Source: Sulfurovum sp. (GTDB taxonomy: Bacteria; Campylobacterota; Campylobacteria; Campylobacterales; Sulfurovaceae). From it: a stretch of DNA of 58,618 bases. Position numbers and translations under genes: made by a program. Under the pieces are notes generated by a model. That model was not told the DNA's origin and ran no database searches. It saw only the letters and a program-made list of their open reading frames with translations. This document shows, piece by piece, positions 1 through 58,618 of the stretch. Every line of letters starts with the position of its first letter. Within the stretch, counting starts at the first letter, position 1. The stretch covers positions 1 through 58,618 of the forward strand of contig JALSUP010000140.1 in NCBI GenBank assembly GCA_027071315.1, given 5' to 3'.

Positions 1-281
1 ATGGAAGAATTTTTTCTATTGATTTTATAGAATTTCTCTCAAATGAATGAAGGCATCATTTGAGGAATAATGACTTTAGGTTCTGATTTTGGAATTGGGA
101 GGGTATTTTTAGAGGTGCCCTTAAGTACGAATCTTCTTCCTAAGACCATACAAAATATATAAAATTATAAGGTTTAATGGAAAATTTGGGGATCTGATTT
201 ATTCAATCCTCGATGACTTGTTTTCCCTATGGTCCAAGATGTTTTGCTTGATAGATAGTTAATTAGCACGTTTATATTTTT

Positions 282-307
282 GTCGGGGTGAGGGCACCCC
301 GACCTAC
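282..307 (-). repeat. REP-like hairpin A (GTAG + 9-bp stem)
   Basis: On the minus strand the element reads GTAG, then GTCGGGGTG, a 4-nt loop (CCCT), and CACCCCGAC. The 26 bases are identical to the copy at 21873-21898. A 5' GTAG next to a short palindrome is the known hallmark of REP sequences mobilised by REP-associated tyrosine transposases (RAYTs); no such gene is in the window. Confidence 0.8.
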
Positions 308-335
308 GCGAGGCTAGTACATTTGAAGAGTTGGT

Positions 336-341
336 TATAAT
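336..341 (+). promoter_or_regulatory. -10 box of fetB, leaderless arrangement
   Basis: A perfect TATAAT ends 5 nt before the fetB ATG at 347 and no purine-rich ribosome site lies between. With normal -10 to +1 spacing the transcript would begin at or just after the A of the ATG, so fetB is predicted to be leaderless. Confidence 0.6.
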
Positions 342-346
342 ATGAC

Positions 347-1060
347 ATGAATACATCTATTTACACTATTTCTCTCTTAGATCTGCTTTGGGTGATGATA
401 CCGGTCTCCATGGTGATCTACCTCTATATACGCTGGACGCAGGACAGAAGTACACTCTTTTATGCCCTGGGACGAATGCTTATACAGCTCATACTTATTG
501 GCTATGTCCTTACTTATATTTTCGCTTCGGATTCTCCTTATTTGATTGTCCTCATCTTGTCTGTCATGTTGGTAGCGGCATCCATCATTGCCCTGCGGCC
601 GCTTCAAAAACAGCAGAAGCACATTTACCTGTACTCTTTCATTTCTATTGTCGTGGGTGGCATATTTACCCTGCTTATGGTCATTTTTGGTGTGTTGGAC
701 TTAAACCCCTGGTATGAAGCCCGTTTTCTTATTCCTTTAGCTGGGATGATCTTTGCCAACTCTATGAATGCGGTGAGTATTTCGGCTGAGAGATTTGAAA
801 ATGAGAGCCAAAGAGGGTCTGATTATATAGAAGCAAGAGCAACATCGTATAAAGCGGCACTCATCCCCATTATCAACTCACTCTTTGCAGTTGGGCTTGT
901 TTCCTTGCCGGGAATGATGACAGGGCAGATACTCTCCGGGATTGATCCGCTCATTGCCGTACGTTACCAGATGATGGTCATGCTGATGATACTGGGTTCC
1001 GCAGGTATCTCGGTGGCGATCTATCTGATTTTGATGAAAAGAGAGGAGAAAAAAGTATGA
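347..1060 (+). CDS. fetB: FetB/YbbM-type ABC transporter permease (UPF0014)
   Basis: A 237-residue polytopic membrane protein with about seven hydrophobic segments. The region after residue 40 (ALGRMLIQLILIGYVL) and the stretch ARFLIPLAGMIFANSMNAVS match the FetB/YbbM family; E. coli FetAB is linked to iron export. Length is normal. The family needs an ATPase (FetA), which is not adjacent downstream. The stop overlaps the start of the next small gene by ATGA, implying coupled translation. The start has no Shine-Dalgarno and sits 5 nt after a TATAAT box. Iron as the substrate is inference from the family. Confidence 0.85.
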   Translation: MNTSIYTISLLDLLWVMIPVSMVIYLYIRWTQDRSTLFYALGRMLIQLILIGYVLTYIFASDSPYLIVLILSVMLVAASIIALRPLQKQQKHIYLYSFISIVVGGIFTLLMVIFGVLDLNPWYEARFLIPLAGMIFANSMNAVSISAERFENESQRGSDYIEARATSYKAALIPIINSLFAVGLVSLPGMMTGQILSGIDPLIAVRYQMMVMLMILGSAGISVAIYLILMKREEKKV

Positions 1061-1311
1061 AATTTTTAATGAAAGTATGTCTGTTGCTACCATTGCTGCT
1101 AAGTGCCGAAGCCAATAATTGCTGGAAGATCAAAAGTGCCGACACCAAAGCACTCTGTGAGAGTAAGTTTGAAGGTAAAAAGAACTGCTGGCTCATTAAA
1201 GAAGCCGACATGAAAGCCTACTGCGAAGCAACGGCTTATGGTAAAAATGCCTGTTGGAAAATTAAAAATGCTGATTATAAAGAGATGTGCATTGCAGAAG
1301 CGGGTAATTAA
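1057..1311 (+). CDS. Small secreted protein of three 22-residue Cys/Trp repeats
   Basis: An 84-residue protein with a signal peptide (residues 1-19, probable cleavage after SAEA), followed by three tandem repeats of about 22 residues. Cysteines fall at 22, 34, 44, 56, 66 and 78, so spacing alternates strictly 12 and 10. Each unit follows C-W-x-I-K-x-A-D-x-K-x-x-C, with Trp at 23, 45 and 67. Six cysteines in an exported protein suggest three disulfides or metal/heme binding, but there is no CxxCH or CxxC motif. ATGA overlap with fetB places it in the same transcript. Function unknown; it may work with the transporter in the periplasm. Confidence 0.8.
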   Translation: MKFLMKVCLLLPLLLSAEANNCWKIKSADTKALCESKFEGKKNCWLIKEADMKAYCEATAYGKNACWKIKNADYKEMCIAEAGN

Positions 1312-1318
1312 AATAGTG

Positions 1319-1324
1319 TATAAT
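1319..1324 (+). promoter_or_regulatory. -10 box before the coiled-coil gene
   Basis: TATAAT just after the preceding stop codon. Transcription from here would start near 1331, giving a leader of about 22 nt that contains the AAGG at 1343-1346 used by the start at 1353. Confidence 0.45.
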
Positions 1325-1352
1325 ATTTTCTATGATACATCTAAGGTTTAAA

Positions 1353-2558
1353 ATGAAATCAACTTATCTCTTTATTTTACTACTCTCTTCTCTCTCTGCT
1401 GACTGGAAGTCCGATATGCTTGACAAAAGCAATCAGATCTATCACGATACCAAAGACAAGACCATTTTGCTTTACAAAGAAAATGTAGAGACCCATCCTC
1501 TCACTAAAGAGGAGCGTATGAACAAAGCCTGGGACAATGTTTATGATGACCTGGAAGAGGGTGCCAAGTATATAGACAAGTACAACAATGCACCGGAATC
1601 TACCTGGATAGGTACAGACAAAGAAGATGTCCAAAAAGACATTAACAAACTCTTTGAAACGGTCGTCAATGGGCTTATAGAAGATGATCTGCTCATATAT
1701 AAAACGAAGATGGCAAAACTCAAGAAGCAGATCTCTGAAAACAAGTCTGACATTCTGAAGTACCGTGAAAAAAAGGTAGGTGCACCGCAAAAAAGTGCCA
1801 TTTACACCACCAAATCAGGCTATGACTCTAAAATAGAAGAGACACAAAAAGAGAATGTCATTCTGGAAAATGAGATCCGTATGATCAAAGACAATTTAAA
1901 GAAGAATTTTGCCGACATCGGAGTCAACCTGACTCCTGAGCAGATAGATGTCTTGCTGACCCGTGTCGATGGTGATGACATTATACAGATCTCTCTGGTC
2001 ATGGAGACGCTCAAGCATGTGACCAATCAGATCTTACAATTGATGAAAGCGAGCAAAGAGGAGCTGACACAGGCGAAGAAGTACTATGGCATGCATCAGG
2101 TACTCCTGGAACTGGTGGTCTATATACAGCAAAAGTATATTGACAAATGCAACCATGTCTATATTCCGAAGATAGATAAAATCATAAGTGATTCAGCAGA
2201 GATGATGGGGAATACCAAAAGACTTAGAAATCAGGAAGAAGATAACCGTAGAAGAGCCATTTATAACAATAACCTCGATGCCCAGATGCTGACTTATAAA
2301 GCGGCGAAACTCTACAAAAATGACATCATTTCATCACGTAATAAAATGAGTCAAGCCCAAAAGATATCAAAAGCCAATTTGGCACTTTCTAAAAATACGT
2401 ATGCCACTGTCATGCTCTCTGCCGATCTTTTTGACCTCATTACCGAGAGTCAGAATATGTTTGAAGAAGTGAGTAAAATACAAGTACCCAACCTGGTACC
2501 TTTTGAAAATATACAAATGGAACAGAAGTATAAAGAGCTGACGGAGTCAATGAAGTAA
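1353..2558 (+). CDS. Periplasmic coiled-coil protein, unknown function
   Basis: A 401-residue protein. I chose the ATG at 1353 because AAGG lies 6 nt upstream and a clean signal peptide (MKSTYLFILLLSSLSA) begins there; an in-frame ATG at 1332 would add seven residues. The mature part is highly charged and helical, with a long coiled coil around residues 110-190 (KMAKLKKQISENKSDILKYR) and further heptad-like helices to the end; no enzymatic motif was recognised. It follows the Cys-repeat gene by 41 nt with its own -10 box. Likely a structural or scaffolding periplasmic protein; homology not recognised. Confidence 0.7.
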   Translation: MKSTYLFILLLSSLSADWKSDMLDKSNQIYHDTKDKTILLYKENVETHPLTKEERMNKAWDNVYDDLEEGAKYIDKYNNAPESTWIGTDKEDVQKDINKLFETVVNGLIEDDLLIYKTKMAKLKKQISENKSDILKYREKKVGAPQKSAIYTTKSGYDSKIEETQKENVILENEIRMIKDNLKKNFADIGVNLTPEQIDVLLTRVDGDDIIQISLVMETLKHVTNQILQLMKASKEELTQAKKYYGMHQVLLELVVYIQQKYIDKCNHVYIPKIDKIISDSAEMMGNTKRLRNQEEDNRRRAIYNNNLDAQMLTYKAAKLYKNDIISSRNKMSQAQKISKANLALSKNTYATVMLSADLFDLITESQNMFEEVSKIQVPNLVPFENIQMEQKYKELTESMK

Positions 2559-2587
2559 AAAATCATTAATCATGTGGAGGTAAGGCA

Positions 2588-4199
2588 ATGAAGATAGAAG
2601 CTAACTATGTAGATATTTTAAACCGGGAGATCTTTCCTGCCCGTGTGTGTGTTGAAAACGGGAAGATCACTTCTATTGAAAGAGTTGAGAAGTCCTGCGA
2701 AACATACATTCTTCCGGGTTTCATCGATGCGCATATTCACATAGAAAGCTCCATGCTCCCACCCAGTGAGTTTGCACGTCTGGCAGTGTGCCACGGTACG
2801 GTCGCCACCGTTTCTGACCCGCATGAAATTGCCAATGTTCTTGGTGTTCCGGGTGTGCAGTACATGCTTGAGAATGTGAAAAAAACACCTTTCAAATTTT
2901 ACTTTGGCGCCTCTCCCTGTGTACCGGCGACACCTTTTGAAACCTCCGGAGCGGTGTTAGGGCCGGATGAGGTGGAAACCCTTCTAAAGATGCCGGAGAT
3001 CAAGTATCTCTCCGAAGTGATGAACTTTCCCGGAGTCATTCATGATGACCCTGACATGCTCGCCAAAATAGCCAGAGCAAAAACTCTGCATAAACCTGTA
3101 GACGGACATTCACCGGGACTGAGAGGGGAGGACCTTGAAAAGTACATTGAGGCAGGGATCTCTACAGACCATGAAGCCTTTACTTATGAAGAGGGAAAAG
3201 AGAAAATAGAGAAAGGGATGAAGATACAGATAAGGGAAGGCTCGGCAGCAAAGAATTTTGAAGCCCTCTGGCCACTCATTGACGCATACCCGGAGATGCT
3301 GATGTTCTGCTCGGATGACCGACACCCCCAATGATCTTGCGTCTGTACACATTAACGGGCATGTTACACGTGCGCTTGCCAAAGGCTGCGACCTTTTCAA
3401 TGTACTCCAGATCGCCTGTATGAACCCGATAGCACACTATGACCTGGAGGTCGGTACGCTGAAGCTGAATGATCCTGCCGACTTCATAGAAGTGAAAGAC
3501 TTGAAGGATTTTGAGATCATCCGAACAGTTATAGCGGGTCAAGTGGTCGCAGAAGATAAAAAACCCTTGATAGACTCCGTTAAAGTCGATACGCCCAATG
3601 TCTTTCATACAGGGTTAAAACAGGCAGAGGATTTTTCACTGCTGCGAGCCAAAGAGACAGAAGTGATTCACGCTATTGACCATTCGCTGATCACCGAAGA
3701 GGAGATCATCGATCTCACTTCCGGAAAAAGTGAGGATATCCTGAAGATCACTGTGGTGAACCGCTATGCCGATGTCCCGCCCGCTGTGGCATATGTGCAC
3801 GGCTTCGGGCTGAAAGAGGGAGCCATCGCCTCCAGTGTGGCACACGATTCGCACAATATCATTGCGGTCGGATGCAGTGATGCCCTTGTGGCCAAAGCGG
3901 TCAATACGATCATTGAAAAGAGGGGAGGTATCTGTGCAGTAACGGATGGGAAAGTTGAGGTGCTTGAACTTCCCATCGCGGGTCTGATGAGTGATGCCGA
4001 CGGTTTTGATGTGGCAGAGCGTTATGCCAGACTCGATACCCTGGTGAAAGAGCATTTTGGTTCAGAGTTAAGCGCTCCTTTCATGACACTCTCGTTCATG
4101 GCACTGCTTGTCATCCCTGAACTCAAACTGAGTGACAAGGGACTTTTCGACGGCAGAAGTTTCCACTTTATCGATAATACCGGTTATTGTCAAAAGTGA
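2588..4199 (+). pseudogene. ade: Adenine deaminase, +1 frameshift in a C5 run
   Basis: Two consecutive reading frames together encode one adenine deaminase (amidohydrolase superfamily; adenine to hypoxanthine plus ammonia). The first frame, 2588-3334, carries the metal-binding DAHIHIESS (His49, His51) and SDPHE, and stops right after SDDRHP (residues 242-247). The second frame, about 3315-4199, continues with [12 protein letters not shown] and the normal C-terminal half ending in a LPIAGLMSDADG-type region. One base too many in the CCCCC run at 3325-3329 explains it: with four Cs the frame reads DDRHPNDLAS and gives about 536 residues, close to family length. A GGAGG site lies 7 nt before the start. 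It is either a genuine inactivating indel or a homopolymer sequencing error. Confidence 0.85.
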
Positions 4200-4337
4200 T
4201 GCTACACTTGTAACAATTGCTAACCTAAAAGAGACATGGGTACTGACTCATATTTATTAATATATCACTTTGGCAAAATTGCTGATTTAGATAAGTTCAG
4301 TTAAATAGATGTACAATAAATGTATGAGGAGTTTATG

Positions 4338-4439
4338 ATGAATAATAGTATATTTAACAGTTTGGGCAAAATTGTTGAATCAAAAATTCTAAAAGGTTCC
4401 CTGTTGGGAAATCAGACAGGTACTTTTGATACGCTATGA
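4338..4439 (+). CDS. 33-residue upstream ORF overlapping the porin start
   Basis: A short frame with an excellent Shine-Dalgarno (GAGGAG, 4326-4331, 6 nt from this ATG; another ATG lies one codon upstream). It encodes MNNSIFNSLGKIVESKILKG followed by SLLGNQTGTFDTL. Its TGA overlaps the porin ATG as ATGA. The porin has no ribosome site of its own, so translation is probably coupled and this may be a leader peptide or a small protein in its own right. A related string (TTTGGCAAAATTGCTGA) occurs upstream at about 4269. Function unknown. Confidence 0.55.
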   Translation: MNNSIFNSLGKIVESKILKGSLLGNQTGTFDTL

Positions 4440-5810
4440 AACAACTATGGATGATCAGTTTCCTTTTCACAGGATCAGTGCTTCTGTCAGCAGGTGATAC
4501 ATTTTCTGCAATTTTTGAAGATATGACCTATAAAGGTCACCTACGATCTTATGTGATGCAGCGAAGCTATGATGAATTAGTTGAAGATCCGAACGGTGAT
4601 TTTATCGTACAGAGTGAATCTGAAAAAGCTTCCAATGCCATTGGTGGATATGTTGGTTTTGAAACGGGTACTTTTTACCATTTGAGTATTGGGTCTACTT
4701 TTTACACCTCTCAACCTGTTTTTCATAATCCGGCAGTTGAGGGAGGGCTTCAGTTACTTGGAAATGATCAAAAAGGTTATGCTGTCTTAGGTGAAGCATT
4801 TGTAAAATGGGAATATGATAAAACATTACTCAAAGTCGGTAGACAATTATTGAGTGAATATCGTTTTCTGTCCGATAATGACATTCGAATGACACCCTAT
4901 ACGTATGAAGCCGCTATTTTAGAAAATAGAGATTATAAAAATACCGTACTGCGTGTGGCAGCTGTATCAGGTGTTAAAACTTTGGTCTCTACTGACTATA
5001 TTGACTTTGTGAATGCTTCAAAAGATATTCTCAGAGAACAGACCATCGATAGAAATCCCATACGGGGTGCGTATGATCCTGCTGATTATGACACAGAAGG
5101 AAACTATAATAGGAGCGGAAAATAATCTCTATCTGGCTTCCGTTGTTTACAGGAATAAAAATGTCACACTTGAATTTTGGAATTATTTTGTTCCTGATTT
5201 TGTAAATTTTATGTACGTTACCGGTTCATATGCTTTTGATACAGGGAGTTTGAACCATACTCTGGAAGTACAGTTGCTCAAACAGGATGACGCAGGAGTA
5301 CATGTTGCAGGGAGTATCGATACCTATAACTACGGTGTAAAATTGACAACAGTTTATAATTCATTTACATTTACTTACGCTTTTAATCAGACAAAATATG
5401 ATGAAAATTCTTTAGACGGTGGTACCATTATCGATATGTGGGGTGCCAATCAAATCTATAATGCTCTTATGTATAATGGTTCTGATCAGGGAGGTACAGT
5501 GAGTAATGTTGTCTCTGTCAAATATGATCTTTCATCCTACAATTTGAGTCTATTGGTCAATGCCGGTAAATTTGACCTGCCAAATAAACTGACAGATATT
5601 TTTGCCGATCAGGATAACTGTGAATACGATCTCATAGCCAAATATACACCAACGTGGAATAAACATTTACAGTTTAAAGTAGAAACAGCCTATATCGATT
5701 TTGATACAAACTATGATTTCAGAGCCTATGAAGACCTGCACGGATTTAATTTTTTACATGCCTATGATGATATTATAGATGCAAGGTTTGTGATCAATTA
5801 TAATTTTTAG
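4436..5810 (+). pseudogene. OprD-like outer-membrane porin, +1 frameshift
   Basis: Two overlapping frames make one barrel protein. The first, 4436-5125, has a signal peptide (MKQLWMISFLFTGSVLLSAG) and the typical KVGRQLLSEYRFLSDNDIRM segment of campylobacterial OprD-family porins. The second frame, used from about 5117 to 5810, begins with ENNLYLASVVYR and ends in the aromatic terminus ARFVINYNF expected of a barrel. One extra base in the GGAAAA stretch at 5117-5122 accounts for the break; corrected length is about 457 residues. OprD porins pass small solutes across the outer membrane; the substrate cannot be told. It is the second +1 indel within 2 kb, which raises the chance of sequence error. 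Confidence 0.8.
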
Positions 5811-5842
5811 TCCATAAGGAAATATACTTTCTTTGCATCTCT

Positions 5843-6240
5843 TTATAAATTCATCATCACGGCAACCGTAAAAAGACTGCCTGCAAGTGTCATGAAAAGC
5901 AGTTGGACGGCCAGTTTGGCGTCGCAGCCGTACTGTTTTGCCAGGACAACACTGAGCATGGCTGAGGGCATGGCAGCTTCGAGCAGGAGCACCTGAAGCT
6001 GCCAGGCTTCCAGAGAGAGGAGTGTTGCGGGAAAATAGACCAGAAGCGGTGAGAGTATGAGTTTGATCATCACTGCGGCAACGGCAACTTTGACAAGATT
6101 ACGAAGTGAAGAGAAGTTGAGAAGTACCCCGACTGTGAGGGCCACCAGAAAAGTGTTGGCTTTGGCAATTAAGGAGACCCAAAATAAGAATGGAAATGAG
6201 TGTATGCAGATAAGTCTCCATAGGGTATGTACTTTACCCT
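5843..6240 (-). pseudogene. 3' remnant of an auxin efflux carrier (AEC) permease
   Basis: On the minus strand an open frame with no ATG encodes only the C-terminal third of an AEC-family permease: SLIAKANTFLVALTVGVLL, then KLILSPLLVYF and EAAMPSAMLSVVLAKQYG, ending in a final membrane helix. Family members are about 300 residues; here about 120 recognisable residues remain and the frame runs straight into the 3' end of the exonuclease gene. A GTG at 6145 could start a 100-residue product but no ribosome site supports it. Best read as a gene whose 5' part was deleted. Confidence 0.7.
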
Positions 6241-6971
6241 AAAAAGTAATCAAGGGTAAAAGTCATGTCTTCATCGAGGTCGAGGTTCTTTCTCATCCAT
6301 TTGAGGTAGCCCATGTCTTCGCTGGCGATCTCTTCGATCTCTCTTCCTTTGTATTTTCCAAATTTGAAGGTTTTCATCATGACCGGTGTCTCTGTGAGTT
6401 CAGCCATTTTCTGCATAGGGTTGACACCGGGGAACTGCTCCTGTGTAAGCTGTACAAGTTTGGAAAGCAGGAGTTTCATGACCAGTACATCACCAATGGC
6501 ATCGTGGGCTTTAATGGTGATGCCCTGTTTTGCTGCTTCTGCCTGCTCTGTTTTGTAGAGTCCGAGGCTGTAGCGTAAGTACTGCAGTCTGTGGTAAGGG
6601 CTGTTTGGGAGTAAATGCTTTGCACAGCGTACAGTGTCTATGAGTGTATAGTGGTTTTCAAAACCCTCTTTTTTGAGCATGCCCAGGTCAAAGTTAATAT
6701 TGTGTGCAATGAGGTAGTTCTCTTTTTTGTTGAGCTCCTGCACTTTTTTGGCAAACTGTGTTTCGTTGAACGGTATTTGATTTTCAATGACATCGGGTGT
6801 AATATTATGGACTTCCATCGCTTCTATTTTAATGGGAAGAGGAGCAAGACAGAGTTCATCGAAGACTTCTATATTGTCTTTTGAATGCACGATCATCGCA
6901 CCGACCTGTATGATGCGGTCTTCATCCTGATTTCCCGTTGTTTCTGTGTCAAATAGTACATATACAGCCAT
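6234..6971 (-). CDS. DnaQ-like 3'-5' exonuclease (DEDDh family)
   Basis: A 245-residue exonuclease. The N-terminal domain has the DEDDh residues: Asp8 and Glu10 (DTETTG), Asp95 (HNINFD), His156 and Asp161 (HDAIGD). After residue 200 comes a small C-terminal domain (FKFGKYKGREIEEIASED, then YLKWM), which resembles the extra domain of exonuclease X-type proteins. It probably trims 3' ends of DNA in repair or proofreading; it is not clearly the polymerase III epsilon subunit. AAAGGA lies 6 nt before the start. Confidence 0.85.
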   Translation of the reverse strand: MAVYVLFDTETTGNQDEDRIIQVGAMIVHSKDNIEVFDELCLAPLPIKIEAMEVHNITPDVIENQIPFNETQFAKKVQELNKKENYLIAHNINFDLGMLKKEGFENHYTLIDTVRCAKHLLPNSPYHRLQYLRYSLGLYKTEQAEAAKQGITIKAHDAIGDVLVMKLLLSKLVQLTQEQFPGVNPMQKMAELTETPVMMKTFKFGKYKGREIEEIASEDMGYLKWMRKNLDLDEDMTFTLDYFLG

Positions 6972-7055
6972 TTATTATCCTTTAGGTGCCCTTGATTTTA
7001 TCTGCTGAATCATACCTTATTTCACATAACAACCCCAACTCTCAATCACAAATGG

Positions 7056-7061
7056 TATAAT
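7056..7061 (+). promoter_or_regulatory. -10 box of the NifU-like operon
   Basis: TGGTATAATT upstream of the five-gene operon beginning at 7090. No -35 consensus is visible, as is usual for campylobacterial housekeeping promoters. Confidence 0.55.
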
Positions 7062-7089
7062 TATCGAAATTATAACAATGGAGCCGAAT

Positions 7090-7566
7090 ATGTCAATGGA
7101 TGCACAGCTGATCGAACATATGATGAACCCGAAAAATTACGGCAGTCTTGAGAACCCTGATGCAGAGGGGATAGGAAAAAATCCGGAGAACGGAGAGAAA
7201 GTCGCTATCTACATTGCGGTAGGTAAAGATGAAGAGAAACCCTACATTGATGATATACGCTTTCAGGCTATCGGGTGTACAACGACCGTGGTCGCCGGTT
7301 CGATGCTGACAGAAGAGGCCAAAGGGCTGAACCTGACAGGCGTGCAGAACCTTGTCGAAGCTACCATGAATCTACTCGACAGACTCCCTCCCGAAGATGC
7401 CGCCTGTTCCGAAATGGTTGCTTTGGCCATCAAAGCAGCGGTAGACACGTATGAAAAACGTCTGGCTGAGAAAGACTATCCGACGATCACGTATCAGGTG
7501 GTCAACTCATGCGTCGTCAAAGAACCCCACGCAGAAGAAGAAAAACAGTATGAAGAAGGAAAATAA
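7090..7566 (+). CDS. Divergent IscU/NifU-type Fe-S scaffold lacking the first Cys
   Basis: A 158-residue protein of the NifU N-terminal (IscU) fold: MMNPKNYGSLENPDAEG at the start, AIGCTTTVVAGSMLTEEAKG in the middle and AACSEMVALAIKAA near the end. Two of the three scaffold cysteines are present (Cys63, Cys106), but the first, normally in a GxPxCGD-like loop, is replaced in GKNPENGEK. A further Cys141 (NSCVVKEP) lies near the C-terminus. The start at 7090 is preferred over 7078 because GGAG (7080-7083) is then 6 nt upstream. It heads a tight operon with a ferritin-like protein, suggesting iron handling. Whether it still assembles clusters is open. Confidence 0.75.
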   Translation: MSMDAQLIEHMMNPKNYGSLENPDAEGIGKNPENGEKVAIYIAVGKDEEKPYIDDIRFQAIGCTTTVVAGSMLTEEAKGLNLTGVQNLVEATMNLLDRLPPEDAACSEMVALAIKAAVDTYEKRLAEKDYPTITYQVVNSCVVKEPHAEEEKQYEEGK

Positions 7567-7567
7567 T

Positions 7568-8404
7568 ATGAAGAACACCATGGTCAAAGCACACGAAGCC
7601 TGGCTCGCAACATCAATGGCTGCTTTTATGAGCGCACAGACAGAGAACAAACAGATACTTTTTGATTTTTCAAATATTCTTTTTCGTCATTTCAACTGGC
7701 TGGAGAATGCCCTTATTGAAGCAGACATTGCTTACAGTTATGACAGAGACGTCATTCCTGTAAAAGTCGATAAACTCTCCGATATGCTTGCCAACATCGT
7801 ACAACGATTTGATGAGATCGTTTCACTCCTGGATGTTAAAGAGGAGAATGCTTTAGATTACCGTATCAGTACGGACCTTGCCTATATGAAAGAGGTGCTT
7901 CAAAACATGGAAGACGAAACTGTGACTGCCTTTAGTTTAGAGCGGACTTTTCCGGGTGTTGAACTGACAGAAGAGGCGACAGATGCCCTGACACTCTTTT
8001 TGTTTGAAGAGACGTACAAAGAGTATGAACTCATACTGATTTACAACTATTTGAAAGCACACAGCAGTGATGCCTACCTGAACAGAATTTTCCAGATACT
8101 CATAGACGAGAGCCTTTTCCACTTTAAACGTTTTGGTGACATGGGTGCGCATATGGGTATACTGGGGGTTCCAAGAGTGGTCATGAAAGAGCTTTACCAG
8201 GTGGAAGATGTGGTGAAATTCCTTTATGACGGCATCGATGAAGAGCTGGCAGCCAAAGAGGAGTGTCGAAAACTCTCTGAAGCCGTAGCCAAAGACAGCC
8301 CGGAACTGGAAAAATTCTTCAACTTCATCAACCGTCAGGAGAACTACCACATTGCCCTGATGAAAGATGCCCTGAAACACTTTGAAAAGATCGCGAATGT
8401 CTAA
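7568..8404 (+). CDS. Ferritin-like helical-bundle protein
   Basis: A 278-residue, almost entirely helical protein. Four long helices carry ferritin-like Glu/His pairs: HFNWLENALIEAD, FLFEETYKEYELILIYNYL, LIDESLFHFKRFGDMG and NRQENYHIALMKDAL. The start at 7568 follows AAGGA by 7 nt; longer in-frame starts back to 7451 run inside the upstream gene and are unlikely. The final codons overlap the start of psd by 8 nt. A di-iron or iron-storage/oxidase role is inferred from the helix motifs and the neighbouring Fe-S scaffold; no exact family was recognised. Confidence 0.65.
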   Translation: MKNTMVKAHEAWLATSMAAFMSAQTENKQILFDFSNILFRHFNWLENALIEADIAYSYDRDVIPVKVDKLSDMLANIVQRFDEIVSLLDVKEENALDYRISTDLAYMKEVLQNMEDETVTAFSLERTFPGVELTEEATDALTLFLFEETYKEYELILIYNYLKAHSSDAYLNRIFQILIDESLFHFKRFGDMGAHMGILGVPRVVMKELYQVEDVVKFLYDGIDEELAAKEECRKLSEAVAKDSPELEKFFNFINRQENYHIALMKDALKHFEKIANV

Positions 8405-9212
8405 GCACTTTACGTCCGTCATTTCAAATGTCTTTGGAAAGTTTGCGTCAAAAGCCTTTCCTTCCATCATACAGCACAGTATCAATGCTACCTATGTAAA
8501 GCTCATGGGGCTTGATATGTCTGAATTCAGAGAACCTGCAAGCTATGCAACACTCAACAAACTCTTCACCCGTGCCCTGGAGAAAGAGCGTAAAATGCCT
8601 CGTGCAAAAAGTGCACTCATTTCAGGGGTTGATGCACTCATTACTGATTTTGGAACCATCACAGAGGGGAAAGCCTATCAGATCAAAGGGATGTCTTACA
8701 GCATAGAGAGACTTTTTGGAGAATACCACAAAGAAGCAGCGGCATGGCTGGAAGAGGGGACGTTCATGAACTTCTACCTCTCGCCTAAAGATTACCACCG
8801 TTACCATATGCCGATGAGTTTGAAGATCCATTCTCTGACACATATTCCGGGTAAGCTTTACCCGGTCAACTTCCCTCTGCTGCGAAACAAAACAGACCTT
8901 TTCATTGAAAATGAAAGAGTGGTCATTGAGTGTGAAGATGACAAAGGACGTATGCATGTACTGGTACTCGTTGGTGCCCTGAATGTCGGTAAGATGATCG
9001 TCACGTTTGAAGAGAATATTCAAACCAATTCTGAAATACGCGAAGCGAGACATTACAGTTACGAAAACCTGACACTTGAAAGAGGTGAACTTTTTGGCTG
9101 GTTCGAGATGGGGTCAACCCTTTTGACTTTCTCTCAAAAAGGAAGTATAGTACCAACTGTTGCCATTAACCAGAAAGTATCATATACCGATGTACTTGGA
9201 AAGATGAAATAA
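8397..9212 (+). CDS. psd: Phosphatidylserine decarboxylase proenzyme
   Basis: A 271-residue membrane-associated enzyme that converts phosphatidylserine to phosphatidylethanolamine. The self-cleavage site GST lies at Gly239-Ser240 (FEMGSTLL), where Ser becomes the pyruvoyl group. The DYHRYHMP segment carries the conserved histidines. The start MSKHF overlaps the previous stop (ATGTCTAA), giving coupled translation; an upstream in-frame ATG at 8382 is less likely. Family length is normal. It sits in an operon with iron-related and sensor genes, with no evident functional link beyond envelope upkeep. Confidence 0.9.
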   Translation: MSKHFTSVISNVFGKFASKAFPSIIQHSINATYVKLMGLDMSEFREPASYATLNKLFTRALEKERKMPRAKSALISGVDALITDFGTITEGKAYQIKGMSYSIERLFGEYHKEAAAWLEEGTFMNFYLSPKDYHRYHMPMSLKIHSLTHIPGKLYPVNFPLLRNKTDLFIENERVVIECEDDKGRMHVLVLVGALNVGKMIVTFEENIQTNSEIREARHYSYENLTLERGELFGWFEMGSTLLTFSQKGSIVPTVAINQKVSYTDVLGKMK

Positions 9213-9224
9213 CAAGGAGAGCCA

Positions 9225-10142
9225 ATGTTAGTTGTAAAAGAGATACAGGAATACGCACAGGTACGAACAAAAGCACGTGCCTACCTTTGTTACATTATGA
9301 GTCGCAACATTTCTCAGAGTATGGAAGGGGAGACAACACTGGAGAGTGTGATTACCCGTATTGACAAACTCAAAGAGGCTATTCCGCGTGCAGAAGTTAT
9401 TTATGCCATTGACGGAAACGGTGTGCAAATGGTGGACAACATCTCTTCCAAAGCCAAACTTCGCGGTTTTGGTAAAGGTGAAGACAGAAGTGACCGTGCC
9501 TACTACTACAAGACCATCAAAGAACACCGCTGTATGCTGACAGACCCTTACCCTTCGCTCATTTCCAACGATCTGGTCGTGACGGCTACTTTCCCTCTTT
9601 ATGACAAAGATGACACACTTCTGGCGATCATCTGTATTGACATTACCTTGCAGAACATTTTAAAAATGGTGCATCCGAGTTCTGTTGACTCAACATTCGG
9701 TTCTGTCAGCAAATGGGTCTATACCGCTTTTTCCGCAGCGCTTTTCGCAGTCGCATTACTGCTGTTCATTAAAGGGATCACAAGCTTTTTACACTTTGGT
9801 ATGAACTTTGCGGACATCGACGTGAACAAGATCTTCAAGTCGACCATTCTGCTGACCCTCTCTCTGGCCATTGTCGACCTGGTGAAAGCCATATTTGAAG
9901 AAGAGGTACTGGGAAAAGAGAAAAGGAAAGGAAGCTCGGAAGACAGCCACCAGACGATGGTACGTTTTTTGGGTTCCATCATTATTGCCATCTCCATTGA
10001 AGCACTGATGCTGGTCTTCAAGTTCGCCCTAACAGACCCCGGTAAACTTCTTTATGCTGTCTACCTTATCGTTGCTATTTCAGTACTTATCATTGCACTC
10101 TCTGTTTATTTGAAAGTCACTCAGAAAAAAGACAATCGCTAA
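9225..10142 (+). CDS. PDC-sensor domain fused to a four-helix membrane domain
   Basis: A 305-residue protein. Residues 1-150 form a PDC/Cache-like sensor (RAYYYKTIKE, LTDPYPSLISNDLVVTATFP, IICIDITL). There is no membrane segment before the sensor, whereas Cache domains normally sit between two helices outside the cell. Four helices follow at about 165-185, 203-225, 247-268 and 275-297. No kinase, methyl-accepting or cyclase domain is present. AAGGAG lies 6 nt before the start. It may sense a small cytoplasmic ligand and act on partners in the membrane; the role is unknown. Confidence 0.75.
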   Translation: MLVVKEIQEYAQVRTKARAYLCYIMSRNISQSMEGETTLESVITRIDKLKEAIPRAEVIYAIDGNGVQMVDNISSKAKLRGFGKGEDRSDRAYYYKTIKEHRCMLTDPYPSLISNDLVVTATFPLYDKDDTLLAIICIDITLQNILKMVHPSSVDSTFGSVSKWVYTAFSAALFAVALLLFIKGITSFLHFGMNFADIDVNKIFKSTILLTLSLAIVDLVKAIFEEEVLGKEKRKGSSEDSHQTMVRFLGSIIIAISIEALMLVFKFALTDPGKLLYAVYLIVAISVLIIALSVYLKVTQKKDNR

Positions 10143-10763
10143 ATGGATAAAAAACTGATCATCTTCGACATGGACGGGACTTTGGTGAACTCTTCACTCA
10201 CCATTGCCAATGCTATTAACTATGTACGCCAGAACCTTGGCTTTGAACCTATGGATTCTAAGCACATACTTCGTATGGTCAATGACCACACCCTGAACCC
10301 GGCAAAGACTTTCTACCATGCAGAAAGTTTCGATGCCGACCATGAACGCTGGTTCTCTGAGTACTATACAAAGCATCATGAACAGGAACTGGTACTGTAT
10401 GACGGCATAAAAGAGTTGCTTGAAACCCTGAAGTCAGAAGGTCATGCTCTGGCAGTCGCGACCAATGCCTACAGAAGATCGACCATTGAATCACTGACCC
10501 ACCTGGGTGTCTACGAGCATTTCGATGCGATTGCCTGTTATGATGATGTCGAAAAGGGAAAACCTTACCCTGACATGCTTTACAAAATACTCGACGAACT
10601 GAAGCACAGCAATGACAAGTCGGTCTTTGTCGGTGACGGTCCGCGTGATGAAATGGCCAGTAAAAATGCCAATATCCCATACTTCATGGTAGACTGGGGC
10701 TTTACAGAGCATACGGATGCCATTCGTTCCGTAAAAGAACTTGAGTCAATACTGCTAAACTAG
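10143..10763 (+). CDS. HAD-family hydrolase, phosphoglycolate phosphatase-like
   Basis: A 206-residue HAD phosphatase. Motif I is DMDGTLV (Asp9 nucleophile, Asp11), motif II lies in VATNAYRRS, the motif III lysine in EKGKPYPDM, and motif IV is VGDGPRDEM. The cap between residues 15 and 80 is alpha-helical as in Gph/PGP-type enzymes. Its ATG directly follows the previous stop (TAAATG), so it is translationally coupled and is the last gene of the operon. Substrate uncertain; phosphoglycolate is one candidate. Confidence 0.8.
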   Translation: MDKKLIIFDMDGTLVNSSLTIANAINYVRQNLGFEPMDSKHILRMVNDHTLNPAKTFYHAESFDADHERWFSEYYTKHHEQELVLYDGIKELLETLKSEGHALAVATNAYRRSTIESLTHLGVYEHFDAIACYDDVEKGKPYPDMLYKILDELKHSNDKSVFVGDGPRDEMASKNANIPYFMVDWGFTEHTDAIRSVKELESILLN

Positions 10764-10796
10764 GCATCTGGGGAATTTTTTTTTCTTCCAGATGCC
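10763..10796 (+). terminator. Hairpin at the operon end, T-run in the loop
   Basis: GGCATCTGG (10763-10771) pairs with CCAGATGCC (10788-10796). The nine-T run lies in the 16-nt loop rather than after the stem. It begins at the last base of the HAD gene stop codon and is probably the 3' end signal of the operon starting at 7090. Confidence 0.5.
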
Positions 10797-10820
10797 CTTA
10801 CGTTTATTTTTAAAATCCTT

Positions 10821-10826
10821 TATAAT
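10821..10826 (+). promoter_or_regulatory. -10 box of the 64-residue gene
   Basis: TATAAT 31 nt before the ATG at 10858, followed by an AAAGGA ribosome site. It supports an independent promoter for the small gene. Confidence 0.5.
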
Positions 10827-10857
10827 GACGCTATCTTAACGATAAAGGAACTAAAAG

Positions 10858-11052
10858 ATGAGTGCCAATATTTCATTGCAGACCTTGCAAAAACAGCTTG
10901 AAGCACACTATTTACTCTATACACTGGGAAAGATCACCGTAAAGGAGTATCTGACTCTTGCAAAACCTATAGATATAGCCATAGGAGAGATGGAGATGGC
11001 TACACTCCAATGCACGGTTGCATTGAATAAGCCTTATGCACCTAGGATTTAA
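10858..11052 (+). CDS. Small conserved-looking protein, unknown
   Basis: A 64-residue soluble protein with an AAAGGA ribosome site and its own TATAAT box, so it is very likely expressed. The sequence is mostly helical (QTLQKQLEAHYLLYTLGKIT) and has no recognisable motif, signal peptide or membrane segment. It precedes the DUF445 gene by 41 nt. Function unknown. Confidence 0.6.
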   Translation: MSANISLQTLQKQLEAHYLLYTLGKITVKEYLTLAKPIDIAIGEMEMATLQCTVALNKPYAPRI

Positions 11053-11063
11053 CATTTTTTTGC

Positions 11064-11069
11064 TATATT
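11064..11069 (+). promoter_or_regulatory. Possible -10 box of the DUF445 gene
   Basis: TATATT in the 41-nt gap before 11094, followed by a GGAG ribosome site. Weaker than the other boxes. Confidence 0.35.
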
Positions 11070-11093
11070 CTCATAAAAATTACGGAGCGTTAA

Positions 11094-11798
11094 ATGTCTA
11101 AATCCTTCATGACTGATCTCATTTCAGTATTGTTGATCGGTCTCTCTTTTTTCTTGCCTGAGTCTTACCATACTGCAGTGCTTTTTACAGGACTCTTTGC
11201 TCTTTCCGGGGCGGTGACCAATCAGCTTGCGATACATATGCTTTTTGAGAAGGTACCGTTTTTGTATGGTTCCGGTGTCATTGAGAAAAATTTCGATACC
11301 TTTAAACGGTCGATCAAAGAGATGATCATGAAGCAGTTCTTTAGTAAGGAGCAGTTGAGTAAGTTTTTTGCAGAGGAAGAGCAGAAGATAGACCTTTCTC
11401 CTTTGGTGGAGAAGGCAGACTTTACGCCTGCTTTTGAAGCACTTTCGAAAACCGTCATGGAGTCTCAGTTCGGCGGGGCTGTGGCTATGTTCGGTGGGGA
11501 GACTGCGTTGGAGACTCTGCGTGAACCTTTTTCTCACAAACTCAAAGCAGCGGTGAGCAGCATTGTCTCTTCTGATGCTTTCAAAATAGAGCTGGATAGA
11601 CATATACAAAACTCTGCCTTGAGTGAAGATATGATAGCGTCTGTCGAAGAACTTATTACCAAACGCCTGGAAGAGCTAACGCCTAAAATGGTGAAAGAAC
11701 TTGTTCAGGAGCTCATTAAAGCTCACTTGGGTTGGCTCGTGGTCTGGGGTGGTGTCTTTGGCGGACTTATTGGATTGGTGAGTTCTCTCTTCATTTAA
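11094..11798 (+). CDS. DUF445 family membrane protein
   Basis: A 234-residue protein with two hydrophobic segments near the N-terminus (about 8-45), a long helical soluble middle and one C-terminal helix (WLVVWGGVFGGLIGLVSSLF). The motif GAVTNQLAIHMLFEKVPFLYGSGVIEKNF is typical of DUF445 (in part: NQLAIHMLF, VPFLYGSGVI). Family proteins are often called membrane-anchored helical proteins; no biochemical role is established. Two DUF445 hallmarks, the N- and C-terminal anchors, are both present. Confidence 0.8.
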   Translation: MSKSFMTDLISVLLIGLSFFLPESYHTAVLFTGLFALSGAVTNQLAIHMLFEKVPFLYGSGVIEKNFDTFKRSIKEMIMKQFFSKEQLSKFFAEEEQKIDLSPLVEKADFTPAFEALSKTVMESQFGGAVAMFGGETALETLREPFSHKLKAAVSSIVSSDAFKIELDRHIQNSALSEDMIASVEELITKRLEELTPKMVKELVQELIKAHLGWLVVWGGVFGGLIGLVSSLFI

Positions 11799-12014
11799 CC
11801 CCCTCCCTTAAATAGGGGTTCAATTGTCTTTAAAACTTTAAATTTCATATGATTTCTTACAGTTATCCATCTATTAATTATTGATGTTCTTAAAATCATG
11901 GATAAGGGTGGCTGGTCGTTGTTGTTTCCTGTGCTGCGATGATCACGGCGTATCACTGGAGTCAGTGTCAAGTGTTTATGTGGAAATTGACACAATTACA
12001 TCACACTATTGAAA

Positions 12015-12020
12015 TATAAT
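12015..12020 (+). promoter_or_regulatory. -10 box of the DUF3298 gene
   Basis: TATAAT 47 nt before the ATG at 12068, with AAAGGAG ahead of the start. The rest of 11799-12067 shows only a short possible hairpin at the DUF445 gene end (AACCCC with GGGGTT). Confidence 0.55.
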
Positions 12021-12067
12021 CTCATATGAACGTAAACTAATTGACGAAATAACAAAAGGAGTAGGCA

Positions 12068-12865
12068 ATGTTCAAACAATTATTTCTTCTCATGAGTATG
12101 TTGTCTCTAGGTACAGCTTCTGTATATGCCGCAAAGAACGCTGAGAAAGAGAGTCAAGTAAATATTCCTAAAAAGCAACTACTTCGGATGATAGACACGA
12201 AAGAGGAGTATGGTAAGTCCTGTGAATCCTACAGCTACATATCTCCGATGGAAAGATTTAAACTCATCAAAAAGAAGAATTTTATGTTAGGTGATATGCT
12301 AGCAGAATCTCTTAGCATTTCAAAAGTGGATCCTGAATATCTTGTAGATACCAATTTAACGGAATGCAGCATTGACGGTATGGATATCAGTGAGTATACT
12401 TACAGAGAAGACCTTGAGTATTTGAATGACAATGTTGTTACGCTCGAAGTATTTCAGTATGATTATGGTGCCGGTGCTGTTCATGGTAATGGGCACATCT
12501 CTCACTATATTTACGACAGAGAATACGGCATGGAGATAAACTGGGAAGATCTTTTTGGAGACAATGAAGCATTTATGCTGTATGTCTTGAAGCGTGTGGT
12601 TAAAGAACTTGCGAGCGAAGAGTTTATTTCTTATTTTGAAACGAAGGAAAAGTTACTGAACTTTACGCAGCCTGGCTATTTTGCGATCACGGACAAAGGT
12701 CTACTTATACAGTATGGGAAATACGAGATCGCACCTGGTGCATCGGGGCTTCCGTCTCTGGTAGTGCCTAAAGCAGTTTTAAAAAAGTATATGAGTGAAG
12801 CGATGTACCAGAAGTGTTTTCTAACAAATGAGCAGAGGTTTGCTGAGGCGATGAATGTGTTCTGA
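12068..12865 (+). CDS. Periplasmic DUF3298 (RsiV-like) protein
   Basis: A 265-residue exported protein with a signal peptide (cleavage likely after VYAA, about residue 22). The C-terminal half fits DUF3298: GAGAVHGNGHISHYIYDR, INWEDLFG, and YGKYEIAPGASGLPSLVVPK. In Bacillus RsiV a related domain binds lysozyme, and other members are of unknown role. One pair of cysteines (SCESYSYI and TECSIDG) could form a disulfide. AAAGGAG precedes the start. No partner sigma factor is nearby. Confidence 0.75.
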   Translation: MFKQLFLLMSMLSLGTASVYAAKNAEKESQVNIPKKQLLRMIDTKEEYGKSCESYSYISPMERFKLIKKKNFMLGDMLAESLSISKVDPEYLVDTNLTECSIDGMDISEYTYREDLEYLNDNVVTLEVFQYDYGAGAVHGNGHISHYIYDREYGMEINWEDLFGDNEAFMLYVLKRVVKELASEEFISYFETKEKLLNFTQPGYFAITDKGLLIQYGKYEIAPGASGLPSLVVPKAVLKKYMSEAMYQKCFLTNEQRFAEAMNVF

Positions 12866-12929
12866 TTTGATTGCCTCTTCATGGTGTCTCCGTATAATAG
12901 TGCAATCATTTAAAAGAGTAGGGCAGTAT

Positions 12930-13523
12930 CTATGCCCAAAAATCCTCATCTGACATACCGCCGCCTTTTTTTCTGGCGACCATTTGTGTTTTCATGGTTT
13001 TGTAGCCCATGTAGTCGCTGTCCAGAAACTCTGTAATATGCAACAGTTCGCAGCGGTCATCAAAATATGCTTCCAACTCTCCTTCGTTCAGAAGAAAAGC
13101 AGGGTTGGAAGGTTCTCGTTCATTGGCCGGGTCATGTAAAAATGTCTCCATGAGCAGTATACCGTTTGGTTTGAGTGCATCGATCATTTGTGCAAAAAGA
13201 GAACGCTTTAAAAAATAGACACAGACAATGAGATCGTACGTTTCTTTAGGCAGCGTGTAGCTGTCAAAATCCACCTCTTTGGCAGTTATGTGTTCAAATC
13301 CCTGCAAGTGTGAAATAGCTACCGATGAAATATCAAGTGCATCGACTTCAAAGCCTTCTGACGCGAGGTATTTGCTGTGTCTTCCCATACCACAGGCAAG
13401 ATCTAAAGCTTTTTTGCCCGGTGCGAGTTGTGCATACTCTCTGACTAAGTCTATAGGCTCTTCCGGGATCTTTGTTTTCTTCGTGTATTTCTCATCCCAG
13501 CGTACTTTGTCTTCCTGTGCCAT
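12930..13523 (-). CDS. Class I SAM-dependent methyltransferase (TehB-like)
   Basis: A 197-residue enzyme with the SAM-binding motif I (KALDLACGMGRHSKYLA), an acidic motif II region (FEVDALDIS) and motif IV-like YDLIVCVYFL. The first residues (RWDEKYTKKTKIPEEP) resemble small TehB/thiopurine-type methyltransferases, which often handle oxyanions or thiols; the true substrate is unknown. AAAGGA lies 6 nt upstream of the start. Confidence 0.75.
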   Translation of the reverse strand: MAQEDKVRWDEKYTKKTKIPEEPIDLVREYAQLAPGKKALDLACGMGRHSKYLASEGFEVDALDISSVAISHLQGFEHITAKEVDFDSYTLPKETYDLIVCVYFLKRSLFAQMIDALKPNGILLMETFLHDPANEREPSNPAFLLNEGELEAYFDDRCELLHITEFLDSDYMGYKTMKTQMVARKKGGGMSDEDFWA

Positions 13524-13583
13524 GGGTCATCCTTTGAAGTCTATTTTGATATTATTCTATCCAAATAAGTTAAAGGGTACACA

Positions 13584-14354
13584 ATGGCAAAAGTCACTTT
13601 TATATCATGGAATGTGAACGGTATTCGTGCGGTAGAAAAAAAAGAAGCACTCAAATGGATCGATGATGAAAATGTAGATTTTCTTGGGCTCCAGGAGATC
13701 AAAGCAGAAGCAGACCAGATCCCAGATTCAATTTTTGACCGGGAGTACAAATTTCAAAGTATTAACTCCTCCTGCAATAAAGGTCAGTCGGGTGTCGCAC
13801 TCTATACCGATGTCAAAGGGGAAGCTTTCTCCTGTGACCATGTCGACATACTCGATGAAGGGCGTATCAATGAGTACCACTTTGGCGACATCGCCTATTT
13901 CAATGTCTACTTTCCGAATGGGCAGAGAAGTGAAGAGCGTCTGGCGTATAAAATGGCATTTTATGACAGGTTTTTAGAGCATATTCTGGACTTACGAAAG
14001 CAGGGAAAGTCAATTGTTGTCTGTGGTGATGTCAATACGGCTCACCGTCCCATAGACCTGGCACGTCCCAAAGCAAACGAAAAAACATCCGGTTTCCTGC
14101 CAATGGAGCGTGAATGGCAGGACAAACTTTTAGCTTCCGGTTTCATAGATACTTTCAGACATGTACATGGAGACGAAGCAGACCGTTACTCCTGGTGGTC
14201 TTACCGTGCTGCTGCACGTAAAAACAATGTCGGATGGCGTATTGATTATTTCTACGTTTCGGATGACCTGAAAGACAAAATTGTCGATGCAGACATACTC
14301 GACCAGGTCATGGGGTCTGACCACTGTCCTGTTAAACTGGTTTTGGATATTTAG
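13584..14354 (+). CDS. xth: Exodeoxyribonuclease III (AP endonuclease)
   Basis: A 256-residue base-excision repair enzyme that cuts at abasic sites and removes 3' blocking groups. Conserved residues are visible: WNVNGIRA (Asn10), LGLQEIK (Glu38, metal ligand), GDVNTAH (catalytic Asp and Asn), WWSYR, WRIDYF, and the C-terminal GSDHCPV (Asp-His). Length matches the family. AAGGG precedes the start. Confidence 0.9.
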   Translation: MAKVTFISWNVNGIRAVEKKEALKWIDDENVDFLGLQEIKAEADQIPDSIFDREYKFQSINSSCNKGQSGVALYTDVKGEAFSCDHVDILDEGRINEYHFGDIAYFNVYFPNGQRSEERLAYKMAFYDRFLEHILDLRKQGKSIVVCGDVNTAHRPIDLARPKANEKTSGFLPMEREWQDKLLASGFIDTFRHVHGDEADRYSWWSYRAAARKNNVGWRIDYFYVSDDLKDKIVDADILDQVMGSDHCPVKLVLDI

Positions 14355-14427
14355 AAAGTAGATACTTAAATATAACCTTCATTAATCTTTTTACTGTAGT
14401 ATTTTCTTATAGCTAATTGGAGATCCT

Positions 14428-15879
14428 ATGAAAAAAATACAAAAAGTAATGATTGCCAACCGCGGGGAGATCGCCTTGCGGATCATTCGTGCCTGTAAAG
14501 AGTTGGATATTGTCTCAGTATGTCTCTTTTCAGAGGTAGACATTGACGGTATCTGGGTGAAAAAAGCAGATGAAGCTTACCCGATCATGGGGAATCCTAT
14601 TGATGCCTATCTGGATTATGAACGTATTATTACTTTGGCTAAAAAAGCTGAGTGTGATGCCGTGCATCCGGGCTATGGCTTCCTGTCTGAAAATGCAGAT
14701 TTTGCAGAAGCATGTAAGCGTGAAGGTATTATTTTCATCGGTCCAAGTGCGGAACACATTGCACTTTTTGGTGACAAGATCGCTTCCAAGAATGCCATGA
14801 AAGAGCTTGGGGTTCCCGTACTTCCAGGAACAGATGAGCCTCTTTCTTCTGCTGAAGAGGGAGAACGTTTTTCCAATGAAATAGGCTACCCCGTCATCAT
14901 CAAGGCAGCCTTTGGTGGCGGTGGACGCGGTATGCGTATTGTGCATGAGGCATCTGAGTTCAAAAAACTCTTTGAAGAGGCACAGTCAGAATCCGTCAAA
15001 TACTTTGCCCGTGATGAAGTCTTTATTGAACGCTATCTGGAAAACCCGAGACACATTGAAATACAGATACTGGCAGACTCTTACGGAAATGTAGTGCATC
15101 TTGGAGACAGAGACTGTTCCATTCAGAGACGGCATCAGAAAGTAGTGGAGATCGCACCGGCACCGAACCTGAAAGACTCTACAAGACGTGAGTTGTACAG
15201 AGTAGGAACCAAAGCCATGTTCAAACTGGGCTATGAGAGTGCAGGAACCATTGAGTTTCTGGTAGACAAAGACGAGAACTTCTACTTTATGGAGATGAAT
15301 ACCCGTATACAGGTAGAGCATCCTGTGACAGAGATCATCTCCGGTATGGACCTGGTCCAAAGAATGATCGAAATTGCAGATGGCGATAAGTTAAAGTTCT
15401 TACAGGAAGAGATCAAATTTCAGGGTTATGCTATTGAGTTCAGGATCAATGCAGAAGATGCCCAAAAAGATTTCGCACCACAACCAGGTACCATTACTGA
15501 ATATATGTCTCCAGGAGGGCCAGGAGTCCGTCTTGATACCATTGCCTACAAGGGTTATACCATTCCTGCCTATTATGATTCGATGATCGGAAAACTGATC
15601 GTCTTTGCCATTGACTGGGAAGGTGCTGTCAAAAAAGCGGAACGAGCGCTATGTGAATACCGAATTCAGGGTATTCCTACAAACCTTACCCTGCACAGAC
15701 AGATAGTTAAAGATGAAGATTTTAGAAATGCTGTTTTTGATACGGGTTATTTCGATAAAAAACTCTCAACTTTCAACCTGAAAGGACAGGATCAACTGCA
15801 GAAAGAAGAGGAGAAACATCAAAAGCTTGCAGCGTTGATCGCGAGTATCAAGAAGAATGATGTGCAGGTGAGACACTAG
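14428..15879 (+). CDS. accC: Biotin carboxylase subunit (acetyl-CoA or pyruvate carboxylase type)
   Basis: A 483-residue ATP-grasp enzyme that carboxylates biotin on a carrier protein. The N-terminal domain starts KVMIANRGEIALRIIRA, the ATP-binding glycine loop is AAFGGGGRGMRIV, and the catalytic segment is EMNTRIQVEHPVTE. AccC is usually about 445 residues; this has a charged C-terminal extension of about 35 residues (DQLQKEEEKHQKLAALIASI), as in epsilonproteobacterial PycA/2-oxoglutarate carboxylase subunits. No biotin carrier gene is adjacent, so which carboxylase it serves is undecided. GGAG precedes the start. Confidence 0.8.
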   Translation: MKKIQKVMIANRGEIALRIIRACKELDIVSVCLFSEVDIDGIWVKKADEAYPIMGNPIDAYLDYERIITLAKKAECDAVHPGYGFLSENADFAEACKREGIIFIGPSAEHIALFGDKIASKNAMKELGVPVLPGTDEPLSSAEEGERFSNEIGYPVIIKAAFGGGGRGMRIVHEASEFKKLFEEAQSESVKYFARDEVFIERYLENPRHIEIQILADSYGNVVHLGDRDCSIQRRHQKVVEIAPAPNLKDSTRRELYRVGTKAMFKLGYESAGTIEFLVDKDENFYFMEMNTRIQVEHPVTEIISGMDLVQRMIEIADGDKLKFLQEEIKFQGYAIEFRINAEDAQKDFAPQPGTITEYMSPGGPGVRLDTIAYKGYTIPAYYDSMIGKLIVFAIDWEGAVKKAERALCEYRIQGIPTNLTLHRQIVKDEDFRNAVFDTGYFDKKLSTFNLKGQDQLQKEEEKHQKLAALIASIKKNDVQVRH

Positions 15880-15990
15880 GTTTAAACATGTTTCTGTTTG
15901 CTTTGATAGAGGCTCTACGTTTCAATTGGTATTTTACTGCACTCTTTCATACCATGGAGACTCAATATCTCTTTTAAACTTATAGATGCA

Positions 15991-16012
15991 TTCCTACCGG
16001 AGAGGGTGGGAA
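15991..16012. repeat. Second type of REP-like hairpin
   Basis: TTCCTACC (15991-15998) pairs with GGTGGGAA (16005-16012), one G-T wobble, 6-nt loop; flanks GCA and CGAG. It resembles the widespread repeat with TTCCCAC..GTGGGAA arms and an AACGAG flank. It lies between accC and the DUF2207 gene, and I see one copy only. Confidence 0.4.
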
Positions 16013-16029
16013 CGAGTTTTGCGTGTTGG

Positions 16030-17901
16030 CTACCACGAACCTCCACCACCACCTCCTCCGCCACCGCCGGAGAATCCTCCGCCTCCTGAGAAGCCGCCTC
16101 CGCCGGAAGAACTTGTGTTTGGCGGGGTAGATGCGTCGTTGACGCTGGAAGAGAAGTTGTTCATGCTGTGCAGGTTACCGTGGTACCATATCGGGGTTGA
16201 TACATTGAGAAGGTCGTAGAAATTGACCCAGTGCTTGGTTTCGTGGAAAAGAACGGCATAGGGGAGCATTTTGTCGAGATAGTTTGGATCTGTAGCTAAA
16301 CGTCTTTTGATCTCATCTTCTTTGACACGTTTGACGAACTCTTTCAGTCCTAAAAGATGCTTTTGTGCACGTGCACCTTTGGGTGTAAAGTTCCCTAACC
16401 GATAATAAACGAATACCATAGCCAGAATAATAACAAGTAACACACCCAACGGTCCCATAAGCATATCTTTTATGCTGTGACCTTCACTCTGGAACATGAG
16501 TAGAGGCATCATACCGGCGCCGACAAATACTGAACCGAGAAGTTTCTGGGTGATGCTTTTATTGGAGATGATAACACTCAGCCCTGCGGCACCAAAGGCA
16601 AGAGGGAAAATGAGTACGAAGAGTGCTTCTTCACCGACAGATTTGTATAAAGTATATCCGGTAAGCAGTATGACAGGGATGAGGAGCAAAATACTCTTCA
16701 TGAGGAAACTTTTACGTACACGTTGCGGATTCTCAACCATATACCCCTCAGCGACAGACCAGTTATAAAGATTGTCATTGATGTGAGAAAAACCTGCTTT
16801 GAGTTTTTCAGCAACAGAAGCTGAGCCTTTAGAGAGAGCAAAGGCACTTTTACCTTTAAAGAGAATGCTCGAGAGCAGATACTTCTGGTTGGTCGTGAGA
16901 CCGTCTCTGTTCTTGTCTATTTTACGTAAGACAGGGTCAGCTTTTTCATTTTGGTTGTCTATCTCCAGATAGCCCAACTGAGCCAATTCCAAAACAGCAG
17001 CAGAGAAGTCTTCATTGTCTGCATGTTTGTCGAGTATGAGACCTGACTGAAGGACAGAGAGATCTTTTGGCGGTTCATACTGTACAGCAACGGCACGTTT
17101 GTCTTTAAATCCACCATAGCGTTTCAGCATGGCAGAGAAGTAGAGGAGGAATCCGCCCAATGCACCCCAGTGCCAATAACTTAAAAACCAGTCCATGAAA
17201 GAGGGTTTGACATTGTCCTGTCCATTTTGATCCAAAGTATTGGCAGGGTAAGCGAGTTCAACGGTTGCACCTTCATGCGGCGCCAATTTTTCAACGCTAA
17301 CCTCCAGCTCCTGTGGGTTAAGCCATCTACTCTTGGCAGCAGAAGTTTGTACACCGTAGCGTCCTGTGAAGGTAGAAATAGCAACCATGTTTTGTGAAAG
17401 TGATGTGGGGAGGATGACCCTGGCTTTTACATTGTAAATGGGTACTGCCCACCCTGTACCAATGAAATTCCAGCGAATGGCATCATTTGTATTGTCTTGA
17501 GAGGCAGGAAGTACTCCTTTTTTGACACGGTAGTGTAGTTGGTAGCTGTGTGTACCTGTGACGAAACTGGAAGCTGAACCGATCTTCAGGCGGATGATCT
17601 CTCCGGCCATGGTAGAGTGCATGGTAGACTTCATCCAGTTAACAGGCTGTTTATCCATCGTGACGGAGAAATCATAAAGACCGAGGTCCTTAATGGTCGT
17701 TCCGTGTTTGATCTGAAAAGGAATATCTCTGAAAATACCGTGTTTTTCCAAGCCTTCGAAGTCATAGATCAGGGTTTCGGTGATCGCGAGTTCACCACTC
17801 TGTTCTACATGGATATCAATGTTATAATTGCTGATCTTTTCTGCAAAAAGTGTGTTGAAGAACCCTGCAAGAAGCAGGGTGATAAGTAGTTTTTTGAACA
17901 T
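16030..17901 (-). CDS. DUF2207 (YciQ-like) membrane protein with Gly-rich tail
   Basis: A 623-residue protein: signal peptide (1-21), a periplasmic DUF2207 domain (residues 22-230; NYNIDIHVEQSGELAITETL), one membrane helix near 245, a soluble domain, then several helices between about 400 and 510. It ends in a tail of about 25 residues made almost only of Gly, Ser and Phe. Such GGGG tails are normal for this family. It is followed 9 nt upstream in transcript order by LemA, a pairing common in bacteria; the role is thought to be in the envelope but is not established. AAAGGG precedes the start. Confidence 0.8.
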   Translation of the reverse strand: MFKKLLITLLLAGFFNTLFAEKISNYNIDIHVEQSGELAITETLIYDFEGLEKHGIFRDIPFQIKHGTTIKDLGLYDFSVTMDKQPVNWMKSTMHSTMAGEIIRLKIGSASSFVTGTHSYQLHYRVKKGVLPASQDNTNDAIRWNFIGTGWAVPIYNVKARVILPTSLSQNMVAISTFTGRYGVQTSAAKSRWLNPQELEVSVEKLAPHEGATVELAYPANTLDQNGQDNVKPSFMDWFLSYWHWGALGGFLLYFSAMLKRYGGFKDKRAVAVQYEPPKDLSVLQSGLILDKHADNEDFSAAVLELAQLGYLEIDNQNEKADPVLRKIDKNRDGLTTNQKYLLSSILFKGKSAFALSKGSASVAEKLKAGFSHINDNLYNWSVAEGYMVENPQRVRKSFLMKSILLLIPVILLTGYTLYKSVGEEALFVLIFPLAFGAAGLSVIISNKSITQKLLGSVFVGAGMMPLLMFQSEGHSIKDMLMGPLGVLLVIILAMVFVYYRLGNFTPKGARAQKHLLGLKEFVKRVKEDEIKRRLATDPNYLDKMLPYAVLFHETKHWVNFYDLLNVSTPIWYHGNLHSMNNFSSSVNDASTPPNTSSSGGGGFSGGGGFSGGGGGGGGGGSW

Positions 17902-17910
17902 TGTGACCCT

Positions 17911-18474
17911 TTAAAGGTCAATTTTAGGCATTTTTTTGGCAGCTTCAGCCTCAGACTCATCCAGTTCAAAGTAGTCACGTTTGGTGAAGTTGAACTTCTG
18001 TGCCACGAACAGGTCCGGGAAAGATTCTATTTTTGCATTGTAGTCTCTCACGATGGCATTGTAGTAACGTCTTGCATTTTGAATGGCATCTTCAAGGTTT
18101 GAAAGTTCATCCTGAAGCTTCAAAAAATTTGTGTTTGCTTTAAGGTCAGGGTAGGCTTCTGCCAGGGCGAACATTTTGCCAAGCGCACCTGAAAGCATAT
18201 TTGCCGCGGCAGCTTTTTCATCCATTGTTCCTGCACTCAGTCCCTGCTGTCTCGCTTTAATGACACGTTCAAGTGTGTCACCTTCGTACTCTTTATAGCC
18301 TCTGACCGTGTCAACCAGTGCAGGTATAAGGTCATAACGACGCTTTAGCTGTACATCGATGTCAGACCATGAGGCATCCATACCGGCTCTGAGTGAAACA
18401 AATTTATTGTAGATGACTACCAGGTAGGCACCCACCCCTATGATGATCAACAGTATGATATTTCCAAAACTCAT
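17911..18474 (-). CDS. LemA family protein
   Basis: A 187-residue protein with one N-terminal membrane helix (IILLIIIGVGAYLVVIYNKF) and a helical domain bearing the LemA signatures DVQLKRRYDLIPALVDTV and ARRYYNAIVRDYN. The start at 18474 is chosen because AGGAGA lies 6 nt upstream; an earlier ATG at 18504 lacks such a site. It is the first gene of the lemA-DUF2207 pair. Confidence 0.85.
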   Translation of the reverse strand: MSFGNIILLIIIGVGAYLVVIYNKFVSLRAGMDASWSDIDVQLKRRYDLIPALVDTVRGYKEYEGDTLERVIKARQQGLSAGTMDEKAAAANMLSGALGKMFALAEAYPDLKANTNFLKLQDELSNLEDAIQNARRYYNAIVRDYNAKIESFPDLFVAQKFNFTKRDYFELDESEAEAAKKMPKIDL

Positions 18475-18635
18475 TCTAATTCTCCTATGTATGATTGTAT
18501 ACAAATATTATAACAGAAATAAGTGCCAAAAATATGCCAAAGCAGAAAATATATCACTCCTCTGTCAATATTATCAGCATTCATTACAGCAGCTGTAAAG
18601 TAAAATTGACTAAAATGTGCCAAAAAGGTAATAGT

Positions 18636-19538
18636 ATGGCATACGAACTCGAGGACAAACTTGTGATCGCGATCTCTTCACGGGCACTTTTCAATTTGGA
18701 AGAAGAGAACAGCATTTTTGATTCAGAAGGCCTGGAAGCATACTATCGGCACCAGTTGGAACATCTGGATGACCCACTTTCCAAAGGGTCGGCTTTTCGT
18801 TTTGTGCAGAACCTCCTCTCCATCAATAAAAAGTTTGACAATAAACTCATTGAAGTCATTATTCTCTCCCGTAACAATGCAGCCACAGGCTTGAGAATAG
18901 GACGTTCCATTGAACATTACAAACTTGACATAGAACGTACGGGTTGGACGGCAGGTACACCTGTGACACGCTACCTCGAAGCATTTAAGGTGGACCTTTT
19001 TCTCTCCGTTTATGCACCCGATGTGGAAGAAGCAGTCAACTCAGGTGTTGCAGCAGCGACCATCTTGCCACATACACCCATTACCTCAGAGGAGAGTGAC
19101 ATTGTCAAAATTGCTTTCGATGGTGATGCGGTTATTTTTGGAAATGAAAGTGAAAAGGTGTATCAGCAAGGTGGACTGGAAGCATTCATTGAATATGAGC
19201 GGCAGCATGCGAAAAATCCTTTGAGCAAAGGGCCTTTCTTTAAATTTTTAAAAACCATCTCTGAAATACAGGACAAATTTCCTATGGAAGCCTCACCTAT
19301 ACGTACAGCCCTGGTCACGGCCAGAAACTTTTCTACCCATGAACGTGTGCTCGGTACACTTGAAGGCTGGGGTGTGCGTGTCGATGAAGCCTTTTTTCAG
19401 GGTGGTGTACAAAAGTATGAAGTGGTCAAAGCCTTTGGTGCTGACATTTTCTTTGACGATCAGGAGAATCACCTTCAACACACACGCAGAGAGACACCTT
19501 CCGCAAAAGTGCCCGTAAAGGATTCAGTCAAAGATTAG
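18636..19538 (+). CDS. Cytosolic 5'-nucleotidase (NT5C1-like family)
   Basis: A 300-residue protein of the 5'-nucleotidase family related to eukaryotic cytosolic 5'-nucleotidase I. Two similar segments are visible (YYRHQLEHLDDPLSKG and YERQHAKNPLSKGPFFKF), and VKIAFDGDAVIFGNESE is the HAD-like nucleophile motif. It would dephosphorylate nucleoside monophosphates. The start at 18636 follows AAAGG; the longer frame from 18495 lacks support. Its last four bases overlap the convergent small gene. Confidence 0.8.
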   Translation: MAYELEDKLVIAISSRALFNLEEENSIFDSEGLEAYYRHQLEHLDDPLSKGSAFRFVQNLLSINKKFDNKLIEVIILSRNNAATGLRIGRSIEHYKLDIERTGWTAGTPVTRYLEAFKVDLFLSVYAPDVEEAVNSGVAAATILPHTPITSEESDIVKIAFDGDAVIFGNESEKVYQQGGLEAFIEYERQHAKNPLSKGPFFKFLKTISEIQDKFPMEASPIRTALVTARNFSTHERVLGTLEGWGVRVDEAFFQGGVQKYEVVKAFGADIFFDDQENHLQHTRRETPSAKVPVKDSVKD

Positions 19539-19867
19539 GAAGCGACTTCGGTAGAGAAATCTACAATTTCAATACCGGCACAGCCTTTTTTGATGCGTTT
19601 ATGCGCTTTGGCATCTTCTTCTGCCAGTTCTATGAGGTCTGCAAAATCTTTTTTATCTGCTTCAAAAGCAAAGATCTCTTTTTCTGTACTGATCTCGACT
19701 TTGCAGTCAGAGCTGCTTAAGACAGCAATATTTCTCAAACCTTTTGCAAATTCACTTTTGATCACTTTGATCACTTTTTCATTTTTGAGGATCTCCTGTA
19801 ATGCAACCTCGATCTGCACATCGTTCTCACACAACATCTTATACTGTACTTTCATCTTACCTTCCAT
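19535..19867 (-). CDS. Hypothetical protein, 110 residues
   Basis: A soluble protein with AAAGGA 7 nt before the start. It has two cysteines (SSDCKVEIS and KKGCAGIEIV) and a predicted alternating alpha/beta fold; no family recognised. It converges with the nucleotidase gene, the two stop codons overlapping by 4 nt. Confidence 0.6.
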   Translation of the reverse strand: MEGKMKVQYKMLCENDVQIEVALQEILKNEKVIKVIKSEFAKGLRNIAVLSSSDCKVEISTEKEIFAFEADKKDFADLIELAEEDAKAHKRIKKGCAGIEIVDFSTEVAS

Positions 19868-20005
19868 AGGGTATTCCTTTTGTTAATTATGGGTTATATT
19901 ATAATGTATATAGTTGTGTTTGGAGAAAAATATGTCATATTGTCATATTTTTCTGTTAACTATTATTAATTATAATACGTTTATATAAATAAAAAAGGGA
20001 ATATT

Positions 20006-20371
20006 ATGTTAAATACCATTTTGGATACAGAATCAAAAATAGTCACACTGCAACCGCACGGCTCACTTAAGAAAGAGGATTTTGACAATGCAGTCAAGAT
20101 CATTGATCCTTTTATTGAGGAGCAGGGTAAATTGAACGGGGTGATCATATATACGGAATCTTTTCCCGGTTGGGAAGATTTTGCGGCATTCAACAGACAT
20201 TTGGTTTTTATAAAAAACCATCATAAAGAGATCAAGAAACTTGCCTTTGTTACGAACTCTCTTGTGGGTGATTTTGGGGAAATGGTGACGGGTCACTTTG
20301 TCGATGCGACTGTAAAGAACTTTGCTTTTGATGAGCTTGATGAAGCAAAAACATGGATTTTGGAAGAGTGA
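20006..20371 (+). CDS. SpoIIAA-like (STAS-fold) protein
   Basis: A 121-residue soluble protein with the pattern of the SpoIIAA-like family: LDTESKIVTLQPHGSLKKED at the start, then GVIIYTESFPGWEDFAAFNRHL, KLAFVTNSLVG and a C-terminal DEAKTWILE helix. The family has a STAS-like fold but no proven common role. AAAGGG precedes the start; it is monocistronic. Confidence 0.75.
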   Translation: MLNTILDTESKIVTLQPHGSLKKEDFDNAVKIIDPFIEEQGKLNGVIIYTESFPGWEDFAAFNRHLVFIKNHHKEIKKLAFVTNSLVGDFGEMVTGHFVDATVKNFAFDELDEAKTWILEE

Positions 20372-20501
20372 TCTTTTACATATTCATAAGTTTAAATTAA
20401 GAAAATATTTATTTTTGTTTAAATTTATTTATGTATACTCCTAAAAATTCAAATTATTTGATTGATTTTAATTTAAGGAGTCTACTATCGCAGTATCAAG
20501 A

Positions 20502-21098
20502 ATGAAAAGAAAACTACATACACTCTCTACACACTTATCTTTACAGGCTAAGGTCGAACAGTTCCTCAAACATCAAAAAGCCATACTTTTTACACTTTTT
20601 ATGACAGCTTCTACTGCACATGCCTCACATAGCACTTTGGCAAAAAGTGCCGGCCTGAGTCAGAAACATATGAATACGATCATTAAAAAGGTGATCAAAC
20701 ATGAGTCTACAACTGGAAATTATCATGCATATAACCGTGGTTCCGGTGCTTATGGACGTTATCAGATCATGCCTAAGACAGCAAGAGCATATGCAAAGAA
20801 ACTGAAAATACCTTACAGTCAGTGGAAGAGACCGAGAAATCAGGACAGGATCTTTGAAGCGATCATGACAGATAATATCAAATCATTAAAAAGAAACGGT
20901 CTGGCGATCACAGCCTTCTCGCTTTACGGTACCCATCAGCAGGGTGCAGGCGGATTTAGAGCGATCGTTAAAAATAAAACACTCTCCAAGCGTTTGGAGA
21001 GAAATCTCAGACAGAACCTTCCAAAAAAATACCAGCATGTTGCAAAAGCAAACCTGAAACATACGTGGATGAAATACTGGAAGAAGAAAATGTCCTAA
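20502..21098 (+). CDS. Secreted lysozyme-fold (transglycosylase-like) protein
   Basis: A 198-residue basic protein. A hydrophobic stretch ending AHA (residues 26-42) acts as a signal sequence after an unusually long N-terminal region. The core KHESTTGNYHAYNRGSGAYG followed by RYQIMPKTARAYAKKL fits lytic transglycosylases, with Glu68 as the likely catalytic acid. Start choice is odd: AAGGAG (20475-20480) is 21 nt from the ATG but exactly 6 nt before an in-frame ATC at 20487. Expected role is cleavage of peptidoglycan in the periplasm. Confidence 0.65.
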   Translation: MKRKLHTLSTHLSLQAKVEQFLKHQKAILFTLFMTASTAHASHSTLAKSAGLSQKHMNTIIKKVIKHESTTGNYHAYNRGSGAYGRYQIMPKTARAYAKKLKIPYSQWKRPRNQDRIFEAIMTDNIKSLKRNGLAITAFSLYGTHQQGAGGFRAIVKNKTLSKRLERNLRQNLPKKYQHVAKANLKHTWMKYWKKKMS

Positions 21099-21101
21099 GT
21101 C

Positions 21102-21137
21102 AAAAAATTTCATAATAGCCCTTAGTGCTATTATGAA
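21102..21137 (-). terminator. Rho-independent terminator of the efflux permease
   Basis: On the minus strand an 11-bp hairpin (arms TTCATAATAGC and GCTATTATGAA, 7-nt loop) is followed by ATTTTTTG. It starts within the last codons of the permease gene and separates it from the convergent transglycosylase-like gene. Confidence 0.7.
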
Positions 21138-22336
21138 CAGCAAGATCCTCCCGAACACTCCTCCTTCTTTGTAAAGTAAGGCTTCAGTATAAACCACAAT
21201 ACCAGAGTCCAAAGTACAATACTCGAAACAATTGAAATGATACCTGCTTCTTCATGCAGATGAATGAGTGTTGCCGGATCAATGGCAGACTTGTCAAAAA
21301 TGTAGTCTAAGCCAAGACCAAAAACAATACTTCCAATGACAATACTTCCCAAATAGATCATCAGAGACTTTGTACCCATCATCTTTTTAACCACACCAAT
21401 GGTCACCGTATTGGTTGCCGGACCGGCAGAGAGAAAGACAAAAGCGGCACCGGCAGAAACACCGGAGAGCATAAGACCTGCGGCGATCGGCAGAGAAGCC
21501 GTTGCACAGACGTACATGGGTACGGCAATAATAATAACAATAATGTAAGAGAGCCAGCCATAAGTTTGGAGCAGTTCGGAAAGATTTTCCGGAATGGCAA
21601 CGGTAATGAGCGCTCCGAGCAGAAGTCCCCAGAAGAGTGGTTTGGCAATGTCTCCCAGAAGGGTCACAAAGGCATACTTCATGGCTGCCGTAAAAGAGAA
21701 GCCCTTTTTCTCCTCTGCACCTGCACTACAACAGGAACCGGTACCTGTACCGCAAGACTCCTCCTCTTTTTTGGGTGTTGACATGGAAAATGTATTGGCA
21801 GTTGGTTTGCTATCACCTAAAGCAGATAGCTTAGTGGGATTGTTGAATTTGAGGGTGTTACCACTATTCATTGTCGGGGTGAGGGCACCCCGACCTACAG
21901 GTATATTCTCTTCCTCTTTTATCTCTTCTTTGTCGAAAATATTGGTCAGTATGCCTGCTACCATGGCAATGATCATTGAAGTGACTGCACGGTAGAGCGT
22001 GAAGATCCAGCCGAAGATACCGTATGTTGCCATAATGGAATCGACGCCTGTAATAGGTGTAGAGATGAGAAAAGAGAGGGTTGCCCCTTTGCTTGCCCCT
22101 GATTTCTTAATGGAAGTCGCCAGAGGAATGACACCACAGGAACAGACAGGCAGGGGGATGCCGAAGATGGTAGATTTGACTACGGAAGAGACATTGTCTT
22201 TCCCCAGATGCTTAGTTACGATGCTGTCGGGGACGACTTCATGCAAAATACCTGCAAACGCAAGACCGAAAAGAATGTAGGGTGCCATGGCAATACTGAG
22301 TTGCCAAAGGGCTTCAAAAAAATGTGTAATTTCCAA
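21131..22336 (-). CDS. Cu/Zn-type efflux permease (SO_0444/ArsP-like), REP insert in loop
   Basis: A 401-residue permease of the DUF318/ArsP superfamily. The first helical half carries PLPVCSCGVIPLA, a metal-binding signature. A long cytoplasmic loop (about 140-215) contains SCGTGTGSCC, and the protein ends in CSGGSCCS; such Cys clusters suggest soft-metal export (Cu, Zn or similar). Part of the loop, VGRGALTPT, is encoded by a REP-like hairpin. The start is TTG, supported by AAAGG 6 nt upstream. A Fur-like box overlaps the promoter. The nearest named family is the SO_0444 Cu/Zn efflux transporters. Confidence 0.8.
   Translation of the reverse strand: MEITHFFEALWQLSIAMAPYILFGLAFAGILHEVVPDSIVTKHLGKDNVSSVVKSTIFGIPLPVCSCGVIPLATSIKKSGASKGATLSFLISTPITGVDSIMATYGIFGWIFTLYRAVTSMIIAMVAGILTNIFDKEEIKEEENIPVGRGALTPTMNSGNTLKFNNPTKLSALGDSKPTANTFSMSTPKKEEESCGTGTGSCCSAGAEEKKGFSFTAAMKYAFVTLLGDIAKPLFWGLLLGALITVAIPENLSELLQTYGWLSYIIVIIIAVPMYVCATASLPIAAGLMLSGVSAGAAFVFLSAGPATNTVTIGVVKKMMGTKSLMIYLGSIVIGSIVFGLGLDYIFDKSAIDPATLIHLHEEAGIISIVSSIVLWTLVLWFILKPYFTKKEECSGGSCCS
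21873..21898 (-). repeat. REP-like hairpin B inside the permease gene
   Basis: Identical over 26 bases to element A at 282-307 (GTAG, GTCGGGGTG, CCCT, CACCCCGAC on the minus strand). It is read in frame as VGRGALTPT in the cytoplasmic loop of the efflux permease. Confidence 0.85.
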
Positions 22337-22366
22337 AATAAACCTTTATGAGTGTAATAAAAGTAC

Positions 22367-22372
22367 TTTATA
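22367..22372 (-). promoter_or_regulatory. -10 box of the efflux permease
   Basis: TATAAA on the minus strand, 30 nt before the TTG start. The Fur-like palindrome ends 9 nt upstream of it, where a -35 would lie. Confidence 0.45.
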
Positions 22373-22381
22373 ACATTATTC

Positions 22382-22396
22382 TGATAATTATTATCT
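22382..22396. promoter_or_regulatory. Fur-family operator-like palindrome
   Basis: TGATAAT-T-ATTATCT matches the 7-1-7 Fur-box pattern (TGATAATnATTATCA) at 14 of 15 positions. It overlaps the promoter of the metal-efflux permease and touches the stop codon of the LOG gene. Fur, Zur or PerR could bind; which one is unknown. Confidence 0.5.
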
Positions 22397-23123
22397 AAAA
22401 AAGCGTAATTTCCCTTACTTTATACCAGGAATTAATGGCAAGCCATGCCTCTTCTGCACTCTCTACATAAGTAAAGAGTTCCAGGTCTTCCTTAGTGATG
22501 ACACCCTGTGCCACCAAAAAGTCAAAGTTGATGACATTACTCCAGTAATATTTGGAAACCAGCACAATAGGAATAAGCGGACTCTTTTTTGTCTGTATGA
22601 GGGTCAACAGATCAAAGAGTTCATCGAGCGTGCCGAAACCGCCGGGGAAGACCACCAGCGCTTTTGCGCGCTGCATGAAATGCAGCTTTCTGATACCGAA
22701 ATAGTAGAACTGAAAGCATAGTTCTTTTGTAATATAGGGGTTGGGGAACTGTTCATGGGGCAGGGTGATGTTCAGCCCGATGGACTTGGCACCCACATCA
22801 TGCGCCCCTCGGTTCGCTGCTTCCATGATGCCGGGACCTCCACCGGTCATCAGCGTGACACGGCAGTCATCGGGCCCTTTACCGCTTTTTCCTATCATGG
22901 CACCCAGTTTGCGCGCCTCATTGTACATGGGCTCGCTTTCTGGTGTTCTGGCAGAGCCGTAAATGACGATGGTGTCATGTACACCCGCCTCTTTGAGTTT
23001 GACCTCCACTTTCTGGTAATCGACCTGCAGTCTTAATCCTCTGGCCTCGTCAGAGTAGTAGAAGTTTCTGTCCTCTTTGCTAATACGGTATTTGTGCTGG
23101 TTGATGCGTTCCTGGTCGGTCAT
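22395..23123 (-). CDS. LOG family protein (nucleotide 5'-monophosphate phosphoribohydrolase type)
   Basis: A 242-residue Rossmann protein with the two family motifs: MTGGGPGIMEAANRGA and VFPGGFGTLDELFDLLT. LOG proteins release bases from nucleoside monophosphates, and many are annotated as lysine decarboxylases by mistake. An N-terminal extension of about 50 residues (RISKEDRNFYYSDEARGLR) marks the longer bacterial subfamily. It is divergent from pfkA, with 80 nt between. Confidence 0.8.
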   Translation of the reverse strand: MTDQERINQHKYRISKEDRNFYYSDEARGLRLQVDYQKVEVKLKEAGVHDTIVIYGSARTPESEPMYNEARKLGAMIGKSGKGPDDCRVTLMTGGGPGIMEAANRGAHDVGAKSIGLNITLPHEQFPNPYITKELCFQFYYFGIRKLHFMQRAKALVVFPGGFGTLDELFDLLTLIQTKKSPLIPIVLVSKYYWSNVINFDFLVAQGVITKEDLELFTYVESAEEAWLAINSWYKVREITLF

Positions 23124-23169
23124 GTCTGCTGCTCCAATATTTTCTTGACGTATGCTAACGTAAAAATGT

Positions 23170-23175
23170 TATAAT
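23170..23175 (+). promoter_or_regulatory. -10 box of pfkA
   Basis: TATAAT 28 nt before the ATG, with AAAGGA in the leader. Confidence 0.5.
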
Positions 23176-23203
23176 CATAATTATGACCCTTTAAAGGATA
23201 CCC

Positions 23204-24184
23204 ATGTCCACTATGAAAAATATTGCCATACTCTGTTCCGGAGGTGATGTTTCCGGAATGAATGCCGCCCTGAAGCGTTTTGTTGAATACAGTAAACGAA
23301 AAGGAATGATCCCATACTTTGTGAAAGAGGGCTATGAAGGGCTTATAGATGACCGTATCACAGAAGCTCATTATGCAGATGTAGCAGGCATCATTTCACG
23401 CGGAGGTACCATCATTGGAACTTCACGTTCAAAGCGTTTCATGGAGGCGCACTACCGTGCAGAGGCCATTGGGAACCTGCGCAAATACAACATCGGCTAC
23501 CTGGTCGTACTTGGCGGAGACGGCTCTTTTCGCGGTATGCAGAAACTGAGCGATGAGTGTGACGACATCAACTTTTGCGGTATTCCTTCGACCATCGACA
23601 ATGACATTGCCGGTACGGAGTACTCTCTGGGTGTGGACACGGCACTCAATGTCATCAAATTCTCCATAGACTCCATTCGTGACACTGCCTCCTCTTTCGG
23701 GCGTGCTTTTGTCATCGAAACCATGGGAAGAGAGTGCGGCTACCTGGCACTGGTCTCCGCCCTGACCTCCGGTGCGGAGATGTGTCTGATACCCGAGATC
23801 CCCTATGACCTTAAAGCCTATGAGTCCCTCTTTAAAAAGCAGCAGAAGGAGGGCAGGCACTACTTCATCTCCATCGTCTCCGAATCACTGCATAAGACCA
23901 AAGAGATCACAGAGTGGTACAAAGAGACGCTGGGCGTTGAAGCACGTTTTATGGTTTTGGGGCACATTCAGCGCGGGGGAAATCCGACCGTGCATGACCG
24001 ACTCATGGCCTTTCACTTTGTGACACACGGCATTGATGCCATGCTTGCAGGAGAGAAGAGTTCGGTCATCTGCTACAATGACGGCGGATTTGACAGAAAA
24101 GAGATCGCAGATGTCTCATTTAAAAAGGCCACTATCCCAGACGACCTGATGCAGCTCGGTATGGAGTATGGACATCTTGAATAA
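23204..24184 (+). CDS. pfkA: 6-phosphofructokinase (ATP-type)
   Basis: A 326-residue PfkA-family kinase that makes fructose 1,6-bisphosphate. Visible are the substrate loop LCSGGDVSGMNAAL (commonly GGDAPGMN), GGDGSFRG (the Gly pattern of ATP-dependent rather than PPi-dependent enzymes), the catalytic STIDNDIAGTEYS, ETMGRECGYLAL and HIQRGGNPTVHDR. Length is normal. The allosteric residues cannot be judged. Campylobacter jejuni lacks this enzyme, so its presence implies a complete upper glycolysis here, perhaps for storage sugars. It is followed after 29 nt by the CoA-disulfide-reductase-like gene. Confidence 0.88.
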   Translation: MSTMKNIAILCSGGDVSGMNAALKRFVEYSKRKGMIPYFVKEGYEGLIDDRITEAHYADVAGIISRGGTIIGTSRSKRFMEAHYRAEAIGNLRKYNIGYLVVLGGDGSFRGMQKLSDECDDINFCGIPSTIDNDIAGTEYSLGVDTALNVIKFSIDSIRDTASSFGRAFVIETMGRECGYLALVSALTSGAEMCLIPEIPYDLKAYESLFKKQQKEGRHYFISIVSESLHKTKEITEWYKETLGVEARFMVLGHIQRGGNPTVHDRLMAFHFVTHGIDAMLAGEKSSVICYNDGGFDRKEIADVSFKKATIPDDLMQLGMEYGHLE

Positions 24185-24213
24185 ACGATATACATTTTAA
24201 GAGAGGAGCAAAA

Positions 24214-25548
24214 ATGAAAATAGTGATTATTGGTGGTATTGCCGCAGGAATGTCAGCCGCAGCAAAAGCAAGAAGAACAGACAAAGAGGCGGAGATCATC
24301 GTCTATGAAATGGGAAAGATCGTCTCTTTCGGTGCCTGCGGGCTTCCTTACTATGTGGGTGACTTCTTTTCTGACCCAAAATACATGCTTGCCCGTACGG
24401 TTGAGCAGATGCGTGAGTCAGGCATTGATGTTCAGACGGAACACCAGGTACTCTCTGTCTCTCCCGAACTGAAGACCCTTGAAGTCAAGGACTTGAAAGG
24501 CAACAGGGTTTTCATCCAGGATTATGACAAACTGATGATCGCCACGGGAGCAAATGTGATCAATCCTCCTTTTGCCAATAGAGACTTGGACAACATCTTT
24601 ACCCTCACCAAAATGGAAGATGGCGAGAGAATGAGATCATTAGCACTCTCTGAAGAGGTGAAAGATGTCACCGTCATTGGAGCAGGGTTCATTGGTGTGG
24701 AAGTCGTGGAAGCCATGAAAAACCTTGGTAAACATGTGAGGCTTATACAGCGCAGCGGCCGTGTCTTCAACCGTATGTTCGACGAGCGTATTACCGACCT
24801 GATGCAGGAGGAGCTTCTCTCACACGGTGTAGAGCTGGTACTGAACGAAGCGGTGCAGGGCTTTGAAGGTGAAAGCAGTGCCGAGACAGTCCTCACCGAC
24901 AAGAACCGATACGAGACTGACCTTGTCGTCATTGCCACAGGTTTCAAACCCAACACGGCATTTCTTAACGACAGCGGTATTGCCATGCTCGAAAACGGTG
25001 CTATTATCACCAATGAACGCGGGGAGACCAATTTTCCGGATATTTATGCGGCAGGTGACTGTGCCACGGTCAAACACATGTTCACGGGTAAAGATGTCTA
25101 CATCCCTCTGGCCACAGGTGCGAACAAACTCGGCAGGGTCGTCGGTACCAACATGGCAGGCGGATCAGCGACCTATCCCGGCTCATTAGGCTCTTCCTGT
25201 GTCAAAGTGATGGACTATGAAGCTGCACGTACGGGCATCGATGAAGCTGAAGCTGAAAAACTGGGCATCGATTACAGTACGGTCTTTGTCAAAGACAAGA
25301 ACCAGACCCACTACTACCCAAACCAGCAGGACATTTACATAAAACTGGTGTATGAGAAAGAGAGCAAAGTCATTTTAGGCGGGGAGATACTCGGTAAGAA
25401 CGGTGCTGCACTCCGCATCGATGCCATTGCCGTGGCCATCAGCGCAAAAATGACCACGGAAGATCTCGGTATGATGGACTTCTGCTACGCACCGCCTATC
25501 TCAAAGACCTGGGATCCTTTGAATGTGGCTGGGAATATTGCGAAGTAA
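24214..25548 (+). CDS. CoA-disulfide reductase / NADH oxidase-like flavoprotein
   Basis: A 444-residue flavoprotein of the pyridine-nucleotide disulfide oxidoreductase group. FAD-binding GGIAAGMSAAAKAR is at residues 7-20 and the redox cysteine is Cys42 in SFGACGLPYY, the single-Cys pattern of CoA-disulfide reductases and NADH oxidases. The NAD site is VIGAGFIGVEVVE and the second FAD motif is DIYAAGDCA. There is no rhodanese fusion. GAGGAG precedes the start. It may reduce CoA disulfide/persulfide or act on sulfur compounds; polysulfide is plausible in this lineage but unproven. Confidence 0.82.
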   Translation: MKIVIIGGIAAGMSAAAKARRTDKEAEIIVYEMGKIVSFGACGLPYYVGDFFSDPKYMLARTVEQMRESGIDVQTEHQVLSVSPELKTLEVKDLKGNRVFIQDYDKLMIATGANVINPPFANRDLDNIFTLTKMEDGERMRSLALSEEVKDVTVIGAGFIGVEVVEAMKNLGKHVRLIQRSGRVFNRMFDERITDLMQEELLSHGVELVLNEAVQGFEGESSAETVLTDKNRYETDLVVIATGFKPNTAFLNDSGIAMLENGAIITNERGETNFPDIYAAGDCATVKHMFTGKDVYIPLATGANKLGRVVGTNMAGGSATYPGSLGSSCVKVMDYEAARTGIDEAEAEKLGIDYSTVFVKDKNQTHYYPNQQDIYIKLVYEKESKVILGGEILGKNGAALRIDAIAVAISAKMTTEDLGMMDFCYAPPISKTWDPLNVAGNIAK

Positions 25549-25626
25549 TCACGTAAAGGCACATTTTATTGCACCTTTAATTTTGGAAACTAATACATTT
25601 ATTTTTCATATATCTATCCAAATTCT

Positions 25627-25652
25627 GTAGGGTGTTGTCCCCCGACAACACC
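25627..25652 (+). repeat. REP-like hairpin F (variant stem)
   Basis: GTAG, then GGTGTTGTC, loop CCCC, GACAACACC. Same 4+9+4+9 layout as elements A-D but an unrelated stem. It forms an outward-GTAG inverted pair with element G, 43 nt away. Confidence 0.75.
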
Positions 25653-25695
25653 AATAATACGATTGGCACAATAATAATTAATCATCCGAATATTT

Positions 25696-25721
25696 GGTGC
25701 TGTGAGGACACAGCACCCTAC
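25696..25721 (-). repeat. REP-like hairpin G (variant stem)
   Basis: On the minus strand: GTAG, GGTGCTGTG, loop TCCT, CACAGCACC. Partner of element F in the 223-nt gap between the flavoprotein and methyltransferase genes. Confidence 0.75.
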
Positions 25722-25771
25722 AGAAGCATAATTATTCTTGAAATCATATTGTTCTGTCGTTGCAAACACAT

Positions 25772-26968
25772 TTACGATTTTCTAATGAACACCACCTTCA
25801 GATAATTCCCCTCTTTAAAACGCTCACTCACTCTGAAATCTTTTGGCAGAGAAAAGGTCTCCTCTATGCTGTATTTCCCCTTGAGCTCTTTAAAGGCTTT
25901 GTCAATAAATGATTTAAAACGTTTCATATCAAAGTTGGCAGCATTGGTGGAAGCCACGATGATACCGCCTTTGGAAGTGATTTGAATGGCTTCTTTCAAG
26001 AGTTTGGTGTAATCTTTGGTAGCCGAAAAGGTGTGTTTTTTAGAGCGTGCAAAGCTTGGCGGGTCAAGTACGACCATGTCAAAAGTCAGCTTCTTTCGTA
26101 CAGCATATTTAAAATAGTTGAAGACATCCTCTACGATGATCTCCTGGGTAGCAGGGTCTATGTCATTGACCCGGAACTGCTCTTCTGTCTTGGCACGGCT
26201 TCTGTTCGCCAGGTCGACCGAGGTGGTTTTTTTTGCACCGCCCAGTGCGGCAAAGATGGAAAAGGCACCTGTATAAGAGAAAGTATTGAGAACGGTTCTG
26301 CCTTTGGCATATTTGTCTCTGATGGTCTTTCGTACCTCTTTCTGGTCCAAAAAGACACCGACCATGGCACCGTCATCGAGATAGACGGCAAAGTTGGCAC
26401 CATCCTCTTTGACGATGAGCGGTTCAGGTGCTCTCTCTCCTTCAATGAAGTCATCGGTGTCGTCCAGGTACTGCCCCTTGGCATCAAAACGTTTTTTCTG
26501 GTAGAGACCTTTGTAATCCACCTGTGACTTCAGGGCTTTAAGTATCTCCTCTTTAAAAGTATAGATGCCGATGCTGTACCAGGTCAGCAGATAATAGCCC
26601 CCGAAGTAGTCGATGGTCAAACCGCCAATGCCGTCTCCCTCGCCGTTAAAAACACGAAAAGCAGTGGTTTCAGCATCTTCAAAAAAGGATTTTCTGTAAG
26701 CAAAAGCGGCCGCTAATCTCTTTTTAAAAAAAGCGAGGTCTATCGCTTCCTCTCTGTTTTGTGTCAGCACCCATCCGTAGCCTTTATTTTGACGACCATA
26801 ATAGCCTTTGGCTATGAACTTTTTATGCGTATCAAAGAGAGTGACTATGCTCCCTTCTTCTGTGACTTTCTGCCAGTCTATCAAGGCTTCTTTGGAGATA
26901 AGCGGGTATCCATTTCTATAGTTTTTGACAAAGGCCGGTTCAAGGGTAAGGGGTATTGTTTTATGCAT
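25772..26968 (-). CDS. RlmI-like 23S rRNA (cytosine-C5) methyltransferase
   Basis: A 398-residue class I methyltransferase with an N-terminal PUA-like RNA-binding part (residues 1-75; VTLFDTHKKFIAKGYYG), a middle domain, SAM motif NTFSYTGAFSIFAALGGA and catalytic VLDPPSFARSK. The layout matches RlmI/RlmK-like proteins that methylate ribosomal RNA; the exact nucleotide is not deducible. The ATG lies 5 nt after a TATAAT box with no ribosome site, so it is probably leaderless. Confidence 0.82.
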   Translation of the reverse strand: MHKTIPLTLEPAFVKNYRNGYPLISKEALIDWQKVTEEGSIVTLFDTHKKFIAKGYYGRQNKGYGWVLTQNREEAIDLAFFKKRLAAAFAYRKSFFEDAETTAFRVFNGEGDGIGGLTIDYFGGYYLLTWYSIGIYTFKEEILKALKSQVDYKGLYQKKRFDAKGQYLDDTDDFIEGERAPEPLIVKEDGANFAVYLDDGAMVGVFLDQKEVRKTIRDKYAKGRTVLNTFSYTGAFSIFAALGGAKKTTSVDLANRSRAKTEEQFRVNDIDPATQEIIVEDVFNYFKYAVRKKLTFDMVVLDPPSFARSKKHTFSATKDYTKLLKEAIQITSKGGIIVASTNAANFDMKRFKSFIDKAFKELKGKYSIEETFSLPKDFRVSERFKEGNYLKVVFIRKS

Positions 26969-26973
26969 AGGGA

Positions 26974-26979
26974 ATTATA
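26974..26979 (-). promoter_or_regulatory. -10 box of the RlmI-like gene, leaderless arrangement
   Basis: TATAAT on the minus strand, 5 nt from the ATG (26966-26968). It shares a 57-nt intergenic region with the divergent MOSC gene. Confidence 0.6.
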
Positions 26980-27012
26980 GTATAAGTATACCTAGACTAA
27001 AGTCTTTTTGAC

Positions 27013-27018
27013 TACAAT
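27013..27018 (+). promoter_or_regulatory. -10 box of the MOSC gene, leaderless arrangement
   Basis: TACAAT, 7 nt before the ATG at 27026, with only pyrimidines and no ribosome site between. Confidence 0.5.
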
Positions 27019-27025
27019 CATTTTT

Positions 27026-27508
27026 ATGAAAACAATGACACTGCATGCCATCATCATAGGAGAGAAAGCCAAGGCACCGTTGCACTCTGTTGAGTCTGTT
27101 AGAGTTGTGAAGGGCAGGGGACTTGAGGGTGACCGCTATTTTTACGGTGAGGGGACTTTCAACAAGCCGCAGCTTTCACAGGATGTCAGAGAGATCAGTA
27201 TCATTCCTTATGAGACATTGGCACTCTGCAATGAACGCCTGGATACTAATTTGGATTTCCTCGATCTTCGCCGCAATCTTGTCATTAAAAATTTCGATGC
27301 TTCACTTTTGGAGGGAAAGACCTTTATGCTGGGTACTGCCGAGTTTAAGATCGTCCGTACCTGTCCACCCTGCCGTTACCTCTCTAGACTCCTGGGAGAA
27401 GATATGATGCAGGGGTTGAAATATATTGGCGGTCACCGTGCCCGGATTGTCAGAAGTGGGCAGATCTCGGTGGGAGACCAGATAGAGGTCAAAGAGAAGT
27501 CTCTCTAA
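27026..27508 (+). CDS. MOSC domain protein
   Basis: A 160-residue MOSC (molybdenum cofactor sulfurase C-terminal) domain: VRVVKGRGLEGDRYF, SIIPYETL, DLRRNLVIKNFD, and the conserved cysteine in RTCPPCRYLSR. MOSC proteins handle Mo-cofactor-linked sulfur or reduce N-hydroxylated compounds. Start at 27026 is taken over 27008; the second ATG at 27035 is also possible. Its stop overlaps that of the convergent permease gene by 4 nt. Confidence 0.78.
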   Translation: MKTMTLHAIIIGEKAKAPLHSVESVRVVKGRGLEGDRYFYGEGTFNKPQLSQDVREISIIPYETLALCNERLDTNLDFLDLRRNLVIKNFDASLLEGKTFMLGTAEFKIVRTCPPCRYLSRLLGEDMMQGLKYIGGHRARIVRSGQISVGDQIEVKEKSL

Positions 27509-28263
27509 GACGATGTTCCCTCCGGTCTGCTCTTCAGCAGTACATAGAGCAGTGTCGCTGCAACCACACAAAAGATGATTGAGTATCCGGTCGGAAGGTC
27601 AAGCTGGTAAGAGAGTATCAGAGCAGAGATGACTGCCACAGAACCGAATACCCAGGCAAAGTAGAGCGGCTTAAAACGTTTCTGTATGGTCGCGGCATAA
27701 GAGGGTGCGACCAGTAGAGAAAAGACGACCAGTACCCCTGCACTCTGCACGGAAGAGGTGACCGTCAGCGCCAGTGCCGAGAAGAAGATCAACTCTTTCA
27801 CAATGCCGGATGTTCTGGGATAGACCATGAACATCACAAGGGCTATGAAACCATACAACAGGAATGAGTTCAGCAGATCTTCGGGCATGGTAAAGAGGAT
27901 GTCCGCTGCACTGAGCTTGTTAAAAAGTTCCATCCCCTCACTGCTTTGTGCCAGAACAAGCATCATCGAAGCGATCCCCAGAGCATAAAGAAGACCGATA
28001 AAGGCTTCAATATGCGGTACCCTGCGTGCAGAGAGTGCAATGGTGACAGCAGCTAAAAGTGCAAAGCCCAGTGTCCACAAAGTTTTGTGTGCCCCTTCAA
28101 AGAGGGCAACACTGATGGCAAGCCCCAGTGCAGCGAACTGACCGATGGCAAGGTCTGTGAAGATCACCCCTCTGCGAATGATCTCCAGACCAAAGACCGT
28201 ATGAATGAAGACCAGCAGTATCGCAAGGACAAAAGCCGGCCAGAGTAACTCGATCAGTGACAT
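27505..28263 (-). CDS. znuB: Zinc/manganese ABC transporter permease (ZnuB-like)
   Basis: A 252-residue ABC-3 family permease with about eight helices and the signature LEIIRRGVIFTDLAIGQFAALGLA near residue 25-50 (in part RGVIFTDLAIGQFAALG). It imports divalent metal with a periplasmic binding protein. Its start lies inside the end of the binding-protein gene (10-nt overlap). No ATPase gene is in the cluster, so ZnuC must be encoded elsewhere. The choice of zinc over manganese rests on the neighbouring His-rich and ZnuA-like genes. Confidence 0.8.
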   Translation of the reverse strand: MSLIELLWPAFVLAILLVFIHTVFGLEIIRRGVIFTDLAIGQFAALGLAISVALFEGAHKTLWTLGFALLAAVTIALSARRVPHIEAFIGLLYALGIASMMLVLAQSSEGMELFNKLSAADILFTMPEDLLNSFLLYGFIALVMFMVYPRTSGIVKELIFFSALALTVTSSVQSAGVLVVFSLLVAPSYAATIQKRFKPLYFAWVFGSVAVISALILSYQLDLPTGYSIIFCVVAATLLYVLLKSRPEGTSS

Positions 28264-29135
28264 AAACGCCCACTGATTGTCAGGTAGAAACTTTTAAGGG
28301 TATTTGTACCGCTGACGGCACCGGTATCCTGTGGTATTACCACCACCTTTGTTTTGGTTTTCCCTGCAATAAAACGTGATGTTTTCTTTTCATGGTAAGG
28401 ATCCTGAAGGATTTTTTCAACCTTATTGTGCTTGATAATATTGATCACTTCAATGGTGTGTTTTGAACTTGGAGAGATGCCCGGTAGCGGTTCCAGTGTC
28501 GCCAGAGACTTAATACCGTAACGTTTCAAAAGGTAGTTGTAGAGTTCATGATACTGTACTACTTTCATGCCGCGGCATGCATGCATCTGCCCATCAAACT
28601 GTTTGAGAAAACCACGCCACTTCTGTAGAAAAGCGGAGAGGTTTCTCTGGTACATCCCTTTATTGGCAGGGTCCACCCGGGAGAGTTTTCCTGCTATCAG
28701 TTTGGCAATGGGAATGAGGTTGTGCGGATCCATGACAAAATGCGGATTACCGTCAGGGTGGACATCACCGTAGGCACGGGAGACAGTTTTTGGTTTGTCT
28801 ATAAGGTGCACAGCCTTACTGGCATCGGCAAAGCCTTTACTGCCAGGGTTAATAGCTGCATTATGGGCTCTTTTAAGAAGAGGGGGAAGCCAGCCTATCT
28901 CTAAACCTGCACCATTGATGACCAGTAGGTCTGCACGGCTGAGTTTAGGAATGAGTGATGGCTTTGGTACGATAAAGTGCGGGTCCATGCGGGGTGAGGC
29001 CAGGGAAGTGACATGCACTGCAGAGCCTCCGACTTCATGCACTACCTTTGCCAGATAGGGATAAGTGGTCACCACATTGATCTTGGCGAACAGAGAGGCT
29101 GATATGAGTAAGAACAGTATAGATATTTTTTTCAT
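28254..29135 (-). CDS. znuA: Zinc-binding ABC transporter substrate protein (ZnuA-like)
   Basis: A 293-residue periplasmic protein with signal peptide MKKISILFLLISASLFA. Metal-ligand histidines appear in RMDPHFIVPKP, GNPHFVMDPHN and YHELYNYL, with a late acidic/His site in DPYHEKKT. The start at 29135 follows AAGGAG by 6 nt; a longer frame to 29180 is not supported. There is no long His-rich loop of the E. coli ZnuA type; a short HPDGNPH stretch stands in its place. It delivers metal to the adjacent permease. Confidence 0.82.
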   Translation of the reverse strand: MKKISILFLLISASLFAKINVVTTYPYLAKVVHEVGGSAVHVTSLASPRMDPHFIVPKPSLIPKLSRADLLVINGAGLEIGWLPPLLKRAHNAAINPGSKGFADASKAVHLIDKPKTVSRAYGDVHPDGNPHFVMDPHNLIPIAKLIAGKLSRVDPANKGMYQRNLSAFLQKWRGFLKQFDGQMHACRGMKVVQYHELYNYLLKRYGIKSLATLEPLPGISPSSKHTIEVINIIKHNKVEKILQDPYHEKKTSRFIAGKTKTKVVVIPQDTGAVSGTNTLKSFYLTISGRLCH

Positions 29136-29145
29136 TTTTAACTCC

Positions 29146-30525
29146 TTAAAATGCGTGTGCACCGTGTGCACCTGCTTCAAATGTCAGATCGAGAAGAATT
29201 TCCTGTACATCCTTCTGCTCTCCGGCAAAGTATTTGGACTTGTCGTAGCTGTACTGTAGGCGCAGTTTGGTAAATTCAAACGGTCTGTACATCAGCATGG
29301 CGCTGTATTTGTCAAGTCCCTCAGGTTCATCCGAAACATTTTTGAAAAGTGTATCGTAACGGACAGCACCCGACCAGTTCTGATTGTAGTTGTAGACCAA
29401 CTGGGAGTATAGCCCCGCCTGATCGGCCTCGATGCTATTTTCCAATGGTTTCTCTCTGTAAAGCAGTTCATTTTGCCAGGTCAGGCTGCTGTAACTGTCA
29501 AAATCTGTTCTGATCGTCAGGTCGGCTCCGTATATTTTTGTATCTCCAAAGCCGTTCTTACCCTGCATATAAGTCACACCGCCGAGTAGGGTGGTCATGT
29601 CGGAAAGGTCAAATGAACTTTTAAGGTAGGCATTGACCTCGTTGATACCGTCGGTATCTCCAAAACTGTTTTCGTTGCTTCCCTGCATCAACTCTGCACC
29701 GGCCATGAGGTAGAAGTCTGTCGGCGCTACCCACTGCAGCTGCAGTCCTTCGTCATTCAGACCCTCCTGTCCGAAAAATGCTTCAAAGACCAGAGGTATG
29801 GTCGTAAATGCCCAGGCATGCTGGTGTTTCATGCTGATGCGTCCGAATTCACTGTTGAATTTACCGCCTTTAAGCCTGAGTCCGTAAGGCAGTGTACGTG
29901 TGGTCGCGTAAAGCTCACCGATCTCCAGACCGTCTTTGGCAATGTGAAAGGCAGAAAAGAAATCAATATACGGTCCTACCGTAGAAAAGATCTCCAACTC
30001 ACCGTAGTTCAGGTTAAATCCTCTCTTTTCATTGAAAGGGAGTTCTCCCGGAGTGTGAATAAAACCGGGGATCGCATAATTTGCATAGAGATCATTGGAG
30101 ACATCTCTGCCTACGGCTGACATATTTCCTACGAGTGCAATACCCGGTAGAAAGGCACTCTGGTCGAAGCTTGAAGAGCTGTCTTGACTCTCGGTCATCG
30201 TATCATCCTGAGCAGATGAGACTGCAGTTGTATTCGCAGTGTCGTATGCTGCATATTCATTTGCCACAACTTTTTCTGTTTTCTCTCTTTTATTTGCTTT
30301 TTCACTGTGTGCAAGCTTTTTCGGCGCTTCTGAAACAGCTTCATCACTGCTTACATCTGCATGGCTCGCCTGTGGTCTCTTTTGCTCTTCCAATGCATTC
30401 ATTCGTGTCTGCAGTGCCTGTATGGTCTTTTGCTGATCTAGGACCAGCTTTTTCAACTCTTCTATCTCGCTGTCGGCAAAAAGTGTACTTGCCGTGACGA
30501 GAGAGAGCATGAGGATCTTATTCAT
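29146..30525 (-). CDS. Outer-membrane beta-barrel in the zinc cluster
   Basis: A 459-residue outer-membrane protein: signal peptide to about residue 17, a coiled coil (SEIEELKKLVLDQQKTIQAL), a low-complexity Ser/Glu/Lys linker, then a barrel with many alternating strands ending in FEAGAHGAHAF. An N-terminal coiled coil resembles trimeric porins; the C-terminus has two histidines. It lies 10 nt upstream of znuA in the same direction. It is probably the outer-membrane route for zinc, by position only. AGGAG precedes the start. Confidence 0.7.
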   Translation of the reverse strand: MNKILMLSLVTASTLFADSEIEELKKLVLDQQKTIQALQTRMNALEEQKRPQASHADVSSDEAVSEAPKKLAHSEKANKREKTEKVVANEYAAYDTANTTAVSSAQDDTMTESQDSSSSFDQSAFLPGIALVGNMSAVGRDVSNDLYANYAIPGFIHTPGELPFNEKRGFNLNYGELEIFSTVGPYIDFFSAFHIAKDGLEIGELYATTRTLPYGLRLKGGKFNSEFGRISMKHQHAWAFTTIPLVFEAFFGQEGLNDEGLQLQWVAPTDFYLMAGAELMQGSNENSFGDTDGINEVNAYLKSSFDLSDMTTLLGGVTYMQGKNGFGDTKIYGADLTIRTDFDSYSSLTWQNELLYREKPLENSIEADQAGLYSQLVYNYNQNWSGAVRYDTLFKNVSDEPEGLDKYSAMLMYRPFEFTKLRLQYSYDKSKYFAGEQKDVQEILLDLTFEAGAHGAHAF

Positions 30526-30582
30526 GGTTTTACTCCTGTAAAATATAGTGTTAATGGTGTATTGTTAAAGGTTTGTTATATT

Positions 30583-30855
30583 TTAGGAGAAGTACGGAGG
30601 TGCTCTACCGAAGTATGTGGTAGTTACAGATGTATCAGGATGCGGAACAATGGCTTCCAAAGGGGTCTGATAAACAATTTCGATCTTTTCAAGTAGAGAT
30701 TTTGGCGGAATATCACCCGAAATGATAGATGCTTCAAGGATATGAATAGGACAGTCTTCATGTACACCGGCATCATCATGATGGTGGAAAGCAGCCAAAA
30801 AGGTTGCTGCAAGGAACAATGATGCTAAAAGTTTTTTGATGTAAGACGTCCTCAT
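30583..30855 (-). CDS. Small exported His-rich protein, probable metal binder
   Basis: A 90-residue protein with an N-terminal hydrophobic helix (LLASLFLAATFLAAF), then HHHDDAGVHEDCPIH: five His, three Asp/Glu-type ligands and one Cys within 16 residues. The rest is short and ends in Pro/Tyr. It is the first gene of the zinc-uptake cluster. The TATAAT box lies 7 nt before the ATG and there is no ribosome site. It may buffer or sense zinc in the periplasm; exact family unrecognised. Confidence 0.65.
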   Translation of the reverse strand: MRTSYIKKLLASLFLAATFLAAFHHHDDAGVHEDCPIHILEASIISGDIPPKSLLEKIEIVYQTPLEAIVPHPDTSVTTTYFGRAPPYFS

Positions 30856-30862
30856 AAATCGA

Positions 30863-30868
30863 ATTATA
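30863..30868 (-). promoter_or_regulatory. -10 box of the zinc cluster, leaderless arrangement
   Basis: TATAAT on the minus strand, exactly 7 nt from the ATG at 30855. No recognisable Zur box is nearby. Confidence 0.55.
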
Positions 30869-30960
30869 GCGAAGAATACAAAAGAAAACAGAATATTTCA
30901 CTGTCAAGGAGAATAGAGATATACTTGCATTCATATTATTTCACTCAAAAAAGGTTTATT

Positions 30961-31776
30961 ATGACGACGATCGTGATCACGGGATGTTCAACGGGAATAG
31001 GGTTGGAGACAGCAAAGTATTTGAAAGATAAATTTGTCAAAGTCTACCCCACTGCCAGAGACTTAAAAGATGTGGAGATGCTTCAATCACTTGGATTTGA
31101 AGATGCGATGCAGTTGGATGTGCGTAAGGCTGACGAGATCAAAGCAGTGATCGAAGCAGTATTGGAGAAAGAGGGAAAGATAGATGTCTGGTTCAACAAT
31201 GCCGGGTTCGGACAGCCCGGTGCCATTGAGGACATTCGTACAGAGGTACTCAGAGAGCAGTTCGAGACCAATGTTCTCGGACTGCATGAGTGTACCCGGC
31301 AAATTATACCTGTCATGCGGAAGCAGGGGTACGGGAAGATCATACAGCATTCTTCTGTCTTGGGTATCGCTTCTCTTTTTGGAAGAGGGGCTTACAATGC
31401 AAGTAAATATGCCGTAGAGGGTTTGACCGATACTTTGAGACTGGAACTCAAGGGTACGGAGATCTACCCTGTATTGCTCAATACGGGACCCATTAGCAGT
31501 CACTTTAGAGAAACAGCGGTGAACAAACTCAAAGAGAATGTCGACGTAGAACATTCGGTTTTTAGTCAAAAATACTTGCAAAGCCTCAATGGCACAAAAA
31601 AGTCTGTACCATTCAATGAGGAAGCAGTCTCGGTGGCAAAAGTGGTACATACCATTCTTTTGGCAGAAAAACCAAAACCACGCTACTACATCACCAAAGC
31701 GACATACCTTCTAGGCTATTTGAAACGTCTGTTGAGCACTTCTGCATTAGACAGAGTATTGTTAAAGATCGGGTGA
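30961..31776 (+). CDS. Short-chain dehydrogenase/reductase
   Basis: A 271-residue classical SDR. The NAD(P) loop is TGCSTGIGLETAKYL, the NNAG motif is FNNAGFGQPG, and the catalytic Ser-Tyr-Lys triad is in HSSVLG and AYNASKYAVEGL. The start at 30961 follows AAAGG by 6 nt; the frame from 30925 is longer but unsupported. Substrate unknown. Confidence 0.82.
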   Translation: MTTIVITGCSTGIGLETAKYLKDKFVKVYPTARDLKDVEMLQSLGFEDAMQLDVRKADEIKAVIEAVLEKEGKIDVWFNNAGFGQPGAIEDIRTEVLREQFETNVLGLHECTRQIIPVMRKQGYGKIIQHSSVLGIASLFGRGAYNASKYAVEGLTDTLRLELKGTEIYPVLLNTGPISSHFRETAVNKLKENVDVEHSVFSQKYLQSLNGTKKSVPFNEEAVSVAKVVHTILLAEKPKPRYYITKATYLLGYLKRLLSTSALDRVLLKIG

Positions 31777-31804
31777 TCACATAAGCAAAAATATTAAAAC
31801 CCGC

Positions 31805-31830
31805 GTAGGTCGGGGTGTCCCCACCCCGAC
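31805..31830 (+). repeat. REP-like hairpin C
   Basis: GTAG, GTCGGGGTG, loop TCCC, CACCCCGAC. Differs from A and B only in the loop. Confidence 0.8.
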
Positions 31831-31925
31831 AAAAATCACATATTCAAAGATCAATTCCATATCTACCGAAAACATTTACCAATATTCCACCAAATCATTA
31901 AAACAAACATTTATGCTAATTGAAT

Positions 31926-31951
31926 GTCGGGGTAGGGGTACCCCGACCTAC
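31926..31951 (-). repeat. REP-like hairpin D with a compensatory change
   Basis: On the minus strand: GTAG, GTCGGGGTA, loop CCCC, TACCCCGAC. The last stem pair has changed from G-C to A-T on both arms, so pairing is kept. Confidence 0.8.
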
Positions 31952-32033
31952 GGGTTTTTCCAAAATATATGTATATATGATATTTGGTAAAATTCACATA
32001 TGAAAAATTCATGAATAAAATGTACATGTACGC

Positions 32034-32058
32034 GTAGGTCGGAGTGTCCCACCCCGAC
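32034..32058 (+). repeat. REP-like hairpin E, imperfect
   Basis: GTAG, GTCGGAGTG, 3-nt loop, CACCCCGAC. One A-C mismatch and a shortened loop suggest decay. Confidence 0.7.
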
Positions 32059-32209
32059 GTATATTGTACTTTCACAGATCAATTCTACCTACATTCCCTT
32101 GAAGGTAGATCTTCATAAAATCTCTATTTTGTAGTTTTGGATACCATTTCCCACTAAATCCACATACATTGATGTTATACTTGTCTAAATATATTTTAAG
32201 GCTGGGACT

Positions 32210-33778
32210 ATGTTTAAAAAATCACTTCTTTTATCGTTATTATTGCTTGCACCTGAGGTTTTTTCTGCTGCTAAAACCATTAGTATTATAGGAACTGCTG
32301 ATTTACAGGGGATGATGTCCGCTTCAACTCAAAAGTTTGACCTGAACGGAGATGGCAAAAAAGAGAAAGTACTGATGGGTGGTATTTCACGTATTGCCAC
32401 AGTTTTTTCCGATATGAAAAAGAAAAATCCCAATACTGTCTTTGTCTCGGTCGGGGATGACCTGATGAACAGGTTCTTTCATACCTATAAAGGAAAGGCC
32501 ATCTTTTCACTTGTTTCCGATGCCGGATATGAACTCTATGCTTTTGGTAATCATGAATTTGACAAAGGAAGCAGGGTACTCGCTACTGCTTTGGACGGGG
32601 TGAGGTTTACCTCTGTCTGTAGTGACTTGGACATTTCCCACTCTGCACTGAACGGCAAATGTGAACCCTATGTCATTAAAGAGATTGATGGTGAGAAGGT
32701 CGGCTTTTTTTCACTTATGACGGAAGACCTGCCTCTGGTTACGAGTGAGAGAGAGGTGACACTTGTTGCCGACAATGTCTCAACGGCAAAAATGATGGTG
32801 AAACTTTTGAAAGAGAAAGATGTTGATGTGATCGTCGCACTTTCGCACATCGGGTATAAAAACGATGTGGCACTTGCAAAGCAGGTAAAAGGTATAGACC
32901 TCATATTTGGCGGGCATTCACATGAGTATGTCAAGAAGATCGGTCGTGTCAATAAAACAGCCATCGTCAACGGTGGTCAGCAAGGTACACAGATCATCCG
33001 AGTGGATATCCCTCTGGCTGCTGACGGCAAGGTGATATCTAAAGAGATCACTATGCATAAAGTACCTGTGACTGAGTCTGTCACAGCGGATGTAAGCATA
33101 GCAAAAAAAGTCGCAGCTTATGAAAAGAATTTTCCTGCTTCCATTGTGCTAGGCAGAACAAATGCCCCATGGGATATGACATCGGCAGAACTGCGAAAGA
33201 GTGAATCTGCAGTTGCCGATATGATCAACGACCTGATGCGTAAGAAATTTAAAGTCGATATGGTACTGAACAATGCCGGTGCATTCAGAGGAGGCAAGGT
33301 CTACCCCGAGGGGAACATCACGGACACAATGCTCAAGGAGATAGATGAATTTTCCAATTACGCCTATATGCTGAAGCTTAAGGGTAAATACATCAGAGAG
33401 ATACTTGAACGGTCTGCTTCCCAATATGATGAAGGCGGTCTCATGCAGGTTTCCGGTTTGAAATACAGAATAACCCTGCCAAGACAGTTACAGAAGATAA
33501 AAGAGAGAAAGATCGTACAAAAGGGGAAGAGGGTAGATAATATAAAGGTTTTCATAGAGAACAAATGGGTAGCCCTTGATGAGAAAAAAACCTATAGTGT
33601 ACTGAGTAACTCTTTCATCGTCAATCATGAAGGAGACGGGTATTTTTGGTTCAGGAAATACGGTACCGATATGAAAAATACTTTTACGACGTTCTATTCT
33701 ATTATGGCGGAATACATTGACCACAACAAAGTGCTTAGCCCTTATGGAAAAGACGGACGTTTGGAGATCGTGCACTAA
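32210..33778 (+). CDS. UshA-like 5'-nucleotidase / metallophosphatase
   Basis: A 522-residue exported enzyme with signal peptide (to about VFSA, residue 20), an N-terminal calcineurin-like phosphatase domain (GNHEFD, SHIG, FGGHSHEY) and a C-terminal 5'-nucleotidase domain (NNAGAFRGGKVYPEG, LKGKYIREILERS). It would hydrolyse nucleotides or related esters in the periplasm. The first metal motif is odd: GTADLQGMM has Gln where the family has His in DxH. A DLNGDGKKEK segment near the N-terminus resembles a calcium-binding loop. AAGG precedes the start. Confidence 0.8.
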   Translation: MFKKSLLLSLLLLAPEVFSAAKTISIIGTADLQGMMSASTQKFDLNGDGKKEKVLMGGISRIATVFSDMKKKNPNTVFVSVGDDLMNRFFHTYKGKAIFSLVSDAGYELYAFGNHEFDKGSRVLATALDGVRFTSVCSDLDISHSALNGKCEPYVIKEIDGEKVGFFSLMTEDLPLVTSEREVTLVADNVSTAKMMVKLLKEKDVDVIVALSHIGYKNDVALAKQVKGIDLIFGGHSHEYVKKIGRVNKTAIVNGGQQGTQIIRVDIPLAADGKVISKEITMHKVPVTESVTADVSIAKKVAAYEKNFPASIVLGRTNAPWDMTSAELRKSESAVADMINDLMRKKFKVDMVLNNAGAFRGGKVYPEGNITDTMLKEIDEFSNYAYMLKLKGKYIREILERSASQYDEGGLMQVSGLKYRITLPRQLQKIKERKIVQKGKRVDNIKVFIENKWVALDEKKTYSVLSNSFIVNHEGDGYFWFRKYGTDMKNTFTTFYSIMAEYIDHNKVLSPYGKDGRLEIVH

Positions 33779-33804
33779 GAGTAAGAGTCCTAAACAACTT
33801 TCGA

Positions 33805-33810
33805 TATAAT
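33805..33810 (+). promoter_or_regulatory. -10 box of mogA
   Basis: TATAAT 28 nt before the ATG at 33839; GAGG lies in the leader. Confidence 0.5.
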
Positions 33811-33838
33811 TGCTTCAAATTACTACGAGGGTTAGAAT

Positions 33839-34372
33839 ATGGACAAAATTAAAATTGGTGTTGTCACCACAAGCGACAGAGCTTCACAGGGAATTTATGA
33901 AGATATCTCCGGTGTAGCGATCATGGATACCATGAAAGAGTACTTGCTGAACGACTGTGAATACGTATACCGCTGTATTCCGGATGAGCAGAGTATTATT
34001 GAAACCACACTCATTAATCTTTCCCGTGATGAGAACTGTGATCTTATCGTGACCACGGGAGGAACAGGGCCTGCGCCAAGAGATGTGACCACCGAAGCCA
34101 CGGAAAATGTCTGCCAGAAACTCCTACCGGGCTTTGGTGAACAGATGAGAGCAGTGAGCCTTCAGTATGTGCCAACAGCCATCCTGTCACGACAGACAGC
34201 GGGTATCTGCAACGGTGCACTGATTATCAATCTTCCGGGGAAACCGAAATCCATCCGTGAATGTCTCGATGCCGTTTTTCCTGCGGTACCTTACTGTGTA
34301 GACCTTATTGGCGGTCATTTTATGGAAGCCGATGAAGAGGTCATTAAAATTTTCAGACCGAAGAGTAAGTAA
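33839..34372 (+). CDS. mogA: Molybdopterin adenylyltransferase
   Basis: A 177-residue MogA/MoaB-type protein that adenylates molybdopterin before molybdate insertion. Motifs: VVTTSDRASQGIYEDISG, LIVTTGGTGPAPRDVTTEA, and INLPGKPKSIRECL. Length fits MogA. It is followed after 5 nt by two small genes in the same direction. Confidence 0.88.
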   Translation: MDKIKIGVVTTSDRASQGIYEDISGVAIMDTMKEYLLNDCEYVYRCIPDEQSIIETTLINLSRDENCDLIVTTGGTGPAPRDVTTEATENVCQKLLPGFGEQMRAVSLQYVPTAILSRQTAGICNGALIINLPGKPKSIRECLDAVFPAVPYCVDLIGGHFMEADEEVIKIFRPKSK

Positions 34373-34377
34373 GCAGC

Positions 34378-34587
34378 ATGAATATTGAATTTATAGAAGC
34401 GAAGATCTCTGAAATTACCCAGGAGCTTGAAAAAGAGGTCATGGCTGTTCTCATGGATGAAAGTCTTGGAAAAGGCGATACCAACCTGAGAATGAAACCG
34501 CTCTCTTCCACTAAGAAGATTTTGGAAAATGCACTCGACAGTATTAGAATGGTAGATAAACTGAATAGAGAGGATATGGGAAAATGA
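34378..34587 (+). CDS. Small helical protein downstream of mogA
   Basis: A 69-residue soluble protein with no recognised motif, mostly helical and acidic (AKISEITQELEKEVMAVLMD). It starts 5 nt after the mogA stop and its own stop overlaps the next start by ATGA, so all three are probably one transcript. Function unknown. Confidence 0.6.
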   Translation: MNIEFIEAKISEITQELEKEVMAVLMDESLGKGDTNLRMKPLSSTKKILENALDSIRMVDKLNREDMGK

Positions 34588-34799
34588 TACGTTTATTCTC
34601 CCTTTCTATCCTGTTGACAGCTCTGGCATCTGCTGCAGAGAAAACAGGTATATCCTCCAACCTGATACTTGCTGCCTCTTTAGCCGTGATCATACTCTTC
34701 TTCTGGGGTATCTACAAAGCTGTCCGTACACAAAAACTTGTGTATGCTTTGGCACTTCTGCCCTTTGTTATTTTACTTTTTGGAATGTTCTTCATGTAA
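34584..34799 (+). CDS. Small inner-membrane protein
   Basis: A 71-residue protein with three hydrophobic segments (SLSILLTALASAA, NLILAASLAVIILFFWGIY, ALALLPFVILLFGMFF); the first may be a signal peptide. Its start overlaps the preceding stop, and its last 27 nt lie antisense to the end of the rhodanese gene. Function unknown. Confidence 0.6.
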   Translation: MIRLFSLSILLTALASAAEKTGISSNLILAASLAVIILFFWGIYKAVRTQKLVYALALLPFVILLFGMFFM

Positions 34800-35498
34800 A
34801 GCCTCAAAGTCAACTTCCCGGGTGGAGGTCATACCTGCACCCAGCCAGTCCTGCATACCGCCACGGTACCACTTTATTTTTTCCGGCGGATAGTCAATAT
34901 CGAGTAAAGCATATATCATACTTGGAGACTGCGTACACCAGGGACCGTTACAGAAAAGTACCAGAGTCTTTGCATGGCTGAAGTCATACTCTCCCTCTTC
35001 ATCTTTCGTCACGCCCAAATGTTTAAGGGCATATTCAAAATAGAATTCAAAGTCATCACGGTACTTAAAATAGTTAAACGGCATATTGACAGCACCGGGT
35101 ATGGTACGGTAGTTGAACCACTGTTCTGTTCTGCAGTCAATAAGCAGTATGTTTTTGTTATGCTGCATCTCTTTCAGTGCTCCAAGGACTTCCAGTTCTC
35201 CATAAGTCTCCAGACCGTCATAGATGGTCATGGGAAGGAGTTTCCCTTTGGTATGGACATAGGTTGACTTGCAGACATCAGGTACGGTACTTTTGGCGAA
35301 GTTCTCTGTCCACAGCATTTCATTGTCAATAGGCACTTTTTTACATACTTCCGGAATATTCCGTTTTACCAGGTACTGCTGCTTGATTTTGTCGGAAATT
35401 TGTGTCACCACTTTGACACCTCTCTCTTCAATACGCTGTTTGCCACAGAGGAGAACAGAAGAGAATAGCAGAGAGATCATCAGGTATTTCGAGAACAT
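34773..35498 (-). CDS. Exported rhodanese-domain protein
   Basis: A 241-residue protein with a signal sequence (YLMISLLFSSVLLCG, possibly a lipoprotein site at Cys) and a rhodanese domain in the C-terminal half: LLIDCRTEQWFNYRTIPGAVNM and the active-site loop VLFCNGPWCTQS. Start at 35498 gives AAGGA 5 nt upstream; another ATG is two codons earlier. The N-terminal 90 residues contain three cysteines (PEVCKK, PDVCKS). It probably carries sulfane sulfur in the periplasm. Confidence 0.78.
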   Translation of the reverse strand: MFSKYLMISLLFSSVLLCGKQRIEERGVKVVTQISDKIKQQYLVKRNIPEVCKKVPIDNEMLWTENFAKSTVPDVCKSTYVHTKGKLLPMTIYDGLETYGELEVLGALKEMQHNKNILLIDCRTEQWFNYRTIPGAVNMPFNYFKYRDDFEFYFEYALKHLGVTKDEEGEYDFSHAKTLVLFCNGPWCTQSPSMIYALLDIDYPPEKIKWYRGGMQDWLGAGMTSTREVDFEALHEEHSKK

Positions 35499-35561
35499 AA
35501 TCATCCTTTTTTCTTATACTATAGCATAATTATATTGGATTAGTTTAAAAGAGGGGAGTTC

Positions 35562-35586
35562 CCATCAACACTTTTAATGTTGATGG
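35562..35586. terminator. Stem-loop after sulP
   Basis: CCATCAACA pairs with TGTTGATGG, 7-nt loop, 10 nt beyond the sulP stop on the minus strand. No U-run follows directly, so termination is uncertain. Confidence 0.4.
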
Positions 35587-35595
35587 AAGAAGTGT

Positions 35596-37179
35596 TTAGA
35601 CGTCGTGTGCCACTTTATAGGTAGGATCATCTTCTTCGTAGGTACAGAACGGACCGGCTGTTTTGAGGGTCTTCTTACAGTCTTCAGAGAGGTGTCTGAT
35701 CGTCAGTTTTTTACCCGCTTTTTTGTACTTCTCTGTCAAGGCATCAATGGCTTCTGCTCCGGAAGAGTCCATCACTCTTGCCTTTTTAAAGTCAAGCACC
35801 ACTTCATCCGGGTCATTTTCAATATCAAACTGCTCGTTGAAAGAGGTAACAGAACCAAAGAAAAGAGGACCGTCCAGTTCATAAATCTTTTTACCGTTTT
35901 CGGTACTCGTATGTGCAAAGATCTTCGCATGCTCCCAGGCAAAGACAAGAGCAGAAATGATGATACCGGCAATAACTGCCACAGCAAGGTCTTCGAAAAT
36001 AGTAATGATGGTGACTGTGATCAAAACAAAAGCATCAGACTTTGGCATGTGTTTGATACGCTTGAGAGAAGAGAACTCAAAAGTACCGATACTCACCATG
36101 AACATAATACCCACCAGGACAGCAATAGGAATAGCCGAAATGACATCGGAGAACATGACTACAAGGATAATAAGGAGCACAGCAGCGGTGAAAGAGGAGA
36201 GTCTTCCCAGACCACCGGAGGTGAAGTTGATGACTGACTGACCGATCATTGCACACCCGGCCATACCTCCGAAGAAACCGGCTGTGGTATTACCCACACC
36301 CAAGGCCACACACTCTTTGTTTCCTGAACCGCGTTCGCCACCCATTTCATCGAGTACAGAGAGTGTTAAGAGAGATTCAATAAGCCCGACAAGCGCTACG
36401 ATAACAGCCGTAGGAATAATGACCTTCAAAGACTCTGCACTCAACAGTATGGAGAAGTCAGGCAGATAGAGATGAGGGAAGGAGACATTGGAGAGATCAG
36501 CCATCTGTCCTACAGTTTTTGTGTCAATACCCATGGTGTAGACCACAAGGGTAATGAGCACAATAGCAACCAGACCGGCAGGCACAGCTTTACTTACTTT
36601 AGGCAGATACTGCATGGTTGCCATGGTCAGGATGATGATAATGTACATGATGTAATTCTCAGAGAGAGAAGCCGTAATGATCTCCATCCAACCATCATAC
36701 TGTTCTATGTTGGCAGGTGCCAGGAAAGGAAGCTGTGCCAGTGCGATCACAATGGCAAGACCGTTTACAAAGCCGAAGAGGGCAGGCTGCGGTACCAGAC
36801 GGATGAATTTACCCATCTTCATCAGACCAATGGCAATTTGAATGAGACCGGCAAGTATGGAAGTGAGCAAAATATAGTGCAGTATCATCATCGATAACGC
36901 TTCCGTATCGAGTTCCGGGTACTGCTGCTTCACCCATAAACCAAGTGAAACGAAGACCACAGCAACAGAACCTGTTGCTCCTGAGATCATACCGGGTTTA
37001 CCACCCATAAGCGAGGTAATAAGACCAATGATGAAGGCAGCATAAAGTCCGACAACAGGACTCACCCCTGCAATAAATGAGAAAGCAATGGCTTCAGGGA
37101 CAAGCGCAACTGCGACCAAAGCACCTGAAAGTACATCATTTTTAATGTTCTGTTTTGAATAGTTTTGAATGTTAAACAA
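35596..37179 (-). CDS. SulP-family anion transporter with STAS domain
   Basis: A 527-residue transporter with about 10-12 helices and a C-terminal STAS domain (from about residue 430; VVLDFKKARVMDSSGAEAID). The N-terminal PEAIAFSFIAGVSPVVGLYAA is the SulP signature. SulP proteins move sulfate or bicarbonate; the substrate is not fixed by the sequence. The start is TTG, supported by AAGGA 7 nt upstream. Confidence 0.85.
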   Translation of the reverse strand: MFNIQNYSKQNIKNDVLSGALVAVALVPEAIAFSFIAGVSPVVGLYAAFIIGLITSLMGGKPGMISGATGSVAVVFVSLGLWVKQQYPELDTEALSMMILHYILLTSILAGLIQIAIGLMKMGKFIRLVPQPALFGFVNGLAIVIALAQLPFLAPANIEQYDGWMEIITASLSENYIMYIIIILTMATMQYLPKVSKAVPAGLVAIVLITLVVYTMGIDTKTVGQMADLSNVSFPHLYLPDFSILLSAESLKVIIPTAVIVALVGLIESLLTLSVLDEMGGERGSGNKECVALGVGNTTAGFFGGMAGCAMIGQSVINFTSGGLGRLSSFTAAVLLIILVVMFSDVISAIPIAVLVGIMFMVSIGTFEFSSLKRIKHMPKSDAFVLITVTIITIFEDLAVAVIAGIIISALVFAWEHAKIFAHTSTENGKKIYELDGPLFFGSVTSFNEQFDIENDPDEVVLDFKKARVMDSSGAEAIDALTEKYKKAGKKLTIRHLSEDCKKTLKTAGPFCTYEEDDPTYKVAHDV

Positions 37180-37248
37180 GTAGAATTCCTTACACGATAG
37201 TTAAAAGTTTGGAATTTTACCATAATTGTGTATAGAGGAGGTTACAGG

Positions 37249-38490
37249 CTACTTTTTGGCAGCCTTAAGTGCCTGCTCACGCAGTTTGTCTTTCTTGCTT
37301 TTTTTCTTTCCTTTGACGGGTGCAGGTCCTTTTTGTTTTACAGGGGCTTCGCCTGTAAGTTCAAAACCGGGTATCTGTTCTCTTTCAAGTTTGATACTGC
37401 TCCGTTTCTCAATGACTTTGAAGTGTGCCTGTTCCTCATGTCCTATGAAGGTAATGGCCAGTCCGCTTTTTCCTGCTCGTCCTGTCCGTCCGATACGGTG
37501 TATGTAATCAGCAGGAGAACGAGGCAGGTCATAGTTGATGACACAGGAGATGTCGTCTATGTCCAAGCCTCTTGAGACCAGGTCCGTGGCAAATAAAATT
37601 TGTATTTTCTTGGCTTTAAAGTCATCAAGGGTCGCAGATCTGTCTTCTTGTGTCAAGTCACCGTGAAAAGATTCAGCCAGGTAACCGCGTTTTCTAAATT
37701 TGGCGGCAATATTGTCTGTGGCTCTTTTATTGGTCATGAAAACGAGCACACTTTTCCATTTCTCTTTTTTCATAAGCTGTCTCAGTAAGGGACCTCTGTT
37801 TTCAGGATTGACCTCTATGACACGCTGTACTATTTTTTCTACCGTAGGTGCTTCCTCTTCAAGTATGACTTCTACAGGGTCTTTCGTGATCTTGGCAGCG
37901 ATATCAAGCATTTTTTGAGGGTAGGTTGCAGAGAAGAGAAGGTTTTGTCTCTTTTGAGGAATGGCTTCAAGTATGAGGTCGAGCTCTTCCGAAAAGCCAA
38001 GGTTCAGCATTTTATCTGCTTCATCCAAAATTAAATATTCTATATGCGAGAGATTCATCTGCTTTTTTGACAGTACATCCAAAAATCTTCCGGAAGTGGC
38101 AACCAGTACATCACAGCCCTTCTGAATGGCATAGAGTTGATCTCCAATGCTTTCCCCACCAATGACAGAGACAACTTTGGGTTTGCGTGCCAAATACTTG
38201 CCAAAGTCTGAAAAATACTCTGCGACCTGAAGTGTCAGTTCACGGGTAGGTGTCAGGACAAGCACTTTGATCTTTGCTTTTCCCTCGGGAATATTTTGAG
38301 ACCATTGTTCCAGAACAGGCAAGACAAAAGAGGCACTTTTACCGGACCCCGTCTGTGCTCTTGCCAGTACATCCTCTTTCTCTAAAATAAGAGGAATGAC
38401 TTTTTTCTGAATAGGTGTAGGGTGGACATACCCATATTCTGCGAGGGCTTTTAGTATGGGAGTTGAGAGTGCTGCTGAAGTGAATGACAT
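37249..38490 (-). CDS. rhlE: DEAD-box RNA helicase (RhlE-like)
   Basis: A 413-residue helicase. Motifs in order: Q (PTPIQKKVIP), I (ARAQTGSGKSA), Ia (PTRELTLQ), II (DEAD), III (SAT), IV-V (ATDLVSRGLDIDD), VI (HRIGRTGRAG), then a short lysine-rich tail (KGKKKSKKDK). It unwinds RNA in ribosome assembly or decay. AGGAA precedes the start. The upstream region carries a long perfect hairpin within 21-80 nt of the start. Confidence 0.87.
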   Translation of the reverse strand: MSFTSAALSTPILKALAEYGYVHPTPIQKKVIPLILEKEDVLARAQTGSGKSASFVLPVLEQWSQNIPEGKAKIKVLVLTPTRELTLQVAEYFSDFGKYLARKPKVVSVIGGESIGDQLYAIQKGCDVLVATSGRFLDVLSKKQMNLSHIEYLILDEADKMLNLGFSEELDLILEAIPQKRQNLLFSATYPQKMLDIAAKITKDPVEVILEEEAPTVEKIVQRVIEVNPENRGPLLRQLMKKEKWKSVLVFMTNKRATDNIAAKFRKRGYLAESFHGDLTQEDRSATLDDFKAKKIQILFATDLVSRGLDIDDISCVINYDLPRSPADYIHRIGRTGRAGKSGLAITFIGHEEQAHFKVIEKRSSIKLEREQIPGFELTGEAPVKQKGPAPVKGKKKSKKDKLREQALKAAKK

Positions 38491-38510
38491 TGTGCTTTCC
38501 TGTAATGACT

Positions 38511-38566
38511 GTAGGGCACCTCTAATAACCCATTATGAACGTATAGGGTTATTAGAGGTGCCCTGT
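38511..38566. repeat. Long GTAG hairpin upstream of rhlE
   Basis: GTAG followed by an 18-nt arm (GGGCACCTCTAATAACCC, sharing the G) pairing with GGGTTATTAGAGGTGCCC, loop about 14 nt. It shares the GTAG start with the 26-bp elements but has twice the stem. It would lie in or next to the rhlE leader. A half copy is near 105-116. Confidence 0.65.
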
Positions 38567-38625
38567 ATTAACTGATTATACAGTAATGCAGGTTATAAGG
38601 TTAGCTGTCATAAAAAAGAAAAGTG

Positions 38626-38955
38626 CTAGTAGACATCATCCATGACAAAATCATAGTCTGGCTCAATGACATTAATACTGTCGAGAGAATCGGGATCGAC
38701 TTCATGTTCAGAGAGGTTGTAGTCAGAACCCTGATAAAAGATCTTCTCTTTTTCATACTTTTTTTCTCTTTTCATCTGCTCATTGATTTGCTGCTGTAGT
38801 TTTTTTGTTTTTGTTTTTGTTTTTGTATTTTTGTCCGGTGTGGGCTGTACTTTGCTTCTATTTTGTTCCGAATTATTATTTTCATTATTTTGAGCATTTG
38901 AAAACGTCAAAGAGAGAAGCAGTAGCAATGATGCAGTGAATAAGTGATTTTTCAT
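38626..38955 (-). CDS. Small exported low-complexity protein
   Basis: A 109-residue protein: signal peptide (MKNHLFTASLLLLLSLTFSNA), a stretch rich in Asn, Lys, Thr and Gln (NKNTKTKTKTKK-like), a basic helix (QQINEQMKREKKYEKEK) and an acidic tail (EPDYDFVMDDVY). The KTKTKT part is encoded by a GTTTTT hexamer run at 38807-38825, which keeps frame when it changes copy number. Function unknown. Confidence 0.6.
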   Translation of the reverse strand: MKNHLFTASLLLLLSLTFSNAQNNENNNSEQNRSKVQPTPDKNTKTKTKTKKLQQQINEQMKREKKYEKEKIFYQGSDYNLSEHEVDPDSLDSINVIEPDYDFVMDDVY

Positions 38956-39101
38956 AACTTGACCTTATTATATTGTTTATTCTGAATTATATTAGTATAG
39001 CATAAAAAAAGCTTTTAAATCCCCTATGTGTTAAAATATTGGTATATCGCTATATAGAAAGTTCAGGGGATATTTCTTATATAAGCTACATTAATATACT
39101 T

Positions 39102-39107
39102 TATAAT
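39102..39107 (+). promoter_or_regulatory. -10 box of the SLC13 gene, leaderless arrangement
   Basis: TATAAT, 7 nt before the ATG at 39115; no ribosome site in between. Confidence 0.55.
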
Positions 39108-39114
39108 TAGTAAT

Positions 39115-40482
39115 ATGTTACAATATATTATAAGCACAGAAGAGAAAGGAGTGATCATATATCACTATCTAACAACGGAAATGATAGTCGCAGCGACTAT
39201 CATGATCATTACTTTTATAGGTATATTTACAGAAGGACTTCACGGTTTTCATCGTACTAAATTTGCGATGCTGGGTGCAGTCACTATGATCATCGCAGGA
39301 CAGATTATGGGCTTCTATACACCAGAAAAGGCACTTGACGCTATTGACTGGAATGTCGTACTGCTGCTTGGTTCAATGATGACTATTGTTGCGATCATGG
39401 TCCCAACAGGCGGATTTGAAAAAATTGCCTACTCTGTAGCTCATCTGAGCGGGGGGAAACCTTTTATACTTATGGTGCTTCTGGGCTCTACAGTGACAGT
39501 CATCTCTCTTCTTCTTGACAATGTTACTACCGTTGTTATTTTCGGTCCGGTCATCATACTCGTTGCCAGAACGCTGAAGATCACACCTATCCCTTATCTG
39601 ATGGCTGCTGCTATACTCTCCGATACCGGTGGTGTTGCAACATTGGTAGGGGACCCTCCGAACCTGATGATAGGCTCTGCGGCCGATATTGACTTTATGA
39701 CCTTTTTTACACATATGGGAGGCATTGTTTTTCTTGTCTGGGTTGCCATACTCTTTACATTAAAGATCCTGTTCAAAAAAGAGTTGAATATCGTTACCGA
39801 CAATATTGATTTCAGTATGCACGGCATTATTAGTGACAAAAAAACGTGGAATGCCTCTCTATTTACGCTGGGGATCATGGTCATACTGTTTGTCTATCAT
39901 CACCATTTGGGATGGGATGCCTGGATGGTTGCCGCACTGGGCTTTACCCTTTTGCTTTTTTTAGCACCTGAGATCGATCTGGATGTCACTTTTGCCAAAA
40001 TAGAGATAACACTTCTTACTTTTTTTATTGCACTTTTCGTGCTTGTGGGCGGAGTGGAAGAGAGTCATTTTCTGCAGTATGTGGGAGGATATCTTTTACC
40101 CTTTGTCCAGCATGATCTGCTGATCGCAGCCATTGTACTCATGTGGGGAGCAGCGATACTCTCCGCACTCATAGACAATATCCCGTTCACAACAGCGATG
40201 ATACCGGTACTGCTTGGATTTGAAGCCCAGGGTATCAATGTGACACCACTTTGGTGGTCTCTTGCTATCGGGGTGGGACTTGGCGGTAACGGATCGCATT
40301 TGGGTTCAACTGCCAATGTCTATATTGTCACACTCTCGGAGCATCTTTCCCGAGAACAGAATGATCCCAGTCTGGCGATCACCCCGGGTCTATGGTTCAA
40401 AAAAGGTACACCGGCAATGATCGTATCACTCCTGGTAGCCTCGATCACCATAGGGGTTTTCTTTGATTATTTTTCATCATAA
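39115..40482 (+). CDS. SLC13/NhaD-type ion transporter
   Basis: A 455-residue ion-transporter superfamily member with about 11-12 helices. Two repeats carry the family signatures: LLLDNVTTVVIFGPV with VGDPPNLMIGSA, and SALIDNIPFTTAMIPVLLG with LGGNGSHLGSTANV. This is typical of NhaD Na+/H+ antiporters and ArsB-like permeases; sodium-proton exchange is most likely. The start is uncertain: ATG 39115 would be leaderless, while an AAAGGAG at 39145-39151 lies inside the frame with no well-spaced ATG or GTG after it; ATG 39181 is the next option. Confidence 0.8.
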   Translation: MLQYIISTEEKGVIIYHYLTTEMIVAATIMIITFIGIFTEGLHGFHRTKFAMLGAVTMIIAGQIMGFYTPEKALDAIDWNVVLLLGSMMTIVAIMVPTGGFEKIAYSVAHLSGGKPFILMVLLGSTVTVISLLLDNVTTVVIFGPVIILVARTLKITPIPYLMAAAILSDTGGVATLVGDPPNLMIGSAADIDFMTFFTHMGGIVFLVWVAILFTLKILFKKELNIVTDNIDFSMHGIISDKKTWNASLFTLGIMVILFVYHHHLGWDAWMVAALGFTLLLFLAPEIDLDVTFAKIEITLLTFFIALFVLVGGVEESHFLQYVGGYLLPFVQHDLLIAAIVLMWGAAILSALIDNIPFTTAMIPVLLGFEAQGINVTPLWWSLAIGVGLGGNGSHLGSTANVYIVTLSEHLSREQNDPSLAITPGLWFKKGTPAMIVSLLVASITIGVFFDYFSS

Positions 40483-40543
40483 AGAAGAGGGTACCTCTGC
40501 CGATACTCCAAAGAGCATCAGTAGTGACCTTATACATGAAAGA

Positions 40544-41440
40544 TCACCCTGTGAATTTACCGTTCCTGCTTATTTGTGCATCCATGATCTCTATTTCTCT
40601 CGCTCCTGAGATCACGACATTCGGATTGAGTGAGTAATCCAGTGTCTCATCTCTTCCCTCATAGTCGATAGAGTTCAGAATGACTTTCAGTGCTTCAAAT
40701 CTGGCATCCTGTTTGTTGTTGGATCGTATAACGGTCCATGGTGCATTGTGGGAATGTGTACGTTTCAGCATGTTGTACTTTGTATCTGTAAAGTCATCCC
40801 ACCTGTCCTGTGCCTGTACATCGATCTCGGAGAGTTTCCATTGTCTCAATGGGTCTGTTTTTCTTCTTTCAAATCTTCTTGCCTGTTCATCTTTGGTCAC
40901 AGAGAAATAGAGTTTGATCAGGGTGGTTCCCTGCCTTGTCAAGTCTTTTTCAAACCCTTTGACACCTTTCATGAAATCATCATACTCTTTTTGGGTACAA
41001 AAACCGAAAACGGATTCGACCATGGCTCTGTTGTACCAGCTTCTGTCAAAAAGAACGATCTCTCCGCCTCTTGGAAAGTGTGAAATATACTTCTGGTAGA
41101 ACCACTGGCTCTTTTGTTCTTCTGTCGGTTTACCCAATGCCACAATGCGGTAGTGTTTTTCATTCATATATCGTGTGATTCTTCGAATTGTTCCGCCTTT
41201 TCCTGCTGCATCACGCCCTTCAAAAAGGATGATCATCTTTTGATTGCTTACTTCAAGATGTTTCTGAAGTTTGATCAGTTCCGCCTGATACGGTTTGAGA
41301 GCCTGTTCATGTTTCCGCTTGCTTACTGCTTTGCTTTCTGTTTCATTCTGTGCTTTTGACTCACTGTAACTTTTAATCAGTTCATCCAGTGGGATCATAT
41401 TTCCGTTTATTTCAAATTGTTTTTGATCATTTGTTTCCAT
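40544..41440 (-). CDS. ppk2: Polyphosphate kinase 2
   Basis: A 298-residue PPK2 enzyme that transfers phosphate between polyphosphate and nucleotides. The Walker A loop is LFEGRDAAGKGGTIRR, the Walker B region FDRSWYNRAMVE, and the lid RFERRKTDPLRQWKLSEID. Single-domain length (about 300) fits class I. It ends a run of phosphate genes transcribed from 45172. AAAGGA precedes the start. Confidence 0.9.
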   Translation of the reverse strand: METNDQKQFEINGNMIPLDELIKSYSESKAQNETESKAVSKRKHEQALKPYQAELIKLQKHLEVSNQKMIILFEGRDAAGKGGTIRRITRYMNEKHYRIVALGKPTEEQKSQWFYQKYISHFPRGGEIVLFDRSWYNRAMVESVFGFCTQKEYDDFMKGVKGFEKDLTRQGTTLIKLYFSVTKDEQARRFERRKTDPLRQWKLSEIDVQAQDRWDDFTDTKYNMLKRTHSHNAPWTVIRSNNKQDARFEALKVILNSIDYEGRDETLDYSLNPNVVISGAREIEIMDAQISRNGKFTG

Positions 41441-41441
41441 A

Positions 41442-41726
41442 TTAGTTGTCCTTTATTTTTTTTGAGACTTTGGCCTCTTTTTTGTTGTTCAGCTCATCCA
41501 GTATCTTTTCAGCTTTTTTTATCTGCACTGTGACGATCGCCAGTTCTTCTTTTAATTCCTTTTTCTCTTTTTTGGTTATTTTTTTCTTTACTGCTTTATT
41601 CAGTATCTCTTTTCTGGCTTTCAGTTTTTCCAAAAGACGTTTGAGAGATTTCTTTTTACCACTGTTTTCAAACTCATCCAGTTCCAATAATTCTACGACG
41701 CTTTCAATAAACTTTTTGATACCCAT
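41442..41726 (-). CDS. Small lysine-rich coiled-coil protein
   Basis: A 94-residue, highly charged helical protein (about a third Lys) with heptads throughout (KSLKRLLEKLKARKEILNKA). AAAGGAG precedes its ATG, which overlaps the stop of the upstream cotransporter gene (TAATG). It lies between the Na/Pi cotransporter and PPK2. It may bind polyphosphate or pair with the similar C-terminal helices of the PiT protein; that is inference. Confidence 0.65.
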   Translation of the reverse strand: MGIKKFIESVVELLELDEFENSGKKKSLKRLLEKLKARKEILNKAVKKKITKKEKKELKEELAIVTVQIKKAEKILDELNNKKEAKVSKKIKDN

Positions 41727-43540
41727 TACGTCTCCTTTGCATTTAAAATAAGATCAACATCTTCATCACTGATCAGCATATCTTCACCAATATTTTTTAT
41801 ATCGCCTGTCGCATCGATAAAAATGACTTCTGCCATGGCAATAAAGTTTTTACTTATATTATAGGCATAGGCACTGTCATTCATCAGGGAGGTCGCCATT
41901 TCATTGGTGATCAGATCATGCCTGATCAGCTTGTCAAGTGTCCCATTTGCCAGAATGTCATATTGCTGCATATGTACTTTTGCTTTTGACAAAAGCAGGA
42001 TGATTTCATCCTCTTCCGTCATTTTGGAGATCAGATCGATATTTCTCAACAGTTCAGCCAAACCGATTTTGATACTGTCATATTGCTCCTTGATATATTG
42101 ATTCGGATTTTTATCGTATTTGATCAGATTTTTCTGTAAATATTTTGTATCTTTGATCGCTTCGACAATATCTCTGTTGGCTAGCTTTATGGCATAAAGC
42201 GCTTCAATATTTGCAGGTGACATTTGTGATTGTGCCTTGGTGGAAAAATCGATGATCTCTCCGTAAATACCTTTGATTCGATGGTTGTAGAATGTGTCAA
42301 TATCAATAGCAGTGTTGCTATACGGGTCTTTTACGATATCTTCCAAGGGCATATCAGATACAATATTCTCTCTTTTCAGGTTTAATCCATGGGTAATGAT
42401 CTCAAAGGCATTGGTATATAAATGCCTTGTTTCTCTTATGATCGCGGCCATAGCAGTTGTCGGAAGTTCTAAAACAGAGTCATTTAAATATTTGACACCT
42501 TCAAATTCTTCAACTTCTTTTTTACCGGGTTTAATACTCTTTTGAAGAAAACTGACAAGTGTATCTACAAAGGGTATAAATACAACCACTCCCATTATTT
42601 TGAATAAACTGTCAAAAACAGCCAGTCTTAATGTATGGTTGTCACTTGCAATACCCAGATGATCACTTATGAAAGCGACAGCAGAGATCATCTGATCCAT
42701 TATCAGTACGGCAATGACTGCTGTAATGAGGTTGAAGATCAAATGTGCCCCTGCCAGTCTTTTCCCGTCAATATTTGAACTGAGTGAACCGATGATCGCA
42801 GTGATCGTGGTACCGATATTGGCACCAATAACCAGAGCAATGGCATTCTCATACGTTATCTGGTTTACAGCCAGAGCCGCCAGTATCAGTACAATAGTAG
42901 CATGTGATGACTGCATGATGACAGTTGCCAGTATACCGATGCCGATAAAGATCATCATGCCTTTAAAGCCAGGTACAGCAAATGAAGCAAGATCAATGGT
43001 ATCTTTAAAAGCTTCAAACCCTTCTTTCATATAATGGATACCTAGAAATAAAAATCCAAGTCCAGCCAGTATATAACCAATTCCTTTAAGCGATTTAGCT
43101 TTTTGAAAAATTAAAACAACGCCAAAAACCAGCATGGGCATTGCATATTGTGCAATATGAATTTTTAAACCAAAGCCTGCCATAAGCCAGGCACCGGTGG
43201 TCGTACCGATATTTGCTCCAAAAATGATCCCTATACCTTGAGCAAGGCCAATAAGTCCGGCCCCAATAAAGGAGATAGTCAATACCGAAACAAGAGAACT
43301 TGATTGCATCATAGCCGTAGCTACAAAACCAAAACCGATACTCTTGTAGAGTGTATCGGTAGATTTTTTGAGAATTTTCTCAAGCATACCACCGGAAAAA
43401 GCTTTAAACCCTTCTTCAAGGGCGATCATTCCAAACAAAAATATGGCCACACCTGCTGAAATTTCCTTAAAATTAGGACTTATCCAAAAACCATAAGCCA
43501 GAACAAGAAGAATACTGGGTAAAAATATTTTCCTTAACAT
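41726..43540 (-). CDS. Na+/phosphate cotransporter with PhoU-like domain (NptA family)
   Basis: A 604-residue protein. The membrane half (residues 1-320) has the two QSS repeats (ATAMMQSSSLVSVLTIS and ATVIMQSSHATIVLIL), each followed by a GANIGTT signature. The C-terminal part (about 340-590) is helical and PhoU-like, with a late acidic stretch. It moves phosphate with sodium, in or out. Its start abuts the stop of the PiT gene (TAAATG). Confidence 0.87.
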   Translation of the reverse strand: MLRKIFLPSILLVLAYGFWISPNFKEISAGVAIFLFGMIALEEGFKAFSGGMLEKILKKSTDTLYKSIGFGFVATAMMQSSSLVSVLTISFIGAGLIGLAQGIGIIFGANIGTTTGAWLMAGFGLKIHIAQYAMPMLVFGVVLIFQKAKSLKGIGYILAGLGFLFLGIHYMKEGFEAFKDTIDLASFAVPGFKGMMIFIGIGILATVIMQSSHATIVLILAALAVNQITYENAIALVIGANIGTTITAIIGSLSSNIDGKRLAGAHLIFNLITAVIAVLIMDQMISAVAFISDHLGIASDNHTLRLAVFDSLFKIMGVVVFIPFVDTLVSFLQKSIKPGKKEVEEFEGVKYLNDSVLELPTTAMAAIIRETRHLYTNAFEIITHGLNLKRENIVSDMPLEDIVKDPYSNTAIDIDTFYNHRIKGIYGEIIDFSTKAQSQMSPANIEALYAIKLANRDIVEAIKDTKYLQKNLIKYDKNPNQYIKEQYDSIKIGLAELLRNIDLISKMTEEDEIILLLSKAKVHMQQYDILANGTLDKLIRHDLITNEMATSLMNDSAYAYNISKNFIAMAEVIFIDATGDIKNIGEDMLISDEDVDLILNAKET

Positions 43541-45172
43541 TTAAAGAACCATACCCCTGATCATGAAGTATATGGCTGCAGAAAGAACAGCAGCGGCAGG
43601 AACAGTAATGACCCATGCTGCAATGATCTTTTTCACGGCATCCCTCTTGACATATTGGACTTTTTGAACAGATTTTAAATGCTTTTTAGCCTCTTTGAGC
43701 AGTTTTTCTTCATCATCGATCATTTTGTAAAGTTCTACGATCCTTTCATAGTCTGCTTTTTTCTTTTCCTCTTTCCCTTCCAGTGTTTCAAGTTGTGCAT
43801 GGAGTGCTTTAAGCTGTTTTTTCTCATCAATGATATGCTCTTTTTCATGAGCTATATCATCTTTTTCTTCACTTCCTTCAAGATACTCTCTTAAAAAACC
43901 TACCCCGAAGATGCCACCCACGGCAATGTGAGTAGAAGAGACAGGAAGACCGAGTTGTGATGCAATGATAACTGTAATGGAAGCTGCCATAGCGACTGAG
44001 AAGGCTCTCATCTGATCCAGTTCTGTAATTTCAGAACCCACGGTCCTGATGAGTTTGGGGCCATACAACGCAAGACCGATGGCAATACCCAGGGCACCAA
44101 CGGCCATGACCCATAAAGGGATGCCTGCTTTGGATGAAATACCGCCGGTCATGACTGCATCATTAATGGCGGCCAGGGGTCCAATGGCATTGGCTACATC
44201 ATTGGCACCATGCGCAAAGCTCAGAAGTGCCGCTGCAAAGATCAGAGGTACGGTAAAGAGTACATTGATACCGGCACGGGAGTTTTCTATTGTAGAGGCT
44301 TTTTTAATGAGGGTTGTTCTTACTATAAAATAGACCAGAACCGCTACGATGAGTCCAAAGAGCATTGCTACGACAAACGTAGGTTTTTTGGTGTCAGGGA
44401 GGAAGATAAGTACATCAACAATATGCGGCCAGACCTTTTTGAGGCCTTTGAGTGTAAGGTACGTTACAAATGCCCATGACATAATGGCAACAAATATAGG
44501 TACCCATTTGACGGCGGCTTCTATTTTATTTTCTTTGAAGACCATGGTCTTTTTAATGGCAAAAAGAAAAGAAGCAGCAATGATACCGCCAAGCACCGGA
44601 GAGATCACCCATGAAGCTGCGATCTTCCCCATGGTTCCCCAGGCAACAATACCGAAGCCGGCAGCAGCGATACCTGCACCCATAACACCTCCGACAATGG
44701 AGTGTGTCGTAGATACCGGTGCTTTTGCCATGGTTGCGAAGTTCAGCCACAGTGCAGCGGCCAGAAGAGCAGCCATCATCGCCCATATAAAAGAATCTGT
44801 ATTGGCACCAAAGGCAGAAATGTCAATGATCCCTTTTTTGATGGTCTTGACAACATCTCCCCCGGCGATCAACGCACCAGCAGCTTCAAATATGGCTGCA
44901 ATGACGATAGCACCGCCCATGGTGAGGGCTTTGGATCCAACGGCAGGTCCTACATTGTTCGCGACATCATTCGCACCGATATTCATTGCCATGTATGCAC
45001 CGAAAAGTGCGGCTATGGCAAGGAATACATTGTTGGGTATACCCCCGGTACTCATAAAACTGTAACTGAGTACGGCTACCATGAAAAAGAGTGCTGCACC
45101 CAGCCTTATAAAGTCAAACCCGCTGCCTTTTAAAGCCTCTTTCTGCATTTTTTTTACTGTCTGTATTTCCAT
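43541..45172 (-). CDS. pit: PiT-family inorganic phosphate transporter with coiled-coil loop
   Basis: A 543-residue low-affinity phosphate transporter. Both PiT signatures are present: GANDVANNVGPAVGS (after residue 65) and HGANDVANAIGPLAAI (about residue 325). Between the last two membrane regions is a charged coiled-coil insert (about 435-510; EKEHIIDEKKQLKALHAQLE). It is first in a block with a second phosphate transporter, a coiled-coil protein and PPK2. GGTGGG precedes the start. Confidence 0.88.
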   Translation of the reverse strand: MEIQTVKKMQKEALKGSGFDFIRLGAALFFMVAVLSYSFMSTGGIPNNVFLAIAALFGAYMAMNIGANDVANNVGPAVGSKALTMGGAIVIAAIFEAAGALIAGGDVVKTIKKGIIDISAFGANTDSFIWAMMAALLAAALWLNFATMAKAPVSTTHSIVGGVMGAGIAAAGFGIVAWGTMGKIAASWVISPVLGGIIAASFLFAIKKTMVFKENKIEAAVKWVPIFVAIMSWAFVTYLTLKGLKKVWPHIVDVLIFLPDTKKPTFVVAMLFGLIVAVLVYFIVRTTLIKKASTIENSRAGINVLFTVPLIFAAALLSFAHGANDVANAIGPLAAINDAVMTGGISSKAGIPLWVMAVGALGIAIGLALYGPKLIRTVGSEITELDQMRAFSVAMAASITVIIASQLGLPVSSTHIAVGGIFGVGFLREYLEGSEEKDDIAHEKEHIIDEKKQLKALHAQLETLEGKEEKKKADYERIVELYKMIDDEEKLLKEAKKHLKSVQKVQYVKRDAVKKIIAAWVITVPAAAVLSAAIYFMIRGMVL

Positions 45173-45200
45173 TGATTTCCCACCTTTTTCATCGTTGATA

Positions 45201-45214
45201 TATACTTAAGTATA
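45201..45214. promoter_or_regulatory. Perfect palindrome upstream of the phosphate block
   Basis: TATACTTAAGTATA, a 14-bp perfect palindrome 29 nt before the PiT start. It could be an operator or overlap a -10 box. No Campylobacter-type PHO box was recognised. Confidence 0.4.
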
Positions 45215-45291
45215 CTCCTCTTTCTCTTAGTACAATAATAAAAATGTAAATAAGCGGGAGAATAAAATACAGCGTGTAAATCGGTATTAAT

Positions 45292-45660
45292 TTACGTATG
45301 CTGCTTTGTGACCAGGCGTTGATAAAAGATCTCTGGATCAGGCAGATCCAGAGTACACTCTCTCTGTTTTGTACCCCACATCGGTTCGGGAAAATAGGAG
45401 TCTTCCTCAAAACGTGCCATAATATGCCAGTGTACATGCGGCATATAGTTTCCAAAGGAAGCAATGTTGATCTTTGTGGGTTTATAATAAGCCAGCATCT
45501 CTTTTTCTATGATATCGAGCAGATCAAAAATTTCAAATTTGATCTCACTCGGTACTTCAGACATCTCTTTGTAGGCTGTCTGCGTAAAGATTTTCAACCA
45601 GGGAATCTCACTCTCTTCGATTTCAATACGTAGATGTTCATTTTCATAGATGGTAGACAT
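45292..45660 (-). CDS. HIT-family nucleotide hydrolase/transferase
   Basis: A 122-residue HIT protein with the catalytic triad motif HVHWHIMAR (His-x-His-x-His). HIT proteins hydrolyse nucleotidyl-amino or dinucleoside phosphates. AAGGA precedes the start, which abuts the stop of the Sua5-like gene. Confidence 0.85.
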   Translation of the reverse strand: MSTIYENEHLRIEIEESEIPWLKIFTQTAYKEMSEVPSEIKFEIFDLLDIIEKEMLAYYKPTKINIASFGNYMPHVHWHIMARFEEDSYFPEPMWGTKQRECTLDLPDPEIFYQRLVTKQHT

Positions 45661-46106
45661 TAACGGATCCTTTTTAGATTATTTTTACCTAATCTAAAGA
45701 TAGACGAGGGCTGCTGTACAGCAGTAAGCGGTTCTACGATCACATCAGCCTTCTCTTTTGCAAAACCTTCATTGTAAGGTTCATTGGAAAGGTTGGCCGA
45801 AGTGGTATAGGCCCATTTGAGACGGTTTAGGAGTAAAAGATGTACTTTGTCATGCACAACACGGTATGAGTGGCCATTAGGCATAATAAATGTGGTTTTA
45901 GCACTCCGTCTGACTCTTTTTTTATGTTTTGATGGAACACGGGTAAAGGTTTTAAGTGTAGAGAGGGAATTAAGTGCTTGAATATAGTATTTATGAGGAG
46001 GACGTTGTTTTATGGCAGTCAGTTTCTCAGCATTTTGAGAGACAAAACCGATGGTGGTATCGGTTTGCGTGAGGAAGACCAGTTCTTTTAGGGATTCAGG
46101 CTTCAC
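45660..46106 (-). CDS. Short Sua5/YciO/YrdC-family protein
   Basis: A 148-residue protein with the N-terminal YrdC pattern (LTQTDTTIGFVSQNAEKLTAIKQRP in part: TDTTIGFVSQ, IKQRP) and a later TTSANLSNEP loop typical of the family. It is shorter than TsaC or Sua5 (about 190-350) but similar short forms are usual in this phylum. It may take part in threonylcarbamoyl-adenosine formation or bind RNA. Start is GTG at 46106, 15 nt after the carB stop. Confidence 0.75.
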   Translation of the reverse strand: MKPESLKELVFLTQTDTTIGFVSQNAEKLTAIKQRPPHKYYIQALNSLSTLKTFTRVPSKHKKRVRRSAKTTFIMPNGHSYRVVHDKVHLLLLNRLKWAYTTSANLSNEPYNEGFAKEKADVIVEPLTAVQQPSSIFRLGKNNLKRIR

Positions 46107-46120
46107 TCTCTGTGCTTCTT

Positions 46121-49100
46121 TTATGCGAGATAATCTTGCAATGCATGCGGTTCAAGTTCACCATTTTGTGCTTTGAGCTCTTTAATGGCCAAGGCAGTTG
46201 CTTTTGCTGCTGCGATGGTTGTAAAGTAGGCAACATTGTTTGAAAGGACAGACTGTCTAATGCATTTTGCATCTGTTTTGCTTCCTGCATTGTCAGAGGT
46301 GTTAATGGCCAAGTCGATCTCTTCATTTTTGATCATGTCATCAATATTTGGACGACCTTCAGAGATCTTCAAGACTTTTGTCGCTGAGACACCTGCTGCT
46401 GCCAATGCCGCATAGGTACCTGAAGTTGCCACAATGTCAAAACCAAGATCTTCAAACATTTTACCGATCTCCCCGGCACTTGGCTTGTCAGACTCTGTGA
46501 GTGAGATGAAAAGTTTTCCTTCTAAAGGAATGTTGTTTTTAGAGGCAAACTGAGACTTGGCGAAAGACATTCCAAAGTTATCTGAAATACCCATCACTTC
46601 ACCTGTAGACTTCATTTCAGGCCCCAAGATAAGGTCAGAACCGGGTAGTTTGTTGAAAGGGAAGACGGCTTCTTTAACCGCGACATGCCCTTTTAGGTTT
46701 GGCTCCATGATCTCTTTGTCGAAGTTGACGACATTAAAGGTGTCATAGAATTTCAAGGCTTCTCTCAAGTCACCCTGTACCATGACTCTTGTGGCTACTT
46801 TTGCCAAAGGAACACCTGTTGCCTTGGAGACAAATGGTACCGTTCTTGAAGCTCTGGGGTTTACTTCAATGAGGTAAATTTCACCTCTGTGGATGGCATA
46901 CTGGATATTCATAAGGCCCACAACCCCAAGACCCAATGCTATTTTGGCTGTCTGCTCTTTCACTTCGTCCTGAAGTTCAGTCGAGATGGAAACAGGAGGC
47001 AGTGAACAGGCTGAATCTCCAGAGTGGATCCCTGCTTCTTCAATGTGCTGCATGACCGAACCGATGTAAACATCTTTACCGTCACAAATAGCATCGACAT
47101 CCAGTTCAATGGCATTGTCAAGGAATTTGTCAATGAGTACCGGTGCATCATGGGAGACAGATACGGCTTCATCCATATACTGTTTAAGTTCTTCATCGTG
47201 GTACACTGTTTTCATACCACGTCCGCCAAGTACGAAAGAAGGACGTACGAGGACAGGGTAACCAATACGGTTAGCCACAAGCATGGCTTCATCTTTCGCG
47301 ATGACTGTCCCATTTTCAGGTTGCTTAAGGCCAAGGTCAGTAATGAAAGCAGAGAATAGTTCTCTATCTTCCGCCAAGTCAATTACTTTTGCCGTCGTTC
47401 CTGAAATTTTTGCTCCGATCGAAGTCAGTTTTTTAGCCAACTTTAATGGCGTCTGCCCACCAAAGTGTACAATGACACCATCCGGCTTTTCAATATCAAT
47501 GACATTTCTAACATGCTCAAAGTCTATTGGCTCAAAGTAAAGGATATCTGAAGTGTCGTAGTCTGTAGAAACAGTCTCCGGGTTACAGTTATACATAATG
47601 GACTTCACGCCCATGTCTTCCAAGGCAAAGGCAGCATGCACACAACAGTAGTCAAATTCAATACCCTGACCGATCCTGTTTGGTCCACCACCGATGACAA
47701 GTACTTTTTTATCGGTACTTTCCTCTTTCTCTTCCTGAGGTAATTTTGTAATGTTTGTGGTAGAGTAAAGGTAAGGTGTGAGTGCTTTAAACTCAGCCGC
47801 ACAGGTATCGACTTCATTATATTCAAGCAGCACACCGAGTTTCTCTCGGGCTGTGTAAATATCGTTTTCGGTAAGGTCTAATCCCTCTTTTTTAGAGATG
47901 ACTTCAGCGATCATTTCATCAGAAAAACCTTCCGCTTTGACTTCTCTAAGTCTTGTGGCATCTGAGAGCAGGGCAATGTCCATCTCTTTTTCACGCTCTG
48001 CCAGCTCTTCAAGCTGATAGAGGAACCATCTGTCGATCTTACAAAGATCAAAGATCGCATCTACGGTCATACCGCGTCTGAGTCCTTCAAAGACATAGAG
48101 CATACGGTCTGCATGGGAACGGCGGATCTCACGTACAAGCTCTTCACCGTCACATTTAACTGGGTTAAATCCTGTCAGATCGGTCTCAAGTGAACATAAG
48201 GCTTTCTGGAAAGACTCTTTAAAGGTACGTCCAATCGCCATCACTTCACCTACAGACTTCATCGCTGTGGTAAGTGTAGAGTTTGCCATTGGGAATTTTT
48301 CAAAAGTAAATCTTGGTAACTTTGTCACAATGTAGTCGATCACCGGTTCAAAAGAAGCAGGTGTCCCTGTAATATCATTGGTGATCTCATCGAGTGTGAA
48401 TCCTACAGCCAGGAGTGTTGCCACCTTGGCAATAGGATAACCCGTTGCCTTTGAAGCCAGTGCAGAGGAGCGTGAAACTCTTGGGTTCATCTCAATGACG
48501 ATCATACGTCCTGTGTCTGGATTGATGGAGAACTGTACGTTTGAACCGCCCGTGTCGACACCAATTTCACGCAGGATCTTAAAAGAGGCATCACGCATAT
48601 TTTGGTACTCTTTGTCTGTCAGGGTGAGGGCAGGTGCCATGGTAATGGAGTCACCTGTGTGGACACCCATCGGGTCAAAGTTTTCAATGGAACAGACGAT
48701 GATACAGTTATCTGCTTTATCACGTATCACTTCCATTTCGTACTCTTTCCATCCAAGCAGTGATTCCATGATCTCGATCTCATTAATAGGAGAGGCTTCC
48801 AGTCCCTCTTGTGCGAGTTTTTTGAATTCATCTATATTGTACGCCACACCGGAACCACCACCGGCCATAGTAAAGGAAGCTCTTGAAATAACAGGGAAAC
48901 CGATCTCTTTGGCAAGCGTCAGTGCCTCTTCCAGGTTGTAAGCATTGGCACTTTTTGGCAAGTCCATACCAATTTTGATCATTGCCTGGTTAAAGAGATG
49001 TCTGTCTTCTCCTTTTTTAATGGCTTCAGGGTTGGCACCCAAAAAGTCGATACCTTCAAGCATCCCTGCGTCATTCATATCCATTGCAACGTTCAGTGCT

Positions 49101-49381
49101 GTCTGTCCGCCCATGGTCGGCAGGATAGCATCTACATTCTCTTTTTTAATGATCTTGTCGATCACTTCTGCCGTAATAGGTTCAATATAGGTACGGTCGG
49201 CAAATTCAGGGTCTGTCATGATGGTGGCAGGGTTTGAGTTGATAAGTACTACTCTGTAGCCCAGCTCCTTAAGTGTTTTTGCAGCTTGTGTTCCGGAATA
49301 GTCAAATTCACAGGCTTGACCAATAACGATTGGTCCAGATCCGATAAGTAAAATAGTTTTGATGTCATTACGTTTTGGCAT
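46121..49381 (-). CDS. carB: Carbamoyl-phosphate synthase large subunit
   Basis: A 1086-residue synthetase that makes carbamoyl phosphate for arginine and pyrimidines. Two ATP-grasp halves are visible: the first starts [23 protein letters not shown] (in part [17 protein letters not shown]) and the second [17 protein letters not shown], each followed by an [18 protein letters not shown] / [18 protein letters not shown] loop. A C-terminal MGS-like allosteric domain follows residue 940. Length is normal. It has its own promoter, cut off from mreC by a terminator. Confidence 0.95.
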
Positions 49382-49410
49382 GGAGAAATACCCTTAATTT
49401 TTAGTTTGAT

Positions 49411-49416
49411 ATTATA
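49411..49416 (-). promoter_or_regulatory. -10 box of carB
   Basis: TATAAT on the minus strand, 29 nt before the carB ATG, with AAGGG in the leader. Confidence 0.5.
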
Positions 49417-49430
49417 CGTTAGAGAGGCTC

Positions 49431-49451
49431 AAAAAGCCCTTAAAAAAGGGC
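49431..49451 (-). terminator. Rho-independent terminator after mreC
   Basis: On the minus strand GCCCTT, loop TTTT, AAGGGC, followed by TTTTTG. It lies between the mreC stop and the carB promoter. Confidence 0.7.
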
Positions 49452-49467
49452 AATTTCAGAGGGTTTT

Positions 49468-50598
49468 TTAGAAGAGATCCAAAGATTTTGGATGTGAAGT
49501 TTTCTTTTTATATGTTTTCTTCTTTTTCTTGTGCGATGCCGGCTTCTTCACATCTTCAGGATGCTCTACAGGCACTTCAGGCTCTACCACATCATCCATG
49601 GTCTGATCAACACGGTTGGGAATACTTGACATGATAGGAATGGTACTGTTGAATTCAGGTTTACTCTGCACCGGCAGACTTACATTACTGTCGCTCAGGT
49701 TACTGTCATTCAATGTGTTTTCATTACGGATCAAGTACGTTTCATTGCTGTCTATATAAATTTTTTCAACATCTTTTGGACACTTTAGAGCGATCTTTGT
49801 TTTGTTATTGTCAAAATCTTCTAAAAGAGTCGATTTAGGGTCATTGATGACAAAAAATGTCTTGGGGTGCATCACATTACTGTACGTTTTGATGTAGGCA
49901 ACCGTGTAGGCACTCTGAACCTCGACCTTTGTAACAATACCGACAGGAAGGCTTCTGAAAAAGATTTCATCAAGACCGGAAGTGACTACTTTGTCTCCGA
50001 CCTGAATATTGTGCCATTTCGGAATGAATTTGATGAGCATCTTGTTTTTTTCTACACCTATGGCAATACCGGGTGCTTTTTTATCACCGATGAAGACAGA
50101 AAAACGACATTTGTCATCGGAGGTGAGATAGCCGTAAAGCTGACCATTCTTCACCATAGAAACACCGGCAACAACGGTTCCCTGTATGAGACCATAGATC
50201 TTCTTCTCCACGATCCCTTTTGGTTTGGTAAGAATAATTTGCGAAAAACTGTTCAGTTTCACATAAGAGATCGTTTCTGCTATGGAAATGTTGTGCGCAG
50301 GCAGTCTGGAAAGCTGAGGAAGAATTTCATAGACTTCCTGTACCTGCTCAATATAGTGCATCTGTTCAAGAAGACGCTTTCGAAGTACACGGTTTTCATG
50401 GCTGAATTTCTCAATGGTCTCTTTTTGAAAGATATAGCTGTGGCTTTTGTCTTCCAAACCCTGTGTTACAGCCTTGTATTTCTGCTTTATAGGATTGACG
50501 AGATTCAGCAGTGTATCTGAGATCTTATCATTGTTCCTGGTCAAGAGTACTACGAGTATCAACAGGAGTACTACAATGGTGAGTATTCTAGTCTTCAT
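49468..50598 (-). CDS. mreC: Rod-shape protein MreC
   Basis: A 376-residue protein anchored by one N-terminal helix (ILTIVVLLLILVVLLT), with a coiled coil (residues 45-95) and the MreC beta-barrel domains (VVAGVSMVKNGQLYGYLTS, KWHNIQVGDKVVTSG). A long Lys/Pro-rich C-terminal tail (PASHKKKKKTYKKK) is longer than in E. coli MreC. It links MreB to the wall-synthesis machinery. It overlaps mreB by 11 nt. Confidence 0.87.
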   Translation of the reverse strand: MKTRILTIVVLLLILVVLLTRNNDKISDTLLNLVNPIKQKYKAVTQGLEDKSHSYIFQKETIEKFSHENRVLRKRLLEQMHYIEQVQEVYEILPQLSRLPAHNISIAETISYVKLNSFSQIILTKPKGIVEKKIYGLIQGTVVAGVSMVKNGQLYGYLTSDDKCRFSVFIGDKKAPGIAIGVEKNKMLIKFIPKWHNIQVGDKVVTSGLDEIFFRSLPVGIVTKVEVQSAYTVAYIKTYSNVMHPKTFFVINDPKSTLLEDFDNNKTKIALKCPKDVEKIYIDSNETYLIRNENTLNDSNLSDSNVSLPVQSKPEFNSTIPIMSSIPNRVDQTMDDVVEPEVPVEHPEDVKKPASHKKKKKTYKKKTSHPKSLDLF

Positions 50599-51622
50599 AA
50601 GCCATTTGCTGCAATATATCTATTTCATCCAGCGCTTTTCCTGTCCCTTTGGCAACAGCAAGGAGAGGGTCTTCTGCAATATACACAGGCAGTTTGACGA
50701 CATCGGAAAGGTACTTGTCCAAGCCGCGGATAAGTGCACCGCCACCCGTCAATACAATACCGTTCTCAACAATGTCACCGGCAAGATCCGGCGGTGTCTG
50801 CTCAAGCACAGACTTCAATGCTTCAGCGATCTCTTCAAGAGAATCTTTCATAGCATCTCTAATATGCTCTGAAGTGATTTCAACAGAAGTCAAAGTACCT
50901 TCTACCTGGTCACGACCTCTTACGATCGTCGTTAGCTCTGTCTCAAGTGGAATGGCTGTACCAATTTTAATTTTCAACTCTTCTGCCACACGTTCACCAA
51001 TGAGCAGGTTGAAGTTCTTTTTCACGTAATCGACCACGGCCTGGTCAATGTGGTCACCCGCAATACGGATGGACTTACTTTGAACCAGTCCGCCAAGTGA
51101 CGTCACACCAATTTCAGTTGTTCCTCCTCCAATGTCAACCACAAGGTTACCATTTGGATCTTTTACAGGTACACCGGCACCGATAGCAGCAGCCATAGGC
51201 TCTTCAATGAGGTAGACATAACGTGCACCGGCATTTTCAGCAGAATCTTTCACCGCACGTCTCTCAACCTGCGTCAAACCGTAAGGGACACAAATAATAA
51301 TACGCGGAGAGAAAAAGCCTTTTCTTTTATGGGCTTTTTCAATAAAGTAACGGATCATCATCTCTGTGACTTCAAAGTCTGCGATGACACCGTCTTTCAT
51401 AGGACGGATCGCTTTAATGTTCCCCGGTGTTTTACCTACCATGTCTTTTGCTTCCTGACCCACTGCCAGGATACGTTGCTGTCCGTGCTTGTCGTATTGA
51501 ATTGCAACCACAGAAGGTTCGTTAATACTGATACCCTGTCCCTTGACCAACACGAGTGTATTGGCGGTTCCAAGGTCAATGGCAAGGTCATTTGAAAAAA
51601 TTCCCAATAATTTTTTAAACAT
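50588..51622 (-). CDS. mreB: Rod-shape actin homologue MreB
   Basis: A 344-residue actin-like ATPase that directs wall elongation. Phosphate loops: LAIDLGTANTLVLVKG and VVDIGGGTTEIGVTSLGG; adenosine motif TGGGALIRGLDKYL. Length is normal. It lies between clpX and mreC in the order usual for this phylum. Confidence 0.95.
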   Translation of the reverse strand: MFKKLLGIFSNDLAIDLGTANTLVLVKGQGISINEPSVVAIQYDKHGQQRILAVGQEAKDMVGKTPGNIKAIRPMKDGVIADFEVTEMMIRYFIEKAHKRKGFFSPRIIICVPYGLTQVERRAVKDSAENAGARYVYLIEEPMAAAIGAGVPVKDPNGNLVVDIGGGTTEIGVTSLGGLVQSKSIRIAGDHIDQAVVDYVKKNFNLLIGERVAEELKIKIGTAIPLETELTTIVRGRDQVEGTLTSVEITSEHIRDAMKDSLEEIAEALKSVLEQTPPDLAGDIVENGIVLTGGGALIRGLDKYLSDVVKLPVYIAEDPLLAVAKGTGKALDEIDILQQMAYED

Positions 51623-51645
51623 ATTATATTCCTTTGTGTTTCAGG

Positions 51646-52866
51646 CTAGGCCGTTTTTTTATCTTTAATATAGAGAGGTTTTGCCCCCGACGTGACTACC
51701 TCTTCTGTAATGATCACTTCATATCCCATAAGCTCAGGCAGCTCAAACATAATGTCAAGCAGTACCGCTTCTAAAATAGAACGTAAGCCTCTTGCACCTG
51801 TTTTTCTGTCAATGGCTCTTTGTGCGATCTGTTCAAGTGCATCTTCTTCAAAGGTCAATGTGACATTGTCGATCTCAAAGAGTTTCTGATACTGCTTCAC
51901 AAGTGAATTTTTAGGCTCTACTAAAATACGTACCATATCTTCTTTCGATATCTCTCCTAGTGTAGCCAAAACATGTAAACGACCGATTAACTCAGGAATG
52001 AGTCCAAACTGTACAAGGTCTTCCGACTCGACAAGATGAAGCATATTCTCTTCCTCTTTTTTGGAACGTTTTTCCTGTCCGAAACCGAGTGTATTCGAAC
52101 CCAGTCTTCTTTTTAATATGTCGTTGAGTCCGTCAAAAGCACCACCGCAGATGAAGAGAATGTTAGACGTGTCTATCTGAATGAAGTCCTGGTTAGGGTG
52201 CTTTCTTCCGCCTTTGGGTGGAATGTTCACGACAGAACCTTCAATGAGTTTCAGTAAGGCCTGCTGAACACCTTCGCCTGAAACATCACGTGTGATGGAA
52301 CGGTTCTCTCCCATTCTGGCGATTTTATCGACTTCATCAATGAAAACAATTCCCTGTTCTGCCAGTTTCGGGTCACCATCTGCTGCCATCAGCAGTTTGG
52401 TCAGAATGTTTTCAACATCTTCACCCACATAACCTGCTTCCGTAAGGTTCGTTGCATCGGCAATGGCAATAGGCACATTCAGGAAACGTGCAATGGTCTG
52501 GGCCAAAAGTGTTTTACCTGAGCCTGTTGGCCCTATGAGTAGTACATTTGACTTTGAGATCTGCGTTTCATCTTCTTTAATGTCTCTGAAAATACGTTTA
52601 TAGTGGTTGTAAACTGCGACGGAGAGTGTTTTCTTAGCATTTTCCTGACCGATCACATACTCATTAAGTAATTCGTTGATCTCTTTGGGTGTATAGAGCG
52701 TATGTGCACCAAGATCGGCACTGCTCTCTTCAACTTCTTCTTCACCAAAAAGTATTTTGTAGGCAGAAACCACACAGTTGGAGCAGATGTAGACATTGTC
52801 TCCTGCAATGAGCGGGTTCTCTTCACTTTCGGTTGCTGCACAGAAAGAACATTCTTTTATTGACAT
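51646..52866 (-). CDS. clpX: ClpXP protease ATPase subunit ClpX
   Basis: A 406-residue AAA+ unfoldase. The N-terminal zinc-binding domain has Cys6, Cys9, Cys28 and Cys31 (CSFC, CSNC). Walker A is [15 protein letters not shown], Walker [12 protein letters not shown], and the pore loop GYVGED and [10 protein letters not shown] region follow. It feeds substrates to ClpP, which is not in the window. Confidence 0.95.
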
Positions 52867-52894
52867 ATTTAATCCTAATTTATTCTATTTATAA

Positions 52895-53674
52895 TTATTT
52901 TCTTGTAAATGGTATGCCTCTTTTGGAGGTCTTAATAAAGGTACAAAGTGCTTTGACATTTTCTGATGTTGTATTTTCGAAAAGCGTTTGTGCTACTTCC
53001 TGAAGGGGGTTTCCCTGTTCAAAAAGTTCACGGTACGCCATTTTTAAAGCATTGATCTCTTCACGGCTGAGTTTACGTCTTAAGCCTGTCAGGTTTAAGC
53101 CACGCAGTGTTGCGCGGTTTCCCTCTGCCATACAGAAAGGGGGAATATCCTGTGCAAGTGCAGAAGCACCACCCACCATGGCATAGTCACCAATGTGTAC
53201 GAACTGGTGTATGGGTGTCAGTCCACCGACAACCACATGGTTACCCAGCTCTACATGACCTGCAAGTGTGGCACCGTTAGCCAAAATACAGTGATCACCA
53301 ATGATCACATCATGCCCTAGGTGTACATACCCCATAAGAAGGTTACCGTTACCGATCTTAGTCACAGAACCACCGCCTTTGGTACCCGGGTTCAACAGGG
53401 TAAACTCACGAATGGTATTGTTATCACCAATGATCAATACCACATCTTCTCCATCAAATTTAAGATCCTGGGGAATGGTACCAATGGCTGTATGAGAAAA
53501 AATACGGTTGTTTTTACCGATCGTTGTGTTTCCTTCTATGACAGAATGTGCGGCAATACTCGTATTGTCCCCAATGGTCACTTTTGCACCGATATAGGCA
53601 AAAGGTCCAACAGAAACATTCTTACCGATGACGGCAGCATCTTCAATGATGGCAGTTGGGTGTATGAGAGACAT
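52895..53674 (-). CDS. lpxA: UDP-N-acetylglucosamine acyltransferase LpxA
   Basis: A 259-residue left-handed beta-helix with hexapeptide repeats over residues 1-190 and a helical C-terminus. The catalytic His lies in GHDVIIGDHCILANGATLAG. It does the first step of lipid A synthesis. It follows fabZ by 12 nt. Confidence 0.93.
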   Translation of the reverse strand: MSLIHPTAIIEDAAVIGKNVSVGPFAYIGAKVTIGDNTSIAAHSVIEGNTTIGKNNRIFSHTAIGTIPQDLKFDGEDVVLIIGDNNTIREFTLLNPGTKGGGSVTKIGNGNLLMGYVHLGHDVIIGDHCILANGATLAGHVELGNHVVVGGLTPIHQFVHIGDYAMVGGASALAQDIPPFCMAEGNRATLRGLNLTGLRRKLSREEINALKMAYRELFEQGNPLQEVAQTLFENTTSENVKALCTFIKTSKRGIPFTRK

Positions 53675-53686
53675 AAAGCCGGCCTT

Positions 53687-54136
53687 CTACTTGTCTACGA
53701 TCATGGCTTTAAGTTCAGCCTGTGCAACAACTTTGTCATCTACATAGGCTTTCGCATCAAGCTGCCATATAGCACCCTTGTTTTTAATGACGGTCAGTCT
53801 ATAGACCAGTTTGTCACCCGGAGTGACCGGAGATCTGAATTTTGCTTTGTCGATACTCATGAAGTAAACGACTTTATTTTCAATCTCTTCCTGCGTGACG
53901 CCATCCATACTTTTAAATGCAAGGACACCGCCGGCTTGAGCCATACCTTCCAAGATCATCACACCGGGGTAAATAGGATGATCAGGAAAGTGTCCCTGAA
54001 AGACAGGTTCTGAGATGGAAACATTCTTGTATGCTTCAACAGACTCACCGGGAGTCAAAGCAGTAATTCTGTCTACAAGAAGGAAGGGGTATCTGTGGGG
54101 TAATATCTTTTGAATATCTACAACGTTATAAAGCAC
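53687..54136 (-). CDS. fabZ: 3-hydroxyacyl-ACP dehydratase FabZ
   Basis: A 149-residue hot-dog-fold enzyme that dehydrates beta-hydroxyacyl-ACP. Catalytic His49 and Glu63 are in [20 protein letters not shown]. Start is GTG at 54136 with AAAGG 6 nt upstream. First gene of the fabZ-lpxA-clpX-mreB-mreC run. Confidence 0.93.
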
Positions 54137-54269
54137 ATGAAGCCTTTGTTAAAAATTTGCTATATTTTATCGAAAAGTTGGTAAAAATCCAATTATACTT
54201 TTGAGAGTATAGAATTCGATTCTCATTTATTAGCAGAGAGGGGGTATGATTACAGGGAAGGAATATGAA

Positions 54270-55280
54270 ATGGCTAGACTCTTATCACTTTTTTTACTGT
54301 GGGTAGTTTTTTTTTCAAGCATACTGAAAGCTGAAGATACTAAATATGAACTGGGGCAGGGTGTACAGCTTGGTACCTTGCCGCTTTATATGGGCGGGTA
54401 TTTTTCACTGCTCTACAGAGATACATTTGACAATGAACGTCTCTTTGAACTTGAAAATGTTGCGCTCATGCTTTATGGAGAGAAAGAGAATCTCTCTTAT
54501 ATGATGGAGCTTGAAGCGGAGAATGTCTACAGTGAAGTCTTTCAAAATGAAGATGCTGACGTGGTCAATGAACATTTTCATATAGAACGGCTCTACCTGG
54601 AGTATGCGTTTAATGAAAGCTATGCACTGCGTGCCGGTAAATTCAACTCTCCGGTAGGTTTATGGAACCAAATCCCCATCAATGTGCTGCGTGATACCTC
54701 CTCCAACCCGATGCACAGCAGAATACTTTTTCCCCAGTTCACCAGCGGACTGGATGTCAAATATACTGCGAACAATGAGAATGAAATGCGTGTGGATCTT
54801 CTTTTGCAGGAGAATGAAGACTTTGACAATCTGATAAGCAAGGAGATCTACAATAACTTTGAGACAGACCGGCATTACGGTATCGGGCTCTCTTTGACGG
54901 AGCAGGCAGTCTCCTATCGTCTCAATGCAGGGGTATTCCGTACAGTAACGGCCGATGAATATTATTATGTTTCCGCTGCTTTTCTGTATGATATCGCTGA
55001 TCTCAGGCTGCAGGGTGAAGTGGGAACCCAATTTGATCAGGACAAGAGCACCATCCCTTACATCGGCTACATACAGGGACGTTATACCTTTGAGGAGAAA
55101 CATGAAGCCATTGTGAGGCTTGAAAGTTATGATGACCGAAGCACAGAGACCAAAGATACCTTTGCCGTACTCGGATATACCTACCGGCCGCTTTACCCCA
55201 TTGCCCTTAAAGGGGAGTATCAGTGGCATACACTCCATAATGAAGACAGAGTCATGTTCTCTCTCTCCATACTCTTTTAG
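54270..55280 (+). CDS. Outer-membrane barrel protein beside a sensor kinase
   Basis: A 336-residue protein with signal peptide (MARLLSLFLLWVVFFSSILKA) and alternating barrel strands ending HNEDRVMFSLSILF. The segment ALRAGKFNSPVGLWNQIP resembles phosphate-selective-type porins. The start at 54270 follows AAGGAA; one at 54246 is poorer. It is 8 nt before the binding-protein gene and so probably co-transcribed with the kinase. Confidence 0.7.
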   Translation: MARLLSLFLLWVVFFSSILKAEDTKYELGQGVQLGTLPLYMGGYFSLLYRDTFDNERLFELENVALMLYGEKENLSYMMELEAENVYSEVFQNEDADVVNEHFHIERLYLEYAFNESYALRAGKFNSPVGLWNQIPINVLRDTSSNPMHSRILFPQFTSGLDVKYTANNENEMRVDLLLQENEDFDNLISKEIYNNFETDRHYGIGLSLTEQAVSYRLNAGVFRTVTADEYYYVSAAFLYDIADLRLQGEVGTQFDQDKSTIPYIGYIQGRYTFEEKHEAIVRLESYDDRSTETKDTFAVLGYTYRPLYPIALKGEYQWHTLHNEDRVMFSLSILF

Positions 55281-55288
55281 GCCAGCAG

Positions 55289-55699
55289 ATGATCAAGGTC
55301 TGTTTTTCCCTGCTGCTGTTTCTTCAAATGCTTTTTGCGGAGAACCTGGTTGTCGTAGCAGAGCGTCACAGTGACATACCGGCACTTTCGGCAGAGCAGG
55401 TGCGGATGGTCTTTTTGAAGAAGCGACGCTTCTGGAAAACACTCAAACTGCATCCGCTCAATCTGCCTCCCAGAGAACCTTTACGTCAGAATTTTGAGAA
55501 AAAGGTATTGCACCTGTCACAGGGAAAACTGGATGCCTACTGGACAAAAGAACACTACCTTGGGGTAAGACCGCCATACACGCTGGGGTCTGTCAAGAGT
55601 ACTATTCTCTATGTCAAAAAGGTTAAAGGGGCGATCGGGTACATTCCTGAAAGTAAAGTGGATGGCGGACTTAAAATACTCTACAGGGTGGAAAAGTAA
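55289..55699 (+). CDS. Short periplasmic PstS-like binding domain
   Basis: A 136-residue exported protein with signal peptide (MIKVCFSLLLFLQMLFA). The rest resembles one lobe of PstS-like phosphate-binding proteins: LSAEQVRMVFLKKRRFWKTL, NFEKKVLHLSQGKLDAYW, and the late VKGAIGYIPESKVDGGLKIL. Its stop overlaps the kinase start (TAATG). It may present a ligand to the kinase. Confidence 0.7.
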   Translation: MIKVCFSLLLFLQMLFAENLVVVAERHSDIPALSAEQVRMVFLKKRRFWKTLKLHPLNLPPREPLRQNFEKKVLHLSQGKLDAYWTKEHYLGVRPPYTLGSVKSTILYVKKVKGAIGYIPESKVDGGLKILYRVEK

Positions 55700-57774
55700 T
55701 GCGTTTATTCAAAAGACTGCTGCCTAAAACACTTAAGAGTAAACTGCGTCTGGCTCTCTTTGCCATCGGTTTCTTTCCTTTTGTCTTCATTTTGGTCTAT
55801 CTGCATAACCTGGGCGAAAAAAAGATACTCGATGACACCCTCACCATCTACTACACGCAGATGCATATGGTCAGAAAAAACATTGCTTCACAACTGGAGA
55901 CGCTGGAAAAAGAGATAGGCTTTCTTGCCTCTCTTGATATGATGAATGATCTGGTCGTCAATGATGTGGACCGGCGTATCAGCCAGCTTCTCATCCAAAA
56001 GCAGAAAGATATGGCGTACCCTGTGACACTTCTGGCGACCGATCCGTCTTTCAAAGTGATCGCGACGACCGAAACAGGAAAAGGTGAAAGTTTTTCAGAA
56101 AAAGAAGCGCTTCAAAAGATGCTGAAAAAAGGTCAACACGCGTTTAAAGTGAAAGATGTGCTCTATCTGGTCACAAGCATCAAGTCTACACGGCAAAAGG
56201 GGTTGCTGCTGGGGTACCTGATACTGAAATACCCGCTTTCCAATCTGGATTTTTTCTCTGTGGCGCAGGAGGGTGTGCACTCCCTTTTCTATTTCCCTCA
56301 AAGTGCTTTGCAGATAGGGCAGATGCCTGAAAAGACCCCGCTGGTACTGCACCCCTACCATGAACACTATATGAGTCAACAATATCTGGTACTTACGGAG
56401 CAGCTTGAAGGGGTACTGCATGAAGGTTTCATTGTCTATATGGTCAAAAAGTCTCTGGCACTTGCCTTTCTGGAGCAGTTCATGCGCTTTGTCTGGATAC
56501 TCTTTGCACTTGGTGTGATCGTGATCGGCCTGCTCTCCTGGTGGATCGGAAAGGTGATACTGACCCCGATCTCCAAACTTTCAAATGCTACGGAAGCGAT
56601 CATCCGTACACAGGACTATACCACGCAGGTCTCCCTCTCTTCAGAAGGGGAGATCACTGAGCTGGCAGACAACTTCAATGTGATGATCTCCGAGATCAAT
56701 CAGAGTTTTCAACTGCTTGAAGAAGAGAACCGTCTGCGCCTGCAGCGTTTTATACAGTTGATCAACATTTTTAACCGTCTCATCCGTACAGAGCGTGAAG
56801 AAGCGTGTATTGAGGTGGCCGTGGGTGAGCTGCAGAGACTGCTTCCGGAACAGACTTTTGCTTTTGAGACCAACTATCCCAAAGAAGAGAACGGTTTGAA
56901 TCTGATGCTCTATGTCAAAGATTTTGAAAAAGAGGTGAGCCACTTTTACGGTGTCATCTCTGTATCGGGTGGGCAAGAGAATAAAATGAATAGTGAAGAG
57001 AAACGTTTTTACAGCGCCATTGCGACGATGATCATGCTGCAGCTTGACCAGATAAGACTGATCGCCAAGACCCGAGCCGTCTCTTCTGCCAAGTCGAGTT
57101 TTATCTCCCATATGTCACATGAGCTGCGCACACCGCTGCATACCATACTCAGTGCCACGCAGTATCTGGTCTCTTATGCCGGCCTGACACTTCCACAGCA
57201 GGAGAAGGTCGTGACCATAGAGTCGTCAGCCGACCACCTTCTGGGGATGATCAATGATATTTTGGACCTTGTGCAGATCGAAGCAGGGAAAGTGAAAGTT
57301 GAAAAAGTGAACGCTTCTGTTGCAGAAGTGGAAAGGTCTGTCAAAGAAGTCCTCACGATGCTGGAACTGCTGGCAGAGCAGAAAGGGCTGACGCTGACTT
57401 TTGAAAACAGGGTCAAACATCTCATAGAGGTGTTGATAGATCCTCGTTTTCTGAAGCAGATAATGATCAACCTGCTTTCCAATGCTGTCAAATTTACAGA
57501 GCAGGGAGGTATCGAGGTTGTGATGAGCGACTGTGATGAGAGTGTTTGCATCTCGGTCAAAGACAGCGGCATCGGCTTGAGTAAAAGTGATCTCAATCTG
57601 CTTTTTGATGAATTTACACAGATCGACCATGGTATCGTCTCCGAACAGAAAGGAAGCGGGCTGGGGCTGGCGATCAGTCAGAAGCAGGCAGCACTTTTTG
57701 ATGCAGAATTGAAAGTAGAGAGTCAGGGTGTAGGCAGAGGGGTGACTGCAACATTGAAACTACACAAGGTTTAG
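55699..57774 (+). CDS. Membrane sensor histidine kinase
   Basis: A 691-residue kinase: TM1 (18-37), a periplasmic sensor of about 220 residues, TM2 (about 262-285), HAMP (283-340), a GAF-like region (345-455), HisKA with phospho-acceptor His474 (SHMSHELRTPLH), and HATPase_c with N-box (MINLLSNAVKF), G1 (VKDSGIGL) and G2 (KGSGLGLAI). It is translationally coupled to the binding-domain gene. Its stop overlaps that of the convergent response regulator. Confidence 0.87.
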   Translation: MRLFKRLLPKTLKSKLRLALFAIGFFPFVFILVYLHNLGEKKILDDTLTIYYTQMHMVRKNIASQLETLEKEIGFLASLDMMNDLVVNDVDRRISQLLIQKQKDMAYPVTLLATDPSFKVIATTETGKGESFSEKEALQKMLKKGQHAFKVKDVLYLVTSIKSTRQKGLLLGYLILKYPLSNLDFFSVAQEGVHSLFYFPQSALQIGQMPEKTPLVLHPYHEHYMSQQYLVLTEQLEGVLHEGFIVYMVKKSLALAFLEQFMRFVWILFALGVIVIGLLSWWIGKVILTPISKLSNATEAIIRTQDYTTQVSLSSEGEITELADNFNVMISEINQSFQLLEEENRLRLQRFIQLINIFNRLIRTEREEACIEVAVGELQRLLPEQTFAFETNYPKEENGLNLMLYVKDFEKEVSHFYGVISVSGGQENKMNSEEKRFYSAIATMIMLQLDQIRLIAKTRAVSSAKSSFISHMSHELRTPLHTILSATQYLVSYAGLTLPQQEKVVTIESSADHLLGMINDILDLVQIEAGKVKVEKVNASVAEVERSVKEVLTMLELLAEQKGLTLTFENRVKHLIEVLIDPRFLKQIMINLLSNAVKFTEQGGIEVVMSDCDESVCISVKDSGIGLSKSDLNLLFDEFTQIDHGIVSEQKGSGLGLAISQKQAALFDAELKVESQGVGRGVTATLKLHKV

Positions 57775-58430
57775 GAAATTTTGTACCCGACACCCCGTAC
57801 GGTGACAATGCAGTTCTCAAGACCGATCTTTTTTCTGAGGTTCTTAATGTGGACATCGACAATGTTACTCAGTTTCAGACTGTTGTAATCCTGACAGAGA
57901 TACTCATTGAGCTGGTAGCGTGTGAGCACGATATTTCTGTTTTGCAGCAGTAGTTCGAGCAGGTCGAATTCTGTCGGACTGAGGGTGATCTTCTCTTCCT
58001 TGACAAAGACTTCGCGACTTTTGGTGTCGAGAGAGAGGGCACCGGCACTGAGTACTGTGTTCTTCTGGTTTCCCTCACGGCGGAGCAGGGCTCTGATGCG
58101 TGCAAGCAGCTCAATGTTGGAGTAGGGTTTGCAGAGGTAGTCGTCGCCTCCGGCATCGAGAACACTGACCCGGTCATCGACTTCGCTGTTGGCTGAGAGC
58201 ATCAGCACGGCAGTGCTGTCCCCCTCTTCACGAAGCAGTTTCAACAGGCTGAGCCCGTCACCGTCAGGCAGATTCCAGTCCAGTAAAATGAGGTCATAAT
58301 GTTTCTCATCACAAAGGCTCAGGGCTTCTTTGTAGTCAAGGGCAAGGTCACAACGGTACTTTTCGGCTTCCAGCAGCTCTTTGAGCTGTTGTGCCACTGC
58401 CGGTTCATCTTCAACGATCAAGAGGTACAT
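57771..58430 (-). CDS. OmpR-family response regulator
   Basis: A 219-residue regulator: receiver with acidic pocket (VEDEP), phospho-acceptor Asp51 (LLDWNLPDGDG) and a C-terminal winged-helix DNA-binding domain (LSPTEFDLLELLLQNRNIV, VDVHIKNLRKKIG). It is convergent to the kinase gene, the two stops overlapping (57771-57774), so it needs its own promoter. The partner kinase is probably the neighbour. Confidence 0.87.
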   Translation of the reverse strand: MYLLIVEDEPAVAQQLKELLEAEKYRCDLALDYKEALSLCDEKHYDLILLDWNLPDGDGLSLLKLLREEGDSTAVLMLSANSEVDDRVSVLDAGGDDYLCKPYSNIELLARIRALLRREGNQKNTVLSAGALSLDTKSREVFVKEEKITLSPTEFDLLELLLQNRNIVLTRYQLNEYLCQDYNSLKLSNIVDVHIKNLRKKIGLENCIVTVRGVGYKIS

Positions 58431-58557
58431 GAAACTCCTTTGTCAGATTATAGATACTTTCCCTTTAAAGAGTAGACTTCTTGCCAAACAGACTCTTCAT
58501 CAAATCTTCATACTTCTGTTTTATACTTCGGGAAATTGAATGGAAAAGAGGTTTCTC

Positions 58558-58618
58558 ATGACCAAAGTACTTGCAGACAAATATCTACCGGGTCTTGCTT
58601 TTTTACTGCTCTTTGCAG
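58558..58618 (+). CDS. 5' end of a gene cut by the window
   Basis: An ATG with AGAGG 6 nt upstream begins MTKVLADKYLPGLAFLLLFA, then the window ends. The hydrophobic stretch suggests a signal peptide or first membrane helix. It is divergent from the response regulator and may be a target of it; nothing more can be said. Confidence 0.5.
   Translation, partial: MTKVLADKYLPGLAFLLLFA

Follow-up and report, generated by a model that had tools for sequence, protein, structure and literature searches.

The window, a 58,618-nt stretch of DNA from the genus Sulfurovum (assigned from named orthologue records), carries a permease gene whose reading frame runs through a short GTAG-tagged repeat. The features of this locus are as follows:

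21131..22336, minus strand: SO_0444 family Cu/Zn efflux transporter (ArsP_1 permease), 401 aa (PF03773, NF033936)
21716..21913, minus strand: predicted disordered, length-variable loop, residues 142-207, between two helical halves (AlphaFold2 pLDDT <50; alignments)
21873..21898, minus strand: class A GTAG-REP singlet GTAGGTCGGGGTGCCCTCACCCCGAC, read as VGRGALTPT, residues 147-155 (sequence identity, RNA hairpin)
21725..21757, minus strand: Cys cluster SCGTGTGSCCS, residues 194-204, within the disordered loop (translation)

The permease matches Pfam ArsP_1 (PF03773) with 151.6 bits and the NCBIfam model NF033936, 'SO_0444 family Cu/Zn efflux transporter', with 397.2 bits against an equivalog cut-off of 300, so the label of metal-efflux permease that the gene had been given in an earlier note is right. 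Transport of Cu/Zn is predicted from family membership, and Cd and Cu strongly induce a member of this family in Nitratiruptor (PMC10092412). AlphaFold2, run on a 42-sequence alignment, gives pLDDT values below 50 at residues 142-207 with helices on either side, a model that supports the reading of this loop as a disordered linker, and a position on the cytoplasmic side is plausible. The repeat and the Cys cluster do share this loop, but to describe them as adjacent, as the earlier note did, is loose: SCGTGTGSCCS starts at residue 194, about 40 residues past the insert.

The repeat is 26 nt long (plus-strand letters GTCGGGGTGAGGGCACCCCGACCTAC) and on the minus strand reads GTAG followed by GTCGGGGTG CCCT CACCCCGAC, that is, a GTAG tag, a perfect 9-bp stem and a 4-nt loop, with an RNA hairpin of -17.5 kcal/mol (z -3.3). 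It has the form of a GTAG-type REP, in which a 5' GTAG precedes a short palindrome within a total of 20-40 nt. The whole element is translated, GTA GGT CGG GGT GCC CTC ACC CCG AC(A) giving V147-T155 in frame, and gene homology extends over both of its sides (ArsP_1 over residues 5-341, NF033936 over 10-380). Both the identity of the element as a REP and its in-frame reading, as first proposed, are therefore borne out. The permease copy is a singlet and does not form a REPIN, in which two inverted REPs make up one unit.

Copies of the element and their link to RAYT genes

The window holds three further copies of this class, which we call class A:

282..307, minus strand: class A REP singlet, identical, upstream of a 237-aa ORF at 347-1060 (sequence match)
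31805..31830, plus strand: class A REP with 2 differences, half of a diverged inverted pair (sequence match)
31926..31951, minus strand: class A REP with 3 differences, the other half of that pair (sequence match)

The identity of the permease element with the copy at 282-307, already remarked on in the earlier note, holds over all 26 nt, and in shuffled sequence no match to the element is expected. Across its own genome (2.59 Mb in 217 contigs) we find 51-52 class A copies with at most 3 differences and none of a reversed control pattern, and 17 places other than the permease match its element at 26 of 26 positions. Many copies form inverted pairs with the GTAG ends facing outward and about 42 nt between them, i.e. 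REPINs of about 94 nt. Class A is thus a high-copy, dispersed and mostly intergenic repeat, with 49 of 51 copies not deep inside a conserved-looking ORF, and 16 of 60 related genomes, each of them from the genus, carry it as well. That the element is a chance palindrome in an ordinary variable linker would fit the poor conservation of this linker, but the perfect identity at 17 other places and the shuffles, which predict no match, leave this reading with virtually no probability. Chance resemblance is rejected on the copy number and identity of the class A element.

A draft metagenome assembly could also join contigs falsely through a repeat, and both the fragmentation into 217 contigs and the position of several REPs near contig ends would be compatible with such an artefact. 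We nonetheless consider it very improbable: both flanks of the element lie in one ORF, in frame, within an intact permease, the 26-nt element is shorter than usual assembly words, and a genome assembled as a single contig (G024) has a REP in the same loop.

Class A is also associated with RAYT genes, which encode Y1_Tnp proteins. In a related genome (G014), class A REPs lie to either side of the RAYT gene at C67:136771-136983, just as class B flanks such a gene in G024 and class C in G018. A search of the seven Y1_Tnp genes of the permease's own genome found none flanked by class A; RAYT genes there are flanked by other GTAG classes, namely D (C7), E (C78 and C148) and F (C68). The genome may have lost its class A RAYT gene, or the assembly may lack it, and mobilisation of class A could also take place in trans. 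Several REPs of this genome lie near contig starts (C62:35, C86:35, C146:195, C179:155). This suggests breaks in the assembly at REP or RAYT repeats, where a class A RAYT gene could be concealed. In some RAYT genes the coding sequence itself includes an in-frame REP or REPIN of the gene's own class (L262:1038-1523, from G014 C67, and L186:1275-2021, from G018 C282). Two of the other classes are present in the window as well, as a mixed inverted pair (25627-25721) of REPs 43 nt apart:

25627..25652, plus strand: class D REP GTAGGGTGTTGTCCCCCGACAACACC, of a class that flanks a RAYT gene in the same genome (sequence match)
25696..25721, minus strand: class B REP GTAGGGTGCTGTGTCCTCACAGCACC, of a class present in the permease loop of other species (sequence match)

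Recurrent occupation of the permease loop and of other genes

We compared the loop with that of about 80 permease orthologues in which it could be read. Neither VGRG nor GALTPT occurs in the loop of any of them, and the observation that would have spoken against an insertion, the same residues in distant orthologues without the hairpin, was thus not made. Loop length among orthologues ranges from 38 to 109 aa with a median of 61, and the 87 residues of the window permease exceed the 61-63 of its nearest relatives by about 25, of which the REP accounts for nine. The earlier expectation that orthologues should lack about nine residues (26-27 nt) therefore stands as far as the missing residues are concerned but not as a simple length difference, since the entire loop differs in length. 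A clean indel of 26-27 nt cannot be drawn because the excess is about 25 residues rather than nine, and insertion boundaries cannot be placed because overall identity is only about 80% even with the nearest orthologues. The 15-17 extra residues are not explained by the REP, and those that follow the insert gave no REP-class match above shuffles when searched for a second, decayed REP or for a REPIN spacer. The present singlet may once have been part of a longer insert, since singlets in Pseudomonas have been seen as REPIN remnants (PMC3116915), and by this analogy a longer insert could also explain part of the extra residues.

In other Sulfurovum species, GTAG REPs of two further classes lie in frame in the same permease loop. 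Class B (GTAGGGTGCTGT..ACAGCACC) is present in antisense and read as GAVGVQHPT in four permeases (L042, L077, L079, L084), with one residue changed in a fifth (L043) and altered copies in the loops of two more (L078, L082). Class C (GTAGGGGYAGAT..ATCTRCCC) forms an inverted pair in four permeases (L040, L044, L128, L133), with the approximate reading RVDM.S.PT...KPVGADSIS, and is decayed in another (L086). Both are repeats with multiple genomic copies, 44 of class B in G024 and 19 of class C in G018. With counts that include related sequences, a GTAG hairpin occurs in 13 of 84 loops against 0.52 expected and a maximum of 4 in 500 codon shuffles, and by a stricter scan, likewise including related sequences, the 15 kb of loop sequence contain 10 hairpins and the 80 kb of remaining gene sequence 1 (p ~9e-8). 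A permease tree built without the loop, some of whose backbone is weakly supported, puts the three REP classes in separate positions. A single origin is enough for class B, the minimum for class C is one, with two the probable number, and class A was found once; there have therefore been at least three insertions, at different loop positions. These three classes, together with the variable length and predicted disorder of the loop, agree with one of the two readings offered at the outset, that the loop tolerates inserts.

The permease loops of L041-L043, L077, L079 and L082-L084 and the anmK loops of L217 and L221, all from one clade, share a second recurring palindrome of approximately the form GCATCRCAAAGYGATGC, with ATTCCTCATTCCTCATTC-like tracts behind it. 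This may be a further small mobile repeat.

The gene anmK itself takes up REPs in a similar way. A class A copy is in frame in anmK of the permease's own genome (C71:7876-7901; AnmK PF03702, 449 bits), and the same anmK loop in other species holds whole REPINs (L200, L218, L219) or a single REP (L208) of another class. In these genes and in L192:1489-2586, the in-frame REPs or REPINs of different classes sit before the residues DVQRTLLELTA. A palindrome of the CTTCGACAGGCTCAG...CTGAGCCTGTCGAAG type is in frame in the anmK loop of G014 (L215).

Intragenic REPs extend to further genes in two genomes that were picked for the REP in their permease and are not a random sample. With intragenic copies counted in stretches taken from the genomes, 6 of 40 class B copies in G024 lie inside five genes, encoding the permease, a poly(A) polymerase/tRNA nucleotidyltransferase-like protein, an FAD-binding dehydrogenase subunit, PriA and MurD; the MurD gene contains a full REPIN. 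Of the 19 class C copies in G018, 8 fall within ORFs, namely those of the permease, an NFACT protein, the tail of a DEAD helicase, the class's own RAYT protein and one ORF without a Pfam match. Outside the permease, anmK and the RAYT genes, the in-frame loci are L249, L248, L222 and L230 in G024 and L256 and L255 in G018. The ORF of L263 matched no Pfam family, so its REP enters the counts as an ORF case only; probably spurious ORFs in the long-ORF scan (e.g. L241, L227, L225 and L228) were dropped by eye from the gene lists. A census of class A in another genome, G001, gave no convincing intragenic copy. The generalization that REPs are nearly always intergenic, on which the earlier note had drawn, thus holds poorly across the genus: ORFs contain 8 of 19 class C copies in G018 and 6 of 40 class B copies in G024, as against 2 of 51 class A copies in the genome studied here.

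A probably tolerated insertion and what it means

Neutral tolerance best explains the insert in the permease loop. We consider it probable, at roughly 0.85, that a REP inserted into a disordered linker, was tolerated and is now translated, and that this linker is a recurrent landing site for independent REP classes. RAYT proteins act on single-stranded GTAG hairpins (PMC8266576), and a mobile hairpin of this RAYT (Y1 transposase) type, a GTAG REP, would enter the gene segment for the disordered, poorly conserved linker that joins the two membrane halves. A REP or REPIN would probably be copied into the loop with a length and frame that keep the ORF open; the disorder of the linker would leave the protein little affected, and the insert would be tolerated and translated as VGRGALTPT. 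Different REP classes would enter the linker independently in different Sulfurovum lineages and then decay or be replaced, giving rise to the present variety. We infer that the insertion was the work of a RAYT protein, that the singlet is either the insert itself or a REPIN remnant, and that the pump still works.

The insert might instead have been kept for a function. At the DNA level it could serve as a REP reservoir or a binding site, in the mRNA its hairpin could tune translation, and in the protein it could be a useful linker. The element of the window does form a strong hairpin (-17.5 kcal/mol), and among four species with class B in the permease no 26-nt stretch of the gene except the REP is fully identical (0 of 1256 other non-overlapping windows), although third codon positions are only 63-75% identical among them; a fifth class B species shows a paired change from A-T to G-C in the stem. 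When seven species are compared, however, the REP is no better conserved than many other windows, and these four class B species resemble one another unusually closely in the remainder of the loop too. The paired stem change equals other copies in that genome (G024), so that conversion or re-insertion explains it, most permease orthologues manage without a REP, and class C copies decay. The class B identity in four species is a hint of maintenance, conversion or re-insertion and not proof of function. We therefore regard retention for a function as unlikely, and the suggestion that the insert has been kept as a functional linker finds no direct support, its lone hint being this class B DNA conservation in four related species. 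A further-reaching reading, likewise doubtful, is that Sulfurovum has a few 'landing loops' in core proteins (the permease and AnmK) which repeatedly take RAYT-mobilised REPs in frame, and that some lineages then maintain the captured REP at the DNA level through selection for the hairpin or the peptide instead of mere tolerance.

Tolerated insertion of REPs within genes has precedents. Di Nocera et al. 2013 (PMC3733652) reported GTAG REPs within ORFs of several species, as singles and dimers like those described here, thought flexible linkers or loops to tolerate them, and listed Sulfurovum NBC37-1 among the species with GTAG repeats. The main text of that paper gives one same-site orthologue case, recB of two Xanthomonas species, whereas here three classes occupy one loop and the pattern appears again in anmK; individual Sulfurovum cases may already be in its supplementary tables. 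Rickettsia palindromic elements (RPE) are likewise short palindromic repeats in frame in likely functional proteins, but, as described in the same paper, rickettsial intragenic elements are of the CGTC type or the longer RPE-1, and the CGTC repeats are without an associated transposase gene, unlike the GTAG tag and RAYT association seen here. The REPIN/RAYT systems of Bertels and Rainey 2011 (PMC3116915) share with ours the inverted REP doublet as mobile unit and REPs flanking RAYT genes; they were described as extragenic, whereas many copies of two classes lie within genes here. Intragenic REPs are thus already known, and what is new, relative to the main text of PMC3733652, is the repeated independent capture by different classes in one loop, in two gene families; judged by that text, repeated REP capture at one spot has so far been thinly documented.

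These data describe a route by which selfish hairpin DNA turns into protein sequence, with the same protein loops struck repeatedly by different repeat classes. Across one genus, two gene families provide a natural series of insertion, replacement and decay, and such series are usable to measure REP movement, the survival rate of insertions and which protein segments are truly dispensable.
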